The notes under the pieces: model-generated | Databases searched by the model: none | What the model was told of the DNA's origin: nothing | The model's input: only the letters and a program-made list of their open reading frames with translations | DNA from: Lentisphaerota bacterium | Lineage (GTDB): Bacteria; Verrucomicrobiota; Lentisphaeria; Victivallales; Victivallaceae | Reading direction: 5' to 3' | Length of the DNA: 64,000 nt | NCBI GenBank assembly: GCA_015061805.1 | Contig: SUVV01000003.1 | Coordinates: 62,001-126,000 of the forward strand | Part shown: positions 1 through 64,000 of the stretch, piece by piece | Position numbering within the stretch: the first letter of the stretch is position 1 | Layout: every line of letters begins with the position of its first letter | Translations under genes and position numbers: made by a program

Positions 1-286
1 GGGGCTGGGGTCCGAAAATGGTACCGCCACCGACCCAAACGGGTGAACGGCCGGAACCGGCACGGGCACCGCCGCGGCCTTTCTGACGCCAGGGTTTTGC
101 ACCACCGCCGCGAACCAGTCCGCGGGTCTTGGTGCAAGCAGTACCGGCGCGGGCACCGGCAAGATAGGCGACAACGGCATCATGAACAGCCTGTGCGCCT
201 TTTTCCATCTCGATTACGCCTTCGGGGATGATGTATTCACCGACCCGGGCACCGCTGCAATCGAGGATATCCAAAGTATTAGACAT
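1..286 (-). CDS. rplD: 50S ribosomal protein L4 (partial, N-terminal part)
   Basis: Only the first ~95 codons lie in the window; the rest is beyond the left edge. The translation begins [20 protein letters not shown] and contains the L4 signature region [19 protein letters not shown], the arginine/glycine-rich extended loop that lines the peptide exit tunnel. The ATG follows a GGAGG ribosome binding site a few bases upstream. It sits directly after rplC with a 14-nt gap, the standard S10-operon order (rpsJ, rplC, rplD), and is presumably co-transcribed with it. Confidence 0.95.
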
Positions 287-300
287 TGTATTGCCTCCTC

Positions 301-942
301 TTATTTAGCTGCGGGCTTTTTCAGCGCGCTCTTGACTGTAAGCAAACCGCCGTTGGCACCGGGGATGGCACCTTTGACGAGGATAACATTTTCCTCAGCC
401 ATGACACGGACGATCTTGAGATTCTGCACGGTGCAACGGTCATTGCCGTAGTGTCCGGGCATCTTTTTGCCTTTCAGGATCCGGCCGGGCCATTCACGGC
501 AACCGATAGAACCGGGGCGGCGTTCCCAGTCGCCACCATGGCTGGCACGTCCACCTCCGAAGTTCCAGCGTTTGACAACGCCCTGGAAACCACGACCTTT
601 GGTCGTACCGGTCACATCCAGATACTCTCCGGCGGCGAAGATATCCGCCTTGAGGACAGTACCGGCTTCCACAGTCTCCGCGGTGCGGATTTCACGCAGC
701 ACCGCCGGCAGTGTCGCGCCGGAGACACCGGCTTTGGCCAAATGGCCCTGACACGCCTTCGTAACATTTTTTGCTTTGCGAGTGCCGTAGCCCAACTGAA
801 TGGCGCTGTAGCCGTCGCGCTCGACAGTCTTGACCGCAGTGACAACGCAGGGACCGACTTCGATAACCGTCACCGGAATCAGAACGCCGTTCTCGTCGTA
901 GACCTGAGTCATGCCGAGTTTTTTACCGATTAAACCTTTCAT
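301..942 (-). CDS. rplC: 50S ribosomal protein L3
   Basis: Early-assembling large-subunit protein that contacts the peptidyl-transferase region. The product is 213 residues, close to the usual ~210. It starts [19 protein letters not shown], a typical L3 N-terminus, and carries the conserved [20 protein letters not shown] loop followed by RRPGSIGC and [20 protein letters not shown] ribosome binding site precedes the ATG. It lies between rpsJ and rplD in the S10 operon order. The C-terminus ends in a short lysine-rich tail. Confidence 0.97.
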
Positions 943-1051
943 TTTTCTCCTCTCAAGTTAGTGAGAAAACACACCTGATACTCACTCCCAATCGGCCGGG
1001 AGCGTCGGTATCGGATTTCCGGGCACCTCACCCGGAAACCCCGGGACCTTT

Positions 1052-1375
1052 TCAGAATCCCGTTTTGATCGAAATGTCCACACCAGCGGGCAGGTTGAGT
1101 TTTTTCAACTCATCCACGGTACGGGCATTGGGATTAACGATATCCAGCATACGTTTGTGAGTGCGGATTTCGAACTGCTCCATGGACTTTTTGTCGACAT
1201 GGGGAGAACGGTTGACAGTCCACCGTTCGATGCGGGTCGGAAGCGGAATCGGACCGGCGACAACAACGCCGGTACGTTTGGCAGCATCCAGGATTTCGTT
1301 AACGCTCTGATCCAGAATCCGGTGTTCATAAGCCTGAAGCCGGATGCGGATACGCTGACTTTTCGCCGTAGCCAT
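1052..1375 (-). CDS. rpsJ: 30S ribosomal protein S10
   Basis: S10 (NusE) is a small-subunit head protein and also a transcription antitermination partner of NusB/NusG. The 107-residue product has the family core [17 protein letters not shown], the loop [14 protein letters not shown] and the C-terminal block [14 protein letters not shown]. The ATG lies only a few bases downstream of the fusA stop codon, so translation is probably coupled. This junction links the str-type cluster (rpsL, rpsG, fusA) to the S10 cluster. Confidence 0.97.
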
Positions 1376-1378
1376 AAC

Positions 1379-3490
1379 TTATTTTTTCTCCACGATTTTA
1401 TCTTGAACTTGCTTTGGAACCTTCTCAAAGTGCGCCGGCTCCATCGAATAAGAGGCACGGCCGCGGGAAAGCGAACGGATCGCCGTCGCATAACCGAACA
1501 TTTCGGCAAGCGGAACATTGGCGTTGACGCGGGTGAAACTGTTGTCGCCGGCATTGATTTCAGCAATGGCACCGCGACGACTGGTCAAGTCACCGATAAG
1601 GTCACCCATGTTTTCATCGGGGGTGGTAAGTTCGACCTTCATGATCGGCTCGAGGAGTTCGATACCAGCCTTCTTGGCGGCATCTTTGAACGCCATGGAA
1701 CCGGCGATCTTAAACGCCATTTCCGAGGAGTCGACCGGGTGATAGCTACCATCAACGATTTCAACCTTGAAGTCGATCACGGAGTAACCGGCGAGCACAC
1801 CGCTGGCGGCGGCTTCACGGATACCGTTTTCGATCGGCTTGATATATTCTTTGGGGATGTTACCGCCAACGACTTTGTTTTCAATGGTGATACCGGCACC
1901 GCGTTCCTGCGGGATCAGGTTGATGATACAGTGACCATACTGACCGCGGCCGCCGCTCTGACGGACGAACTTCATATCGGAAGTTGCCGGCTTGCAGATG
2001 GCTTCACGATAGGCAACCTGCGGAGCACCGGTGGTAGCTTCGACCTTGAATTCACGAACCAGACGGTCGAGAATGATTTCGAGGTGCAGCTCACCCATAC
2101 CGGAGATGATGGTCTGTCCGGTTTCTTCGTTACTCTGAACCTGGAAGGTGGGGTCTTCTTCGGCAAGAGCGATCAAACCTTTGGAAAGTTTGTCACGGTC
2201 GCCAGAGGAGTTGGGTTCGACAGCGATGGAGATAACCGGTTCGGGGAAGCTCATGGATTCCAGAACGATGGGATCATCTTCCAAGCAGATGGTATCACCG
2301 GTGGTGACGTTCTTCAAACCGACCGCAGCAGCGATATCACCGGAGAAGATCTCGTCACGTTCTTCACGCTGGTTGGCGTGCATCTGGAGCAGACGGCCCA
2401 GACGTTCACGCTTGTTGGTACGCGGGTTGAAAACGGTCATACCCTGCTGGGCGATACCGGAATAAATTCGGAAGTAGTAAAGTTTACCAACGAACGGGTC
2501 GGTCATGATCTTGAAGACCAGAGCGCTGAACGGCTGCTTGTCGCCAACGTGGCGGGTCTTTTCCAGACCGGTATCCGGATCGGTACCCTGGATTTCCCAG
2601 GTATCAACCGGAGAGGGCAGATAACGGACGACCGCGTTGAGCAGCGGCTGGACACCGCGTTTCTTAAAGGCGGAAGCGCAGCAGACCGGGACAGCCTTGG
2701 CTGCCAGGGTGGCACGACGGAGAGCCGCCTGGATCATATCGTAATCCGGAATTTCACCTTCGAGATAGAGTTCCATGACTTCATCATCGACTTCGGCGAG
2801 GGCTTCCAGACCGTTGTGATAGAATTCATCGCGATAATCCTGCAGATCAGCGGGGATATCTTCGACGCGGAGTTTTTCGCCATTGTCGCCATCGAAGTAG
2901 TAAGCCTTGTTGGCAAAGACGTCGATGACGCCGCGGAATTCATTTTCCTTACCGATCGGAATGGTGACCGGAATCGGATTGGCTCCGAGTTTGCTCTTGA
3001 TCTCACCGACAGCGCCTTCAAAGTCGGCACCGGTACGGTCCATCTTGTTGATCAGAGCGATGATCGGAACTTTGTATTTCTGCGCCTGGCGCCAGACGGT
3101 TTCGGTCTGGGGCTGAACTTTACCGACGGAGCAGAAAACAGCAACAGCACCGTCGAGCACGCGGAGAGAACGTTCCACTTCAGCGGTGAAGTCGACGTGT
3201 CCCGGAGTGTCGATGATGTTGATACGATGCCGAACATCATCCAAATTCCAGAAGCAGGTGGTAGCAGCGGAGGTAATGGTGATACCGCGTTCCTGTTCCT
3301 GTTTCATCCAGTCCATAGTGGCGGTACCTTCGTGGGTATCGCCGATCTTGTAGTTCACACCGGTATAGTACAGAATACGTTCGGTAAGAGTGGTCTTACC
3401 GGCGTCGATGTGAGCCATAATACCGATATTGCGCACCTGACGAAGAGGTACGGCGCGATTCGGAGACTCTGCAAATACTTTGTCGCTCAT
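1379..3490 (-). CDS. fusA: Elongation factor G
   Basis: Translocation GTPase, 703 residues, full length. The G1 P-loop AHIDAGKT is at about residues 26-33, G3 is DTPGHVDF and G4 is NKMDRTGAD. Domain IV is recognised by [15 protein letters not shown] and the domain V region by [27 protein letters not shown] (split in the middle of that block by no indel). It is placed between rpsG and rpsJ. The canonical effector region [19 protein letters not shown] is intact, so it should be the main EF-G and not an EF-G2 paralogue. Confidence 0.97.
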
Positions 3491-3508
3491 TTTTGAAGTT
3501 GCTCCGGA

Positions 3509-3979
3509 TTACCAGCGGTAGTGAGCGAACGCCTTGTTCGCCTGCGCCATTTTGAAGGTATCTTCTTTCTTCTTCACAGAAGCACCGGTGTTTTCAAAAG
3601 CATCAAGCAATTCGCCGGCGAGGGACTCGACCATGGATTTGCCCTTGCGGCCACGGGAATAGGTGGTGATCCAGCGCATGGCAAGAGCGACCTGACGTTC
3701 CGGATCGACATCGATGGGAACCTGATAGGTGGCACCGCCGACACGACGGCTCTTGACTTCGACTTTGGGCTTGACATTTTCCAAAGCCTGGGTAAAGATA
3801 TCGATAGCCGGCATATCCGGCTTTTTGGCTTCCATCAGTTCAAAGGCACTGTAAACGATACCCTGAGCGGTGGATTTTTTGCCGCGGGTCATGATGGTGT
3901 TGATCAACCGGGCGACCAGCAAACTGTTGTACTTCACATCGGGAGTCAACTCCCGCTTGACGACTCTACGTCTTCTCAT
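3509..3979 (-). CDS. rpsG: 30S ribosomal protein S7
   Basis: Primary 16S rRNA-binding protein that nucleates assembly of the 30S head. The product has 156 residues, the usual length. Motifs seen are MRRRRVVKRELTPD at the N-terminus, NTIMTRGKKSTAQ, the beta-hairpin region RVGGATYQVPIDV and the block MRWITTYSRGRKGKSM; it ends in FAHYRW. It lies between rpsL and fusA with short gaps, the normal str operon order. Confidence 0.97.
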   Translation of the reverse strand: MRRRRVVKRELTPDVKYNSLLVARLINTIMTRGKKSTAQGIVYSAFELMEAKKPDMPAIDIFTQALENVKPKVEVKSRRVGGATYQVPIDVDPERQVALAMRWITTYSRGRKGKSMVESLAGELLDAFENTGASVKKKEDTFKMAQANKAFAHYRW

Positions 3980-3997
3980 AGCATGAAAACTCCCGTA

Positions 3998-4399
3998 TTA
4001 TTTTTTCTTCTTGGCATCTTCAGCGCCGGGTTTCGGCCGCTTGGCACCGTATTTGGAACGTCCCTGACGGCGTTTATCAACACCGAGGCTGTCCAGAGAA
4101 CCGCGCACGATGTGGTAACGCACACCGGGAAGGTCGCGAACACGACCGCCTTTAACCAAAACGACGGAGTGTTCCTGAAGGTTGTGACCCTCACCACCGA
4201 TATAAGCGGTGACTTCCTGACCGTTGGTCAGACGCACACGGGCGATCTTACGCAACGCGGAGTTCGGCTTTTTCGGGGTACGGGTGGTCACCTGCAAGCA
4301 GACGCCACGGCGCTGCGGACAGGCGGTCAAAGCCTTTGATTTACTTTTCTTTTCTTTTTCTTGGCGTCCGAGACGCACCAGCTGATTGATAGTCGGCAT
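3998..4399 (-). CDS. rpsL: 30S ribosomal protein S12
   Basis: Decoding-centre protein of 133 residues. [12 protein letters not shown] is the classical N-terminus. The loop [11 protein letters not shown] carries the lysine equivalent to E. coli K42/K43, and [25 protein letters not shown] carries the second streptomycin-relevant lysine; both are wild type, so no streptomycin-resistance substitution is visible. The C-terminus is lysine-rich. It is the first gene of the rpsL-rpsG-fusA-rpsJ-rplC-rplD run and follows a terminator-like hairpin behind rpoC. Confidence 0.97.
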
Positions 4400-4475
4400 G
4401 GCAATTTCCTGTTTTTACTCTACAATTTATATAAAAAACATCTATGAATCAAACACAACACATCGACGGATTTAT

Positions 4476-4501
4476 AAAATAGCACAAGTTTGTGCTATTT
4501 T
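4476..4501 (-). terminator. Hairpin downstream of rpoC
   Basis: A perfect inverted repeat with 12-bp arms (AAAATAGCACAA and its complement) separated by 2 nt lies between the rpoC stop and rpsL. Read on the minus strand it ends in TATTTTAT, a weak U-rich tract. It could terminate rpoBC transcription or act as a partial terminator in front of the str cluster. A likely AT-rich rpsL promoter (TTTATATAAA, around 4428-4437) lies just downstream, but I cannot place its -35 box with confidence. Confidence 0.6.
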
Positions 4502-4534
4502 CAAATCCGATATTGAAATTTCGTTCAAAAAACC

Positions 4535-7500
4535 TCAATTTTCATCAATTCCGGCGTCAGTTTCGCCGAAACCGTCGAGTTCCTCCGTATCAAAAACCAC
4601 TTCATTGGTTTCTTCGGGCAGGTCATTTTCATCACCTTCGGCATCGCGCCATGCGGCGGCGACGTCGTCGTAAGAACGCGGAGCATCTTCCTGAACCGGA
4701 AGCTCTTCTTCGATCTCAGTGCCCAGATACTTCAAGCGGATGCTCTGAAGTTTGGCGGCACCGGTACCGGCGGGAATAAGATGTCCGGTGATGACGTTTT
4801 CTTTGAAACCTGCCAGACGGTCAACCTTACCCATGGTGGCAGCTTCAGTAAGGATACGGGTGGTATCCTGGAAGCTCGCCGCCGAGATGAAGCTCTCGGT
4901 TTCCAATGCGGCTTTGGTGATACCCAGCAGCACCGGTTCGGCTTCCGCCGGACGTTCGCCGCGGGCGCTGACCTCGCGATTGACCCGGTTGAACTCAACC
5001 CGGTCAGGCTGTTCGCCGACCAGATAGGGAGTCTGTCCCGGATCAGTGATACGCACTTTCTGCATCATCTGGCGGATGATGATCTCAACGTGTTTGTCGT
5101 TGATTTCCACACCCTGGGCGCGGTATACCAACTGGATCTCATCGACCAGGTGGCGCTGCAACTCATGAATACCGCAAACCTCCAACAGCGCATGGGGCAC
5201 GATGGAACCCTCGGTGAGTTTCTGTCCTTTGTGGACGAAGTCACCTTTGCTGACGGCAAGATGCTTGTGCAGAGAAATGGCGTTGTGTTCCTCGGTCATT
5301 CCGGAAACCGGATCCTTAATGACCAACTGACGTTTACCGCGTGCCAGTTTGTCGACTTCAACGAAACCGTCGATCTTGGCGATTTCAGCGACATCCTTGG
5401 GCATGCGGGCTTCGAACAATTCGGCAATACGCGGCAAACCGCCGGTGATGTCCTTGTTCTTGGCGGACTGGCGCGGCACACGGGCGACGACCATACCCGG
5501 AGAAACAACGGCTCCGTTCTTGACCATCAACACCGCACCTGCCGGAAGCGGATAACTGGAAAGCAGATTGTCATCGGCATCCTTGACGGTGATCTGCGGG
5601 TGCAGGTCATCGCGGTGTTCCATAACCGTTCCCTGGTCACCGGAACCGCTGCCGCGTTTCTGCTTCTGAATGGTAACACCTTCGACCAGGTCGGTCAGTT
5701 CGATGATACCGCTGTCTTCAATAATGATAGGCACGTGGTCAGGCTCCCAGCGAACGAAGACTTCGTTGGCTTTGACCAGTTCGCCGTCACCGCGGTCGAG
5801 AATTGAACCGGGTTCGAGATCGTAGCGTTCGAGTTCGGCTTCGAGAATGGCGTCTTCGGTAAAGTCGTAATCTTTACGCATCATGCCGAGGATCGCGGCT
5901 TCTTCTTCCAGAGCGGCGCGGGCCTTGTCTTCAGCGGCCTTGGCCTTTTCCGGATCGTAGATGACCACGCAACCATTCTTGTTGACCACAACGGTCTTGC
6001 CTTTCTGGTTCACAACGGTACGGACATTCATCAGTTTGATCTTACCGGAGTGACGGGCAGAGATGACCGGCTGTTTGTAGGCAGCAGACGCGGTACCACC
6101 GATGTGGAAGGTACGCATTGTCAACTGGGTACCGGGTTCACCGATGGACTGAGCAGCAATGATACCGAGAGCATCGCCGGGACGGGCGAGGCGGTCGCTG
6201 GCGAGGTTTTTACCGTAGCACTTGACACAGAGGCCGTGCAGAGTTTCGCAGGTAAGAGCGGAACGGATCAAAACCTTCATAATGCCGCGTTTTTCGATCA
6301 AATCGGCGATTTCCGGAGTGAATTCTTCACCGGAACGGATGATCATACGACCGTCGTTATATGCCGGGTCGCGGATATCCTGGGCGCTGAAGCGGCCGAT
6401 CAAGCGGTCGCGCAGCGGAAGCATGACTTCATCACCTTCAGTAATAGCGCTGGTCCAGACACCTTTGCTGGTTCCGCAGTCGAATTCGCGGCAGATGATA
6501 TCCTGAGCGACGTCGACCAGACGGCGGGTCATGTAACCGGAGTCCGCAGTTTTCAACGCGGTATCGGCAAGACCTTTACGGGCACCGTGGGTGGAGATGA
6601 AGTATTCCAGCACTGAAAGTCCTTCACGGAAGTTGGAGATGATCGGACGTTCGATAATGTCGCCGTTCGGTTTCGCCATAAGTCCGCGCATACCGGCGAG
6701 CTGACGGATCTGATCCTTGCTGCCTCGCGCACCGGAATCCATCATCGCGTAGACCGGGTTGATCTCGCCGCGGCGGCTGGCATCTTCCAGACTCTTGAAC
6801 AATTCGTTAGCCACAGCGTTACTGGACTGAGTCCAGATGTCGATGACCTTTTTATGACGTTCACCGTCGGTCAACATACCGTTGGTGTACTGTTTGAGAA
6901 CTTCATCGATCTGCGCGCGGGCATTGTCGATGATGGCGGTCTTGGTTTCCGGAACCTTCAAGTCGGCGATGGAGATGGAAAGTCCGGCGAGAGTGGAGTG
7001 CTTGTAACCGAGGTCTTTCAGATCGTCCAGCAGTTTGATGGTGGCTTCGTGACCGGCGACTTCATAGGAATCGCTGATAAGTTTACCGAGATTTTTCTTC
7101 TTGGCGACCGCGTTGTAGAATCCCAGACGCTTGTCCCAGATCTCGTTGAACAGACAACGGCCCGGAGTCGTGGTGATGAAACGGCTCTCTTTGTCACCGT
7201 AAAGGGTGTCACGGCCATAGTCGGGGTTCGGGATACGGACCGGATCGTGGATCTTGAGGAAGCCCGCCTGCATGGCATAGAGGACTTCAAAGTAGTCACG
7301 ATACATTTTGGCAGGCTTATTCTGCGGTTCAATGGTCAGATAGTAGCTGCCGAGAGTGATGTCGTGGGTCGGTGACGCGATCGGTTTACCGTTGGCAGGT
7401 GAGAAGATGTTGTTGGGAGAAAGCATCAACAACTTGGTTTCCATCTGCGCTTCGTTGGAAAGCGGCACGTGAACAGCCATCTGGTCACCGTCGAAGTCAG

Positions 7501-8884
7501 CGTTGTACGCAGTACACACCAACGGGTGCAGACGGATAGCGGAACCTTCGATCAGCACCGGATCAAACGCCTGGATACTCAAACGGTGCAAGGTAGGCGC
7601 ACGGTTGAGCATGACAGGATGTCCCTTGGTCACTTCATCGAGGATATCCCAAACGATGGTTTCACCGCGTTCGATCATCTTTTTGGCACCGCGGACGGTG
7701 TGGGCATAACCGCGTCCCTTGAGGTGGCGGATGATGAAGGGTTCAAAGAGAACCATAGCCATCTTCTTGGGCAGACCGCACTGATGGATCTTCAATTCAG
7801 GACCGACGACGATAACCGAACGGCCGGAATAGTCAACGCGTTTACCGAGCAGGTTCTGACGGAAACGGCCCTGCTTACCTTTGAGCATATCAGAAAGACT
7901 CTTGAGAGGACGGTTGCCGGCACCGGTAACGATACGGCCGTGACGGCCATTGTCCATCAGGGAGTCGACCGCTTCCTGAAGCATGCGCTTTTCGTTGCGG
8001 ATAATGACTTCCGGAGTGCGGAGACCTTTCAGGTTTTTCAAGCGGTTGTTGCGGTTGATGACCCGGCGGTAAAGATCGTTGAGGTCGCTGGTGGCGAAAC
8101 GGCCGCCTTCGAGCGGAACCAGCGGACGGAGATCCGGCGGAATGACCGGCAGAACCGACATGATCATGTATTCCGGACGGGAATTGCTGTCGATGAAACC
8201 TTCGACCAGACGGAGACGTTTGGCAAGTTTCTTGCGGAGAGCCTTGTTGCCGGTAGTGGCAAGTTCGGCTTCCAGCTGATTGCGCATATCTTCCAGATTG
8301 GCATCCTGGAGCAGTTTCTGAATGGCGCTGGCGCCCATTTCTGCCTGGAACGCGTCGCCGTAGTCTTCCTTGGCCTGCCAGTAATCGACCTCGTTCAGCA
8401 CCTGTCCTTTTTCGAGCGGGGTGTCGCCGGGATCGGTAACAGCGTATTCTTCATAATAAAGAACTTTTTCCAACTGTTTACCGGTCATGTCGAGCATCAG
8501 ACCGATACGGCTGGGCATACACTTGAAGAACCAGATATGGCTGACCGGTTCAGCAAGTTCGATGTGTCCCATGCGTTCGCGGCGCACTTTGGCCTGGGTG
8601 ACTTCAACACCGCAGCGATCACAGATCACGCCTTTGTGCTTGATGCGTTTGTACTTTCCGCAGTTACATTCCCAGTCACGGGTCGGTCCGAAGATACGTT
8701 CACAGAACAGACCGCCCTTTTCGGGTTTGAGCGAACGGTAGTTGATGGTTTCAGGGTTTTTGATCTCACCATGCGACCAACTCCGGATTACCTCCGGAGA
8801 AGCAACGCTGATAGAGATCGCTCCGAAGGAACTGCCGGCTTCTTTGCCGAGCAGTTCACGATAAGCATAACTATTGTCAATCAA
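4535..8884 (-). CDS. rpoC: DNA-directed RNA polymerase subunit beta'
   Basis: The 1449-residue product is full length. The N-terminal zinc ribbon has cysteines at about residues 73, 75, 88 and 91. The catalytic magnesium motif [12 protein letters not shown] starts at residue 461, with aspartates 463, 465 and 467. The bridge-helix and trigger-loop region and a second cysteine cluster ([13 protein letters not shown]) follow. A charged helical insertion rich in Ala/Glu/Lys is in the C-terminal third. The initiation codon appears to be TTG (TTG ATT GAC AAT) behind a strong GGGAGGA site 7 nt upstream. It lies 25 nt behind rpoB, so the two form a single unit. Confidence 0.97.
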
Positions 8885-8909
8885 GGTTCAGTCCTCCCTC
8901 GAAAATTGA

Positions 8910-12719
<3,810 letters not shown>

Positions 12720-13155
12720 TTGTTACTTTTCCTGTAGTTTTTATTTGGACAGAAATTTGTCCGTTTATTAAAAAATATTTTACACATCAAACAGAAAAAA
12801 TGAAAATTTTTTCACTTTTTCTGCAAAAAACCATAGTCATTAGACAAAACAACCGACCTCCGCCAACAAACGTTGTCCGCGCTGCAAAATTTTTTGCACC
12901 GCAGGAACGGTTGTCCGCAGACATCGGAACCGGGTAACGACAAAATGTCCACATCGCTGACCCGTTCAGCACTCTCCGGCAGCGGCAAAAAGTCCACACC
13001 GCATCCGGAATATGTATTTTTTTGAAAAATCACGGCAAAATGTCCACACCGTGATCTTCAGGCGGTCTGCCGCACAGAGAAAACTCCATGGGGCAGACAC
13101 GAAATCGCGGCGAAGAGGGCAAAATACCCTTTTCGCCGTGAAAAAACAGTCAAAA
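12720..13155 (-). promoter_or_regulatory. rplL-rpoB intergenic region with three direct repeats
   Basis: No credible gene is seen in this 436-bp gap. Three direct copies of a 16-bp motif are at 12938-12953, 12983-12998 and 13033-13048; on the minus strand, in the direction of rpoB, each reads TGTGGACWTTTTGYCG. The spacing is 45 and 50 bp. Nearest rplL there is a hairpin (13108-13138). The rpoB-proximal 150 bp is very AT-rich. In the coding direction this is the place for an rpoBC promoter or attenuator; the triplicate motif could be a protein-binding array or the end of a degraded insertion element. Confidence 0.55.
13108..13138 (-). terminator. Hairpin downstream of rplL
   Basis: The arms CGGCGAA and TTCGCCG form a 7-bp stem, with an additional internal GGG/CCC pairing, about 18 nt after the rplL stop. 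No run of U follows on the minus strand, so it is more likely an attenuator or RNA-processing site between the rplKAJL and rpoBC parts of the operon than a strong terminator. Such a site is expected where ribosomal protein and RNA polymerase synthesis are uncoupled. Confidence 0.45.
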
Positions 13156-13545
13156 TTACTTGACTTCGATCTTGGCACCAGCGGCTTCGAGCGCGGCTTT
13201 GATCTTTTCGGCTTCGTCTTTGGAGACAGCTTCTTTGAGAGCCTTGGGAGCGCCTTCGACGAGGTCTTTGGCTTCCTTCAGGCCGAGGCCGGTAACGCCG
13301 CGGACTTCTTTGATGACGCCGATTTTCTTGGCAGCATCAAAGCCGGCCAGGATGACGTCAAATTCAGTTTTTTCTTCAGCGGGAGCAGCAGCGGCAGCAG
13401 CCGGAGCAGCAGCGGCGACGGCGACCGGAGCAGCAGCGCTGACACCGAGACGCTCTTCGAGGGTCTTGACCAGCTTGGAGAGTTCCAAAACGGTCATGTT
13501 CTCAATATAGGAAACGAATTCTTCCATTTTGTTTTCTTCAGACAT
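13156..13545 (-). CDS. rplL: 50S ribosomal protein L7/L12
   Basis: Stalk protein that recruits translational GTPases. The product has 129 residues. The N-terminal dimerisation region ([20 protein letters not shown]) is followed by an alanine/proline-rich hinge and the C-terminal domain [19 protein letters not shown], then [21 protein letters not shown] strong AGGAGG site precedes the ATG. It follows rplJ directly, the normal order for the pentameric or heptameric stalk complex. Confidence 0.97.
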
Positions 13546-13568
13546 CTTAAATGCCTCCTGTATTTATA

Positions 13569-14096
13569 TTAGTTGTTTGCGTTCTCAAGTTTGTCTTTGT
13601 AGGCGTTGACCACATTCACGATGCTCGCAGTCTTGGCATTGAGAACCGTGACGAGGTTACGCGCAGGCGCCTGGAGGACGCCAAGCAACATCGCCTGAAG
13701 CACCGGTTTGGTCGGGAGATCAGCCAGAGCACTCACTTCCGCCGTGGACAGCACCGCGCCGTCCATGTAACCGCCTTTGGCCTTGACCTGTTCGTTCTTT
13801 TTACCGAACTCAAGCAGCAGCTTGGCCACAGCGCTGCAATCACCTTTACCATAGACCATAGCGGTACTGGCGGTGAGGTCAATCGCTTCGACACCGCTCA
13901 ATTCGAGTTGAGCAGCCGCTTTTTTGATCAAAGTATTCTTCTGAACCTGGCAGAAAGCGCCCTGAGCGGCGATCTGATTGCGCAAGTCAGAGAAATCTTT
14001 GACCTTCAAACCGGCATAGGAGACGAAGTAAACGAAGTCAGATTCTTTGACCGCATTGACGATCGACTGAACCAGAAATTGTTTTTCAATTCTCAT
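13569..14096 (-). CDS. rplJ: 50S ribosomal protein L10
   Basis: Stalk base protein that carries the L7/L12 dimers; 175 residues. I chose the ATG giving [19 protein letters not shown], because this is the normal L10 N-terminus and it overlaps the rplA stop codon as ATGA. An in-frame start 69 nt upstream would add a non-homologous peptide inside rplA. The family motif [18 protein letters not shown] and the C-terminal helix that binds L12 ([20 protein letters not shown]) are visible. Confidence 0.95.
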
Positions 14097-14797
14097 TTCG
14101 CCACCTTCGCCAGTTCCTTGAGGTTGATTTTGAGACCGGGAGTCATCGTTCCGGAGATGGTGCAAGACAGGATATAAGTACCCTTGGCGGATGCCGGACG
14201 GGCTTTCTGAATTGCGTCAGCCAAAGCATCAAAGTTCTCCTGAAGAGCTTCGGTTTCAAAAGAGAATTTGCCGATGGGCACATGGATGCACGCACCACGG
14301 TCAGCGCGGAATTCAGCGCGTCCGGCTTTCGCCTCACGCACCGCAGCACCGACAGCATCGGTAACGGTACCGGTTTTGGGGTTCGGCATCAAACCGCGGG
14401 GTCCGAGCTGACGACCAAGAGGACGAACCATCTTCATCGCTTCCGGAGTGGCGATCAGGGTGTCGAAATCCTGAAAACCGTCTTTAATCTTCTGAACCAA
14501 GTCCTCGTATCCGACGACATCTGCGCCGGCTTCCTGGGCTTCCTGAGCCTGGGCGCCTTCGCACACCACCGCGACCCGGACAGTTTTACCGGTTCCGCGG
14601 GGCATCGGAACTACGCCGCGCACCGTCTGGTCGGATTTACGGGGATCGATACCCAGTTTCATCGCGACTTCGACAGTCTGATCGAATTTAACTCCGGGCA
14701 GAGCCTTGAGTTTTCCGATCGCGTCGGCAACGCCGTGCCGCAGCTGAAGATCTCCGAGAGACTCAAGCTGCTTTTTGTACAGTTTACTTCTACGCAT
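14093..14797 (-). CDS. rplA: 50S ribosomal protein L1
   Basis: L1 stalk protein that controls E-site tRNA release and, in many bacteria, represses its own mRNA. The product has 234 residues starting [11 protein letters not shown], the usual length. The conserved segments [36 protein letters not shown] and [17 protein letters not shown] are present. The chosen ATG overlaps the end of rplK by 8 nt. A longer in-frame ORF runs back into rplK in another frame but is not L1-like there. Confidence 0.96.
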
Positions 14798-15218
14798 CGA
14801 CCACCTCGATTCCCATGCTGCGCGCGGTTCCTTCGATGATGCGCATCGCCGCTTCTTCGCTCCGGGCGTTGATATCTTCCTTCTTGATCTGAACGATTTC
14901 ACGGATCTGCTCACGGGTGATTTTACCCGCTTTTTCGCTGCCGGGCTTGTGGGCGCCGGAAGCAAGACCAGCCGCCTTCTTCACCAGCACTGCGGCCGGG
15001 GGCGACTTGCAGATGAACGTGAAAGAACGGTCCTGATAGACCGTGATCACGACAGGAATAACCGTTCCGCTCTGAGCTTGAGTGGCGGCATTGAACTGCT
15101 TACAGAACTCCATAATGTTGCAGCCTGCGGCACCGAGCGCGGGACCAATCGGGGGGGCCGGATTGGCAGCACCAGCCGGGATCTGCAACCGGATCAAGCC
15201 TGTAACCTTCTTTGCCAT
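14790..15218 (-). CDS. rplK: 50S ribosomal protein L11
   Basis: GTPase-centre protein that binds the 23S thiostrepton loop. The product has 142 residues. [20 protein letters not shown] and [19 protein letters not shown] form the proline-rich N-terminal domain; the C-terminal RNA-binding domain ends in [11 protein letters not shown]. It heads the rplK-rplA-rplJ-rplL run and lies 94 nt downstream of nusG. Confidence 0.97.
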
Positions 15219-15312
15219 GATTACTTCCTTAATTACGACACCGATGCGGTACGAACTGACAGGGGTTCTCCCGAAACGGTTGTCAACACTTTAATTAAAG
15301 TTCCGAACAAGC

Positions 15313-15891
15313 TCAAACTGCCTGCTCGACCTGCCAAAACTCCAAATCGACCGGGGTTGAACGTCCGAAAATCGAAATCACAACCGTAAGCCGGCCGCGG
15401 GTTTCATCGATCGCCTGAACATTACCCTCATAACCCATAAATGCACCGTCCTTGATCTGGACGATATCGCCGACCTTGACACCGATGACCAGTGCCGGCT
15501 GGGGAGTATCCTCGCCCAAAGTCGGATTCATATCCTGAAACTCCTGCGGAGTCAGGGGAGTGGGACGGTTTGCACCGCCCAGGAAACCGAGAACGCCCTG
15601 GACACTGCGGACAAAATACCACGCTTTTTCGTCGATTCTGCCCTCTTCATCATAGAGATCCATGCGAACCAGGATGTAACCCGGGAAAAATTTACGGGTG
15701 ACCTGAACCTTTTTACCGCGACGGATTTCCATCACGCGCTCCACGGGGATCATTGCCTCGTAGACCGGAACCATATCACCCTGACGGAGTTGACGATTGA
15801 TGGTATCGCGCACCTTGTTTTCATGACCGGACAACGTTTGAACAACAAACCATTGACCGCGATCATCCTGCATTTCGATTGAACCGTCCAT
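15313..15891 (-). CDS. nusG: Transcription termination/antitermination factor NusG
   Basis: The 192-residue product has an NGN domain (WFVVQTLSGHENKVRDTI, then KFFPGYILVRM, VRSVQGVLGFLGG) and a C-terminal KOW domain (VGDIVQIKDGAFMGYEGNV). NusG binds the RNA polymerase clamp helices and couples polymerase to Rho or to S10 on the ribosome. It lies between secE and rplK as in most bacteria. The first ~10 residues before GQWFVVQT are a short acidic extension. Confidence 0.96.
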   Translation of the reverse strand: MDGSIEMQDDRGQWFVVQTLSGHENKVRDTINRQLRQGDMVPVYEAMIPVERVMEIRRGKKVQVTRKFFPGYILVRMDLYDEEGRIDEKAWYFVRSVQGVLGFLGGANRPTPLTPQEFQDMNPTLGEDTPQPALVIGVKVGDIVQIKDGAFMGYEGNVQAIDETRGRLTVVISIFGRSTPVDLEFWQVEQAV

Positions 15892-15923
15892 ATATTGTCA
15901 AATCTCCAAACTCAATTTATATA

Positions 15924-16163
15924 TCAGGCGTTGCGAACCGTAACCAGACGGATAAGTTTCATCGCCAATTCATCGACACCGGCAACAAAAAGTGCCAGAA
16001 TTACCATGGCGACCACGACCAGAACCGTAGATTCCAAAAGTTCCTTGCGGCTGGGCCAGGAACAGCGACCGAGTTCTGCGATCGTATCAGCAATAAAGCG
16101 GCGGATACGTCCCATACCGGCATCAAATCCGGCAATGACTCCGCCTTTCTTATCTTTACCCAT
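15924..16163 (-). CDS. secE: Protein translocase subunit SecE
   Basis: Short 79-residue SecE with one membrane segment (STVLVVVAMVILALFVAGV) preceded by the conserved amphipathic motif ELGRCSWPSRKELLEST. It forms the SecYEG channel. As in most bacteria it sits between tRNA-Trp and nusG. Its N-terminal 20 residues are basic and presumably cytoplasmic. Confidence 0.93.
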   Translation of the reverse strand: MGKDKKGGVIAGFDAGMGRIRRFIADTIAELGRCSWPSRKELLESTVLVVVAMVILALFVAGVDELAMKLIRLVTVRNA

Positions 16164-16209
16164 CTGTGATCCTCAACGTTAATTATCTACATTAAAATCA
16201 AAAAAAGAC

Positions 16210-16286
16210 TGGCAGGAGAGGTGAGGCTCGAACTCACGACCTGCGGTTTTGGAGACCGCTGCTCTAGCCAACTGAGCTACTCTCCT
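16210..16286 (-). tRNA. tRNA-Trp (CCA anticodon)
   Basis: Complete cloverleaf on the minus strand: acceptor AGGAGAG, D arm GCTC/GAGC, anticodon stem GCGGT/ACCGC with loop CTCCAAA (anticodon CCA), T arm GTGAG with TTCGAGC, and discriminator G. CCA is encoded in the genome. It is located between rpmG and secE, a frequent position for tRNA-Trp in bacteria. Confidence 0.97.
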
Positions 16287-16313
16287 CCAGGGTGTTATCG
16301 AAACTTCCCGGCG

Positions 16314-16466
16314 TCAGCGCGTTTCTTTATGCACGGTGTGCTTGCGCTCGAAGGGGCAATATTTCTTCTTTTCCAGACGCTCAGGAGTGTTGCGCTTTTC
16401 TTTCATCGTCGTATAATTGCGACGTTTGCACTCAGTGCATTCCATGATAACCAATTCACGCGCCAT
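16314..16466 (-). CDS. rpmG: 50S ribosomal protein L33
   Basis: A 50-residue gene. The translation is [20 protein letters not shown], then [19 protein letters not shown], then [11 protein letters not shown]. This matches bacterial L33 over its whole length. The CxxC pair at residues 10 and 13 and a cysteine at 37 are kept. The fourth zinc cysteine of C+ forms (KYCPxC) is replaced by glutamate, so zinc binding may be lost or altered. It lies between tuf and tRNA-Trp, its usual neighbourhood. Confidence 0.93.
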
Positions 16467-16506
16467 TTTAACACTCAAAAGTTACAGTTTGTTTTTTAAC
16501 AGATTA

Positions 16507-16536
16507 TCCCGAACCGTCGAAACCGGCGGTCCGGGA
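16507..16536 (-). other. Hairpin between tuf and rpmG
   Basis: The arms TCCCGAACCG and CGGTCCGGGA pair with one mismatch around a 10-nt loop, about 30 nt after the tuf stop. There is no U-run on the minus strand, so it may be an mRNA-stabilising or processing hairpin and not a terminator. Confidence 0.35.
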
Positions 16537-16568
16537 CCGATTCACACTTGGTATTTTACCCGCAAGTG

Positions 16569-17765
<1,197 letters not shown>

Positions 17766-17825
17766 TTTGTCCTCCTGACAAGTTTTCTTTGGTTTCAATC
17801 TTACCAGATACTCACATATAAACAA

Positions 17826-17901
17826 TGGAGCCTGCATCCGGACTTGAACCGGAGACCTCATCCTTACCAAGGATGTGCTCTACCGACTGAGCTATGCAGG
17901 C
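17826..17901 (-). tRNA. tRNA-Thr (GGT anticodon)
   Basis: Cloverleaf with acceptor GCCTGCA/TGCAGGC, D arm GCTC/GAGC, anticodon stem CATCC/GGATG with loop TTGGTAA (anticodon GGT), T arm CCGG with TTCAAGT, and genomic CCA. It lies between tRNA-Leu and tuf, as part of a tRNA-tuf transcript. Confidence 0.97.
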
Positions 17902-17912
17902 ATATCACAAAG

Positions 17913-17997
17913 TGGTACCCGAGGGGGGACTTGAACCCCCAAGGATCGCTCCATATGGACCTCAACCATACGCGTCTGCCAATTCCGCCACCCGGGC
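17913..17997 (-). tRNA. tRNA-Leu (GAG anticodon)
   Basis: An 85-nt class II tRNA. The acceptor GCCCGGG pairs with CTCGGGT; the anticodon stem TATGG/CCATA carries loop TTGAGGT (anticodon GAG). The long variable arm is followed by T arm GGGGG/CCCCC with TTCAAGT and genomic CCA. It is the first gene of the tRNA-tuf transcript. Confidence 0.96.
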
Positions 17998-18054
17998 ATT
18001 TTAATTCCACTCACGATGCCGTGTGTCGCACATATCGTACATGGAACATCACCT

Positions 18055-18083
18055 AATATACATGCCGGTTTTACATTTTGCAA
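18055..18083 (-). promoter_or_regulatory. Promoter of the tRNA-Leu/tRNA-Thr/tuf operon
   Basis: On the minus strand TTGCAA, a 17-bp spacer and TATATT are seen about 60 nt upstream of tRNA-Leu. This is a good sigma-70-type promoter and the only one evident ahead of the tuf-secE-nusG-rpl cluster. The same -10 hexamer is found ahead of ftsA, rubrerythrin, dnaE and others in this window. Confidence 0.7.
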
Positions 18084-18145
18084 ATCACTTTGGCATATTT
18101 TTTCAAAATTTCTTCAATATTTTCTGTTTTTTGCAGAAATCTTGA

Positions 18146-18174
18146 TTTTCCCGGGGCGAAACCGCCCCGGAAAA
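18146..18174 (-). terminator. Terminator-like hairpin after the GH67-like gene
   Basis: A GC-rich stem (CCCGGGGCG with CGCCCCGG, extended by TTTT/AAAA at its foot) 20 nt after the stop codon of the GH67-like gene separates it from the tuf operon promoter. The A/T-flanked stem can work in both directions, though no long U-run follows on the minus strand. Confidence 0.55.
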
Positions 18175-18192
18175 TTACCGTATCGCCGCACC

Positions 18193-20235
18193 TCACGCCT
18201 TGACGGCGACCGCACGGAAACGGGGATAGAAGGCTCCGGGAGCCTTTTCAACTCTGACCTTGACCGATTCAGCACCGGCGCCCAGGGCGATCCGGCAGCA
18301 GCCGGCAGCATCGAACTTGTACTGTTTACGTTCGCCGCCGTCAACCGTGCAAATGAAGTCGGAGGTTTCAACTGTGTCGCCCCAGATCACCAGCTCGCAA
18401 GCCGCAGCAGGACGGGCGAGTTCCATGTCGAGGAAGCCGTTGGGGAACACGGTATTGCCCGACCAGCGGAAGGGATAACCGTTTTCGACCGCCGCATGAG
18501 CGGAGTGCATATAGCGGGCGACGCGCCATTCGTCGGTCATACCGCCGCAGAGGATGCAGTCATAAGAATCCTTGCCGAACTCTTTGCGGGCCTTGTATTC
18601 AGCCTGATATTCAGCTTCGAGAACTTTACTGATGACGTAGGTCGGCTGGAGATAAACTTCATCGACCGTCTTTTTGCCGCGGAAAAGAGTCTGTTCCAGA
18701 CCGTTGACAAAGACCGGCTTGTTGACGATCTCTTCTTCGAGCGGGAAATCAGCGATCTCCTGCAGGTTCTTCCGGACGCTCTCGGCAACTTCGTGAAGCA
18801 GCTTGCCTTCGGCATCGTCGTTTTCCATTGAATCAAAGAAAGCCGCCATACAGCGCATATATTCACGGAACGCGCGCGTAATGCGAACCGCATTTTTCCA
18901 CAGGCGTTCGCGCCATTCATATTCGGCTTCCCAACCGGCTTCACGGGGGAGCGACATCAGCAGAGCCAAGCCCTGATCGGCGATAGCGACCGCTTCTTCT
19001 TTTTCCCGGATGATGGCATCGCGTCCCGGTGTATTCTTCTGATAAAGAACCGACCAGACGCCTTCGCCGTTTTTCAAACTGACACCATTCTTGAAGAATG
19101 CCGGAACAAACGCCGCCTTGACATACTTGAGCATCTTCTGAAGCGGGAAGGTATGGAAGATAACGTGTCCGTCAATGAAGTTGTTCTTTTCGACCATCTT
19201 GAAACCGTCCAGACCGAGTTTCAAAAATGCTTCGCGGGCAGAATCGGGGGCGTGTTCAGCGAGCCACTCCTTGCGGATGGTTTCGGCAGTCACTTCCGGA
19301 TCATCGATCGCCCTGGCATAGGCATAGAGGTTGATCTCGTAGTTTTCAAAGATGTTGTTGCCGACGCGGTCCAGACGGATGGCGTAGCGGTTGACACCGG
19401 CGGCCTGTCCGGAACGGACATACTTGACGATGTTTTCCACGTTTTCAGCCGGAAGTTTGCCGGCGCCGAGGAATTCACCGAGGCAGTCGCACTCCGCACC
19501 GAGGGTGGCACCGGGAACACTGTGCAGGAAGGGGTTCACCGGCAGGAAGGGGTCGAAGTCGTAGGGAGTGATCTTGGTTTCGATTTCAAAACCGTATTCC
19601 TGAGCGGCACCGCGGGCACCGCCGATGATATCTTCATAGTCCTGAGCGATCGAACCGAAGGAACGGAGGATGAAGCGTTTGCCTCTGGCGGCAAGTTCGG
19701 AAGCGAAAATACGAACCAGATGTTCGACCACCTTTTTGGGCGGATATTTTTCCTTGTTGGAGTTATGGATGACCGAATAGGTCGCTTCGGTCAGGGTCAG
19801 CACCAGACCGTCCAATTCCGGAACGCTCTTGAAACTGCTGTCGATTTTGTAGCGGAGCAGGTCTTCATAGGCCTTGCCGAGCAGGTCGAATTCGCCGTTG
19901 GAATCCAGCAGATCCGGACGGTCGGTGAGCAGACCGGAGGGAACCATCGCTTCACGGTGCCAGTAGTAAACCGGTTTGCCGATGGAGTGAGCGACTGCGA
20001 GAACCTCTTTGAGTTTTTTGCGGTTGGCTTCGATCCCGGCAAGATCGATGGAACGGTGGGTCACCGGGAAATCAGCGTAATCGGTAAGCCCGTCCATACC
20101 GCCGAGGTTGGTATGGCAGTCAGCGCAGATTTCAAAACTGTCAACGCGATATCTGGCGGCATTTTTGACGACCAGTTTCATGTAGTCGACATTCAAGGGG
20201 GTGGGGTGCATGAGACTCCAAGTGATCTCTGCCAT
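18193..20235 (-). CDS. GH67-related glycosidase-like protein, cytoplasmic
   Basis: 680 residues, no signal peptide. I recognise no close family name. The central part resembles the catalytic barrel of GH67 alpha-glucuronidases: a segment with LDGLVLTLTEATY, then GKRFILRSF (compare the WR[AST]F strand of GH67), then KITPYDFDPFLPVNPFLHS and GVNRYAIRLDRVG. In this reading it would hydrolyse a uronic-acid or related sugar from an imported oligosaccharide. It is a single gene with a terminator hairpin behind and an AT-rich leader ahead; RBS AAGGAG. The family assignment is inference from motif spacing; the catalytic acids cannot be confirmed without alignment. Confidence 0.5.
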   Translation of the reverse strand: MAEITWSLMHPTPLNVDYMKLVVKNAARYRVDSFEICADCHTNLGGMDGLTDYADFPVTHRSIDLAGIEANRKKLKEVLAVAHSIGKPVYYWHREAMVPSGLLTDRPDLLDSNGEFDLLGKAYEDLLRYKIDSSFKSVPELDGLVLTLTEATYSVIHNSNKEKYPPKKVVEHLVRIFASELAARGKRFILRSFGSIAQDYEDIIGGARGAAQEYGFEIETKITPYDFDPFLPVNPFLHSVPGATLGAECDCLGEFLGAGKLPAENVENIVKYVRSGQAAGVNRYAIRLDRVGNNIFENYEINLYAYARAIDDPEVTAETIRKEWLAEHAPDSAREAFLKLGLDGFKMVEKNNFIDGHVIFHTFPLQKMLKYVKAAFVPAFFKNGVSLKNGEGVWSVLYQKNTPGRDAIIREKEEAVAIADQGLALLMSLPREAGWEAEYEWRERLWKNAVRITRAFREYMRCMAAFFDSMENDDAEGKLLHEVAESVRKNLQEIADFPLEEEIVNKPVFVNGLEQTLFRGKKTVDEVYLQPTYVISKVLEAEYQAEYKARKEFGKDSYDCILCGGMTDEWRVARYMHSAHAAVENGYPFRWSGNTVFPNGFLDMELARPAAACELVIWGDTVETSDFICTVDGGERKQYKFDAAGCCRIALGAGAESVKVRVEKAPGAFYPRFRAVAVKA

Positions 20236-20454
20236 AATAAAAACTCCTTATTTTTTTGGTTATTTTGTTGACCATAATCAGCAATATTATATATAATAGA
20301 CCCCCAAAAACGGAATTTTTCAAATAGTGTTGTCGAAAAAACTGGTATTTTTAACGCTTCGGTGCTATATTTCATATATGTATGAAGAAAAAACAGCCCA
20401 TCTCCGGTGATTCCGGTTTTGCCCCCGGAGAAAAATAACAGACGAGGAAAAAGC
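20236..20454. promoter_or_regulatory. Divergent intergenic region between the GH67-like gene and the kds operon
   Basis: A 219-bp AT-rich region from which the two neighbours diverge. Toward the minus gene there is TATTATATATAAT (around 20286-20298), a likely -10 region, preceded by a TTGAAA about 19 bp away. Toward the plus strand TATATT lies at 20366-20371, 84 nt ahead of the small membrane-protein gene, with a poor -35 box. No operator-like palindrome stands out. Confidence 0.4.
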
Positions 20455-20952
20455 GTGAGCAATATCGAAAAACAGTTTACTGCACAATACCGCCGTAACT
20501 ATGTTACATTTCTGGCAGTTGCGCTCTTCTTTCTCATCATCGCAGGAGAAATCTTTCTCGCCACCAGTATCCCGATCCTGATGCGCAACGATAAATTGAT
20601 GAATGAGCATGCCGCCAGAAATGAACTGCTCCGCTCGTTCGATTCAGTCCGTTCGTCCTGCAATAACATCACCGGCAAAAACAGCAAAGGAGTGGAAGAA
20701 CCGATAATCCTGATGGAAAAAAAACTGGTAGTCAGCGCTGTCGAAAGTCTGACCCGCTACATGCGCAGTTACGGCGAACATCTCAATCCCGACGAGGTCA
20801 AAACCATTCAGAATCTGCTTAACAAACTGGCAAAAATCACTCACCGCCTTGCCAGCGGCAAAAGTTTCTCCATGGAAAACCAGCTGAATACGGCAGAATA
20901 CATCAACAGTCTGCTCAAACAGAGTTCTCCCGGATACAGCAATCCCAGATAA
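20455..20952 (+). CDS. Small single-pass membrane protein of unknown function
   Basis: 165 residues. I do not recognise the family. The likely start is GTG at a GAGGAAAA ribosome site, giving VSNIEKQFTAQYRRNYVTF; an ATG 48 nt upstream lacks a ribosome site. There is one hydrophobic segment near the N-terminus (TFLAVALFFLIIAGEIFLA), followed by a ~120-residue, charged and probably helical extracytoplasmic part. It is 67 nt ahead of kdsA and probably in the same transcript, which suggests an envelope role. Confidence 0.65.
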   Translation: MSNIEKQFTAQYRRNYVTFLAVALFFLIIAGEIFLATSIPILMRNDKLMNEHAARNELLRSFDSVRSSCNNITGKNSKGVEEPIILMEKKLVVSAVESLTRYMRSYGEHLNPDEVKTIQNLLNKLAKITHRLASGKSFSMENQLNTAEYINSLLKQSSPGYSNPR

Positions 20953-21019
20953 AACGGTGAATTCCCGACAGCGATGCCGGTTCAACATAACAACAATCAA
21001 CCCGGAATATACAACTCTT

Positions 21020-21832
21020 ATGGAAATCAAAATCGGTAAATCTGTCGTCGCCGGCAACGGAAAACTCCTGCTGCTCGGCGGTCCATGTGTCGCTGAATCA
21101 GAAAAACTCTGTCTGGAAATCGCAGAATATCTCATCGGACTTTGCGCGGAACTGGATATCCAGTATGTGTTCAAGGCTTCCTATGATAAAGCCAACCGTT
21201 CCAGCATCTCCTCCAAGCGCGGACTGGGCATCACCGAAGGACTCAAAATCCTCAAATCGGTCAAAGATCATTTCGATATCCCGGTCGTGACCGACGTCCA
21301 CGAAAGTACTGAAGCAGCTCGGGCTGCCGAAGTGGTCGATCTGCTCCAGATCCCCGCCTTCCTCTGCCGTCAGACCGATCTGCTGGTTGCCTGCGGAAAG
21401 ACCGGGCTGCCGGTCAATATCAAAAAAGGTCAGTTCATGGCCCCGGAAGATATGGCAGGGGTCGTTGACAAAGTAAAATCCACCGGCAATGACAAGATCA
21501 TGCTCTGCGAACGCGGTTCCAGTTTCGGTTATCACAATCTGGTCGTCGACATGCGCGGCCTTGCCACCATGCGCAGTCTGGGAGTACCGGTAGTCTTTGA
21601 TGCCACACATTCCGTCCAGTTGCCCGGCGGTCTGGGCAACGCTTCCGGCGGCAGAAAAGAGTTTGTGCTCCCGCTGGCACGCGCCGCCGCCGCCGTCGGT
21701 ATCGATGCGCTCTTTACCGAAGTCCATCCCCGTCCCGCCGAAGCATGGTCCGATGGTCCCAATTCGCTGGATTTCGCTCAGATCAAAGAAACTCTGACTC
21801 AGGTTAAGGCGATCCATGATCTCTGCTGCTGA
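21020..21832 (+). CDS. kdsA: 2-dehydro-3-deoxyphosphooctonate aldolase (KDO-8-phosphate synthase)
   Basis: Condenses phosphoenolpyruvate with arabinose-5-phosphate to KDO-8-phosphate for the LPS inner core. 270 residues starting MEIKIGKSVVAGNGKLLL. Motifs: GGPCVAES, KASYDKANRSS, TDVHE, LLQIPAFLCRQTDLLVACGKT split across a continuous run, ERGSSFGYHNLVVDMRGL, FDATHSVQLPGG and TEVHPRPAEAWSDGPN. The upstream in-frame codons are not KdsA-like. Its stop overlaps kdsC by 17 nt, so the two consecutive enzymes are translationally coupled. Confidence 0.96.
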   Translation: MEIKIGKSVVAGNGKLLLLGGPCVAESEKLCLEIAEYLIGLCAELDIQYVFKASYDKANRSSISSKRGLGITEGLKILKSVKDHFDIPVVTDVHESTEAARAAEVVDLLQIPAFLCRQTDLLVACGKTGLPVNIKKGQFMAPEDMAGVVDKVKSTGNDKIMLCERGSSFGYHNLVVDMRGLATMRSLGVPVVFDATHSVQLPGGLGNASGGRKEFVLPLARAAAAVGIDALFTEVHPRPAEAWSDGPNSLDFAQIKETLTQVKAIHDLCC

Positions 21833-22337
21833 CTTCAAAAAGATCAAAATCATCATCTTTGATGTCGACGGAACTCTGACCGACGGCTCCTACAGCTACA
21901 ACGCGGACGGAACGACCGGCAAGTTTTTCAACATCCGGGATCACCACTGGCTGAAACTCGCCGCCCGCGCCGGACTGAAAACCGCCCTGATCACCGGACG
22001 GGATGACCCGAATAACACCAGATTTGCCCAAGAGGTACTGATTGCGGACGTGATCTTCAGCCGTCAGGGCAAGGTCGCCGCCTTTGAAGAACTTCTGGCG
22101 AAATACGGTCTGAATGCCGACGAAGCACTTTACGCCGGAGACGATGTGATCGATATGCCGGTACTGCGCCGCGCCGGGATCGCGGTGGTTCCGGCGGATG
22201 CGGTTCCGGTGCTGGATGAACTTTCTCCGTGGAAAACCCAAGCCGCCGGAGGACATGGCGTCGCCTGCGAAATCATCCGCAAAGTCTTGAAGGAACAAGG
22301 TCTGCTTGACCAGATAATGGAGCGCTACCGCCAATGA
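21816..22337 (+). CDS. kdsC: 3-deoxy-D-manno-octulosonate 8-phosphate phosphatase
   Basis: HAD-superfamily C0-type phosphatase that releases KDO from KDO-8-phosphate. 173 residues, as expected for KdsC. The nucleophile motif FDVDGTLTDG is at about residues 15-24, ALITGRDDP is motif II, the conserved lysine is in RQGKVAAFEEL and motif III/IV is YAGDDVIDMPVL. It overlaps kdsA upstream and the next gene by 4 nt (ATGA). Confidence 0.95.
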   Translation: MISAADFKKIKIIIFDVDGTLTDGSYSYNADGTTGKFFNIRDHHWLKLAARAGLKTALITGRDDPNNTRFAQEVLIADVIFSRQGKVAAFEELLAKYGLNADEALYAGDDVIDMPVLRRAGIAVVPADAVPVLDELSPWKTQAAGGHGVACEIIRKVLKEQGLLDQIMERYRQ

Positions 22338-24607
22338 AAATCTTTTCGCTGTCTGCTGCTGTTTTACTGATGGTTTCTCTGATCGTACCGCTCGGAGCGT
22401 CAGATACTGTCCGGAATTTTGAACTCGGCCATGTAAAAATCCCGGTCTATCAGAAGGGCAAGCTGGACTTTATCATCTTTGCCGCCAGAGGTAAACGCAA
22501 TGGCGACAGTATAACCGGAACCGATACTCTGATCGACCGTCTGCTGCCCGGTGCCAATGTCGACCTGATCCCGGACGGATGGCAGACCCGGATGTACCCG
22601 CTGAATGCCCCCCTGCCCGAAGTGCTGAAATTCTGGCAGAAGCGTTTTGATTGCAGTTCAGCGGTACTCTTTACCGACAGTTGTACTTTTGACCGCAAAA
22701 AAAATGTGGTTCAGGGCAACAGCGATGTTATGCTGCGTACGCCGGAATTCGACCTGGACGGTATCGGATTCCGTTCTGATCTGAACAAAAAAGAGCTGGA
22801 AATCCGTTCTGATGTGGAAATCATTTACCGTCGGGATGACAGCGCCCCGATCGATATCATCACCAAAAAGATTCCGCTCCCGGCGGCATATCACACCATC
22901 TCAGCCACCGGAGATTCGCTCCGGCTGGATATGCTCCACAACGAGATCATGCTCATCGGAAATGTCAAAGTCATCGACGGTTCAACCACTTTGACCTGCG
23001 ACCGTTTGACCGTGTTCCTCAAGTCCGACGGCAAATCAGCAACGCCTGCAACCGGAATACTTCCCCGGAACGACCGGAGCGACAGCAGCACTATGCTCAA
23101 AGGCGTCTCCCGTATCCTCGCCGATGGAGAAGTTCTCCTCAAGCGCCGGCCGGACTACGATCACTCCCCGGAAAGCATGCAGTACGCCAGAGCTGAACAT
23201 CTGGAGTATGAACTGGACAGCGGACGGATCATCCTCACCGGCGAAGACGAACTCCCGGAACTTATTCAGGATAACTACACTCTCCGCGGCAGCCGGATCG
23301 AAATGCTGCGCTTCTCCAAAAAAGCCTTCGTAAAAGGCAATTGCACTATCCTGGAATATGCCGATGCCGCCAACCGCACCAGACCGGTCAGAGTGATAAC
23401 CTCCGATCAGGCGGATTTTGACGGAGTTTCCGATTTGAATATCTTCACCGGAAATGTTACCGTAACCGATAATGATGCCGACTTGAAGTGTTCCCGAATG
23501 CGGATATTCCTGACCAATACCGCCGCAGCCCCGGCGAAAAAGGGAAAAAATATGGAATTCTCTCCGGTGAACGGCTCCAGAGAACTCAAGCGCATCCTCT
23601 GCGACGGCCCGGTCACGATCATCAGCAAACCCCAGTCCGGAGCGCCCGCTCAGCAGAGCAGTACCGTCAATTCCCTCCGGGCAGAACTGGATTACAGTGC
23701 AAATAAACTGGTCTTCTACGAAAAAGTCAAGGTCGTTCACAAAGGTGACACCCTTGATTGCGACCGGCTCGATCTCTTCCTCAAAGATTCCGCCGGAAGT
23801 ACTGCTGATAAAAAGGCGCCTGCCGCCGGTGTGGCACTGGGCGGACGCGCCTCCAATGAGAAGACCCTCTCGAAAGTCATCGCTTCCGGCAAGGTCATAA
23901 TGAAAAATAAGCAAAGTGACCTCACCACGGAACTTATGACCCTCGATTTCCGGGAACTTCCCAAAGGAACCAAACCCGCTCCGGGCATGTTCGCCTCCAA
24001 CAATGTTCAGTTGATCCGCATCGCCTGCGACGGCAAGGTCGTCGCCGGAAGTTTCCCCGGCACCATCCGTTCTGCCGCCGCCGGGAAGCGTATGCTCAAA
24101 GCTGAACACGCCATGAGCGATCTGATCAAAAACCGTTCCGAATTCCACAAAAACGTGCTGATTCAGGAAGAAAACAACACCATTTCCTGTCGGGACATGT
24201 ATGTTTTCACCGGCAAAGCCCCCGCGATTCCCCAACCGGTTGCCAAGACCAAACCGGAAGATGATCCCGATGCCGACCCCTTCGCTCTGGATATGTCCGA
24301 AAACAGTGCGCCATCCCGTATTGCATTGTCCGACGGCATCGACCTCGAACGCATCGTCTGTAAAAACGATGTCATCCTGACCAACCGGGACAATAAAAAT
24401 CAACTCACCTGCGCCGGAGGCGATACCGCGGTCTATACCGTCAAAAATGGTGATATCGTAATCTCTGCCGAACCGCCGTCACGCCCCTATCTGCGTCGGG
24501 ACGGCAGAATCCAATTCAGCGATATCATCCGGGGCAATCTGCGTAACGAAGAACTCTACGGCAACGGCAATGTTCAAGTCCTGCCGGATAAAAATTTCAA
24601 AAAATAA
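22334..24607 (+). CDS. LptC/LptA-like LPS transport protein with multiple OstA-type repeats
   Basis: 757 residues with a Sec signal peptide (MKIFSLSAAVLLMVSLIVPL). The first ~190 residues resemble an LptC-like beta domain. From ~residue 195 several OstA/LptA-type strands recur: MLHNEIMLIGNVKVIDG with LTCDRLTVFLK, DLNIFTGNVTVTDNDADLKC, ANKLVFYEKVKVVHKGDTLD with CDRLDLFLKD, and FHKNVLIQEENNTISCRDMY. LptC and LptA normally form a periplasmic bridge that carries LPS to the outer membrane. The position after kdsC matches the kdsC-lptC-lptA order of proteobacteria, but here the parts are fused and the OstA unit is repeated. No lptB follows. Family assignment is secure at superfamily level only. Confidence 0.75.
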   Translation: MKIFSLSAAVLLMVSLIVPLGASDTVRNFELGHVKIPVYQKGKLDFIIFAARGKRNGDSITGTDTLIDRLLPGANVDLIPDGWQTRMYPLNAPLPEVLKFWQKRFDCSSAVLFTDSCTFDRKKNVVQGNSDVMLRTPEFDLDGIGFRSDLNKKELEIRSDVEIIYRRDDSAPIDIITKKIPLPAAYHTISATGDSLRLDMLHNEIMLIGNVKVIDGSTTLTCDRLTVFLKSDGKSATPATGILPRNDRSDSSTMLKGVSRILADGEVLLKRRPDYDHSPESMQYARAEHLEYELDSGRIILTGEDELPELIQDNYTLRGSRIEMLRFSKKAFVKGNCTILEYADAANRTRPVRVITSDQADFDGVSDLNIFTGNVTVTDNDADLKCSRMRIFLTNTAAAPAKKGKNMEFSPVNGSRELKRILCDGPVTIISKPQSGAPAQQSSTVNSLRAELDYSANKLVFYEKVKVVHKGDTLDCDRLDLFLKDSAGSTADKKAPAAGVALGGRASNEKTLSKVIASGKVIMKNKQSDLTTELMTLDFRELPKGTKPAPGMFASNNVQLIRIACDGKVVAGSFPGTIRSAAAGKRMLKAEHAMSDLIKNRSEFHKNVLIQEENNTISCRDMYVFTGKAPAIPQPVAKTKPEDDPDADPFALDMSENSAPSRIALSDGIDLERIVCKNDVILTNRDNKNQLTCAGGDTAVYTVKNGDIVISAEPPSRPYLRRDGRIQFSDIIRGNLRNEELYGNGNVQVLPDKNFKK

Positions 24608-24617
24608 AAGGTGTTTT

Positions 24618-25466
24618 ATGAAAAAAATATTACTCTTTCAATTGTTGCTCATTTCAGCGCTGTCTGCCGCTCCGGCATTGCTGTCTGCCGCTCCGGTTGA
24701 ACTCAAAGTCGCAAGCTACAATCTCCGTCGTTCCGGAACTTTGCCTCATGACCGCTGGCAAAACCGGGCCCCGCGCTGCCGTGAACTGCTGAAATCAGAA
24801 AAATTTGACATTTTCGGTTCACAGGAAACCCAGATTTACCACATCAGAACCATCACCGGAGCCGGATACAAGTTCATCGGTGAACCGCGCAGCAGCAAAA
24901 GCCATTCGGAATATTCAGCAATTTTTTACAATCCCGAAATCCTTGAACTGCAATCAGAGAAAACCTTCTGGCTCTCCGAAACCCCCGATGTTCCCGGCTC
25001 CACAAGTTGGAAGACAGCCTGTCCCAGAATCTGCACCTGGGGTATTTTCAAACACAAAGCCAGCGGCAAGGTTTTCGCTTTTGTCAACACCCATCTCGAC
25101 CACAAGAGCCTTAAAGCAAAAGAGAACGGTATAAAACTCATTCTGGACAACCTTTCCCGGTTCAAAAATATGCCGATAATCCTCACGGGAGATTTCAATT
25201 CCAGCCCCCAAAGCAATGTTTACCAAGCCACCGCGAAGCGGCTCTCCGATGCCCGGCATATCGCTGAAAAAGTCATTCCCGGCCCGAACGGAACATTTCA
25301 CGGATACAAATCAGATCCTGCCGCATGGCGCGTAAAATTCCCGATCGACTACATCTTCGTCGACAAGGCAACGGTCAAAGTGAAAACCTTCCAAGTCATC
25401 AACGACTACAAAAACGGGAAATCATCCAGCGACCACTTCCCGGTTAAAGCAACGGTAGTATTTTAG
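24618..25466 (+). CDS. Secreted endonuclease/exonuclease/phosphatase (EEP) family protein
   Basis: 282 residues with an N-terminal signal peptide that contains a short internal duplication (SAAPALLSAAPV). EEP motifs: VASYNLR (first metal-binding region), SQETQIYHI with the catalytic Glu, NTHLDHKS, LTGDFNSSP and the final SSDHFPVKATV His motif. Exported EEP proteins with this architecture hydrolyse phosphodiesters or phosphomonoesters; the substrate cannot be told. It starts 10 nt after the LptCA-like gene with an AAAGG site and is the last gene of the operon. Confidence 0.82.
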   Translation: MKKILLFQLLLISALSAAPALLSAAPVELKVASYNLRRSGTLPHDRWQNRAPRCRELLKSEKFDIFGSQETQIYHIRTITGAGYKFIGEPRSSKSHSEYSAIFYNPEILELQSEKTFWLSETPDVPGSTSWKTACPRICTWGIFKHKASGKVFAFVNTHLDHKSLKAKENGIKLILDNLSRFKNMPIILTGDFNSSPQSNVYQATAKRLSDARHIAEKVIPGPNGTFHGYKSDPAAWRVKFPIDYIFVDKATVKVKTFQVINDYKNGKSSSDHFPVKATVVF

Positions 25467-25645
25467 GGCGGCGGCTCACGGGCAATCTCTTGGCAAGTCA
25501 GCGGATGTCGGATTCGGTCGAGGACACAAGTCCACTCCCTCGCCGCCACCTTGACTTACCGGCGACCTTGCCGCGCGATCCATCCGCCCTATAACGCGAC
25601 TTGTTTTGCGCCTATTGTTGGGCTGACAGCCCAACAGGCGAGAGG
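25467..25645 (-). repeat. R2 structured repeat, copy 1
   Basis: In the minus-strand orientation this matches the tandem R2 elements near 55 kb in order and spacing: CTCTCGCCTG, a hairpin, AGGCGC, then GCGAGGGAGTG around a second hairpin and CTCGACC. Hairpin one has perfect 10-bp arms (TGTTGGGCTG, 25616-25636). Hairpin two is GAG(TG)GAC with GTCCTC (25520-25537). Both differ from the 55-kb copies by compensatory stem changes. It lies between convergent genes. No ORF is believable here. Confidence 0.7.
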
Positions 25646-25675
25646 AGAGTTTTTTATTCCGTACTACCAATCCAA

Positions 25676-25762
25676 TACCCCGCTTTTCTTGAAAAGGGAT
25701 GGGGGTTCGGGGGAAGGGAAAAACTTCTTTTCCCGTGAAAAGAAGTTTTTCCCTTCCCCCGA
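25676..25762. repeat. R3 element: CCCCGC...GGATGGGG box plus 26-bp perfect hairpin
   Basis: A box ACCCCGCTTTTCTTGAAAAG followed by GGATGGGGG is joined to a perfect 26-bp stem (25707-25732 with 25737-25762) closed by the tetraloop CCGT. The stem begins TCGGGGGAAGGG and ends TTCTTTTC. The same composite occurs inverted at 32063-32149. The A/T-rich apical half makes it a plausible bidirectional terminator between the EEP gene and rsmB, which converge here. Confidence 0.75.
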
Positions 25763-25768
25763 CAACTC

Positions 25769-26986
25769 TTACCCCGCCAGACGGACGCGGGCGGCGAAAG
25801 CGCCGTCATGGGAAGCAGAGGGGAGGATAGTTTGCTGGATTTCGCAATGAAGAGCGGGGTTGAGCGAAGTGAGAAAATCGACAAGAAGGGAATTTTCCTC
25901 GGGTTCGATACTGCAGGTACTGACGATGATGATACCGTTTGGGGCGAGGAGTTTGACGGCGGATTCCAGAATATGGTGCTGAATTTGGACAATTTCCCGG
26001 AGATGTTTTTCGCTGAAGCGCCACAGGGCATCGGGGCGTTTGCGGAAAACTCCGGTATTGGAGCATGGCATATCTGCCATGATGATATCAAATTTGCCGG
26101 TAATTTTCTCCGGTGCGGCGGTGATGACCTGATAATTGCGCTGATAGACTTCAAAATTTTTCCGGGTGCGTTCCTGTCGCCGGCGGTTGATATCAGCGGC
26201 GGTGATATTACATTCCGGAGAACATAATTCGCCAAGCATCAAGGTTTTACCTCCGGGAGCCGCGCAGAGATCCAGCACATAACGGGCGCGTGGGGCATCA
26301 TCGGCGGCAAGAGAAACGGCAAAAGCGGTGGCGGGGTCCTGGATATAGAAACCGCCTTGCGTGAGAGTTTCAGAATTCAGTACGGCAGAAGCAGGAGCCG
26401 AAGCGAAACAGGTTTCGCCGAAACTTTGAACCGGCACGCTCTCCGCAACCGGTTGAAATCCGGGCAAAATCCGGTAAGTGAATATGGGTTCTGCGGTAAA
26501 GAGACCGGCAAGATCCTTTAAGGTTTCCTTATCAAAGCGCTTTTTCCAGCGCTGAAAAATTGCCGGGGGCAGGATATCTGCCGGAGAGGATCCCGCAGGG
26601 AACTCTGTCCGGAGAAAGTTGCGGAGGAGTGCGTTGACAAATTTGTCGGCGTGAAATTTTTTTGCCGCATCGACCGCCACATTTACCGCTGATTCCGGGG
26701 CGATACCGTGCTGAAATCTGGTTTGTACCGCCGCCAGAGCAAGCAGTATCATCACTTCCGGAGCAGGAGATTTTTTAATAAACTGCTTCAGGATGTTTTC
26801 AACGATCCTGCGCTGACGGAAAAAGGTAAAAAGCAAATGCTCGACCGTCCGGCGGAATTCAGTTGGAACTCCATCCAGAGCATCATCCAGAGTCACCCGG
26901 CCGCTGTCACACTCAAGCACGATCCGGCAGGCGCAATCAAAAACTTTTCCGGCGACACCGGCAAAGGTGGGCTTGCGATCTTTCAT
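25769..26986 (-). CDS. rsmB: 16S rRNA m5C967 methyltransferase RsmB (Sun/Fmu)
   Basis: 405 residues. The N-terminal ~125 residues form a NusB-like RNA-binding domain (VEHLLFTFFRQRRIVENIL, then ALLRNFLR). The C-terminal Rossmann methyltransferase has the SAM motif CAAPGGKT (241-248), motif IV MADMPCSNTG with Cys308 and motif VI VSTCSIEPEEN with the catalytic Cys358. It methylates C967 of 16S rRNA. It is the distal gene of a three-gene operon (SpoU methylase, NAD kinase, rsmB). Confidence 0.93.
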   Translation of the reverse strand: MKDRKPTFAGVAGKVFDCACRIVLECDSGRVTLDDALDGVPTEFRRTVEHLLFTFFRQRRIVENILKQFIKKSPAPEVMILLALAAVQTRFQHGIAPESAVNVAVDAAKKFHADKFVNALLRNFLRTEFPAGSSPADILPPAIFQRWKKRFDKETLKDLAGLFTAEPIFTYRILPGFQPVAESVPVQSFGETCFASAPASAVLNSETLTQGGFYIQDPATAFAVSLAADDAPRARYVLDLCAAPGGKTLMLGELCSPECNITAADINRRRQERTRKNFEVYQRNYQVITAAPEKITGKFDIIMADMPCSNTGVFRKRPDALWRFSEKHLREIVQIQHHILESAVKLLAPNGIIIVSTCSIEPEENSLLVDFLTSLNPALHCEIQQTILPSASHDGAFAARVRLAG

Positions 26987-26995
26987 AAGGCAGGA

Positions 26996-27721
26996 TCAGA
27001 TCCCGTGCCGGAGTTTGCGGCACTTGCTGCACATGAAACCATCCAGTCCCAAAATGGTGACTGTTTCATCCAATTGGCGGAATTCCACGGTTTCTCCGGC
27101 ATTGACGATCAATTCTCCGGGAGCATTGTCAGCGATGACCATGCCGGGGCCGCGGATAACGGTAAGTTCGACGATCGAACTTTCTTCCAGCACCAGATGG
27201 TCGACATCGACGATCGAATTGCTGAATGCCAGGCCCAAACCGGTGCGGAACATACCCCGGGTGATACTGCGGTAGTACGCCGAACTGCCATGGACACTGG
27301 CAAAGCAGACCCCGTCACCGCGCACTTCGTCAGCGTAGATCTCGCCGTCGATACGCACCTGATAACGCACCGAACTGCGGCGGTCGCTGTTATGCAGAAA
27401 GAGATCATTGACCCCGAAAATCCTGCCGCCGGGAGCGCTCGCGCAGAGCCGGGGGAGTTTACGGGAATTCAGTGAACCGGCGAGCATGGCATCCAGAACT
27501 TTTCCGGCTTCATGCAGTTCGCAGGTTGGAGCCGTTGCGGCATCGCGGATGGCGACCACCGGCAGCTGCGGAAAATCACGGATCGCCCCCAGAAGTGAAC
27601 CATCTCCCCCGTAAGCGATAACCGCATCAGCAGAAGCGGCATCAGCCGTTTCCAAAATACCGCGAGAAGCCATCAGCGGCCGGATATCATCAAGGTTTTT
27701 TCCCTGCAATTTTATCTTCAT
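26996..27721 (-). CDS. nadK: NAD kinase
   Basis: 241 residues, slightly short for the family. The phosphate-donor motif GGDGSLLGAI is at about 39-48, the family NE/D motif appears as FGVNDLFLHN and the third conserved motif as RGDGVCFASVHGSSAYYRS (compare DG...TPTGSTAYS). It phosphorylates NAD to NADP in the cytosol. Its start overlaps the end of the upstream methylase gene by 4 nt. The divergent third motif lowers certainty a little. Confidence 0.85.
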   Translation of the reverse strand: MKIKLQGKNLDDIRPLMASRGILETADAASADAVIAYGGDGSLLGAIRDFPQLPVVAIRDAATAPTCELHEAGKVLDAMLAGSLNSRKLPRLCASAPGGRIFGVNDLFLHNSDRRSSVRYQVRIDGEIYADEVRGDGVCFASVHGSSAYYRSITRGMFRTGLGLAFSNSIVDVDHLVLEESSIVELTVIRGPGMVIADNAPGELIVNAGETVEFRQLDETVTILGLDGFMCSKCRKLRHGI

Positions 27722-28200
27722 TTTGTTATCCCGTTTTTAGCGGCAACCGCGTACATCACAGCGGCGGCGGCATTGCCGACATTTATTGATGCTTTCTCTC
27801 CGAGCATGGGCAGAGAAACTATTCCATCCACACATTGCAGGGTATCTTCCGCGACTCCCAGCGCTTCATTTCCGAAAACGATAGCGAGCGGAAATTTGTA
27901 TTCCATCTCCCAGGCCCCGCTGCCGCCGGGTTCGGCGGCAAGGATCATTTCAAAGCCCTCCTGCCGGAGCGTTTGAACTGCCTCGTATGAAGTTTCAAAA
28001 TGGCGGCATTTGACCATCTTATCGGCGCCCATAGCGGTTTTTTCCAGTTTCGGATGCGGCGGAAAGGGCGTGTAGCCGCAAGCCGCGATCTCAGCGCCCA
28101 GCGCTTCAGCAATGCGGAAAATATTCCCGGTATTATGAGCGCTGCGCAGCCGGTCCAGCACCAGCACCACTTTGAATTCTGTATTGTCAATCTTTGTCAT
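27718..28200 (-). CDS. SpoU/TrmH-family RNA 2'-O-ribose methyltransferase
   Basis: 160 residues starting MTKIDNTEFKVVLVLDRLRS; a longer in-frame ORF lacks a ribosome site. SPOUT motifs: motif 1 LRSAHNTGNIFRIAEALGA with the catalytic Arg/Asn, motif 2 LAIVFGNEALGV and motif 3 IVSLPMLGEKASINVGNAAA, which ties the trefoil knot around SAM. It is a bare catalytic domain without an N-terminal substrate-binding domain, as in TrmL- or TrmH-type tRNA methylases; the target nucleotide cannot be assigned. Confidence 0.85.
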   Translation of the reverse strand: MTKIDNTEFKVVLVLDRLRSAHNTGNIFRIAEALGAEIAACGYTPFPPHPKLEKTAMGADKMVKCRHFETSYEAVQTLRQEGFEMILAAEPGGSGAWEMEYKFPLAIVFGNEALGVAEDTLQCVDGIVSLPMLGEKASINVGNAAAAVMYAVAAKNGITK

Positions 28201-28245
28201 ATTTATAAAGTAGCGCTCCTTTTCACATTTTACAAGCAAAAGCAG

Positions 28246-28274
28246 TTGCAGGATTGCATTTTTGATGTTATAGT
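28246..28274 (+). promoter_or_regulatory. Promoter of the lpxA-gpmI-hydF operon
   Basis: TTGCAG, a 17-bp spacer and TATAGT are present about 65 nt ahead of the lpxA ATG, in the 140-bp region divergent from the SpoU methylase gene. A GAGTGAGG site lies just before the lpxA start. Confidence 0.55.
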
Positions 28275-28340
28275 ATAAGGATGACAAAATATTTTAATTG
28301 TAATATACCATAAACATTTAGAACGAGTGAGGTAATTATT

Positions 28341-29141
28341 ATGCCGAAAATTCACCCTACCAGTGTTGTCATGGATGGCGCCGTCCTCGGTGACGGTGTG
28401 GAAATCGGTCCCCTTTGCTACGTTGGTCCCAACGTCAAAATCGGTAACGGGACCCGTCTGATCGCCCAGTGCAATATCGACGGCTACACCACCATCGGGG
28501 AAAACAATGTTCTTCACCCCTTCGCCGCGATCGGTCAGCCCGCCCAGGATCACGCTGTCGAAGAAGGTGCCGCCACCTACGTCGAAATCGGTGACCGCAA
28601 CGTCTTCCGCGAAAGCACCACCGTCCACAGCGGAACCAAACCGGGAACCAAAACCATCATCGGCAATGACTGCCTCTTCATGGCGACCAGCCACGTTGCT
28701 CACAACTGCAAAGTCGGCAACCATGTGATCTATGTCAACGGAGCCGTCACCGGCGGTTACGCGGAAGTTCACGATAACGCCATTCTTTCCGGTCTGGTGG
28801 CGATCCACCAGTTCTGCCGGGTGGGCAGACTTGCCATTGTGTCCGGTCTGTCGGCGTATTCCAAAGACGTTCCGCCCTTCATGATGGCCGAAGGCCGCAA
28901 TGGTGGTGTCAAAATGATCAACAAAGTCGGACTTCAGCGTGCCGGAATGGACAGCGAAACGATCAATGTCATCAAACATCTCCACCGCATCTATTTCCGC
29001 GGCGAACTTGCCCCCAGCAAGGCATTGGAACTGATCAAAACTGAACTTCCCCAGATTCCGGAAGTGTTGGAATTCATTGAATTCTGCGAAAACAGCCCCC
29101 GTGGTGTCGTCGGCGGTAAAGTCGCCGGTCACCGCGCCTGA
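28341..29141 (+). CDS. lpxA: Acyl-ACP--UDP-N-acetylglucosamine O-acyltransferase
   Basis: First enzyme of lipid A synthesis; it transfers an R-3-hydroxyacyl chain to UDP-GlcNAc. 266 residues: a left-handed parallel beta helix of hexapeptide repeats (IHPTSVV, GDGVEIGPLCYVG, NVKIGNGT), with the catalytic His in the segment MATSHVAHNCKVGNHV and the typical QHFCR-like site as HQFCRVGRLAIVSGL. The C-terminal helical domain contains AGMDSETINVIKHLHRIYF. It starts the operon lpxA-gpmI-hydF. Confidence 0.95.
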   Translation: MPKIHPTSVVMDGAVLGDGVEIGPLCYVGPNVKIGNGTRLIAQCNIDGYTTIGENNVLHPFAAIGQPAQDHAVEEGAATYVEIGDRNVFRESTTVHSGTKPGTKTIIGNDCLFMATSHVAHNCKVGNHVIYVNGAVTGGYAEVHDNAILSGLVAIHQFCRVGRLAIVSGLSAYSKDVPPFMMAEGRNGGVKMINKVGLQRAGMDSETINVIKHLHRIYFRGELAPSKALELIKTELPQIPEVLEFIEFCENSPRGVVGGKVAGHRA

Positions 29142-29158
29142 CATAAGGAAAACATATC

Positions 29159-30814
29159 ATGTTGAAAGCTCTGGAAAAAAACAGTAAATTCAATCCGCGC
29201 CGCGGCCCGGTGGTACTTGCCATCCTCGACGGTGTCGGTTTCGGAAAATACGCCGACGGCGATGCCGTCGCCAAAGCCAATATGCCGGTATTCAAAGGCC
29301 TGATGGCAGAAAATCCGACCGTGGCACTCAAGGCTCACGGCACAGCGGTCGGTATGCCCTCGGACGATGACATGGGCAACAGCGAAGTCGGTCACAACGC
29401 CATCGGTTCCGGCCGGGTCTTCTCGCAGGGCGCGAAGCTGGTCGGCGAAGCCGTCGCTTCCGGCAAACTCTTTGAAGGCGAAGTCTGGCAGAAACTGGTC
29501 GCCAATGTCAAAGAAAAAAATTCTGCTCTCCACCTCATCGGACTGATCTCCGACGGTAATGTCCACAGCCACATCGATCACCTCTTTGCCATGCTGGACA
29601 ACGCCGCCGCGGCCGGTGTGGAAAAAGTTCGTGTCCACGCTCTCTTCGACGGACGCGACGTTCCCGAAACTTCCGCAATGGAATATGTCAAACCTCTGGA
29701 AGAAAAACTTGCCGCGATCACCGCTTCCGGCAAAGATTACCGCATCGCTTCCGGCGGCGGACGCATGGTCATCACCATGGACCGTTACGGTGCCAACTGG
29801 AATATGGTCAAACGCGGTTGGGATACCCATGTGCTGGGCAAAGGTGAATTTTTCACCTCCGCAACCGAAGCAGTCACCGCTCTGCGTGAACGCACCGGTG
29901 CCATCGACCAGGATCTGCCCGCCTTTGTCATCAGCGATGACGGCAAAAATCCGGTCGGCGCGATGAAAGACGGCGATTCGGTGGTGCTTTTCAACTTCCG
30001 CGGCGACCGCGCGCTGGAAATCACTGCCGCGTTTGAAAGCGGTGATGATTTCGACAAATTCGACCGCGGTGCGCGTCCCGATGTGATGTACGCCGGTATG
30101 ATGGAATACGACGGCGACCTCCACGCCCCCAAACTCTATCTGGTCAATCCGCCGGAAATCACTGAAACCATGGACGAATACCTCTGCGCTTCCAAGGTCA
30201 AGCAGCTGGCGATCAGCGAAACTCAGAAATACGGTCATGTCACCTACTTCTTCAACGGCAACCGTTCCGGCAAATTCGACGAAGTCTATGACGAATATGT
30301 TGAGATCCGTTCCGATGTCGTTCCCTTTGAACAGCGCCCGTGGATGAAGTGCGCCGAGATCACCGATGCTGTCGTCGAAGCAATCGCTTCCGGCAAGTAT
30401 CAGATGATCCGTCTCAACTTCCCCAACGGCGATATGGTCGGTCACACCGGCAGCATGGAAGCAGTTCTGGTTTCCATGGAAGCCCTCGACCTCTGCCTCG
30501 GCAGAATCAAAGAAGCGGTCAAAGCCGCCGGCGGCGTTCTGGTCATCTCCGCTGACCACGGCAACGCTGACGATATGCTCGAACATGACAAAAAAGGCAA
30601 TCTCAAGGTCGATGCCAACGGCGTTGCCGCCCGCAAGACCAGTCATTCGCTCAATCCGGTTCCGTGCATCATCTACGATCCGGAAAACCAGGGCGAATAT
30701 GAGAGCCAGCTCAAAGAAGGTCTGGGAATCAGTTCCCTCGCCGCCACCTGCATCGAACTTCTCGGTCTCAAGGCCCCGGAAAACTACGATCCGAGCGTCC
30801 TGAACTGGAAGTAA
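29159..30814 (+). CDS. gpmI: 2,3-bisphosphoglycerate-independent phosphoglycerate mutase
   Basis: Interconverts 3- and 2-phosphoglycerate in glycolysis. 551 residues, somewhat longer than the ~510 of typical members. The first metal site is LAILDGVGFG (Asp24); the catalytic serine is Ser75 in DMGNSEVGHNAIGSGR. The phosphatase-like second metal site appears as VLVISADHGNADDM, and the substrate residues include DGRDVPETSA and GGRMVITMDRYG. It is 17 nt behind lpxA with an AAGG site. Confidence 0.95.
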   Translation: MLKALEKNSKFNPRRGPVVLAILDGVGFGKYADGDAVAKANMPVFKGLMAENPTVALKAHGTAVGMPSDDDMGNSEVGHNAIGSGRVFSQGAKLVGEAVASGKLFEGEVWQKLVANVKEKNSALHLIGLISDGNVHSHIDHLFAMLDNAAAAGVEKVRVHALFDGRDVPETSAMEYVKPLEEKLAAITASGKDYRIASGGGRMVITMDRYGANWNMVKRGWDTHVLGKGEFFTSATEAVTALRERTGAIDQDLPAFVISDDGKNPVGAMKDGDSVVLFNFRGDRALEITAAFESGDDFDKFDRGARPDVMYAGMMEYDGDLHAPKLYLVNPPEITETMDEYLCASKVKQLAISETQKYGHVTYFFNGNRSGKFDEVYDEYVEIRSDVVPFEQRPWMKCAEITDAVVEAIASGKYQMIRLNFPNGDMVGHTGSMEAVLVSMEALDLCLGRIKEAVKAAGGVLVISADHGNADDMLEHDKKGNLKVDANGVAARKTSHSLNPVPCIIYDPENQGEYESQLKEGLGISSLAATCIELLGLKAPENYDPSVLNWK

Positions 30815-30837
30815 TAATCACTTCAGAGAGGCATACC

Positions 30838-32058
30838 ATGCAGAATACGCCTAAATCATTACGGCTTCAAATGGTCTTTGCCGGACGGATAAATGCCGGC
30901 AAATCCTCTCTGGTGAATCTGCTCTCCGGTCAGAATACCGCTATCATTTCCGACCGGAGAGGAACCACCACCGATGTGGTGGAAAAAGCCATGGAACTGC
31001 GCCCGATCGGGCCGGTTCTGTTGTTGGACAGCGCCGGGATCGATGATACTTCCGATCTGGGCAAACTCCGGGTCGAACGCACCCGGCAGGCGATCAATCG
31101 CGCTGATGTGATGCTTCTGATAACCACCCCCGGTGTATGGCAGGATAATGAAAAACAGCTTGCCGCCGAAGCAAAAGCACACAATATTCCAGTAATTCCG
31201 ATCATCAATAAATGCGATACCGGTGTCATTACACCGGAATTCATTGCAGAAATCGCACAGAGTACCGACACCCCGTATATTGCGGTCAATGCAGCGGATG
31301 ATTCGGAGAAGAACCGCAGCCGCTTCATCGGACAACTGATCGAACGGCTGCTCAAAGTGATCCCGGCAGAATTTTTCCAATCAGTTCCGCTTCTCCATGA
31401 TCTGCTCCCTCCGGGCGGCATGGTGCTGATGATGACTCCGATCGATACGCAGGCACCCAAAGGACGATTGATCCTGCCGCAAGTACAGGCGATCCGGGAT
31501 GCGCTGGACGGGAATGCAATATGCACGGTCGCCAAAGAAGATGCCTTCCCGGAAATCTATTCCCGTTTTGCCCGAATGCCCGATCTGGTGATTTGCGATT
31601 CGCAGGTGGTCAAAAAGATGATCGACACTCTGCCGCCGGGAATTCCCTGCACCACCTTCTCGATTCTCATGGCCCGGTTGAAAGGTGATCTTCCCCAGCT
31701 GATCAAAGGCGCCGAAGCCATCAACACGCTGAAAGAAGGCGACAAGATCCTGATCGCCGAAGCATGCACCCACCATGCTGGAAATGATGATATCGGCAGA
31801 GTAAAAATCCCCATGCTCCTGCAGAAAAAATGTAACTGCAAACTGGATTTTGAATTCTTTTCCGGGGCAGATTTCCCGGAAGATTTGAATAAATACCGTC
31901 TGGTTGTTCATTGCGGAGGTTGTATGCTCAACCGGCAGGCAATGCTCAACCGCCTCCACCAACTCGCCAAAGCCGGTACCCCGGTTGTCAATTACGGCAT
32001 CTGTATCTCCTGCTGCACCGGAGTCCTGGACAAAGTCATCACGCCATTCAAGGCATAA
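30838..32058 (+). CDS. hydF: [FeFe]-hydrogenase H-cluster maturation GTPase HydF
   Basis: Scaffold GTPase on which HydE and HydG build the 2Fe subcluster before delivery to apo-hydrogenase. 406 residues. The N-terminal Era-like G domain has the P-loop GRINAGKS (16-23), the switch DRRGTTTDVV, DSAGI and NKCD. The dimerisation domain follows. The C-terminal domain holds the 4Fe-4S ligands CTHH (Cys310) and HCGGC (Cys359, Cys362). It lies 23 nt behind gpmI. hydE, hydG and hydrogenase genes are not in this window, so they must lie elsewhere. Confidence 0.95.
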   Translation: MQNTPKSLRLQMVFAGRINAGKSSLVNLLSGQNTAIISDRRGTTTDVVEKAMELRPIGPVLLLDSAGIDDTSDLGKLRVERTRQAINRADVMLLITTPGVWQDNEKQLAAEAKAHNIPVIPIINKCDTGVITPEFIAEIAQSTDTPYIAVNAADDSEKNRSRFIGQLIERLLKVIPAEFFQSVPLLHDLLPPGGMVLMMTPIDTQAPKGRLILPQVQAIRDALDGNAICTVAKEDAFPEIYSRFARMPDLVICDSQVVKKMIDTLPPGIPCTTFSILMARLKGDLPQLIKGAEAINTLKEGDKILIAEACTHHAGNDDIGRVKIPMLLQKKCNCKLDFEFFSGADFPEDLNKYRLVVHCGGCMLNRQAMLNRLHQLAKAGTPVVNYGICISCCTGVLDKVITPFKA

Positions 32059-32062
32059 TGAT

Positions 32063-32149
32063 GTGGGGGAAGGGAAAAACTTTTTTTCACGAGAAAAAAA
32101 GTTTTTCCCTTCCCCCACACCCCCATCCTTTTTCAAAAAAAGCGGGGTA
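32063..32149. repeat. R3 element: 26-bp perfect hairpin plus CCATCC...GCGGGGTA box (inverted copy)
   Basis: A perfect 26-bp stem (32063-32088 with 32093-32118) is closed by the loop ACGA and followed by CCCCCATCCTTTTTC and AAAAAAAGCGGGGTA. Relative to the 25.7-kb copy the lower stem changed from TC/GA to GT/AC and the upper part from CTTCTTTTC to CTTTTTTTC, each with the matching change in the other arm. It starts 4 nt after the hydF stop and can serve as a terminator for hydF and for the convergent radical SAM gene. Confidence 0.8.
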
Positions 32150-32755
32150 GTTGCCGCTCCGATGTCGCGGCAAGAGTGTAAATTTATCATCTCCTTACTC
32201 ACGCAAAGCGGTGTATGTTTGCTCCCGTTGGTCGCAAACAGGAGATATAAAATCATCATATCCTTACTCGCGTAAGCGAGCGCTTCATGTTTGCCAAAGG
32301 CAAACGCTTCACATTGCGAAGCAATGCTTCATGCAGGATTTATCCTGCGCTTCACGTTGGTTTGCTGCGCAAACCAACACAAAAGCCGCTCCGTTGTCGC
32401 GGCAAGAGTGTAAATTTATCATATCCTTACTCGCGTAAGCGAGCGCTTCATGTTTGCCAAAGGCAAACGCTTCACATTGCGAAGCAATGCTTCATGCAGG
32501 ATTTATCCTGCGCTTCACGTTGGTTTGCTGCGCAAACCAACACAAATGCGGTGTATGTTTGCTCCCGTTGGTCGCAAACAGGAGATATAAAATCATCATA
32601 TCCTTACTCGCGTAAGCGAGCGCTTCATGTTTGCCAAAGGCAAACGCTTCACATTGCGAAGCAATGCTTCATGCAGGATTTATCCTGCGCTTCACGTTGG
32701 TTTGCTGCGCAAACCAACACAAAAGTCGCGGCACAACTCGCAGAGCGGCGGATGG
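32123..32755 (-). repeat. R1 multi-hairpin array, copy A (~633 bp)
   Basis: Bounded by CCATCC (32123-32128) and GGATGG (32750-32755). In the minus orientation it consists of small palindromes separated by the heptamer RTGAAGC: GTTGGTTTGC/GCAAACCAAC, GCAGGATAAATCCTGC, ATTGCTTCGCAAT, GTTTGCC/GGCAAAC and CTCGC/GCGAG. Three full five-hairpin units are present. Between them are a TTGCCGC/GCGGCAA hairpin tail and, twice, an extra module with TGTTTGC/GCAAACA arms (near 32216-32240 and 32556-32580). ORFs through it are repetitive and not coding. Confidence 0.85.
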
Positions 32756-32764
32756 GCGCAAACT

Positions 32765-33508
32765 TCAGTTAAGGTAACTGTATTTTCCGACTGCTTCGAC
32801 AGCGGTAATACTTTTCAATTCCTGCATAAAGCGGATGACCGTTGCTTCATCGGCGCATTTGAGATCTTTGACAGCCCCCGGACGGTCAAGGGTATTCAAC
32901 TGAACCCGGTCAACCTGCAATTCTCCAATGATTTCGGCAAATCTGCCGATCGATTCATCGCTGTCATTGATTCCCGGCGTAATGAATAATTCCAGATGCA
33001 CCGGCATCGGCGCGCGGGGCAGATAATCCTTGAGCACGGCAATGAATTTGTCAAACGGCATCTCTGCCACCGGACGGTTTACCGCTTCATATTCGGCGGC
33101 ATTGGAACCGTCCAGCGACGGAATGAGCAGATCGATCTTTTCGATCTCCTGCTGCAGTTTGGCATCTCCCAGCAGCAGCCCGTTGGTCAGCAGACACACC
33201 TTGTATTGCGGATAACGGCTCTTGAGAAAATCCACCACATCACCGATACGGGAATTCAAGGTAGGTTCCCCGGAACCGGAAAAGGTGATATAATCCAATT
33301 GCGGAGCCGGACTGAGGGTCTCTTCCAACTCTTTGAGTACGACATCCACCGGGACATATTCCCGGCGTTCCATAGTGAGTAAAGTGGTTGCTCTTGCTTC
33401 GCAGTAAATGCAATCCAGCGGGCAGGTTTTCAACGGAACCATATCGACTCCGAGCGAACATCCCAGCCGCCGGGAAGTGACCGGACCGAAAACATATTTC
33501 TTTATCAT
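32765..33508 (-). CDS. Radical SAM protein (COG0731-like)
   Basis: 247 residues. Near the N-terminus CPLDCIYCE gives the CxxxCxxC 4Fe-4S/SAM motif, preceded by FGPVTSRRLGCSLGVDMVP, which is typical of a family related to the MoaA-like and TYW1-like COG0731 proteins. FSGSGEPTLN is the SAM-binding GGE-like motif. The substrate is unknown. It overlaps the end of the O-antigen-ligase-like gene by 4 nt and is the last gene of the ftsA-ftsZ-pepF operon. Confidence 0.82.
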   Translation of the reverse strand: MIKKYVFGPVTSRRLGCSLGVDMVPLKTCPLDCIYCEARATTLLTMERREYVPVDVVLKELEETLSPAPQLDYITFSGSGEPTLNSRIGDVVDFLKSRYPQYKVCLLTNGLLLGDAKLQQEIEKIDLLIPSLDGSNAAEYEAVNRPVAEMPFDKFIAVLKDYLPRAPMPVHLELFITPGINDSDESIGRFAEIIGELQVDRVQLNTLDRPGAVKDLKCADEATVIRFMQELKSITAVEAVGKYSYLN

Positions 33509-35343
33509 TTAACATCCTCAACCGTAAAGTTGAAATCAACCGGAAACATCAGTCGGTTATCCGGATGTTCCAACGAATATTTGGGATTGCGCGGAAAAAG
33601 TCCTTGCGCCTTTTTCAACAATTTCACCCCGGCACCGAAATCCCCTCTCCGGCAGGCAAGCCGTGCCAGGCGGCGGTAAATTCCCGGCCGCCGGGGATTG
33701 AGCATCAGCGCTTTCAAATAGCGTTCATGCGCCCGTTCCAAATCGCCGTTTGCGAAAAAATAATCACCGGCAAGTTCCGGTATCAGCGCCAGTCCTGGAC
33801 GCGCCTGAGCAGCATCGGATTCCACTTTTTCCATCGATACCCCGGCGTAACGGGAACGGGTGTTCACATCACCGGGATTGAGAAAATCGGTGAATTCGGC
33901 AAGTTTGATCTCTCCCCGCAGGAAATAGATATTCCCCGCACCGGCAAGAATTGCAAATCCGGCAAACAGCGGCAGCATCCATCCTGATTTCCGGGACAAT
34001 TCACCGCACGGCGGCGGCAGAGCACTGAAGTAAAGCAAAAGGATCCCTGCCATGATCGCCGGGATATGAAAATCACAATCCATGAGTATGTGCAAGGTGA
34101 AAAATAATCCGCTCCAGAATACCGCACATTGCCAACTCCGGTCAAAACGGTGTTTCCACAACAGCATCAGCGGATAGATCAGCGCCGCCGCCATCAGCAA
34201 TCCCGCCGGGATGCCGCATTGTCCGGCAAATGCCGCCACCACATTGTGCGGATCGCGGGCGGCTTCATCAGTCGAAGAAAGTTTTATCTCCATGTGACGG
34301 TAGAAAAAACCGCCCCATCCGGCTCCGGTCAATGGATTTTCTCTGACCAGCACCGCCGAAGTCCGCAGATAATCTGCCCTCTCCGCCATCGAACCGAATC
34401 CTCTGCCGTAACGCAGAGCAAAGCACGCTCCGCCGGCAAGCAGCAGCAGGGCCAATATCCCGGCGATCAATTTGTAACGCAGTTTCACTGCCGGAGCGGA
34501 AAATGCCGCGATCACTCCGGCGATGACGACCGTCAATATCACGCTCCGGGAGCGGCACAGCAGCAGTGCTCCTCCGGTCACAAGCAATCCGGCAAAACAG
34601 AACAGCGGCACACTGACATTGACCGGAGAAAAATTCTTTCCCCACTCTCTGCCGAAATAAAATATCAACGGCAATACGATCAGGATGATCCCTGCCAGCG
34701 CATTGGGCGAAGCCAGAAAAGAGGTGACCCGGGTATCTGCCATTTTCAAACGTATCGCTTCCGGGATATTGATTCCCGCCGCCATCTGTTCAGCGATGAA
34801 CTTTTTCAATTCATCGAATCCGAAAAAGTATTGATAGTAGGCATAACATGCGGTTATCAATACGCCTGCCAACAGCGCCGCCGCCATCCGTTTCAGCCAA
34901 CGGGAGTCGACGCTGTGCATCACTCCCACCGCAAGGGCCCACGCCGCGATCCCGGCGGTATTGGAAAATTCCCCCCAGGCAAAATCGATATCTCTGCCGG
35001 ATGTCAGTGATCCCGGCACTGCCGCAAGCACGATCCCGGCGCTCCACAGCAGCAGCATCACACCGCTGGAATTCCGGAAATTTCCCCGGTACGGCAGGCA
35101 GCACGCAGTGATCAGCAGCAGCAAACTGCTCCAGATCCCGAAAGAGTGTGCCGCCCAGGTAATAGTGAAATACGCCGCAACATCTGCCGGAAAAAATCCG
35201 GATGCTTCGGTCATCGCCGCGATCGTCCCCCACTTAAGCGGCAGCAGCAAAGCCGTCACCACCAGCAGAATTCCCGGCAGTTTCACTCTCCAGCCGGAAA
35301 TCCCGGCGGAAATTGTATTGTTTTCAGCAGAAAAATTTGCCAT
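33505..35343 (-). CDS. O-antigen ligase/polymerase-like membrane protein with C-terminal TPR
   Basis: 612 residues. About ten to twelve membrane segments cover the first ~450 residues. The Wzy/WaaL-type signature lies around FLASPNALAGIILIVLPLIF and ENPLTGAGWGGFFYRHMEI, the latter followed by DPHNVVAAFAGQCGIPAGLL, the periplasmic loop and His conserved in WaaL/Wzy_C proteins. The C-terminal ~110 residues form TPR-like helices (LAGDYFFANGDLERAHERYL, RLARLACRRGDFGAGVKLL). It would join or polymerise O-antigen or another surface glycan. It starts right after pepF. Confidence 0.75.
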   Translation of the reverse strand: MANFSAENNTISAGISGWRVKLPGILLVVTALLLPLKWGTIAAMTEASGFFPADVAAYFTITWAAHSFGIWSSLLLLITACCLPYRGNFRNSSGVMLLLWSAGIVLAAVPGSLTSGRDIDFAWGEFSNTAGIAAWALAVGVMHSVDSRWLKRMAAALLAGVLITACYAYYQYFFGFDELKKFIAEQMAAGINIPEAIRLKMADTRVTSFLASPNALAGIILIVLPLIFYFGREWGKNFSPVNVSVPLFCFAGLLVTGGALLLCRSRSVILTVVIAGVIAAFSAPAVKLRYKLIAGILALLLLAGGACFALRYGRGFGSMAERADYLRTSAVLVRENPLTGAGWGGFFYRHMEIKLSSTDEAARDPHNVVAAFAGQCGIPAGLLMAAALIYPLMLLWKHRFDRSWQCAVFWSGLFFTLHILMDCDFHIPAIMAGILLLYFSALPPPCGELSRKSGWMLPLFAGFAILAGAGNIYFLRGEIKLAEFTDFLNPGDVNTRSRYAGVSMEKVESDAAQARPGLALIPELAGDYFFANGDLERAHERYLKALMLNPRRPGIYRRLARLACRRGDFGAGVKLLKKAQGLFPRNPKYSLEHPDNRLMFPVDFNFTVEDVK

Positions 35344-35344
35344 A

Positions 35345-37123
35345 TCAGGAGAGCAGTTTCAATTCCTTACGGAGCCCGGAGACCGTATCTTTGAAAAATC
35401 CGAGCGCCGCCGAAATCGGTTCGGGAGTGGAAAGATCGACTCCGGCATCGCGCATGATGTCCAGAACATCTTTGGAATCACCCGCTTTGAGGAAATTCAA
35501 ATAGGCTTCCACCGCCGCCGGGTCACCGGAGAGAATACGTTCCGACAGGCGGATCGCCGCCGACATGCCGGTTGCATATTTGTAGACGTAGAAATTGTAG
35601 TGGAAGTGAGGTATCCGCGCCCATTCCAGAGCGATTTGCGGATCGGTTTCCACAAACGGGCCATGATATTCGGCGTTGAGTTTGAAGTAGTTTTCATCAA
35701 GGAAATCTGCCGTCAGCACTTCACCATCCCAGACCGCCCGGTGAATGCCGAGTTCAAATTCGGCAAACATGGTCTGCCGGTAGATGGTGGCGCGGATCTC
35801 ATCTGCCAAATGGCCGAGCAGATAGGCGCGGAATGCCGGATCATCGGTATTCTGCAGCAGATAACGCGACAGCAGAAGTTCATTGGTGGTACTTGCCACC
35901 TCTGCCACAAATATTTCGTAATCCGAATAGTGATAATGCTGATACTTGCGGGAATAAAAACTGTGCATGGAGTGTCCCAGTTCATGCGCGAGCGTGAACA
36001 CATCATCAAAAGTATTCTGGAAGTTAAGCAGCAAATAGGGACGGCTGTCATAACATCCGGAAGAGTATGCTCCGGAACGTTTTCCCTGCCGTTCCGGTAC
36101 ATCTATCCAGCGTTCATCCCATGCCCGCTTGAGATTTGCCGCGTAGTCTTCCCCCAGGGGCAGCAGGGCATTTTTGACCAGTTCTGAAGCCTGATCAAAG
36201 GAGTATTCCCGGCGGCAATCGGAGGCAAGCGGACAATGAAGGTCGTACATATCGACCTTTTCCAATCCCAGTACTTCGCCCCGGAGTTTGAAGTAATCAA
36301 AAAGTCCGTCCAGATTATCGTGAACAGCGGAAATCAGATTGAGATAGACATTTTCCGGAATATTGTCCGGATAGAGCGCCTGCTGAAGCGCTGAATCAAA
36401 TTTGCGTATCCGGGCAGAAGCAACATGGCGCTTGACGGTGGCATCCAGAGTCACCGCGAAGGTGTTGCGGAACTTGCCGTAAGTGTTGTAAAGTTTGCGG
36501 AAAGCCGCCCGCCGCACGCTGCGGTCAGACGATTCCAGAAAACGGCGGTAACTGCCATGAGTGAGAGTCTGCATCTTTCCGTCTTCGCCCTTGACTCTGC
36601 CGAAGCGCAGATCGGTATCATTCAAAGTGGAAAAGAGATCGTCGGAAGTCCCCAGCACATCGGACAACTGCCCCAGCAGACGCTCTTCACATTCGCTCAA
36701 AATATGCTTTTTTTCCCGCAGAAGTTCTTCGATACTGCGGCGGTAAAAGGCGAGTTCTCCGGATTGGAGCAGTTCTTTCATCCGTTCGTCCGGGATCGCC
36801 ATGACCTCGGGAGCGAACCACGCTTCCAGTTCAGATAAGGCTGCGAGTTTGGCGCTGATCCGGTCGACCCGCGCCCGGTTCACACCGATCGAAGTATTTT
36901 CATCAGAGCGCAAATGGGCGTAGGTATAAAGTTTTTCAGCGAGGCGGTCAAAGGCATCGGAAACTTCGATGGCCTCCCGGAAAATCGCGGGGGATTCCGC
37001 CAGACGTCCCCGGTAACCGGCGAATTTTCCGGCATAACTTTCCAGTTTGGCATAATCTTCTTCCCAGAGTTCGACAGAACTGTAGAGAGCCTCAAGATCC
37101 CAATTCATTTCAGATTTTTTCAT
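35345..37123 (-). CDS. pepF: Oligoendopeptidase F (M3B metallopeptidase)
   Basis: 592 residues, the normal length for PepF. The zinc motif HELGHSMH is at about 380-387, with the third ligand Glu in VAEVASTTNE (about 408). The N-terminal helical region (LEALYSSVELWEEDYAKLES) and the C-terminal HFHYNFYVYKYATGMSAA segment are typical. It degrades oligopeptides of 7-17 residues in the cytosol. It is located between ftsZ (54-nt gap) and the ligase-like gene. Confidence 0.94.
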   Translation of the reverse strand: MKKSEMNWDLEALYSSVELWEEDYAKLESYAGKFAGYRGRLAESPAIFREAIEVSDAFDRLAEKLYTYAHLRSDENTSIGVNRARVDRISAKLAALSELEAWFAPEVMAIPDERMKELLQSGELAFYRRSIEELLREKKHILSECEERLLGQLSDVLGTSDDLFSTLNDTDLRFGRVKGEDGKMQTLTHGSYRRFLESSDRSVRRAAFRKLYNTYGKFRNTFAVTLDATVKRHVASARIRKFDSALQQALYPDNIPENVYLNLISAVHDNLDGLFDYFKLRGEVLGLEKVDMYDLHCPLASDCRREYSFDQASELVKNALLPLGEDYAANLKRAWDERWIDVPERQGKRSGAYSSGCYDSRPYLLLNFQNTFDDVFTLAHELGHSMHSFYSRKYQHYHYSDYEIFVAEVASTTNELLLSRYLLQNTDDPAFRAYLLGHLADEIRATIYRQTMFAEFELGIHRAVWDGEVLTADFLDENYFKLNAEYHGPFVETDPQIALEWARIPHFHYNFYVYKYATGMSAAIRLSERILSGDPAAVEAYLNFLKAGDSKDVLDIMRDAGVDLSTPEPISAALGFFKDTVSGLRKELKLLS

Positions 37124-37177
37124 AACAGTAAACTTTCCTGATTCGAGAGATTCAGTATATCAGCGCCGCAGGAGCAC

Positions 37178-38359
37178 TCACTTGCCCTGATCGATAAAAA
37201 TACCGCGCCGCTTGAAAGTCGGCACATCCAGATCTTCGCCGTTGAAGAAATCCGGGGTGCTGTTTTCCATGATACCCTTGTCATCGGTATCAAGATCAAG
37301 GGTCTGCTGGACAAATGCGGCATCGGACGGATTCAAATTTCTTCTGGCGGCGGCACTGCGGCGCACCGGGGTTTCAGCAACGGCCGGAGTTTCCGGTTTT
37401 TTATCGGTGTAACGCACGGTCAGAGCGGTGATCTGCACCATACCGTCCCATGCGGCGGCGCTTCCGGCACCGATCAGGATCTTGCGGTCGACCGACTTAT
37501 CCAGTTGACTGCAGGCAAGATCAAGTACACTTTTGGCAGATCCCAGAGAGAGTTGCGTGCCGCCGATAACAGTAAAAATCACCGCATCTGCGCGCTGAAG
37601 TTCAGCCGGGCCTCCGAGCAGCGGAGAAAGCATCATTTTTTCGACCGCCGCTTCGAGCGATTCGCCCTCCGCAGTCGACACCACACCGACGCCCAGCGAA
37701 CAGAGTGCATTGGGCTTCAGCAATGCCGAGAAAGTGGCAACATCCGCGCTGAAAATATTTCCGGCAAGCAGAATCGATGAAAGCGCCACTGCCGTCCGTG
37801 CCATTTCAACATCAGCAAGTTCCAGCGCCTGCGCCAACGGAGTTTCCGGAGCCAGCGTGGAAAACAGCAGATCATTGGGCAGCGCGATCAGACAATCCGC
37901 CAACGGCAGAAGATCCGAACAGATCCGGTCATCCGCCTGCTTGCGTCTGCCGTAACCTTCCATGGCAAACGGCAGAGAAAGCATCAGCATCGTGGTAATG
38001 TGCAGATGACGCGCCACGCCCAGAATAACCGGCAGTCCGCCGCTGCACATACCGCCGCCCAGACCGCCGATGATCAACAGGATCTCAGTACCTTCAAGTA
38101 TCTTCGCCAGACGGGGGCGTTCGACTGCGGCGGCACTGCGTCCGAGGATATCGTTGCCGCCGCAACCGCGGCCGGAACGCAGATTCATACCGGCGATGAT
38201 ACAGTTTTCGGCAGGCAGACCGGATTCTTTCAAACTTTCAGTATCGGAATCCATCGCCAGCAAACGCAATTTTTCCGCGCCGGGAGTTCCGGCGATCCGG
38301 CGGATGATCCGGCATCCGGCGCCGCCAAGCGCCAGCAGAGTGACTTTGTGTCCGTCCAT
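37178..38359 (-). CDS. ftsZ: Highly divergent FtsZ
   Basis: 393 residues directly behind ftsA. FtsZ landmarks: ALGGAGCRIIRRI (T1), AMDSDTESL (T2, normally NTD), CLIALPNDLL with PLAQALELAD, SADVATF (T7 region) and LGVGVVSTAEG with SPLLGG. The tubulin signature GGGTGTG is GGGMCSG at 101-107, and the T7 motif NxDFxxD reads NIFSADV (201-207), so one catalytic Asp is Phe203 and only Asp206 remains. The C-terminal peptide EDLDVPTFKRRG keeps the FtsA/ZipA-binding consensus D(I/V)PxFxRR. It presumably forms the Z-ring with altered GTPase behaviour, or is a non-hydrolysing paralogue. Confidence 0.85.
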   Translation of the reverse strand: MDGHKVTLLALGGAGCRIIRRIAGTPGAEKLRLLAMDSDTESLKESGLPAENCIIAGMNLRSGRGCGGNDILGRSAAAVERPRLAKILEGTEILLIIGGLGGGMCSGGLPVILGVARHLHITTMLMLSLPFAMEGYGRRKQADDRICSDLLPLADCLIALPNDLLFSTLAPETPLAQALELADVEMARTAVALSSILLAGNIFSADVATFSALLKPNALCSLGVGVVSTAEGESLEAAVEKMMLSPLLGGPAELQRADAVIFTVIGGTQLSLGSAKSVLDLACSQLDKSVDRKILIGAGSAAAWDGMVQITALTVRYTDKKPETPAVAETPVRRSAAARRNLNPSDAAFVQQTLDLDTDDKGIMENSTPDFFNGEDLDVPTFKRRGIFIDQGK

Positions 38360-38361
38360 AG

Positions 38362-39579
38362 TTACGCCCTCCCCCCGAATTTGATCCGGTTGAACAATTT
38401 ACTCAACATCGTATTACCGGGAAGTTCGTCCACAAAATCCGGCGCGATCTGCAATGCTCCCCAGATCACGCTGAAACGGGGATCAGCCAGTGATTTGTAT
38501 TTGGGATTGAGCGGCATCACCGTACGGCAGGGAATGTCAAATACAGAAGTGAAAATATCTTTCACCGGAGCATACAACGCCCCGCCGCCGGTCAGCAATC
38601 CTCCGGCGCCAAGCGTATTGAGATTGTGCTTGTCGGAAATTTTGCGGCGGATCATGTCAATAAGTTCGCGCAGCCGGAGTTCAACAATGGTCTCACAGCT
38701 GCTGACCGGAATTTTGCGGGTATAACGGCCGCGCGGGATTTCGATGAATTCCTGATGATCGCGGATGGCACTTGCCAGAATTCCGGCTGAAAAGAAGTTG
38801 CGGCAGGTGTCGATCGGCAGATCCAAACCGATAGCAAGATCGTTTGCCGCATGTTCCATGCCGACCCGGATGACACCGGATTCCCGGACACCGCCATCGA
38901 CATTGAGCAAATATTCCGTAGTTCCGGCACCGATATCCAGCAGAATAAAGCCGTTTTCCTGTTCATTATTATCAACGGCGCCGCTGACTCCGGCAAGGAT
39001 GGAAAAGACCGGTTCAATGCTCACATCTTCAAAGCCGGCCTCATGAAGCGCCTGAACAAACGGGTTCAGACGGCGGCTGTTGGCGCTGACCACATGGACA
39101 TCCGCTTCCAGATATTTTCCGGATTGTCCGCAGGGTTCGATGACCCGCCGCTGGTCAAGAGTGAAACTGGACGGACAGAGGTTGATGATCTCTCTGCCGT
39201 TGGTCAATGCCAGATTGCGGGCGGCTTCGGTGACGGTACGTTTTTCATTTTCGGTCACGATACCGTTGGGTGTATTGACGGTGATCCGGGCGGTTTCCTG
39301 ATGGGAAGTGATACCGCCGCCGGTGACTGCAACGGTGATCACCCGACAGTCAGAAAGATTGCAATCCGCCTTTTTTTCGGCGATATCGAAAGCCTTGCGC
39401 AAGACCTCTACCGCGCGTTTCATGTCGGATATCTCCCCTTTCACCACAGCGTTTCCGCTGGCGACTGCTCCGGAACCGATCAGTTCGACCTTGTTTTTAG
39501 CGGTCAGTTCACCGATAAGGACGCTGATCTTGGAGGTTCCGAACTCCACTGCACATACAATATTTTGATTACTGAACAT
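38362..39579 (-). CDS. ftsA: Cell division protein FtsA
   Basis: Actin-like protein that tethers FtsZ to the membrane. 405 residues starting MFSNQNIVCAVEFGTSKISV; a GTG four codons upstream is a less likely start. Phosphate 1 loop: VEFGTSKISVLIGE. SHS2/1C domain: RRVIEPCGQSGKYLEADVHV. Phosphate 2: LLDIGAGTTEYLL. Adenosine region: LTGGGALYAPV. The C-terminus MLSKLFNRIKFGG is an amphipathic helix suited to membrane binding. ftsZ starts 2 nt after its stop codon. Confidence 0.93.
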   Translation of the reverse strand: MFSNQNIVCAVEFGTSKISVLIGELTAKNKVELIGSGAVASGNAVVKGEISDMKRAVEVLRKAFDIAEKKADCNLSDCRVITVAVTGGGITSHQETARITVNTPNGIVTENEKRTVTEAARNLALTNGREIINLCPSSFTLDQRRVIEPCGQSGKYLEADVHVVSANSRRLNPFVQALHEAGFEDVSIEPVFSILAGVSGAVDNNEQENGFILLDIGAGTTEYLLNVDGGVRESGVIRVGMEHAANDLAIGLDLPIDTCRNFFSAGILASAIRDHQEFIEIPRGRYTRKIPVSSCETIVELRLRELIDMIRRKISDKHNLNTLGAGGLLTGGGALYAPVKDIFTSVFDIPCRTVMPLNPKYKSLADPRFSVIWGALQIAPDFVDELPGNTMLSKLFNRIKFGGRA

Positions 39580-39620
39580 AATTCCGGACACGATATTTAT
39601 TTATATACATATTCAAGGGA

Positions 39621-39648
39621 AATATATCACATTTGGAAGATTATTCAA
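39621..39648 (-). promoter_or_regulatory. Promoter of the ftsA-ftsZ-pepF operon
   Basis: TTGAAT, a 16-bp spacer and TATATT on the minus strand, about 42 nt ahead of the ftsA ATG. No other promoter is evident before the radical SAM gene, so five genes may be co-transcribed. Confidence 0.6.
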
Positions 39649-39710
39649 GTTACTCCGGGAAATTAATAGAAATTTTATCGGATAATCCGGAAGCCATCCC
39701 GCCCCGCAGA

Positions 39711-39745
39711 CAAAAACGGCGCTCCGGCAACTAAACCGGAACGCC
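39711..39745 (-). terminator. Terminator of the 2-hydroxyacid dehydrogenase gene
   Basis: On the minus strand CGGCGTTCCGG pairs with CCGGAGCGCCG around a 7-nt loop (one wobble-type mismatch) and is followed by TTTTTG. It is a standard intrinsic terminator about 20 nt after the stop codon and insulates the downstream ftsA promoter. Confidence 0.8.
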
Positions 39746-39766
39746 GCAAAAAGCAGTTGTGAATTA

Positions 39767-40729
39767 TCAGGATTTGCTGGTGATCAGAATATCTTCAGTG
39801 ACTTCATAGCGGAGTTCGCCTCCGGAGATGAAGCGTTTGAATTCGTCAATCATGTATTCGCTCATACGGTGGACTTCATCGTTGAGCGAACCGGCGATGT
39901 GACTGGAAAGTTTAACATTGGGCAGAGTGTAAAGTTCCGAACCTTCGGCCGGGGGTTCCGGGAAAGTCACATCCAGCAGGGCTGTCAGATCGGGACGCGC
40001 TTTCAAAACATCGATCATATCGGCTTCGTTGACCTGTGCGCCGCGTCCGGTGTTGATGAAGGTGGCGCCGTGCCGCATGGATTCAAAATGAGTACGGTTG
40101 ATCACACCGATGTTGTCGTCGCGGTTGGGCAGATGGTTGCTGACGACGAAAGCGGTTTTGAAAGCCTCTTCCAGAGAGATCGTGCGGAGTTCCGGGCGGG
40201 ACGGAATGGCGATGACGTTGACATTGAAATTTTTAAGCAGTGCCTGAATTTTGGTGGAGATCGCACCGTCACCAATCAACGCAACCGTATCACCATAGAT
40301 ACCGGGACCGCGGAAAGCACCTTTCCATCCCTTGGAATGAACATCGCGGGTGTTGAGAAAATATCCTTTGAGAGCAAGCAGGATCTGGGCAAGACTGAAT
40401 TCCGCAACCGGTATCGCATTAGCATGCCACGCGCTGAACACCCGGATATTGCGGGCAAAGAACGGACGGACAAAACGGTCGGTGGCACCGGCTCCGTAAA
40501 AGAGCGCTTTGAGGTTGGGGACATAAGCTGCCAGTTCCTCTTCCGAAGGAGCAAGCATACCCCAGGTGGAAAACATATATTCGACATCTTTGAAATCACC
40601 CTGCGACAGATCGGTGACGATTTCCGGATACAAATCGGTCAATTCGGCAAGTTCCGCCAATACCTCTTTGGTGTAGACGTAGTCAATATTAGCGGGAGCG
40701 TTGCAGACGATGATGGCTTTTGGTTTCAT
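39767..40729 (-). CDS. D-isomer-specific 2-hydroxyacid dehydrogenase family protein
   Basis: 320 residues. The NAD-binding region is VALIGDGAISTKI, a degenerate form of the usual GxGxxG. The catalytic Arg lies in INTGRGAQVNE, the Glu in TFPEPPAEGS and the His in LSSHIAGSLND, so the Arg/Glu/His triad is intact. It should reduce a 2-keto acid or oxidise the D-hydroxy acid; the substrate is unknown. It is a monocistronic gene with its own promoter and terminator. Confidence 0.88.
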   Translation of the reverse strand: MKPKAIIVCNAPANIDYVYTKEVLAELAELTDLYPEIVTDLSQGDFKDVEYMFSTWGMLAPSEEELAAYVPNLKALFYGAGATDRFVRPFFARNIRVFSAWHANAIPVAEFSLAQILLALKGYFLNTRDVHSKGWKGAFRGPGIYGDTVALIGDGAISTKIQALLKNFNVNVIAIPSRPELRTISLEEAFKTAFVVSNHLPNRDDNIGVINRTHFESMRHGATFINTGRGAQVNEADMIDVLKARPDLTALLDVTFPEPPAEGSELYTLPNVKLSSHIAGSLNDEVHRMSEYMIDEFKRFISGGELRYEVTEDILITSKS

Positions 40730-40762
40730 ATTGATATCTCCTTGAAAAATTGTTCGGGAAAT

Positions 40763-40790
40763 AATATAGTCCTAAAGTATTTTTTTTCAA
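40763..40790 (-). promoter_or_regulatory. Promoter of the 2-hydroxyacid dehydrogenase gene
   Basis: TTGAAA, a 16-bp spacer and TATATT on the minus strand, 34 nt ahead of the start codon. An AAGGAG site lies just before the ATG. Confidence 0.65.
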
Positions 40791-40869
40791 GGCTCCGTTG
40801 AAACGGTGTACCAATTATCTGAAGAAGATTTGCAAGCCGCCGGGAATCAGAAGCGGGAACGCTCTGTAT

Positions 40870-40901
40870 AAAAAAAAATGGCGCGTTCACAGGAACGCGC
40901 C
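40870..40901 (-). terminator. Terminator of the rubrerythrin gene
   Basis: On the minus strand a 9-bp perfect stem (GGCGCGTTC with GAACGCGCC) with a 4-nt loop is followed by A and a run of eight or more T. It is a textbook intrinsic terminator 16 nt after the rubrerythrin stop. Confidence 0.92.
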
Positions 40902-40916
40902 GGGGGGATCGACAGA

Positions 40917-41453
40917 TCAGTAGTTGGCCGCTTCGATTTCGAAGTAGGCCTTGGGATGAGCGCAGACCGGGCAGGCTTCCGGAGCGGCTTCACCGATGTA
41001 GATGTGACCGCAGTTGCGGCATTCCCAGCGGTTGGGAGCGACTCTGACGAAAACTTCGCCTTTTTTGACATTTTCCAACAACTTGAGATAACGTTCTTCG
41101 TGACGTTTTTCGATTTCAGCGACCCGGCGGAAGTTGCGGGCGAGAGCATCGAAACCTTCGGCTTCGGCAACGTCAGCGAAGTTCTTGTACATTTCGGTCC
41201 ATTCTTCATGTTCACCGGCAGCGGCGGCTTCGAGGTTGGCCATGGTGTCACCGATGCCGTTCAGGGCCTTGAACCAGAGTTTGGCATGTTCTTTTTCGTT
41301 ATTGGCGGTCTGTTCAAAGATCGCGGCGATCTGCTCATAGCCTTCCTTGCGGGCGGCGGAGGCGAAGTAGGTGTATTTGTTACGGGCCTGGGATTCACCG
41401 GCGAAAGCATAGAGCAAATTCTGTTCAGTCTTGGTTCCTTTGAGATCAGCCAT
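40917..41453 (-). CDS. rbr: Rubrerythrin
   Basis: Peroxide-scavenging diiron protein of anaerobes, reducing hydrogen peroxide with electrons from rubredoxin/NAD(P)H. 178 residues. The ferritin-like four-helix bundle has the metal ligands in [26 protein letters not shown] and [10 protein letters not shown]. The C-terminal rubredoxin domain has CRNCGHIY and CPVCAHP. Monocistronic, with a promoter overlapped by a palindrome that may bind a peroxide- or metal-sensing repressor. Confidence 0.96.
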
Positions 41454-41509
41454 TTTAATTTTCTCCTGTTTTTGTTGTTCAGAGTTTTCACACCCTTATT
41501 TGGTTTACC

Positions 41510-41542
41510 GTGATAATATAGTATTGATTATCACTTTTGCAA
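41510..41542 (-). promoter_or_regulatory. Rubrerythrin promoter with overlapping palindromic operator
   Basis: On the minus strand TTGCAA (41537-41542), a 16-bp spacer and TATATT (41515-41520) form the promoter. A perfect inverted repeat GTGATAAT-N9-ATTATCAC (41510-41534) covers the spacer and -10 box. The GATAAT/ATTATC cores recall Fur/PerR-type boxes, but the spacing is not the standard 7-1-7. Repressor control is therefore likely, the regulator unknown. Confidence 0.65.
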
Positions 41543-41614
41543 ATCAAAATTCATATTTTTTTCAAAAAAATTTAATTTTTTCAATTCCGGATATCGGTTT
41601 TCTCCGGAAACTGC

Positions 41615-44350
41615 TTATTTGACTTCGTAAAATTTAACATTTCTGACAAAGACCGGCTTGCCGCTGCCGGGTCCGGCGCAAATGTAAAATCCGGTAAATT
41701 TACCTTTGAAAGATGCCGGGACGGTCAATTTGGCTTTGAAAGCGATCGGTTTACCGTCTTTGCTCCGGGCATAAAGATTTCCGGCGCGTCCCAATCCGGA
41801 GAAACGGAAACGGACATAGGTGCCGGGTTCGCTGAAACTGCATTCGGCTTCCAACTGGTAGCTCTTTCCGGGAACGATTTGGATATTGCGGCTCAATCCC
41901 ATCACATCATCTCTGGTATTGGAGGTCTTGATCGCCGCGCCCTGACCGGTGATATTGATGAATCCCGGACGCTTTTTGAAAGCGCTGAAATCGAGCGATG
42001 CCGGGGATGCTTTGGCTTTTTCTTCGAGTTTGACCGACCGCACGACGACCGGAGTACCGTTACCGGGACCGGTATAAATGTAGAATGAAATTTTATCGAA
42101 ATCTGCCGGGGCGGTAAATTTCCAACGGAATTTATTCAACTCGCCGTTGGAATAATAGAAATACTGATTCAAAGTCTTGCTCTTGCCGACCAACCGGAAA
42201 CGGATGGCTTTGGTGCCTTTGGGGATCCGGGCTTCGCCGGAGAGGATGTAAGTTTTACCCGGTTCGAGAGTGATACTGCGGCAGTGGAGTCCGATCGTGT
42301 CTTTGCCGGGAACAGTTTTGAGCGAAACGCCGGTTCCGGTCATATGATCATGAGAAATGAAACCGTCCCGCGCTTTCCAACGCCGCATGGCTCCGGGTTT
42401 GGAGAAATCGGTATCGATCAGGGGAATGATACCGGAAGGATCATCCTTGAGTTTGAGGATATCCTTACGATACCAGGCGATATTCCGCCAGACCGCGCCC
42501 TCTCCTTTGGCGCCGCCGAAACTGACACTCAGTTTGCCGCCGATAACTTTACGGTACTGTGCGCGGAAATCGTACAGACGGCGGGAAACTTTTTCCAGTT
42601 CATTAAGCTTACGGTTATTCTTTTTGTTACTTTCGGAAATCAGGTCGCGGTAGAGCCGGGCGTGAAGGTTCTGAATGGCGAGTTGTTCCAAACGGCGGCG
42701 TTCAGCCGGAGAAAGGGATTTTTTCAGACCCTTTTCCAGAATGGCGTCGGTAACGTTGAAAATTTCATCCGGATAGTAACGGGTGATCTCCACATTGACC
42801 ACCCCGGGAATTTGACCGGCATCGTTGAGATAACGGTTGCGTTCCTTGAGCCATTGATCGACCATTGGGATGATTTTTTCGCCCTGTTCCCGCCACTTGG
42901 CGTAGAATCCGGCAACTTCCGGGGCGGCGGCACCGAAAGCGGAACAGTATTCATTCATGATCTCATCGAAGGAAAGTTCCGGATCGTGAACCATGCGGAA
43001 CGCCACATAACACTCCAGATCGATGGAGCGGTTTCCGAAACCGCCGTCGTAGTCAGTTCCGAAAATATTGAAAGTCCGCGCCTGCTGAAACTTGTCATAG
43101 ATCCGTTTTTCCAAACCGCGCGGCATGGGAGTACCGTGGCAGAGGTCGTTGGGGCGCAGGAAAATCCGCTTGGCACCGGCCTTTTTCCATTCTGAAAAGA
43201 ATTTCACATTGTCATCAAACATGTTGGGAACCATGCCGAAAAGCATGTTGTCGGGGAATTCGACCTTTTCCCGGCGCGGAGGAAGCCGATAGTAACTGTA
43301 GATGTAGGTGATGATGGTCACATCTTTGCGTTCTTTGATCAGCCGGGCGGCGAGGCGGTTCCAGAACCAGAGGTAACGGTCGGTGAGGTGAGCGTAGAAG
43401 CTTTCTCCTTTGACCCGGGTATCCAGCGCGAGGCAGTTTTTGCAGAAGCAGAAACCGGGAGTCCCGTCATTGGGACAGACATTGAAGAAGGCAGGTCTTC
43501 CGGCGGCGATATACTCTTTGACAATGGCATCGATGACTTCCGGGTTGGAAAGACAGAGTTTTTCTCTGCCGCGGTAAACCTTGTCGACCCCCCGGCGCCC
43601 GGTGGAATCCATACCGAACCATTCCGGATGTTCTTTGCCGTATTTTTCCCACCAGTTTCCGAAAGCATGACCGTAACGGAAGTAGAAGTGCATGCCGTGC
43701 CGCTGTCTTCTTGAATAGAGTTTGTCCTGATACTGCAGAGCATCGACCTCCTCTTCGGTCATGCGGAAAATTTCCGGCGCGGCGGCATTGGCTTCTTTCA
43801 TCAGCCGGAAGCGCCAGAAATAGGTGCGGACACCGGTCATCATCAGAGGCATCACCCAGCGGTCAGACTTTTTGTCAGCAAGAGTGATCGCAGTACGGGG
43901 CGGGAAAACAATGCCTTCATCGCCGGGACGGAGCCAGCGGACACCGAGTTCTTTTTCCAGAAAGTTGTAAACGGCACTCATGGTTCCGGTGATGGTGTGA
44001 CGGGAATCAAGCCAGATCATCTTATCGTTTTCAAGAGAGTCCGCGACCTTGTCATATCCCCAGAAATAGACATTTTTTCCATCGATAACATAGTTCGCTT
44101 CAGTGGGAGTTGCCGCCTTTTTACCGCCGGGAGCCGCTTTGCCGACATGGAAAACAAATCCGTTTCCGGAGGGGGCAAGTTTGCTTCCGCAGATCAGTTC
44201 AAGATGGAGAATCAGTTCTTTTGCCGCCAATGCGTGTATTTTATTTCCGGGTTTTGCCACTTTGACCGCAGAATCCGCAATCTGCCATTCGGCGGCGGTC
44301 AGCGCCATCAGCGGCAGAAGCAGCAAAGATACAGCAATTTTTTTGAACAT
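41615..44350 (-). CDS. Secreted DUF4838 protein (GH67-like) with two C-terminal beta-sandwich modules
   Basis: 911 residues with a signal peptide (MFKKIAVSLLLLPLMALTAA). The N-terminal ~150 residues resemble the GH67 N-terminal domain, ending in AVYNFLEKELGVRWLRPGDEG. The DUF4838 core (~220-520) has GHAFGNWWEKYGKEHPEWFG, FFNVCPNDGTPGFCFCKNC, YIYSYYRLPP and FGTDYDGGFGNRSIDLECYV. The last ~230 residues hold two related carbohydrate-binding-like modules that share PGKTYxL, YFYYSNGEL/YARSKDGKP and GPGNGTPVVVRSVK/GPGSGKPVFVRNVK. It is probably a periplasmic or surface polysaccharide hydrolase. The gene has its own promoter. Confidence 0.75.
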   Translation of the reverse strand: MFKKIAVSLLLLPLMALTAAEWQIADSAVKVAKPGNKIHALAAKELILHLELICGSKLAPSGNGFVFHVGKAAPGGKKAATPTEANYVIDGKNVYFWGYDKVADSLENDKMIWLDSRHTITGTMSAVYNFLEKELGVRWLRPGDEGIVFPPRTAITLADKKSDRWVMPLMMTGVRTYFWRFRLMKEANAAAPEIFRMTEEEVDALQYQDKLYSRRQRHGMHFYFRYGHAFGNWWEKYGKEHPEWFGMDSTGRRGVDKVYRGREKLCLSNPEVIDAIVKEYIAAGRPAFFNVCPNDGTPGFCFCKNCLALDTRVKGESFYAHLTDRYLWFWNRLAARLIKERKDVTIITYIYSYYRLPPRREKVEFPDNMLFGMVPNMFDDNVKFFSEWKKAGAKRIFLRPNDLCHGTPMPRGLEKRIYDKFQQARTFNIFGTDYDGGFGNRSIDLECYVAFRMVHDPELSFDEIMNEYCSAFGAAAPEVAGFYAKWREQGEKIIPMVDQWLKERNRYLNDAGQIPGVVNVEITRYYPDEIFNVTDAILEKGLKKSLSPAERRRLEQLAIQNLHARLYRDLISESNKKNNRKLNELEKVSRRLYDFRAQYRKVIGGKLSVSFGGAKGEGAVWRNIAWYRKDILKLKDDPSGIIPLIDTDFSKPGAMRRWKARDGFISHDHMTGTGVSLKTVPGKDTIGLHCRSITLEPGKTYILSGEARIPKGTKAIRFRLVGKSKTLNQYFYYSNGELNKFRWKFTAPADFDKISFYIYTGPGNGTPVVVRSVKLEEKAKASPASLDFSAFKKRPGFINITGQGAAIKTSNTRDDVMGLSRNIQIVPGKSYQLEAECSFSEPGTYVRFRFSGLGRAGNLYARSKDGKPIAFKAKLTVPASFKGKFTGFYICAGPGSGKPVFVRNVKFYEVK

Positions 44351-44405
44351 AAATATTTTCTCCTTTTAATTGCGAAATACTTTCTGATACATTGTCTTGC
44401 CCAAT

Positions 44406-44434
44406 AATATAACCACGCTGATTTAAGTTGTCAA
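44406..44434 (-). promoter_or_regulatory. Promoter of the DUF4838 gene
   Basis: TTGACA, a 17-bp spacer and TATATT on the minus strand, 55 nt ahead of the ATG; an AAAGGAG ribosome site follows. It is the best sigma-70 match in the window, which suggests strong constitutive transcription unless repressed. Confidence 0.8.
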
Positions 44435-44479
44435 CACCGGGAAACAATAAAAAGTTTAATTAAAATTCCGTTTTTGCGA

Positions 44480-45110
44480 CCATCCGCCGCCGCTCTGCGA
44501 GTTATCCGCGACAGTCCGCCGCCGCCCAAGGCTATGCCGCGACAACGGAGCGGCAACGTACCCCGCTTTTGTGTTGGTTTGCGTTGCAAACCAACGTGAA
44601 GCGCAGGATAAATCCTGCATGAAGCATTGCTTCGCAATGTGAAGCGTTTGCCTTTGGCAAACGTGAAGCGCTCACTTCGTGAGTAAGGATATGATAAATT
44701 TATAGTCTTGCCGCGACAACGGAGCGGCAACGTACCCCGCATTTGTGTTGGTTTGCGTTGCAAACCAACGTGAAGCGCAGGATAAATCCTGCGTGAAGCA
44801 TTGCTTCGCAATGTGAAGCGTTTGCCTTTGGCAAACATGAAGCGCTCGCTTACGCGAGTAAGGATATGATAAATTTACACTCTTGCCGCGACAACGGAGC
44901 GACAACGTATCCCGCTTTTGTGTTGTTTTGCGTTGCAAACCAACGTGAAGCGCAGGATAAATCCTGCATGAAGCATTGCTTCGCAATGTGAAGCGTTTGC
45001 CTAATGGCAAACATGAAGCGCTCGCTTACGCGAGTAAGGATATGATAAATTTACACTCTTGCCGCGACAACGGAGCGGCAACGTACCCCGCTTTTTTTGA
45101 AAAGGGATGG
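44480..45110 (+). repeat. R1 multi-hairpin array, copy B (~631 bp)
   Basis: Bounded by CCATCC (44480-44485) and GGATGG (45105-45110), and opposite in orientation to the 32-kb copy. It holds three units starting at 44573, 44747 and 44922 (periods 174 and 175). Each has five palindromes joined by RTGAAGC, then ATGATAAATTTACACTC and a TTGCCGC/GCGGCAA hairpin, then CGTACCCCGC. In unit 1 the fifth stem is CTCAC/GTGAG; in units 2 and 3 it is CTCGC/GCGAG. In unit 3 the fourth loop grew from TTT to TAAT while its stem is unchanged. It lies between the divergent DUF4838 and dnaE genes. Confidence 0.85.
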
Positions 45111-45152
45111 GGGGTGTGCAAACACGATTTCAGAAAATATTTGCAAAGCAAC

Positions 45153-45180
45153 TTGCAAATTTGCTCCGGCGTGATATATT
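45153..45180 (+). promoter_or_regulatory. dnaE promoter
   Basis: TTGCAA, a 16-bp spacer and TATATT end 41 nt ahead of the dnaE ATG. The promoter lies just outside the R1 array, so dnaE does not depend on transcription through it. Confidence 0.65.
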
Positions 45181-45221
45181 CCCATCATGAATATTTAATC
45201 TCAAAATCAGGAAATTTTCTT

Positions 45222-48200
45222 ATGCCCGCCGACTTTGTTCACTTGCATTTGCACACCCATTACAGTATGCTGGATGGCGCCTGTACCGCATCCGGACTGA
45301 TCAAAATGGCAAAAGAGATGGAGATGCCCGGTATCGCCATCACCGACCACGGCTACATGGGAGGAACGGAAGAGTTCCACCGGAAACTGGTCGCGGAAAA
45401 TCTCAATCCGATCATCGGTGTTGAAGCCTATGTTTCTCCGACCACCCGGCAGGATGTCAATCCGGCGGTGGACTTCATCAAGGGCTTCCACCTCGTACTG
45501 CTGGCGGAAAACCAGAAAGGCTATCACAACCTCTGCAAGATCATGAGCGAATCCTGGCGCAGCGGATTCTACTACAAAGCGCGCTGTGACAAGCAGTTGC
45601 TGGAGGAGTACCACGAAGGTATCATCGCACTTTCTGCCTGTATTGCCGGAGAAATCCCGCGCAAACTGGCGCAGGGAGATTTTTCCGGAGCGGAGAAATC
45701 GCTGGATGACTACGTCAATATTTTCGGACAGGAAAACTTCTTCATCGAACTCATGGACCACAACATGCCGGAGGAACGCGAAGTCAATCCCCGGCTGATC
45801 GAACTCGCCCGCAAACGGAATATCCGGCTGGTCGCCACCAACGACGTCCACTACATGCGTAAAGAGGATGCCGAAGCCCACGAGATCATGCTCTGCATCC
45901 AGACCGGCGGCAGAATGCACGAAGACCACTTCCGTTTCCCGACGCAGGAATTTTATTTCAAAAGCCCGGAAGAGATGGCGGCGATCTTCAAAGATACTCC
46001 CGATGCGATCACCAACACCCGTTTGATCAACGACCGCTGCGCCGCCGATCCGGTGAAATTTGACTACAAGACCAACCACTACCCGGTATTCTACATGCCC
46101 GACGGCAAGGAGGCCGACCGCAAGGTGCTGTTTGATGTCTGCTGCGGAAATATGCAGATGCGCTATGACTTCACCTATACCGAAGGCATGGAACTTACCG
46201 AAAAGCAGAAAGTCATCATGGACCGGCTCAATTACGAACTCGACGTGATTGAAAAGACCGGCTTCTGCAGTTACTTCATGGTGGTATCCGACTTTATCCG
46301 CTGGGGCAAGGAACACGGTATTCCGGTCGGCCCCGGACGCGGTTCAGGTGCCGGAAGCGTGGTGGCTTACCTGATGCTCATCACCGATATCGACCCGTTG
46401 CGCTACGAACTGCTCTTTGAACGGTTCCTGAATCCGGAACGTGTCAGCCCTCCTGACTTCGATATCGACTTCTGCGAAAAAAGACGCAGTGAGGTCATCG
46501 AATATGTCCGGCAGAAATACGGCTTCGACAACGTTGCCCAGATCTGCACCTACGGTCAGCTGAAAGCCAAAGCGGTGGTCAAAGATGTCGCCCGGGTGCT
46601 GAATTTCTCCTTTGACGAAGGCAACAAACTGACCAAAATGATCCCGGAAGATCTCAAGATGACCATTCCCAAAGCGATCGAACAGTCCAAGGAGATCGCC
46701 GAACTCATCGCCACCAATTCACGGGTGGCACAGGTCTTTGACTTCGCCAAGATCCTCGAAGGGCTGAACCGTCAGGCAGGCGTTCACGCCGCCGGTGTCA
46801 TCATCGGCGACCAGCGGCTGGACAATCTGGTACCGCTCTCCCGCAGTGCCACCGGGGATATGGTGGTGCAGTACCCCAAAGAGCCCTGCGAAAACCTCGG
46901 ACTGCTCAAGATGGACTTTCTGGGGTTGCGTACGTTGACCATCATCCGCAATGCGATGGACATGATCAAAGAGCAGCACGGTGTGGATATCAATCTTTCA
47001 AAACTGCCGCTGGATGACCCCAAAACTTATGCGATGCTGCAGAAAGGCGATACCGTCGGCGTGTTCCAGCTGGAATCCGGCGGCATGCAGGATCTCTGCC
47101 GCAACCTCGGAGTTGAAACCATCGAACACATCATCGCTCTGGTCGCGTTGTACCGTCCGGGCCCGATGCAGTTCATCCCGCAATACATCGCCCGTAAAAA
47201 GAATGAGGAAGTGACCATTTACGACCATCCTAAAATGGAGCCCATCCTCAAAGAGACCTACGGCATCATGGTCTATCAGGAACAGATCATGCAGGTCGTG
47301 CAGGCACTTGCCGGTTTCAGTCTGGGCGGAGCAGACATCCTCCGCCGTGCGATCGGTAAGAAAAAAGAGGATGTGATGAAACAGCAGCGGGAAAAATTCA
47401 TCGAAGGCTGTAAAGAAACCAGCGATATCCCGGCAGAACTCGCCGACAGCATCTGGGAAAAAATCAAAATCTTTGCCGGATACGGCTTCAATAAATCACA
47501 CTCGGCGGCGTATGGCGTGGTCTCCTACCAGACCGCCTATCTCAAAGCGAACTACCCGGTGGAATTCATGGCGGCGGTGCTCACCGGTGAAATCGAAAAC
47601 GCCGAAAAACTGGCATTCTTCATCAATGAGTGCCGGGAGATGGGCATTGAAATACTGCCGCCGGATGTCAATACCAGCAACATTCTCTTTTCGGTGGACA
47701 AGGGACGGATCCGCTTCGGTCTGGGTGCGATCAAGGGATGCGGCGAAACTGCCGCCAGCAAGATCATTGAAAGCCGTCAGAAAGATGGCCCGTTCACCAG
47801 TTTCCTCGACTTCTGCGAACGCTGCGGCGCCGACATCAACTCCCGGATGCTGGAATTTCTCACCCGCGCCGGTGCCTTTGACTCATTCGGACTGCGCCGG
47901 AGCCAGATCCTGGCAGTCGCCGAACCGATGATGGCATTTGCCGCCGAACGCGCCAGAGACAAGGCGCTGGGTCAGGGATCGCTCTTTGATCTGCTCGGCG
48001 AAGAAGATGGAGCCAATGATGTCTGCAGTATACAGATCCCGGATATCCCGGAATTCGACTGGGATGAGATTCTGAAAACTGAAAAAGAACTGCTCGGTTT
48101 CTACGTTTCCGGTCATCCGCTGCAGCCGCACGCCCAGCTGCTCCGCACCTTCGCGACCCCCATCCACCGCCTGTCGGAATTCAAGGACAACACTACCGTC

Positions 48201-48761
48201 CGCCTTGCCGGTATGGTTTTGAATTATACAGTCAAGTACAGCAAAACCACCAACAAGCCGTTCGGTATTCTGCAGCTTGAAGATCTGGATGCCAACTGCG
48301 AATGTATGATTTACGAAAAATCTCTCGAACTGATCAACAAAAACCATGTTTCCATGGAACCGGGAGCCGCCGTCATCCTCGAAGCCACCGTCCGCCGCAA
48401 TCAGGAGAGCGAAAAACCCCGGCTCATCGTCGAAAGGATCCATCCGCTCTCCGCCGCACCGGAACACTATTCCGAGGAACTCTATCTGCACATCTATCAG
48501 AGCGAACTCAAACCCGATACTATCGCTCAGACCGCCCAGCTCTGCCGCAACGCCCCGGAAGGCAAAACCCGCGTCATCGTCTGCGTTGTCACCGACAAAG
48601 ATGAGGTGGTCTTCGTGGAATCCAATTTGCGGCCGATCACCGTTTCGCGGGGATTGCTCCACCGCTTCGACGAAACTCTGGGCGCCGACCGCTACCGGAT
48701 AAAGCGAACCGCCTGCCAGGAACCGCCGCGCCGCTGGGTACCGTCGTCTGCAAAGGAATGA
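45222..48761 (+). CDS. dnaE: DNA polymerase III subunit alpha
   Basis: Replicative polymerase, 1179 residues starting MPADFVHLHLHTHYSMLDG. The N-terminal PHP domain has HLHLHTHYS and GIAITDHGYMGG. The palm has GPGRGSGAGSVVAYL and PDFDIDF with the catalytic Asp412 and Asp414. LYRPGPMQFIPQYI, YQEQIMQV and GYGFNKSHSAAYGVVSYQTA are classical DnaE1 blocks. The tail contains HhH and OB regions. The ATG has an AGGAAA site; an in-frame ORF extending 246 nt upstream into the R1 repeat is rejected. Confidence 0.97.
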   Translation: MPADFVHLHLHTHYSMLDGACTASGLIKMAKEMEMPGIAITDHGYMGGTEEFHRKLVAENLNPIIGVEAYVSPTTRQDVNPAVDFIKGFHLVLLAENQKGYHNLCKIMSESWRSGFYYKARCDKQLLEEYHEGIIALSACIAGEIPRKLAQGDFSGAEKSLDDYVNIFGQENFFIELMDHNMPEEREVNPRLIELARKRNIRLVATNDVHYMRKEDAEAHEIMLCIQTGGRMHEDHFRFPTQEFYFKSPEEMAAIFKDTPDAITNTRLINDRCAADPVKFDYKTNHYPVFYMPDGKEADRKVLFDVCCGNMQMRYDFTYTEGMELTEKQKVIMDRLNYELDVIEKTGFCSYFMVVSDFIRWGKEHGIPVGPGRGSGAGSVVAYLMLITDIDPLRYELLFERFLNPERVSPPDFDIDFCEKRRSEVIEYVRQKYGFDNVAQICTYGQLKAKAVVKDVARVLNFSFDEGNKLTKMIPEDLKMTIPKAIEQSKEIAELIATNSRVAQVFDFAKILEGLNRQAGVHAAGVIIGDQRLDNLVPLSRSATGDMVVQYPKEPCENLGLLKMDFLGLRTLTIIRNAMDMIKEQHGVDINLSKLPLDDPKTYAMLQKGDTVGVFQLESGGMQDLCRNLGVETIEHIIALVALYRPGPMQFIPQYIARKKNEEVTIYDHPKMEPILKETYGIMVYQEQIMQVVQALAGFSLGGADILRRAIGKKKEDVMKQQREKFIEGCKETSDIPAELADSIWEKIKIFAGYGFNKSHSAAYGVVSYQTAYLKANYPVEFMAAVLTGEIENAEKLAFFINECREMGIEILPPDVNTSNILFSVDKGRIRFGLGAIKGCGETAASKIIESRQKDGPFTSFLDFCERCGADINSRMLEFLTRAGAFDSFGLRRSQILAVAEPMMAFAAERARDKALGQGSLFDLLGEEDGANDVCSIQIPDIPEFDWDEILKTEKELLGFYVSGHPLQPHAQLLRTFATPIHRLSEFKDNTTVRLAGMVLNYTVKYSKTTNKPFGILQLEDLDANCECMIYEKSLELINKNHVSMEPGAAVILEATVRRNQESEKPRLIVERIHPLSAAPEHYSEELYLHIYQSELKPDTIAQTAQLCRNAPEGKTRVIVCVVTDKDEVVFVESNLRPITVSRGLLHRFDETLGADRYRIKRTACQEPPRRWVPSSAKE

Positions 48762-48768
48762 TTCCCCG

Positions 48769-49434
48769 ATGGAAAGCATCTTCCCGTCTCCGGAAACTGC
48801 CGATGAAAACGGTATCGTTGCCTGGTCACAGCATTTGAACTGTGACATGCTGGCAGATGCCTACCGGCACGGGATCTTTCCGTGGCCCATCGGCGAAAAT
48901 GTGCCATATATCCCCTGGGCATCCCCGGAAGAACGCGGAGTGCTTTTCTGTGACAAACTTCACATACCTCACGGACTCAAACGGGAAATGAAAAAGTTCA
49001 AGTTTGAATTCCGGGTCGATACCGCATTTCAGGAGGTGATCGCCAACTGCGCGAAAGCGGCACGACCGGGGCAGGATGAAAGTTGGATCACCGGGGCGAT
49101 GATCGAAGTTTACACTGAATTCCATCAGTTGGGATATGCCCACAGTTTTGAAACATTCGATGAAAACGGCAAACTTGCCGGGGGATTGTACGGAGTTTCC
49201 ATCGGCAAAATCTTTTGCGGAGAGAGTATGTTCTACCGGGTTTCCGGGGCTTCGAAATTCGCTTTTGTCAAGATGGTGGAATTTCTGCAGAACCGGGGAG
49301 TCGTCCTGATTGATACCCAGATGGTGACCAACGCAACTGCTGCTTTCGGAGCGCAGTTGATCTCCCGGAAAGAGTATCTTGAACTGCTCAACACCTACGG
49401 CGGAGAACCGCTGCTTTTCAGGAGTGGGAAATGA
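48769..49434 (+). CDS. aat: Leucyl/phenylalanyl-tRNA--protein transferase
   Basis: Adds Leu or Phe to N-terminal Lys/Arg of proteins and so marks them for ClpAP degradation (N-degron pathway). 221 residues. Family motifs: AYRHGIFPWPIGENVPYIPW with SPEERGVL, then ESWITGAMIEVYTEFHQLGYAHSFE (read across the helix), GGLYGVSIGKIFCGESMF and FAFVKMVEFLQNRGVVLIDTQ. It starts 7 nt behind dnaE and overlaps the next gene by 4 nt. Confidence 0.94.
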   Translation: MESIFPSPETADENGIVAWSQHLNCDMLADAYRHGIFPWPIGENVPYIPWASPEERGVLFCDKLHIPHGLKREMKKFKFEFRVDTAFQEVIANCAKAARPGQDESWITGAMIEVYTEFHQLGYAHSFETFDENGKLAGGLYGVSIGKIFCGESMFYRVSGASKFAFVKMVEFLQNRGVVLIDTQMVTNATAAFGAQLISRKEYLELLNTYGGEPLLFRSGK

Positions 49435-50375
49435 GATATCTGCTCCTGACAGTGCTGGTGATATTGAGTTTCTGCCGACTGGCCGCCGGAGAACAGCTGC
49501 TTTTCATCCCCGGCTGGTACAGTGAATGGATAAATTATTCACAGCACCGGGAGATATTGCAGAAAAGTTTCCCTGATGCCGATATCCGAATATACAAATG
49601 GGATTCCAACCGGCTGTGGAAAAATGCGGCTGCTTCAGCAGAACTCTGTGTTAAAAGTGTCAGCAAAGAGATCGCTTGCGCTCCGGCACCGCAGGAGTAT
49701 ATTCTGATCGGACACTCGCTCGGCGGCCGCATCGCGATAAAGTCGGCATACATTCTCGCCGCCAAAAAGATCAAAGTCAAACGGATAATTCTGCTGGGGA
49801 CTGCGGCGAATCCTTCAAAAGAGGAGTTGGAAACATTGCAGAAAGTTTCCACTTTACCGGTTATAAATATCTTCTGCACGGATGACAACATGCTGAAACT
49901 TTACATCCGGCAGGAAAAAGAGTTCCCGCTGGGATTTGCCGGATCACCCCGGAAACTTCCCCATATCCGGCAGTACCGGATGCCGGTGGATGATCACGAC
50001 ATCCGGCTCGGCAAAGTGTTACTGCCGGACAACCGGAGTATGGAGAGTCTGCGGGAAACTGCCGCCCACCTTGCGGTCAATTATTTGAAGTATCTGCAAA
50101 CCGTCCTCGCGAAAAAAATCCCGGAAAGTTACATCGACTATCCGGCATTGGAAAAAATCGCCGGCTTCCGGAAATGCCCGCCGGACAATCTTCCGGGCTT
50201 CCGGAAGATCGCCGGATTTGATTCATGGGAATTGAGTGAACGAAAATTCAAAAGACGTTTCCGGCTGACGGCACCCTCCGGCACAAAGTTCTATTACACC
50301 GACCGGGAAACTGCTGAAACAACTTTCAATGAGATCATAAAACTTGTGAAATTTGAAAAGGAAAAACAAAAATGA
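49431..50375 (+). CDS. Secreted alpha/beta-hydrolase-fold protein
   Basis: 314 residues with a signal peptide (MRYLLLTVLVILSFCRLAAG). LLFIPGWYSEWINYSQHREI is the oxyanion-side strand and loop, YILIGHSLGGRIAIKSAYIL is the nucleophile elbow with Ser in GHSLGG, and PVINIFCTDDNML could carry the acid; the His is probably in MPVDDHDIRLG. The last ~80 residues are an extra basic region without a recognised family. The substrate is unknown. Its ATG overlaps the aat stop and its own stop overlaps the next gene, so expression is tightly coupled. Confidence 0.72.
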   Translation: MRYLLLTVLVILSFCRLAAGEQLLFIPGWYSEWINYSQHREILQKSFPDADIRIYKWDSNRLWKNAAASAELCVKSVSKEIACAPAPQEYILIGHSLGGRIAIKSAYILAAKKIKVKRIILLGTAANPSKEELETLQKVSTLPVINIFCTDDNMLKLYIRQEKEFPLGFAGSPRKLPHIRQYRMPVDDHDIRLGKVLLPDNRSMESLRETAAHLAVNYLKYLQTVLAKKIPESYIDYPALEKIAGFRKCPPDNLPGFRKIAGFDSWELSERKFKRRFRLTAPSGTKFYYTDRETAETTFNEIIKLVKFEKEKQK

Positions 50376-52915
50376 ATAATTCTGTTTCGCTTCTGATTGT
50401 TTTGTCCGTGATGTTCATCGCCGCTCCGTTTCAAAGTTACGCAAAAGGCGATCACTATGCTTTTTTAGAAGAACAAGACGTCATCCAACGGATAATGATG
50501 ACCTTATATCAGAATCCCAACCGGCAAGATGCTGAAAAAGTGTTCGTTTTTCTCGCCCATTTTGCCGATTCAAAACTTGCCGGTAAAAAGCATCTTTTCG
50601 GAGTTTTTTGCGGAGAATTATTCCTGCGTTACCCCGATAGAATCGAAACATGGCAGCAAAAATCTTCCGCTCCGGTGTACCGGACTGTTATGCGAATTGC
50701 CTCAAATTATGCCGCCGCTTTGAAAACCCCCGGAGTTGAGACTTTATTGAACATGCCGCCGGAAAAATTTTCCCCTGACCTGCTTGAGGCCTGCTGGAGC
50801 GGATTTTTTGCTTCCGGCAAAACCGGATATGTCGAACAGATCATAAAACGGGCATTACTTTTCCCCGAAGATGGCGGACTTGATATTATCCGCAAAGCCG
50901 CATTATGGTCACTTATGGAATTGAGTGAAAAGCATCCGGTGATAAAAAGCACCTTTAAAAACTATCTGCGCAACAAAGCATTACCCAATGTTCAATACAA
51001 ACTGGCAATGGAAATCAGCGAAAGCAAACAGCAGGAATTGCTGGGCAGAGTATTGATTTCAGACAAAAGCAAAGATGCTGAATTCAATGAAACAAATCGT
51101 CCGAAGCAGGAGAATGATCAGGAAACTGAACTCGGCGATGATTTTTTTGATTTTCTGAAGTTGACCACCCAACATACTGAAAAACAGTTTATCAGCAAAA
51201 TCCGGACAATCATTGCCGGAGAGGTCAAATCACGCTTTCCGGAACTCACGGAAAAACAGTGTCTGGAAATCACCGATAATCTGCTCTCGTTGAAAGATGC
51301 CGGAATCCCCCGAAAAGTTCCGGATCAGGGCGGTTTTCTGGAATTTCTGGCTATTCAGAAATTTATGAAAGAAAACAACGCCAAAGAACGGCATCACCTG
51401 CTCTATCTGGAATACGCCCTGCGTCTGGCATCACAATATCACCCCGATGCCGATGTTTCACGTTTTATTTTCCGGGTGTTGAATACTACCGCTAATTCCC
51501 TGGTCTATCTGAAAGACGAAATGTTGCAGAAGTATAAACTCCATCCTTATCTGGTCGATATGCTCAAAGGCGGCAGGGCGCTCCGTACCGGCTGGAAACA
51601 TCGTGGCGGCACTTACAGCGATTCCGTAACGCCGCACGGGTGGCAGAGTTTTAAAGAAAATCTGATCCAAGCCGGGAAACATTTCTCGGATGCCTATCAC
51701 AGGCATCCGAATTATCCGGAGGCTCCTGCCCAGATGATCGCAGTGGAAGGTGCTTCAAGTGACAGCAAAAAGATGGCGATCTGGCTGCGCCGTTCCCTGA
51801 TCGCCCAGATCAATTACCGGGAAGCGATCGAAAATTATGTTTGGTACAAACTTCCGAGTTGGGGCGGTTCCACCGCCGACTTGCGGAATTGCGCCAAAGC
51901 CTTTTTTGCACTCGGCAAAACATATCCGCAAGCAGCGCACAACGGACTGTTTTTACTGCAGGCGTTTCTGAGTGAACTTCCGGCAGCAGACAGCATAAGA
52001 TATTTTTCCAATACCGGAAATTATCGCGAAGTCAAAGAGATCCTGCTCAATATCAGCGAAATTGATGCCAGCGAAAAGCATTTCCTCGGCACAGCAGCGA
52101 TTTTTGGCAACGACATGGAAAGTGCAAAGAAAATGTATGACTCCATGACCCCGGAGGAACTGGATTTTAATCTGGGCAGAACCGCGGGGAAATTGCCATC
52201 GCTGTACTGGTTCGACTTCCCGGCGCTTTACGAACTTTTCAATGCCGATCCTGACCGGCACGAACTTTTCAAAGCTCTGACCCGCATGAGCAATCAACAG
52301 AGAGATGAAATTCTCAAAAAACGTATCAATACCTGTCAGGATCCCAGACACAAACAGACTTTGATCGGGCTTTATCTTACGCTCAATGCCAGAGTCTCTT
52401 TTCTGACATTCCGGCAGAAAACGCCGGTTCTGATCCGACTTTTGAACAAATATCAGGAAAATATGCCGCTGATCAAAGAAGCGATTGCTCTGGGTATCGA
52501 TCTCGAAACTCCGTACGGACGTCTGGGATTCCGTCCGCTTTACTACGCTTTTACCTATGACAAAAGCAATAAAATTGCCGACTTGCTGTTATCTGCCGGA
52601 GCCGACCCCAATGGTGCATGGGGAGAACATTTTCCGCTGGACTATATGATAAGAAAAAAATTTCCTCCGGAACAAATCCGCCTTCTGATCAAAACCGGTG
52701 CCGACCCCAACCGGAAGTACCGGAAAAGTTTCACTCCACTCCATGCGGCATTCAACAATTTTGAAGCAGCGGTAATTCTGGTCGAAGCCGGTGCAAAGCT
52801 CAATGAAGTCAGCGAATTCGGTCAAACGCCGCTCGATCTGGCGCGAAAAATGGGCTCCGGGAAAGTGGAAAAATATTTGCGGAGCAAAGGTGCAAAGTTC
52901 GCGCATGAACTTTGA
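50372..52915 (+). CDS. Large secreted protein with C-terminal ankyrin repeats
   Basis: 847 residues with a signal peptide (VSLLIVLSVMFIAAPFQSYA). The first ~690 residues are helical, of no recognised family, with HEAT/TPR-like character. The C-terminal ~150 residues contain about four ankyrin repeats: RPLYYAFTYDKSNKIADLLL with SAGADPNG, RLLIKTGADPNRK, FTPLHAAFNNFEAAVILVEA and GQTPLDLARKMGSGKVEKYL. It is translated from an ATG overlapping the hydrolase stop, and the two exported proteins may act together. Codon use seems more AT-rich than in neighbours. Confidence 0.7.
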   Translation: MNNSVSLLIVLSVMFIAAPFQSYAKGDHYAFLEEQDVIQRIMMTLYQNPNRQDAEKVFVFLAHFADSKLAGKKHLFGVFCGELFLRYPDRIETWQQKSSAPVYRTVMRIASNYAAALKTPGVETLLNMPPEKFSPDLLEACWSGFFASGKTGYVEQIIKRALLFPEDGGLDIIRKAALWSLMELSEKHPVIKSTFKNYLRNKALPNVQYKLAMEISESKQQELLGRVLISDKSKDAEFNETNRPKQENDQETELGDDFFDFLKLTTQHTEKQFISKIRTIIAGEVKSRFPELTEKQCLEITDNLLSLKDAGIPRKVPDQGGFLEFLAIQKFMKENNAKERHHLLYLEYALRLASQYHPDADVSRFIFRVLNTTANSLVYLKDEMLQKYKLHPYLVDMLKGGRALRTGWKHRGGTYSDSVTPHGWQSFKENLIQAGKHFSDAYHRHPNYPEAPAQMIAVEGASSDSKKMAIWLRRSLIAQINYREAIENYVWYKLPSWGGSTADLRNCAKAFFALGKTYPQAAHNGLFLLQAFLSELPAADSIRYFSNTGNYREVKEILLNISEIDASEKHFLGTAAIFGNDMESAKKMYDSMTPEELDFNLGRTAGKLPSLYWFDFPALYELFNADPDRHELFKALTRMSNQQRDEILKKRINTCQDPRHKQTLIGLYLTLNARVSFLTFRQKTPVLIRLLNKYQENMPLIKEAIALGIDLETPYGRLGFRPLYYAFTYDKSNKIADLLLSAGADPNGAWGEHFPLDYMIRKKFPPEQIRLLIKTGADPNRKYRKSFTPLHAAFNNFEAAVILVEAGAKLNEVSEFGQTPLDLARKMGSGKVEKYLRSKGAKFAHEL

Positions 52916-52940
52916 ACGCCCGTTCCAACCCTGTCCGGCC

Positions 52941-52969
52941 TTGAAAAAAACACCATGATGTGCTATATT
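52941..52969 (+). promoter_or_regulatory. Promoter of the GT2-rlmH operon
   Basis: TTGAAA, a 17-bp spacer and TATATT. Transcription should start near 52977, which excludes the in-frame ATG at 52976 as the start of the glycosyltransferase and supports the one at 53009. Confidence 0.75.
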
Positions 52970-53008
52970 ATATGAATGTATTTTGTTAAGTATTATGGAG
53001 TTGACATC

Positions 53009-54415
53009 ATGAAAAAATCATCTGCCTTCTGGCAAAGCAAGGGACAATGGATACTCGAAATGAGTGTTCTGATCGCCGTTTTTGCCGTTTTTGCCTGGGC
53101 AGCGCTCCACGGAGTCAGAAGTCAGAGCGCTTATTTGTTTGATCAGAAAAATTCTTTGGAAACAATTTTGCTTTATGTGGGGATATTTTCCGGGATCGTC
53201 CCGGTATTCTACCTGATTTTTCAAGCGGTTCTGGTCTGCTTCTATGCCCCGGTGAAGCGCGATCACATCGACAGCGCCGACCTGCCCTCCTGCACCATTA
53301 TCGTCCCGGCTTACAACGAAGGCGCCGCCGTTGCCGAAACCTTGCGCGCTCTGCTCAAAAGCGACTATCCTGCGGAAAAACTGGAGATCATCGCCATCAA
53401 TGACGGTTCCGCCGATGATACCTGGAACTGGATCACTCTGGTTTCCGGTGAAGCCGAAGGCAGGATCACCGCCATCAACCTTGAACAGAATCAAGGCAAA
53501 AAACATGCACTCCACCTCGGATTCAACCGGGCAAAAAATGATATCGTCGTCACCATCGACAGCGATTCCATCGTCACCGCCGATACCTTGAAAAATCTGG
53601 TGCTTCCCTTTGAAGATCCCAAAGTCGGCGGTTCTGCCGGTGTTGTCCGGGTCCGCAACATCCATCATGGACTTATTCCCCGGATATTGGATGTCTGTTT
53701 TGTGTTTTCCTGCGACTTTATCCGGAGCGCCCAGAGCGCGATCGGCGCTGTACTCTGTTCCCCCGGGGCGATCAGCGCTTACCGCAAAGCGGCACTGCTG
53801 CCGCATCTGGACGGCTGGCTCCATCAGACCTTCCTCGGCAAGCCCTCGACTATCGGTGAAGACCGGGCGCTGACCAGCATCCTGCTGCGCAACGATTACC
53901 GGGTGGTTCTGCAGAATAACGCTCAAGTGGAAACCAATGTGCCGGTTGATTATCCGCAGTTGTGCCGTACGCTTATCCGCTGGACCCGCGGCGATGTCCG
54001 TGAAGGTCTGCTGATGATCCGTCATTTTTACAAACGGTTCAGTTTCGGTGACTGGAGATTGCTGGCGCTCAAGATCAATCTTTTCTGTCAGCTGCTCGGA
54101 CTGCTTCTGCCGCTGTTGATGCTGCCGCTGACGATTTTCACCATATTCTACTGCATAAATAATTTTGTTTTCATGCTTAATTACACTGTTTTCATCACCT
54201 GGCTCTGGGCGATGATCCCGGCGGTGCTTTACGCTCACCGCGAAACTCCGTTCAAGGCGGCGTGGGCGTTTATCAGTGCGGTTTTCAGTTTGTTCGCGCT
54301 GTCCTGGGTCTGCATCTATTCGTGGATCACCATGAGCAACCCCGGCTGGATGACCCGCGACATCTCCAAAAAAGATGATGCCGAAGTCACCGTACGCGGA
54401 GTGCACAGCAACTGA
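53009..54415 (+). CDS. Membrane-bound processive glycosyltransferase, family 2
   Basis: 468 residues. Two membrane segments come first (ILEMSVLIAVFAVFAWAALH and a second near 60-80), then a cytosolic GT-A domain: IIVPAYNEGAAVAETLRALL, IAINDGSADDTW, VVTIDSDSIV (D,D,D), GEDRALTSILL and TLIRWTRGDVREG (Q/RxxRW-like acceptor motif). Four C-terminal membrane helices follow. The architecture matches synthases of beta-linked polymers such as PgaC, NodC or hyaluronan synthase; the polymer is unknown. The start was chosen by the GGAG site and by the promoter position. Confidence 0.87.
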   Translation: MKKSSAFWQSKGQWILEMSVLIAVFAVFAWAALHGVRSQSAYLFDQKNSLETILLYVGIFSGIVPVFYLIFQAVLVCFYAPVKRDHIDSADLPSCTIIVPAYNEGAAVAETLRALLKSDYPAEKLEIIAINDGSADDTWNWITLVSGEAEGRITAINLEQNQGKKHALHLGFNRAKNDIVVTIDSDSIVTADTLKNLVLPFEDPKVGGSAGVVRVRNIHHGLIPRILDVCFVFSCDFIRSAQSAIGAVLCSPGAISAYRKAALLPHLDGWLHQTFLGKPSTIGEDRALTSILLRNDYRVVLQNNAQVETNVPVDYPQLCRTLIRWTRGDVREGLLMIRHFYKRFSFGDWRLLALKINLFCQLLGLLLPLLMLPLTIFTIFYCINNFVFMLNYTVFITWLWAMIPAVLYAHRETPFKAAWAFISAVFSLFALSWVCIYSWITMSNPGWMTRDISKKDDAEVTVRGVHSN

Positions 54416-54864
54416 TGCAGTTTGAACGTTTCATCAAAATCATCGCGGTCGGCAAGATGAAAGACAAGCACCTTGCGGTGCTGACCGATGATTTTCTGCT
54501 CCGGCTCCGGAAATATGGGAAATGCGATCTGGTCGTATTGCCGGATTCCGATGTCGCCCGCGAAGGCGAAGCGATCTGCCGGGAACTGGATAAAGAGCGC
54601 AATGCCGATATTTTTGTGCTTTCAGAAGAGGGCAGAGAGTGGACGACTTCCCAATTTTCCGGACAGTTGGGAACACTTGACCGCCGGGCAGTCTTCGTCA
54701 TCGGCGGTCCATTCGGATTATCGGAAGAGGTAAAAAAACGCGCGAAACATCTCTGGTCATTGTCAAAATTGACCTTTACCCATGAGATGGCACGGTTTCT
54801 GCTGTGTGAACAACTCTACCGGGCGCTGAATCTGCTCAACGGCGGCGCCTACCACCACGACTGA
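54415..54864 (+). CDS. rlmH: 23S rRNA pseudouridine(1915) N3-methyltransferase RlmH
   Basis: SPOUT enzyme acting on the assembled 70S ribosome at helix 69. 149 residues. IKIIAVGKMKDKHLAVLTDD is the N-terminus, VLSEEGREWTTSQFS precedes the SAM pocket FVIGGPFGLSEEVKKRA, and the C-terminal knot is LTFTHEMARFLLCEQLYRA ending in YHHD. Its ATG overlaps the upstream TGA by one base. Confidence 0.95.
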   Translation: MQFERFIKIIAVGKMKDKHLAVLTDDFLLRLRKYGKCDLVVLPDSDVAREGEAICRELDKERNADIFVLSEEGREWTTSQFSGQLGTLDRRAVFVIGGPFGLSEEVKKRAKHLWSLSKLTFTHEMARFLLCEQLYRALNLLNGGAYHHD

Positions 54865-54901
54865 AGCAAAACAACGCTGCTTGTAACGCAACGTAATTTG
54901 T

Positions 54902-55079
54902 GCGCCAGCCATAAGCCCACATCAACAGCCTCTCGCCTGCCGGGCTTTGAGCCCGGCGATTGGCGCCCTCAAGCCGCCCGGAATCAGGAGCGATATCGCA
55001 CAGCCTGGCGCGTTTTGCCGAGAAGTCCGCGAGGGGAGTGTACTTGCGTACTCGACCCGAGCGGCGACGACTGCAAGGC
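54902..55079 (+). repeat. R2 structured repeat, copy 2
   Basis: First of two tandem R2 units behind rlmH. Order: GCGCCAGCCATAAGCC, CTCTCGCCTGCC, hairpin GCCGGGC-TTTGA-GCCCGGC (54939-54957), GATTGGCGC, AGCCGCCCGGAATCAGGAGC, a GATATC palindrome, GCGAGGGGAGTG, hairpin GAG(TG)TAC-TTGC-GTACTC (55036-55053), CGACCCGAGCGGCGACGAC and TGCAAGGCG. No ORF is credible; the reading frames here have no start sites and repeat between the copies. Confidence 0.75.
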
Positions 55080-55279
55080 GCGCCAGTCATAAGCCGCCAT
55101 CAGGCGGCGATACAACAATACTACCTCCCGCCTGCCGGACGATCAGTCCGGCGATTGGCGCAAACCAAGCCGCCCGGAATCAGGAGCGATATCGCACAGC
55201 CGGGCGCGTTTTGCCGAGGAGTCCGCGAGGGGAGTGTACTTGCGTACTCGACCCGAGCGGCGACGACCGCAAGGCGCGC
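55080..55279 (+). repeat. R2 structured repeat, copy 3
   Basis: Second tandem unit. The last 113 bp are almost identical to copy 2, with about four substitutions. The first hairpin is GCCGGAC-GATCA-GTCCGGC (55134-55152): relative to copy 2 one G-C pair became A-T on both arms while the loop changed completely. It carries an extra small hairpin GCCGCCatcaGGCGGC near 55094-55109. It lies between the convergent rlmH and DUF1893 genes. Confidence 0.75.
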
Positions 55280-55304
55280 TCCGGCAAAGCGAGATCGCTC
55301 CGTG

Positions 55305-55835
55305 TCACTTCATATTCGCGACGGCAACTTCCAGAGCCTTCACACCTTCGGTTGGTTCAGAGATATTCAACACCGTCAGTTCCATGGGGCAAAGTCCGTT
55401 GCGGCGGCGGTTGAGAATATCTTTCACCCGCAAAGTATAGGTGACTTTGATGTTATGCTTCTGCAAAATTTCCACGGCACTGTCGCAGATAAGTTCGGCG
55501 TGGACATATTTGACCTTGCCGCAGATAGCGACCATAGCGGCGGCTTTGCCGATGACCTTGTCGACCAGGACAGAATTTTTCATTTTATCCGGATGCTGAC
55601 GGTAGATGTCGAGGATAGGAGAAATTCCTCTGCCGTTTTCTTCGTGGATGATGTCCCCATATTTGATGATGACACATCCGGCTTTGTTGTCGATGATCTT
55701 CTGCCGTGCATACTGAACGGCGTGTTTTTCAGCCTGCCTTGCCGCTCCGCAACTGCCATATTTACAGCAAAAACATCCGGTCAACACACCAACTGCAATG
55801 ACCACGGCACACATCATCAAAACAAAACGCAACAT
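55305..55835 (-). CDS. DUF1893-domain lipoprotein
   Basis: 176 residues from the ATG with a GAGGTG site (an upstream in-frame start is less likely). A lipoprotein-type signal, MLRFVLMMCAVVIAVGVLTG followed by Cys, precedes a DUF1893-like domain: AVQYARQKIIDNKAGCVIIK, GRGISPILDIY, VLVDKVIGKAAAMVAICGKV, and NGLCPMELTVLNI. DUF1893 proteins have a cytidine-deaminase-like fold without established activity and are usually cytosolic, so the export signal is odd. It follows the metallophosphoesterase gene by 25 nt. Confidence 0.75.
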   Translation of the reverse strand: MLRFVLMMCAVVIAVGVLTGCFCCKYGSCGAARQAEKHAVQYARQKIIDNKAGCVIIKYGDIIHEENGRGISPILDIYRQHPDKMKNSVLVDKVIGKAAAMVAICGKVKYVHAELICDSAVEILQKHNIKVTYTLRVKDILNRRRNGLCPMELTVLNISEPTEGVKALEVAVANMK

Positions 55836-55860
55836 ATTACACCTCATTTGTCTTCTGTAT

Positions 55861-57000
55861 TCAATCTCTTTCAAGTTTTATCAGCGTTATTTCGGACGGC
55901 ACGCCGAACCGGACAGGGAATCCACTCCAGATACCGGTACCATTGGAAACATAAAGCCGGGCGGAACCGGAACGGTATTCTCCGGAAACGAAACCGCCAT
56001 TAAGACGTTTGACGATCCAGTTCAACCCCGGAAACATCCCACCGTGGGTGTGACCGGAAAGTTGCAGCATCACATCCAGTTTTCCGGCTTCCCGCGCCAG
56101 ATCCGGACGATGAGAGAGCAGGATGACCGGCTCATCGTGAGCGACCTCACGCAAAGCCTGCCGGAAATTCACCACCGGCAGACCGAAGCGCTTACCGGCA
56201 TAATCGCCGACTCCGACCAACGTCAGACCGCAGGGAAGTTTTACCGAAGTGTTTATCAGCATGTGAACATTGCACTCATTCTCCAGAAAGTTGATCCATG
56301 GAACAAAACCGGAATAGTATTCGTGATTTCCCGGCACGCCGTAAACCCCGTACCGGGCGCGCAGATTCCGCAATGGCAGCAGCAATTTGCCCATCCGGGC
56401 AACATTGCCGTCCACCAGATCACCGCCGAGCAGAACCAGATCGGCATCAAGGGAATTGACTTTGGCAACAATCAGCGGCAGCCATTCCGGGTCACTCATC
56501 CGGTTGATGTGAAGATCGGTCAGGAAAACGATTTTCAAATCATCGGCTTTCCCGGGAAGTTCAGCGAACTCCATTTCGACCTTGCGGATAGCGGGGAAAC
56601 GGATCCCTTCAAAAATTCCGACTCCGGCAACGGTCAGCGCAACTGCGAACAGTACCAAATTCAAATAGCGGAGACTTTTCTTTATTTTTTCCGATATCCG
56701 CAATTTGAAAATTCCGGCAGCACTCCGCGCCAGCAGACGGCAGAATTCAGATGCCAGAAGCAAAAAGAAAAATATGAAATGCACTGCATAAATCAATGCG
56801 CCGATGAGCAGCAGCCACCGGGGAAGTTCCGGAGCAAAGTAGACCGGCCCGCCGAAAAGATGAAATATCTGAAATTTGAATGCCGCCAATAAGACCACCA
56901 CACTCAAAATAATTTTGAGCGCAACTCTCCGGCGCGGGATGGTCAATACCGCACGCCAGATGACGAATGCGGCTGATAATACGGCAAAAAAAGCTATCAA
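55861..57000 (-). CDS. Membrane-anchored metallophosphoesterase
   Basis: 379 residues. Four membrane helices fill the first ~135 residues. The calcineurin-like domain follows: FLTDLHINRMS (DxH), LGGDLVDGN (GDxxD), VPGNHEYYSG (GNHD-type), LLSHRPDL and LSGHTHGGMF (GHxH). This is the YkuE/YaeI-like architecture, with the active site probably on the outer face of the inner membrane; a lipid or undecaprenyl-type phosphate is possible but unproven. The start appears to be TTG with a GAAAGG site 11 nt away, as no ATG exists before residue ~140. Confidence 0.85.
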   Translation of the reverse strand: MIAFFAVLSAAFVIWRAVLTIPRRRVALKIILSVVVLLAAFKFQIFHLFGGPVYFAPELPRWLLLIGALIYAVHFIFFFLLLASEFCRLLARSAAGIFKLRISEKIKKSLRYLNLVLFAVALTVAGVGIFEGIRFPAIRKVEMEFAELPGKADDLKIVFLTDLHINRMSDPEWLPLIVAKVNSLDADLVLLGGDLVDGNVARMGKLLLPLRNLRARYGVYGVPGNHEYYSGFVPWINFLENECNVHMLINTSVKLPCGLTLVGVGDYAGKRFGLPVVNFRQALREVAHDEPVILLSHRPDLAREAGKLDVMLQLSGHTHGGMFPGLNWIVKRLNGGFVSGEYRSGSARLYVSNGTGIWSGFPVRFGVPSEITLIKLERD

Positions 57001-57088
57001 AACAGAAAACCTTTCAAATATTAACTTTTCAGAAAATGTAATATAGCGTGCGATCGACTCTTTGTCAAATCATTTTTGGTTTCAGAAA

Positions 57089-58342
57089 TTATTCTGACTT
57101 CTGCTCAAGCAGGAAACGGGCATTCTCATCGCCGCCTTCCGCCGCCTTGCGCAGGAGTTTCAAACCGTTTTCCCGGTCTTTACGGACTCCGCGTCCGTCG
57201 AGCAGAGCGATCGCCATTTTACGCATGCCGATAAAGGAACCGGCAAGCGCGGAACGCCGATACCAATTGTATGCCGAAACATCATCCTTGGCGACCCCTG
57301 AAGCCTGATTATAGCAATCGCCCAGTTTCCACGCGGCAGTTTCATCGCCTCCGGAAGCCGCAAGACGATAATTTTCAACGGCATTTGTCCAACTCTGCTC
57401 AACCCCGGTACCCCGGGCGAAACAATCACCCAGAGCGCAAAGCGCCGGAGGATAACCGCTTTTACCGGCAAGGCGGAAAAAACGTACCGCTTTCGCCGGA
57501 TCATAATCGACTCCGACTCCGGCGAGATACATTCTGCCGAGATTCACCATGGCGCGTTGATTACCGAGTTTCACGGCGCGCCGGGTCAACTTCATGGCTT
57601 TGTCGTGATCCGGCGGCAATCCGGTTCCATTGAAGAGGATTTCCGCAAGTTGTGCCAATGCTTCGGCATTTCCCCGGTCGGCGGCCTGCTGCAAAAATTT
57701 CACCCCGGCGGAAATGTCGATATCTCCGCCGATACCGGAACGCAAACAGGCAGAATAAAGCAACAGCGCTTCCGGGCTGACATCCGGGCGTTTGACATAT
57801 CCGGCAAGACGGCGGCGCAACTCCGCGCCATGCCGGGGGGCATCCTTAAAAAGATAGCGGGCAAGAAGCAATTTGCCGTATTCTGAAACCTCTGCTGCTT
57901 TGCGCATCAATTGCAAGGCTTGTTCTTTGTCGGCTTTCAGAGCCGGGAAATCACCGTATTCACTCTTCTCGGCGGGGACTCCGGAATAGAGCAACTCGGC
58001 ATAACGCGCCATAGCTTCAGCGAGATTGCCCTGCATCGCCCGACGGTAATATAACGCCGCCATCGCATTGGATTTGCGGCATCCCCAGCCGCGTTCAAAA
58101 CAGCGCGCCAGATTGTATTGAGAAGCAGTATGACCGGCATCAGCGGCCCGCCGGAACCAGTACACTGCCAGAATCAGATTGACCGGACGTTTGCGTCCGA
58201 AAAAGTGTTCAATTGCCAAATCATAGGCGGCGTTTGCATCGCCTTTCCGGGCGCGATCTTCCAGCGATTCCGGGGCCTTTGCCAGAATCACCGGACAAAA
58301 AAATGCCGTACATGCAATCAGCATTGCAAGTACGGCACGCAT
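57089..58342 (-). CDS. Exported Sel1-like (TPR-type) repeat protein
   Basis: 417 residues with a signal peptide (MRAVLAMLIACTAFFCPVIL). The mature part is nearly all Sel1 repeats of ~36 residues, about nine of them, e.g. ALCALGDCFARGTGVEQSWT and AMVNLGRMYLAGVGVDYDPA. Sel1 proteins are scaffolds for protein-protein contacts in the periplasm. The start was chosen because the longer in-frame ORF runs antisense-like through the end of lpxD. It follows lpxD by 23 nt in the guaB-ompH-lpxD operon. Confidence 0.85.
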   Translation of the reverse strand: MRAVLAMLIACTAFFCPVILAKAPESLEDRARKGDANAAYDLAIEHFFGRKRPVNLILAVYWFRRAADAGHTASQYNLARCFERGWGCRKSNAMAALYYRRAMQGNLAEAMARYAELLYSGVPAEKSEYGDFPALKADKEQALQLMRKAAEVSEYGKLLLARYLFKDAPRHGAELRRRLAGYVKRPDVSPEALLLYSACLRSGIGGDIDISAGVKFLQQAADRGNAEALAQLAEILFNGTGLPPDHDKAMKLTRRAVKLGNQRAMVNLGRMYLAGVGVDYDPAKAVRFFRLAGKSGYPPALCALGDCFARGTGVEQSWTNAVENYRLAASGGDETAAWKLGDCYNQASGVAKDDVSAYNWYRRSALAGSFIGMRKMAIALLDGRGVRKDRENGLKLLRKAAEGGDENARFLLEQKSE

Positions 58343-58365
58343 AATATCAACTTTCCTGAAGAAAA

Positions 58366-59421
58366 TCAGTTGGAAGCGAGCGCTTTTTTCAGCGCCGCGA
58401 TCTCGGCTTCCAATTCTTTGATCCTGGCATCCTGCTTCATCACGCGCTTGGGCAGAGTCAGACGCGCCATGAATTCGCGCTGGCTTTCGGCAGGAGTACC
58501 GATCGCGATGGTTCCGGCGGGCAAACTTTTCACCACGCCGCTGGTTCCGGCGACCTGACAACCGTCACCGATGGTAATGTGACCGTTGATACCGGCTTTG
58601 GCGGCGATGATCACACCGCGACCGATTTCAGTACTTCCGGCGATACCGCACTGGGCGATCAGGATGGAACTTTCACTGACGACCACGTTATGAGCGACCA
58701 TCACCTGATCGTCGATCTTGACATTGCTTTTGATCCAGGTCTTGCCGAAACGGGCGCGGTCAACGGTGGTATTGGCACCGATTTCAACATCGTCGTCGAT
58801 CTGAACGATACCGGTCTGGGGAACTTTCACCAATCCGGCAGGGCCGGGAACAAATCCGAAACCGTCAGCACCGATGACCACTCCGGAGTGGATGATGTTC
58901 TTGTTTCCGATAAGACAGCGGAACATCACGGTGACATTGGGTGAAAGCACCGTGCCGCAGCCGATTTTGACTTCATGTCCGATGTAGCATCCGGCACCGA
59001 TGACCGTATTATCGCCGATGACCACATCACGTTCGATGACCGCATTGGCTCCGATGGAAACATTATTTCCGAGTTTCGCCGAGGGATCGACCACCGCAGA
59101 GGGATGGACTCCGGGGATGGGAGCCGGGGCTTCTTCAGCGTACATCGCGGCGATTTTAGCGAACGCCAGATCGACATTATCGCAGACGATGATCGTCCGG
59201 CTGGAACAATCCGCATTGGCAAGATCGGGGCAGACCAGAATGATACCGGCGGCAGCAGAACTCAACTGTTCCTCATATTTTTTACTGCCGACGAAACTCA
59301 AATGTTCAGCAGAAGCATACTTTACAGCGGCGACACCAGTCACAGTACGAGCGGCATCTCCGCAGATACGTCCCCCGGTAATTTCGGCGATTTGAGCGGC
59401 AGAAAGAGTAATCTGTTTCAT
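58366..59421 (-). CDS. lpxD: UDP-3-O-(3-hydroxyacyl)glucosamine N-acyltransferase
   Basis: Third acylation step of lipid A synthesis. 351 residues. An N-terminal uridine-binding domain (SFVGSKKYEEQLSSAAAGII) precedes the left-handed beta helix (VVIGDNTVIGAGCYIGHEVK, GVVIGADGFGFVPG), with the catalytic His in KIDDQVMVAHNVVVSESS. The C-terminal helix RIKELEAEIAALKKALAS can form a coiled coil. Its ATG overlaps the ompH stop (TAATG). The order skp-lpxD is the usual one in Gram-negative bacteria. Confidence 0.96.
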   Translation of the reverse strand: MKQITLSAAQIAEITGGRICGDAARTVTGVAAVKYASAEHLSFVGSKKYEEQLSSAAAGIILVCPDLANADCSSRTIIVCDNVDLAFAKIAAMYAEEAPAPIPGVHPSAVVDPSAKLGNNVSIGANAVIERDVVIGDNTVIGAGCYIGHEVKIGCGTVLSPNVTVMFRCLIGNKNIIHSGVVIGADGFGFVPGPAGLVKVPQTGIVQIDDDVEIGANTTVDRARFGKTWIKSNVKIDDQVMVAHNVVVSESSILIAQCGIAGSTEIGRGVIIAAKAGINGHITIGDGCQVAGTSGVVKSLPAGTIAIGTPAESQREFMARLTLPKRVMKQDARIKELEAEIAALKKALASN

Positions 59422-60014
59422 TATTCAACCCCTTTGGACTTTTTAACAACAGCTGTACGGTTCAACTCACGGATAACCTCTGCAGTCATATCGCGATCTG
59501 CAGGAGAAACGATCAGCGCCGGCATCTGATTGAGAGTCTTGCCGGAACTGTCAATAACAAAATTGAATCCCCGGGCACCGGCGCGGCGGCGGACTTCCGC
59601 GTTGATATCCGCGATGATCTCCGCACGCTTTTTGGTTTCGAGATCCCGGATTTCACGGGAGATCCGGGAAGTATACATCTCCATTTCCGCTTCTTTGGCT
59701 TTGACCTTGCGGATGGCATCATCGGCAAGACGCTTGGCTTCAGCAAGTTCGGAGGCGCTGAGCGCCGGATTTCCGGCATTGGTTCCGAGTTTGTGCATTT
59801 CAGTACGGAGCTGGACGAGCTGTTCCTGCATCTGCTTGAGATAGTTGCGGGCAGCACCGGCGCGCTGATTGATGAACTCCTCAACCGCGCGGCTCTTATG
59901 ATATTCCCGGAAGACTTTTTCCAGATCGACCACTCCGATACGGTCTTCCGCCCGGAGCATGCCGACACAGAACAGCAGCAGTATGGCAAAGAAAAATTTC
60001 AACCGGCTTTCCAT
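59421..60014 (-). CDS. OmpH/Skp family periplasmic chaperone
   Basis: 197 residues from the ATG with a GAGGTG site. A signal peptide (LKFFFAILLLFCVGMLRA) is followed by the Skp-like start EDRIGVVDLEKVFREYHKSR, a long charged helical hairpin (~45-130) and the C-terminal beta strands GFNFVIDSSGKTLN and ALIVSPADRDMT. Skp holds unfolded outer membrane proteins on the way to BamA. It lies between guaB and lpxD. Confidence 0.9.
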   Translation of the reverse strand: MESRLKFFFAILLLFCVGMLRAEDRIGVVDLEKVFREYHKSRAVEEFINQRAGAARNYLKQMQEQLVQLRTEMHKLGTNAGNPALSASELAEAKRLADDAIRKVKAKEAEMEMYTSRISREIRDLETKKRAEIIADINAEVRRRAGARGFNFVIDSSGKTLNQMPALIVSPADRDMTAEVIRELNRTAVVKKSKGVE

Positions 60015-60035
60015 TTTGCACACCTCGGCAGCAGA

Positions 60036-61529
60036 TCAGTTGGAACTGCTGTAGTTGGGAGCATCTTTGGTGATGACAACGTCGTGCGGATGGGCTTCGC
60101 GCAGACCGGCGGCGGTCACACGAACCATCATCGCCTTGTCCTGGAATTCATCCAGAGTGCGGGCGCCGCAATAACCGAAACTGTAGCGCAAACCGCCGAC
60201 AAACTGATGGATAACGCCGCGAACCGGGCCACGGAAGGGCACCATCGCTTCGATACCCTGCGGCACGAGTTCGGCATCATCATCCACATCGTCCTGACCA
60301 TAACGTTCACGGCTGCCTTTGTTGCACTTCATCGCTTCCAGACTGCCCATGCCGCGATAAGCGACATAACTGCGGCCCTGGTGAAGCACCACATCGCCGT
60401 TGCTTTCACTGGTTCCGGCGAGAGCGGAACCCATCATCACGCAGGAAGCACCGACCGCGATTGCTTTAGCAACGTCGCCGGACTGTTTGATACCGCCGTC
60501 AGCAATGACCGGGATATCGGCGGGAATAGCACTCTTGACCGCGTAAACAGCGGAAACTTGCGGAACACCGACACCGGCGACCACACGGGTGGTACAGATC
60601 GAACCGGGTCCGATACCGACTTTGATCGCATCAGCACCGGCATCAGCAAGCGCTTTGGCGGCTTCGGCGGTGGCAATATTTCCGGCGACGATATCGACTC
60701 CGGTGTAACGGTCCTTGAGCAGTTTGACCGTATCGATAACACCTTTGGAGTGTCCGTGGGCAGTATCGATAACCAACGCATCGACACCGGCTTTGACCAA
60801 CGCTTCGGCGCGGCCTTCATCATAGGGTCCGATAGCGGCGGCGACCCGGAGCTGGTGACGGCTGTCCCGGTTGTAATCCGGTTCATCGCGGGTGATCAGG
60901 GTACGGACGTCGAGGAAACTGAAAAGACCGGTAAGTTTGCCTTCTTTATCGACCATCGGCAGTTTGCCGATCTTGTTTTCGCGCATGATCTTGTAGGCAT
61001 CAGCGATGGCGGTGCCGTCGGGAGTGGAAAGCGGATTGGCGGTCATGACATCGCGGATACGGAGATTGTAGTCCGTGAGGAACTTGATATCGCGGCTGGT
61101 GATGATACCGATCAGTTTACCGTTGTCATCGACGATGGGGAATCCGGAGAAGGAATATTTGTGTTTTTTCTTTTCGGAAAGCATTTCGCCGATGGTCTGG
61201 TCGGGATGGAAAGTGATCGGGGTGCGGATAACACCATTGAGATAGTATTTGACCTTGCGGACCTCTTCAGCCTGACGTTCCGGGGAGAGGTTTTTATGGA
61301 TCACGCCGATACCGCCGAGGCGGGCCATGGCGATCGCCATTTCGCTTTCAGTAACGGTATCCATAGCGGCACTGACGAAGGGAATATTCAGTTTGATATT
61401 CCGGGAGAAGTTACTGGAGATATCAGTATCGTGCGGCAGAAAATCCGCATACTGAACCACCAGGGAAATGTCGTCAAAGGTCAATCCCTCAAACGGGAAC
61501 GCCGCCATAAATTTGTCGATGTAACGCAT
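60036..61529 (-). CDS. guaB: Inosine-5'-monophosphate dehydrogenase
   Basis: Oxidises IMP to XMP, the committed step of guanine nucleotide synthesis. 497 residues from [20 protein letters not shown]. Two CBS domains (about 105-220) interrupt the barrel. The catalytic loop [20 protein letters not shown] has the active-site Cys; [20 protein letters not shown] and the flap [19 protein letters not shown] are also present. The ATG is preceded by GGAAGGTG; a longer in-frame ORF lacks support. The promoter lies in the AT-rich stretch 61545-61600 (TATAAT near 61560) but the -35 box is unclear. Confidence 0.96.
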
Positions 61530-61730
61530 AGATACAATCACCTTCCGTTTTGTTGTTTTGATTATTATACTCCTTATACATAAAATACACCTGAAAATCA
61601 CTTTTTTCAACCGGAAGAGCGTAATTTTCAACGGTTTTTAGCATATTTTTTGCAATTGAGCAAAAAAGCGGTACGGAAGGAGATGTGGTACAAACAGTGC
61701 AAACCTGCTGACTTGACACACAGATACAAA

Positions 61731-61777
61731 ATCTCCCCTCCGCGGGCAAATGGAACCGTACTGCGTGAAGGGGAGAT
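61731..61777 (-). terminator. Terminator-like hairpin after the C45 hydrolase gene
   Basis: The arms ATCTCCCCT and AGGGGAGAT form a 9-bp stem around a ~29-nt loop, 14 nt after the stop codon, followed by TTTTG on the minus strand. The rest of the 261-bp gap up to guaB (61530-61790) contains the guaB leader and nothing else I can identify. Confidence 0.55.
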
Positions 61778-61790
61778 GATTTTGGCAAAA

Positions 61791-63221
61791 TCACTTCTGC
61801 TTAAGAGTGCTCTGCATATCCTGCCAGTTGGCATTGAAAGCATCATTGAGGATCTTGGCGGCATCCTGCGGAGTGGAATGGTTCCTGGAAGTCCGCAAAA
61901 TTTTACGCACCTGTCCCAGCGCTTCAGCGTGACGCTTATACATCCGCTCTTCCAGAGCATTCAACTCTTTTTCCGGCAGCAGCGGCAGATTCTTATTGTG
62001 CAAATCGATCGACTTCCGGCTGAATGAACCGTCCAGTATCTCTTCCGGAATATCCCGGATCGTCATCGGCACCGGAATATAACACGAACTGCGGGGAGGT
62101 CCGAAAACGCTGTACATGGTACTCAAAGTTTCCGGAAATTCCATATCGATCGCAAACGTCACCCCGGTAAGGGTTCTTGATCCACACGGCGTATAACCTG
62201 CCCCCTTGTCCGGGTACCGATTGATCCGGGAGGAAGCCGCAAGATCAGCCGGAGTCAGGATACCGTTATTCCGCCATTGCTGATTGAGCAAAAAGTCACG
62301 CACCGCAAATTCGCGCCGGAAATGACTGTTCAGGCTGCTGAAATTGCGCGTACTGTACTTCTGCATTTCCGGATAATGGTGTGCATTTGCCCGGATGTCA
62401 AAACCGCTGTTGACCGGCTTTGCCACCACTTTGCGGGCATTATTTTCAACGATGTAAACATTTTTGCTGTCGCCGATAAACCAGATCGAACCGCTTCCGG
62501 CATGAGAATAAGCATTGTCGGCGACGATTTTTTTCAGAAGTTCAACTGCGGCCTCGGCGGTTCCGCTTTCTTCAAGCAATATCCGGCAAATCAGCGGAGT
62601 TCCCATACCGTACTGGCTGTTATCGGACTCGGCTGCCGGGTCGCCACTGTTCATCAGCACGACCACGCCACGGTCATTTATACCCTGTGTCGGATTGAAA
62701 CCGGACTGAGCACCATTTCCGATCCAGGCATGTTTCCCGGGAACAGCCCGACGCAGCAACGCCACTTCGTGCAAACTGGAATCCCGGTTTTTATGGACAA
62801 AAACCGTTTTTCCGTCAGTCAGATCGGACATGGCGACCCAACTGGTACATTCGTGATACTCTTCGCGTTTGGAATCAGCGGAAACCTTGGCAGCAGCCGG
62901 AGCTGCCGCCGGTTCAGACTTGACCGAACTGAAACGCATAATGGCAAGAAAGGTACCTTTTTTCCAATTGAACGCCCGGTCGATCGTGTAACTTTCCTCA
63001 ACGATATGGGGCGCAAAACGAAGCATGACACCTTTGAAATGGCGGAAACGTTCTGCTTTCAACTCCGGAGTAAGCGGCCACCGCTTATCACCGTTGCCGA
63101 CCACCCGGTCCCGGTAAAATGTCCAATATTTACGGACATAATTCTCCACATCGATATCCCGGGCGGCAGCACCGATCCCAAGAATCGCCACCATAAAAAT
63201 CAAAAAGTTTCTATACCGCAT
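61791..63221 (-). CDS. Exported Ntn-hydrolase of the C45 (acyltransferase/dipeptidase-like) type
   Basis: 476 residues from an ATG 6 nt behind GAGGTG. A signal peptide (RNFLIFMVAILGIGAAA) comes first. YHECTSWVAM with Cys125 fits the nucleophile that becomes N-terminal after self-cleavage in PF03417-type enzymes; it is followed by TVFVHKNRDSS, NPTQGINDRGVVVLMNSGD, AVELLKKIV and SIWFIGDSKNVYIVE. Substrates of exported relatives include N-acyl amino acids and peptides. It lies 18 nt behind the UPF0210 gene and is probably co-transcribed with it. Confidence 0.75.
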   Translation of the reverse strand: MRYRNFLIFMVAILGIGAAARDIDVENYVRKYWTFYRDRVVGNGDKRWPLTPELKAERFRHFKGVMLRFAPHIVEESYTIDRAFNWKKGTFLAIMRFSSVKSEPAAAPAAAKVSADSKREEYHECTSWVAMSDLTDGKTVFVHKNRDSSLHEVALLRRAVPGKHAWIGNGAQSGFNPTQGINDRGVVVLMNSGDPAAESDNSQYGMGTPLICRILLEESGTAEAAVELLKKIVADNAYSHAGSGSIWFIGDSKNVYIVENNARKVVAKPVNSGFDIRANAHHYPEMQKYSTRNFSSLNSHFRREFAVRDFLLNQQWRNNGILTPADLAASSRINRYPDKGAGYTPCGSRTLTGVTFAIDMEFPETLSTMYSVFGPPRSSCYIPVPMTIRDIPEEILDGSFSRKSIDLHNKNLPLLPEKELNALEERMYKRHAEALGQVRKILRTSRNHSTPQDAAKILNDAFNANWQDMQSTLKQK

Positions 63222-63238
63222 AAACATCACCTCTGTTA

Positions 63239-64000
63239 TCAGTTTTTCAAACTCTGAAGCGGAGCGGGGATCCGTCCGCCGCGAGCGATGAATTCAGCCG
63301 GAGAATATTTGCTGACCGGAATGACCGGCGCTTCTCCGAGCAATCCTCCGAAAGAGACCATATCACCGACTTTTCCCGCCGGGATCAGGCGAACCGCCGT
63401 GGTCTTGGTGTTGACAACACCGATAGATATCTCATCGGCGATGATACCGGAAATAACCTCCGCCGGAGTGTCGCCGGGGATAGCGATCATGTCCAGACCG
63501 ACTGAACAGACGGCGGTCATCGCTTCGAGTTTTTCCAGAGTCAAAGCACCGCACCGGGCGGCTTCGATCATGCCGGCATCTTCGGAAACCGGGATAAATG
63601 CTCCGGAAAGTCCACCGACATGGCTGGAAGCCATAACGCCGCCTTTTTTCACCGCATCATTGAGCATGGCAAGTGCCGCAGTAGTTCCGTGGCAGCCGCA
63701 CTTTTCCAATCCCATGGATTCGAGGATGTAGGCAACCGAATCCCCGACCGCCGGAGTCGGCGCCAGAGAAAGGTCGACGATACCGAAGGGGACACCAAGA
63801 CGTTCCGAAGCCTCACGCGCCACCAGCTGACCGACACGGGTGATCTTGAAAGCGGTACGTTTAATGGTTTCAGCAACCTCCGTCAAATTGCAATTTCCCT
63901 GACGGCGAATGGCAGAAGCGACTACTCCGGGACCGGAAACTCCGACATTTATCACGCGTTCCGGTTCGCCGATGCCGTGAAATGCTCCCGCCATAAACGG
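63239..64000 (-). CDS. UPF0210 (DUF711/PFL-type) family protein, C-terminal part
   Basis: 254 codons are seen and the frame stays open to the window edge, so the N-terminal portion of this normally ~450-residue protein is missing; the ATG at 63994 is internal. Motifs: [89 protein letters not shown] and [16 protein letters not shown]. The glycine-rich sites resemble pyruvate formate-lyase-like folds, but no activity is established. It ends in the typical [13 protein letters not shown]. Confidence 0.9.

Follow-up and report, generated by a model that had tools for sequence, protein, structure and literature searches.

A divergent FtsZ of a Lentisphaerota bacterium lacks the canonical tubulin signature and the second catalytic aspartate of the T7 loop but keeps a predicted FtsA-binding tail

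Treadmilling and cell division are widely held to require GTP hydrolysis by FtsZ. In one description of the catalytic site (E. coli numbering is used here unless stated otherwise), the T7-loop aspartate equivalent to D209 swings and thereby positions water, the equivalents of D212 and G71 form the surroundings of this water, that of R142 contributes, and that of N207 contacts K+; the same text refers to both T7 aspartates as ‘all conserved across species’, and reports that the S. aureus FtsZ variants N208L, D210N and D213N do not assemble (PMC8936486). Both aspartates are present in the E. coli, B. subtilis and Staphylococcus FtsZ sequences that we compared. When over-expressed alongside the wild-type protein, E. 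coli FtsZ(D212A) reportedly forms filaments and has a much slower GTP hydrolysis (PMC4383033).

Verrucomicrobial FtsZ proteins have been described as being among the most divergent groups (PMC9871819), and accelerated evolution of verrucomicrobial ftsZ has been noted (PMC2474590; PMC9871819). The gene is reported to be essential in Verrucomicrobium spinosum, and for Lentisphaerota the dcw genes are listed as highly conserved in a 2025 survey (PMC12283558). The V. spinosum protein, 673 aa long, keeps GGGTGSG (PMC1845146). For FtsZl1 (FtsZ-like 1), it is reported that counterparts of T6-H7 were not confidently identified and that the gene neighbourhoods are mostly of the vWA type (PMC2875224). 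The fast evolution of verrucomicrobial FtsZ is thus already known. For the pattern at the catalytic site and the truncated, ‘half’ FtsZ that we describe below for this group, our literature search, conducted mostly without subscription papers, returned no earlier description.

The window analysed here is a stretch of 64,000 nucleotides from a draft Lentisphaerota assembly (GCA_015061805.1; 2,285,354 bases, 34 contigs, 91.46% complete), and its family, we infer, is the one that holds Victivallis. The window encodes a 393 aa FtsZ (Table 1), and the gene adjoins ftsA on the same strand, with 2 bases separating the ftsZ ORF from the ftsA stop codon. The pair is flanked by genes for a 2-hydroxyacid dehydrogenase and an M3 peptidase, and therefore lies outside any dcw cluster here; a FtsW/RodA gene is located on the same contig, approximately 63 kb off, and FtsW/RodA and MreB are both encoded in the assembly, with scores far above the cut-offs. 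Elsewhere in the window, between two genes, a 163-base unit is repeated in three tandem copies (32221–32729, 87% matches), and a 54-base piece also recurs at 32153 and 32385.

The window FtsZ scores 66.7 bits with PF00091, over the cut-off of 33, which assigns it to the tubulin/FtsZ superfamily, and stays under the curated cut-offs of both the domain model PF12327 (23.9 bits, E 5e-5, cut-off 27) and the equivalog model TIGR00065 (126.7 bits, cut-off 295.2). Its identity to E. coli FtsZ is 24%. The AlphaFold model, built on an alignment (A4) of the window FtsZ with 65 relatives, has a mean pLDDT of 86.4, and all 50 PDB matches listed for it are FtsZ. The gene adjoins ftsA and is present once per genome, as is characteristic of FtsZ orthologues, and we have filed it as a divergent orthologue by descent rather than as a curated equivalog.

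Table 1. The ftsAZ locus and sites of the window FtsZ (window coordinates; motifs compared with E. coli FtsZ).
Feature	Position	Strand	Basis
ftsZ, sole FtsZ found in the assembly	37178..38359	-	ORF, PF00091, AlphaFold model
ftsA, 409 aa, directly upstream of ftsZ	38362..39591	-	TIGR01174, 212 bits (cut-off 175.85)
T1 phosphate loop, GGAGCR vs GGGGGN	38309..38326	-	alignment
T2, DSD vs NTD; Asp equivalent to D45 kept	38243..38251	-	alignment
T4 tubulin signature, GGGMCSG vs GGGTGTG	38039..38059	-	alignment
T7 synergy loop, SADVAT vs NVDFAD (N207S, D212T, D209 kept)	37733..37750	-	pairwise, profile and 152-row alignments
T7, codon of the kept D209 equivalent	37742-37744	-	
T7, codon of D212T	37733-37735	-	
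C-terminal peptide EDLDVPTFKRRG, predicted FtsA-binding	37202..37237	-	tail pattern; binding inferred

In the nucleotide pocket, the readings of T4 (GGGMCSG, residues 101–107) and T2 (DSD) given in the initial annotation are correct, and T4 departs from the canonical signature [SAG]GGTG[SAT]G. Equivalents of D45, G69, G71, G105, G107 and G111 are kept, as are those of P134, E138, R142, N165 and D209 and the Asp at position 186, which we take to be the guanine-contact place of helix H7. For the T7 loop, the claim that one catalytic Asp has been lost was right as to the loss but not as to the residue: the Asp that is missing is the second (D212), not the first (D209). The earlier register, which put Phe at the first catalytic Asp, is three residues off. 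N201-I-F-S204-A-D206-V-A-T209 aligns with G-L-M-N207-V-D209-F-A-D212 of E. coli, such that D206 corresponds to D209 and T209 replaces D212, and the loop (SADVAT) does not have the canonical NxDxxD with both catalytic Asp. Three alignments agree on this correspondence – a MAFFT alignment of 152 rows, phmmer against B. subtilis and Staphylococcus PDB chains, and hhalign between A4 and E. coli FtsZ – and Phe203 is therefore not located at a catalytic Asp. The earlier register also came out of an initial MAFFT alignment with fewer rows (the order and E. coli), and is contradicted by the larger, pairwise and profile alignments; it requires a gap, whereas relatives such as L015 (STDFADL versus NVDFADV) require none, and the T7 loops of L015, L006 and L005 (STDFADL, SSDFADL and SADFADL, respectively) make the register plain. 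In the AlphaFold model helix H8 begins at residue 207, directly after D206, which fits D206 being the residue that caps H8, as D209 presumably does in solved FtsZ structures. With the T7 residue corrected, the broader statement that both halves of the composite GTPase are altered while the FtsA-binding tail is kept stands.

The window ftsZ is under purifying selection: as compared to three relatives at 73–78% identity (L257–L259), omega is 0.13–0.17 for ftsZ and 0.17–0.22 for ftsA. Among 106 rows from the order (less than 95% identical), P134 and E138 are found in all 106, D45 in all 105 that have a letter at this position, G71 in 103 of 105, N165 in 100, D209 in 86, D212 in 48 and N207 in 15; judged by these columns, the nucleotide pocket is constrained and the T7 loop much less so. 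At the sequence level the tail of the window FtsZ, EDLDVPTFKRRG, has the form of an FtsA-binding peptide. The tail pattern is present in 144 of the 152 rows (E. coli included), and a slightly wider pattern in 76 of the 78 named rows. An ftsA-like ORF is located on the same strand in 77 of 80 named loci: in 67 of these the open FtsZ frame starts at a point that ranges from 441 bases ahead of the ftsA-like ORF’s end to 112 bases past it, and in 10 it extends further back across it; the stretches fetched for L279, L303 and L333 are without an ftsA-like ORF. Around the tail, a longer C-terminal motif is conserved clade-wide (37181–37309 in the window, consensus EQ..LPL...SKGIME.T.PV...GEDLDIPTFQRR.I.ID.GK), and suggests that a further partner binds ahead of the FtsA peptide.

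Substitutions at the active site are widespread among the relatives. In the genus (30 rows, window included), N43D, G21A and G23C are universal, G109 is changed in 25 rows and kept in five, D212 is absent in 24 and kept in six, D209 is kept in 25 and T108 in 10; sorted by T7 class, 24 rows have D209 only, five D212 only and one both. D212 is absent in all 20 genus rows that lack T108 and in four of the 10 that have it, a joint loss that may be explained by shared ancestry. Three relatives at 73–77% identity have Asn in place of D212, and the T4 changes are partly common to relatives (GGGLCTG, GGGMGTG, GGGMCTG). In the rest of the family (20 rows), both Asp are found in 10 rows, D209 only in five, D212 only in four and neither in one; in the rest of the order (31 rows), the corresponding numbers are 12 with both, 14 with D209 only, two with D209 and Glu at 212, and three with neither. 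The rest of the class (32 rows) has D209 only in 22, both in one, D212 only in one, neither in four and a gap in four, and the rest of the phylum (38 rows) has both in five, D212 only in 13, Glu at 212 only in three, D209 only in 17 and neither in none. A named set of 78 rows, which overlaps these row sets, comprises 42 rows with D209 only, 14 with D212 only, 17 with both, four with D209 and Glu at 212 and one with neither; it takes in the isolate Victivallis vadensis DSM 14823 (L281; T4 GGGTASG, N207A and D212N, with D209 kept) as well as the complete genome of strain zth2 (L326). Throughout the Verrucomicrobiota sampled, one T7 Asp is often absent, and both rarely.

Are the two losses linked? 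Over 147 rows (E. coli included; L142, L143, L144, L114 and L060 were dropped beforehand), 82 have D209 only, 26 have Asp or Glu at 212 only, 31 have both and eight have neither. On one quick LG+G4 tree, from which the T7 columns were left out, 209 and 212 each require a minimum of 18 changes, and comparison of dependent with independent evolution of the two sites under a lightly penalised likelihood yields an LR of 13.7 (4 df, chi-square p 0.008), with a loss rate at 212 of 0.004 once 209 is gone versus 0.93 with both present. Against the eight rows with neither Asp, the 73 simulations (out of 2000) whose single-site losses were similar gave a mean of 20.4, and no run among them was as low as eight; the mean over all 2000 is 54.6, with eight or fewer in 1.1%. 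In Fisher tests, which account for ancestry through clustering only, 70% clusters have neither Asp in 8/119 versus 16.7 expected for all rows (p 0.0003), 0/26 versus 4.6 for the phylum outside the class (p 0.0002) and 4/67 versus 6.7 for the order (p 0.15), while for 50% clusters these values are 7/61 versus 11.1 (p 0.03), 0/17 versus 2.6 (p 0.009) and 3/25 versus 2.9 (p 1). There is thus moderate support, at the level of sequence, for a tendency to retain one acidic T7 residue, although this one-Asp rule is weaker after clustering and within the order.

Elsewhere in class Lentisphaeria, FtsZ is shortened. PF00091 gave a match in 104 of the 118 genomes sampled from the class. When a profile of the class (A1, with 40 rows) was applied to 34 genomes that lacked a good FtsZ match, 25 of them yielded a hit of some kind. 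In one family (f11, 29 genomes), 16 genomes encode a half-FtsZ, that is, an N-terminal domain joined directly to the tail, in which the profile’s H7 end, T7 and C-terminal domain are absent (G067, G080, G084, G090, G091, G092, G102, G103, G105, G107, G115, G117, G123, G125, G133 and G140; loci L204–L214, L216, L221 and L142–L144). In 15 of these 16 genomes an ftsA-like ORF immediately precedes the gene on the same strand, the exception being the G105 fragment, which is cut by a contig end; in L143, from a single-contig genome, GGGTGTG is still present. Full-length FtsZ is found in nine f11 genomes (G062, G077, G085, G088, G093, G110, G113, G124 and G142), the match in G089 is mostly limited to the last quarter of the profile, and the class profile found no FtsZ in G095, G127 and G134 of this family or in G131 of family f19. 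PF12327 proved a weak test for a separate C-terminal domain, having matched three of 24 genomes and missed the full-length G142 too, and we therefore base our description of half-FtsZ on the ORFs and the class profile. Five f11 genomes (L198–L202) keep the C-terminal domain and tail with no recognisable T4. In three genomes of genus g40 (L217, L219 and L220; 94–96% complete), the profile aligns only from position 136, after T4, except for a 3–5 bit piece at profile positions 10–50; the only FtsZ relative found in these genomes shows no recognisable T1–T4 and lies away from ftsA. The degenerate matches L200, L201 and L217 have one stop inside the matched stretch, and were read as open frames only.

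The class also holds a second tubulin family (L055–L059, L147–L185), approximately 370 aa long and with a mean column identity of 56%. Its T4 is GGGTG[NS]G in 44 of 44 loci, the two Asp of its T7-like GHIDxEDF are invariant in the 31 rows of alignment A5, and its C-terminus, LKRIGKL, is conserved. The family is present in 57 of the 118 class genomes (53 of the 60 outside the window’s order and four inside), including 15 of the 16 half-FtsZ genomes (not G105); it was found neither in the window’s assembly nor in the 36 further genomes sampled from that organism’s family. Neighbouring genes encode a Ser/Thr kinase (L162, L169) or a TPR protein (L147, L153), and scanning of the neighbours of L055 and L057 returned a mannosyltransferase and a formate-THF ligase.

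The reading that we prefer, with a probability of about 0.6, is that the window FtsZ is a working cytokinetic Z-ring protein that binds nucleotide and acts as a slow, one-Asp GTPase. It would descend from an ordinary ftsZ and pair with FtsA; the FtsZ fold is probably kept and, judging by the pocket residues and the predicted fold, GTP is most likely bound. The protein would polymerise, with the conserved tail tying the polymer to the membrane via FtsA. The composite GTPase would run on a single T7 Asp, D206 (E. coli D209), facing a neighbouring pocket in which R138, G67 and D39 (E. coli R142, G71 and D45) are kept, and would do so without the second Asp, the K+-contacting Asn and the T4 Thr; given these absences, GTP turnover is expected to be slow. 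The filaments would be long-lived, weakly treadmilling and mainly a divisome scaffold, and the protein would represent one point in a phylum-wide stepwise relaxation of the catalytic site. In favour of this reading are the sole, ftsA-linked copy, the purifying selection, the conserved pocket residues, the one-Asp pattern, the predicted fold, the essentiality of ftsZ in V. spinosum and the presence of FtsW/RodA and MreB. Slow or no GTP hydrolysis, as proposed in the initial annotation, is plausible. The main threat to the slow-GTPase reading comes from S. aureus FtsZ, in which N208L and D213N are non-assembling: the window protein is changed at both positions (Ser and Thr, respectively) and could have lost assembly. 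Also counting against our reading are the scores below the TIGR00065 and PF12327 cut-offs, the weakening of the one-Asp rule after clustering and within the order, and the existence of rows with neither Asp.

If hydrolysis has ceased altogether, the protein would be a static Z scaffold that binds GTP or GDP and assembles, leaving FtsW/FtsI wall synthesis alone to drive constriction. This is unlikely, though it deserves to be taken seriously: D212, N207 and T108 are all lost, over-expressed E. coli D212A is reported in cellular filaments beside wild-type FtsZ (PMC4383033), and eight of the 147 rows do without either T7 Asp. However, the other 139 have an acidic side chain at position 209, at 212 or at both. 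The genus keeps R142 in 28 of its 30 rows, and the position is Arg or Lys in all 20 rows from the rest of the family and in 29 of the 31 from the rest of the order. Both patterns look as though some turnover were under selection. Quite improbable, to our minds, is a non-polymerising adaptor of FtsA in which the tail does the work and the GTPase fold is a leftover. While family f11 does keep the tail where T4 (five genomes) or T7 and the C-terminal domain (16 of 29) are lost, the window’s order conserves the nucleotide pocket and the C-terminal domain, and the model is that of a complete FtsZ.

The suggestion, also made initially, of a second FtsZ that regulates a canonical one is very hard to sustain. 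The window ftsZ, which is the ftsA-linked copy, is the only PF00091 match in the 2.29 Mb assembly, and, on the strength of the PF00091 and class-profile genome searches, we rejected a canonical second FtsZ. Among 60 genomes searched (the window’s included), 55 have a PF00091 match, 50 of them one and five two; the additional copy in each of these five is from another tubulin family, not found in the window’s assembly. The sampled family genomes hold at most one FtsZ each, and those with a listed completeness of 99% (G064, G068, G071 and G074) have one PF00091 match apiece. Within the order, neither PF00091 nor the class profile found FtsZ in the drafts G020, G023, G024, G034 and G116 (76–92% complete), and FtsZ of G028 is split across two contigs. 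Nothing favours a regulatory copy except that the assembly is 91.5% complete, so that, from this assembly alone, a copy could be missing. Least credible of all is a pseudogene or a sequencing or assembly error. While the assembly is a draft in 34 contigs, no sign of the error that the initial annotation had allowed for was found: the three relatives and the V. vadensis isolate likewise have Asn for D212, the T4 change is partly shared, N43D, G21A and G23C run through the whole genus and D212 is missing from 24 of its 30 rows, and omega is far under 1.

The order has a cultured member, V. vadensis, and a single FtsZ that often lacks a catalytic Asp, which makes the Z-ring’s need for hydrolysis directly testable. 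Among the relatives, the graded FtsZ series supplies naturally occurring intermediates for studying how the PVC superphylum lost FtsZ, and altered FtsZ may reveal the way in which bacteria arrive at a life without a functional one. We also put forward, as a speculation that we doubt more than we believe, that FtsZ has been dismantled stepwise in Lentisphaeria while in use – a T7 Asp, the T4 signature and then, in one family, T7 and the C-terminal domain, down to the N-terminal domain and tail – and that the second, highly conserved tubulin, with intact T4 and T7, may have taken over GTP-driven polymer dynamics there; the window FtsZ would then be an early, one-Asp stage on a path of the sort that could have led to FtsZ loss in Planctomycetota and Chlamydiota.

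Compared with canonical FtsZ (E. coli, B. subtilis and S. aureus), the window protein has the same fold, ftsA link and FtsA-binding tail and the equivalents of D45, G71, P134, E138, R142, N165 and T7 D209, and differs by N43D, T108M, G109C, T110S, N207S and D212T. It shares with E. coli D212A the loss of the second T7 Asp; however, D212A is a single engineered change, whereas the loss in the window FtsZ is natural, common to relatives and accompanied by T4 changes. V. spinosum and other Verrucomicrobiota are of the same phylum lineage, with at least one T7 Asp absent in 33 of the 38 rows outside the class (three with Glu at 212); unlike V. spinosum FtsZ, the window protein lacks the Thr and the Gly of T4, has a length of 393 aa and comes from a class in which another family has further-shortened FtsZ. 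Finally, FtsZl1 is of the tubulin superfamily too, and its lack of confidently identified T6-H7 counterparts recalls the f11 half-FtsZ, but it is a separate family with mostly vWA-type neighbourhoods, whereas the half-FtsZ adjoins ftsA.
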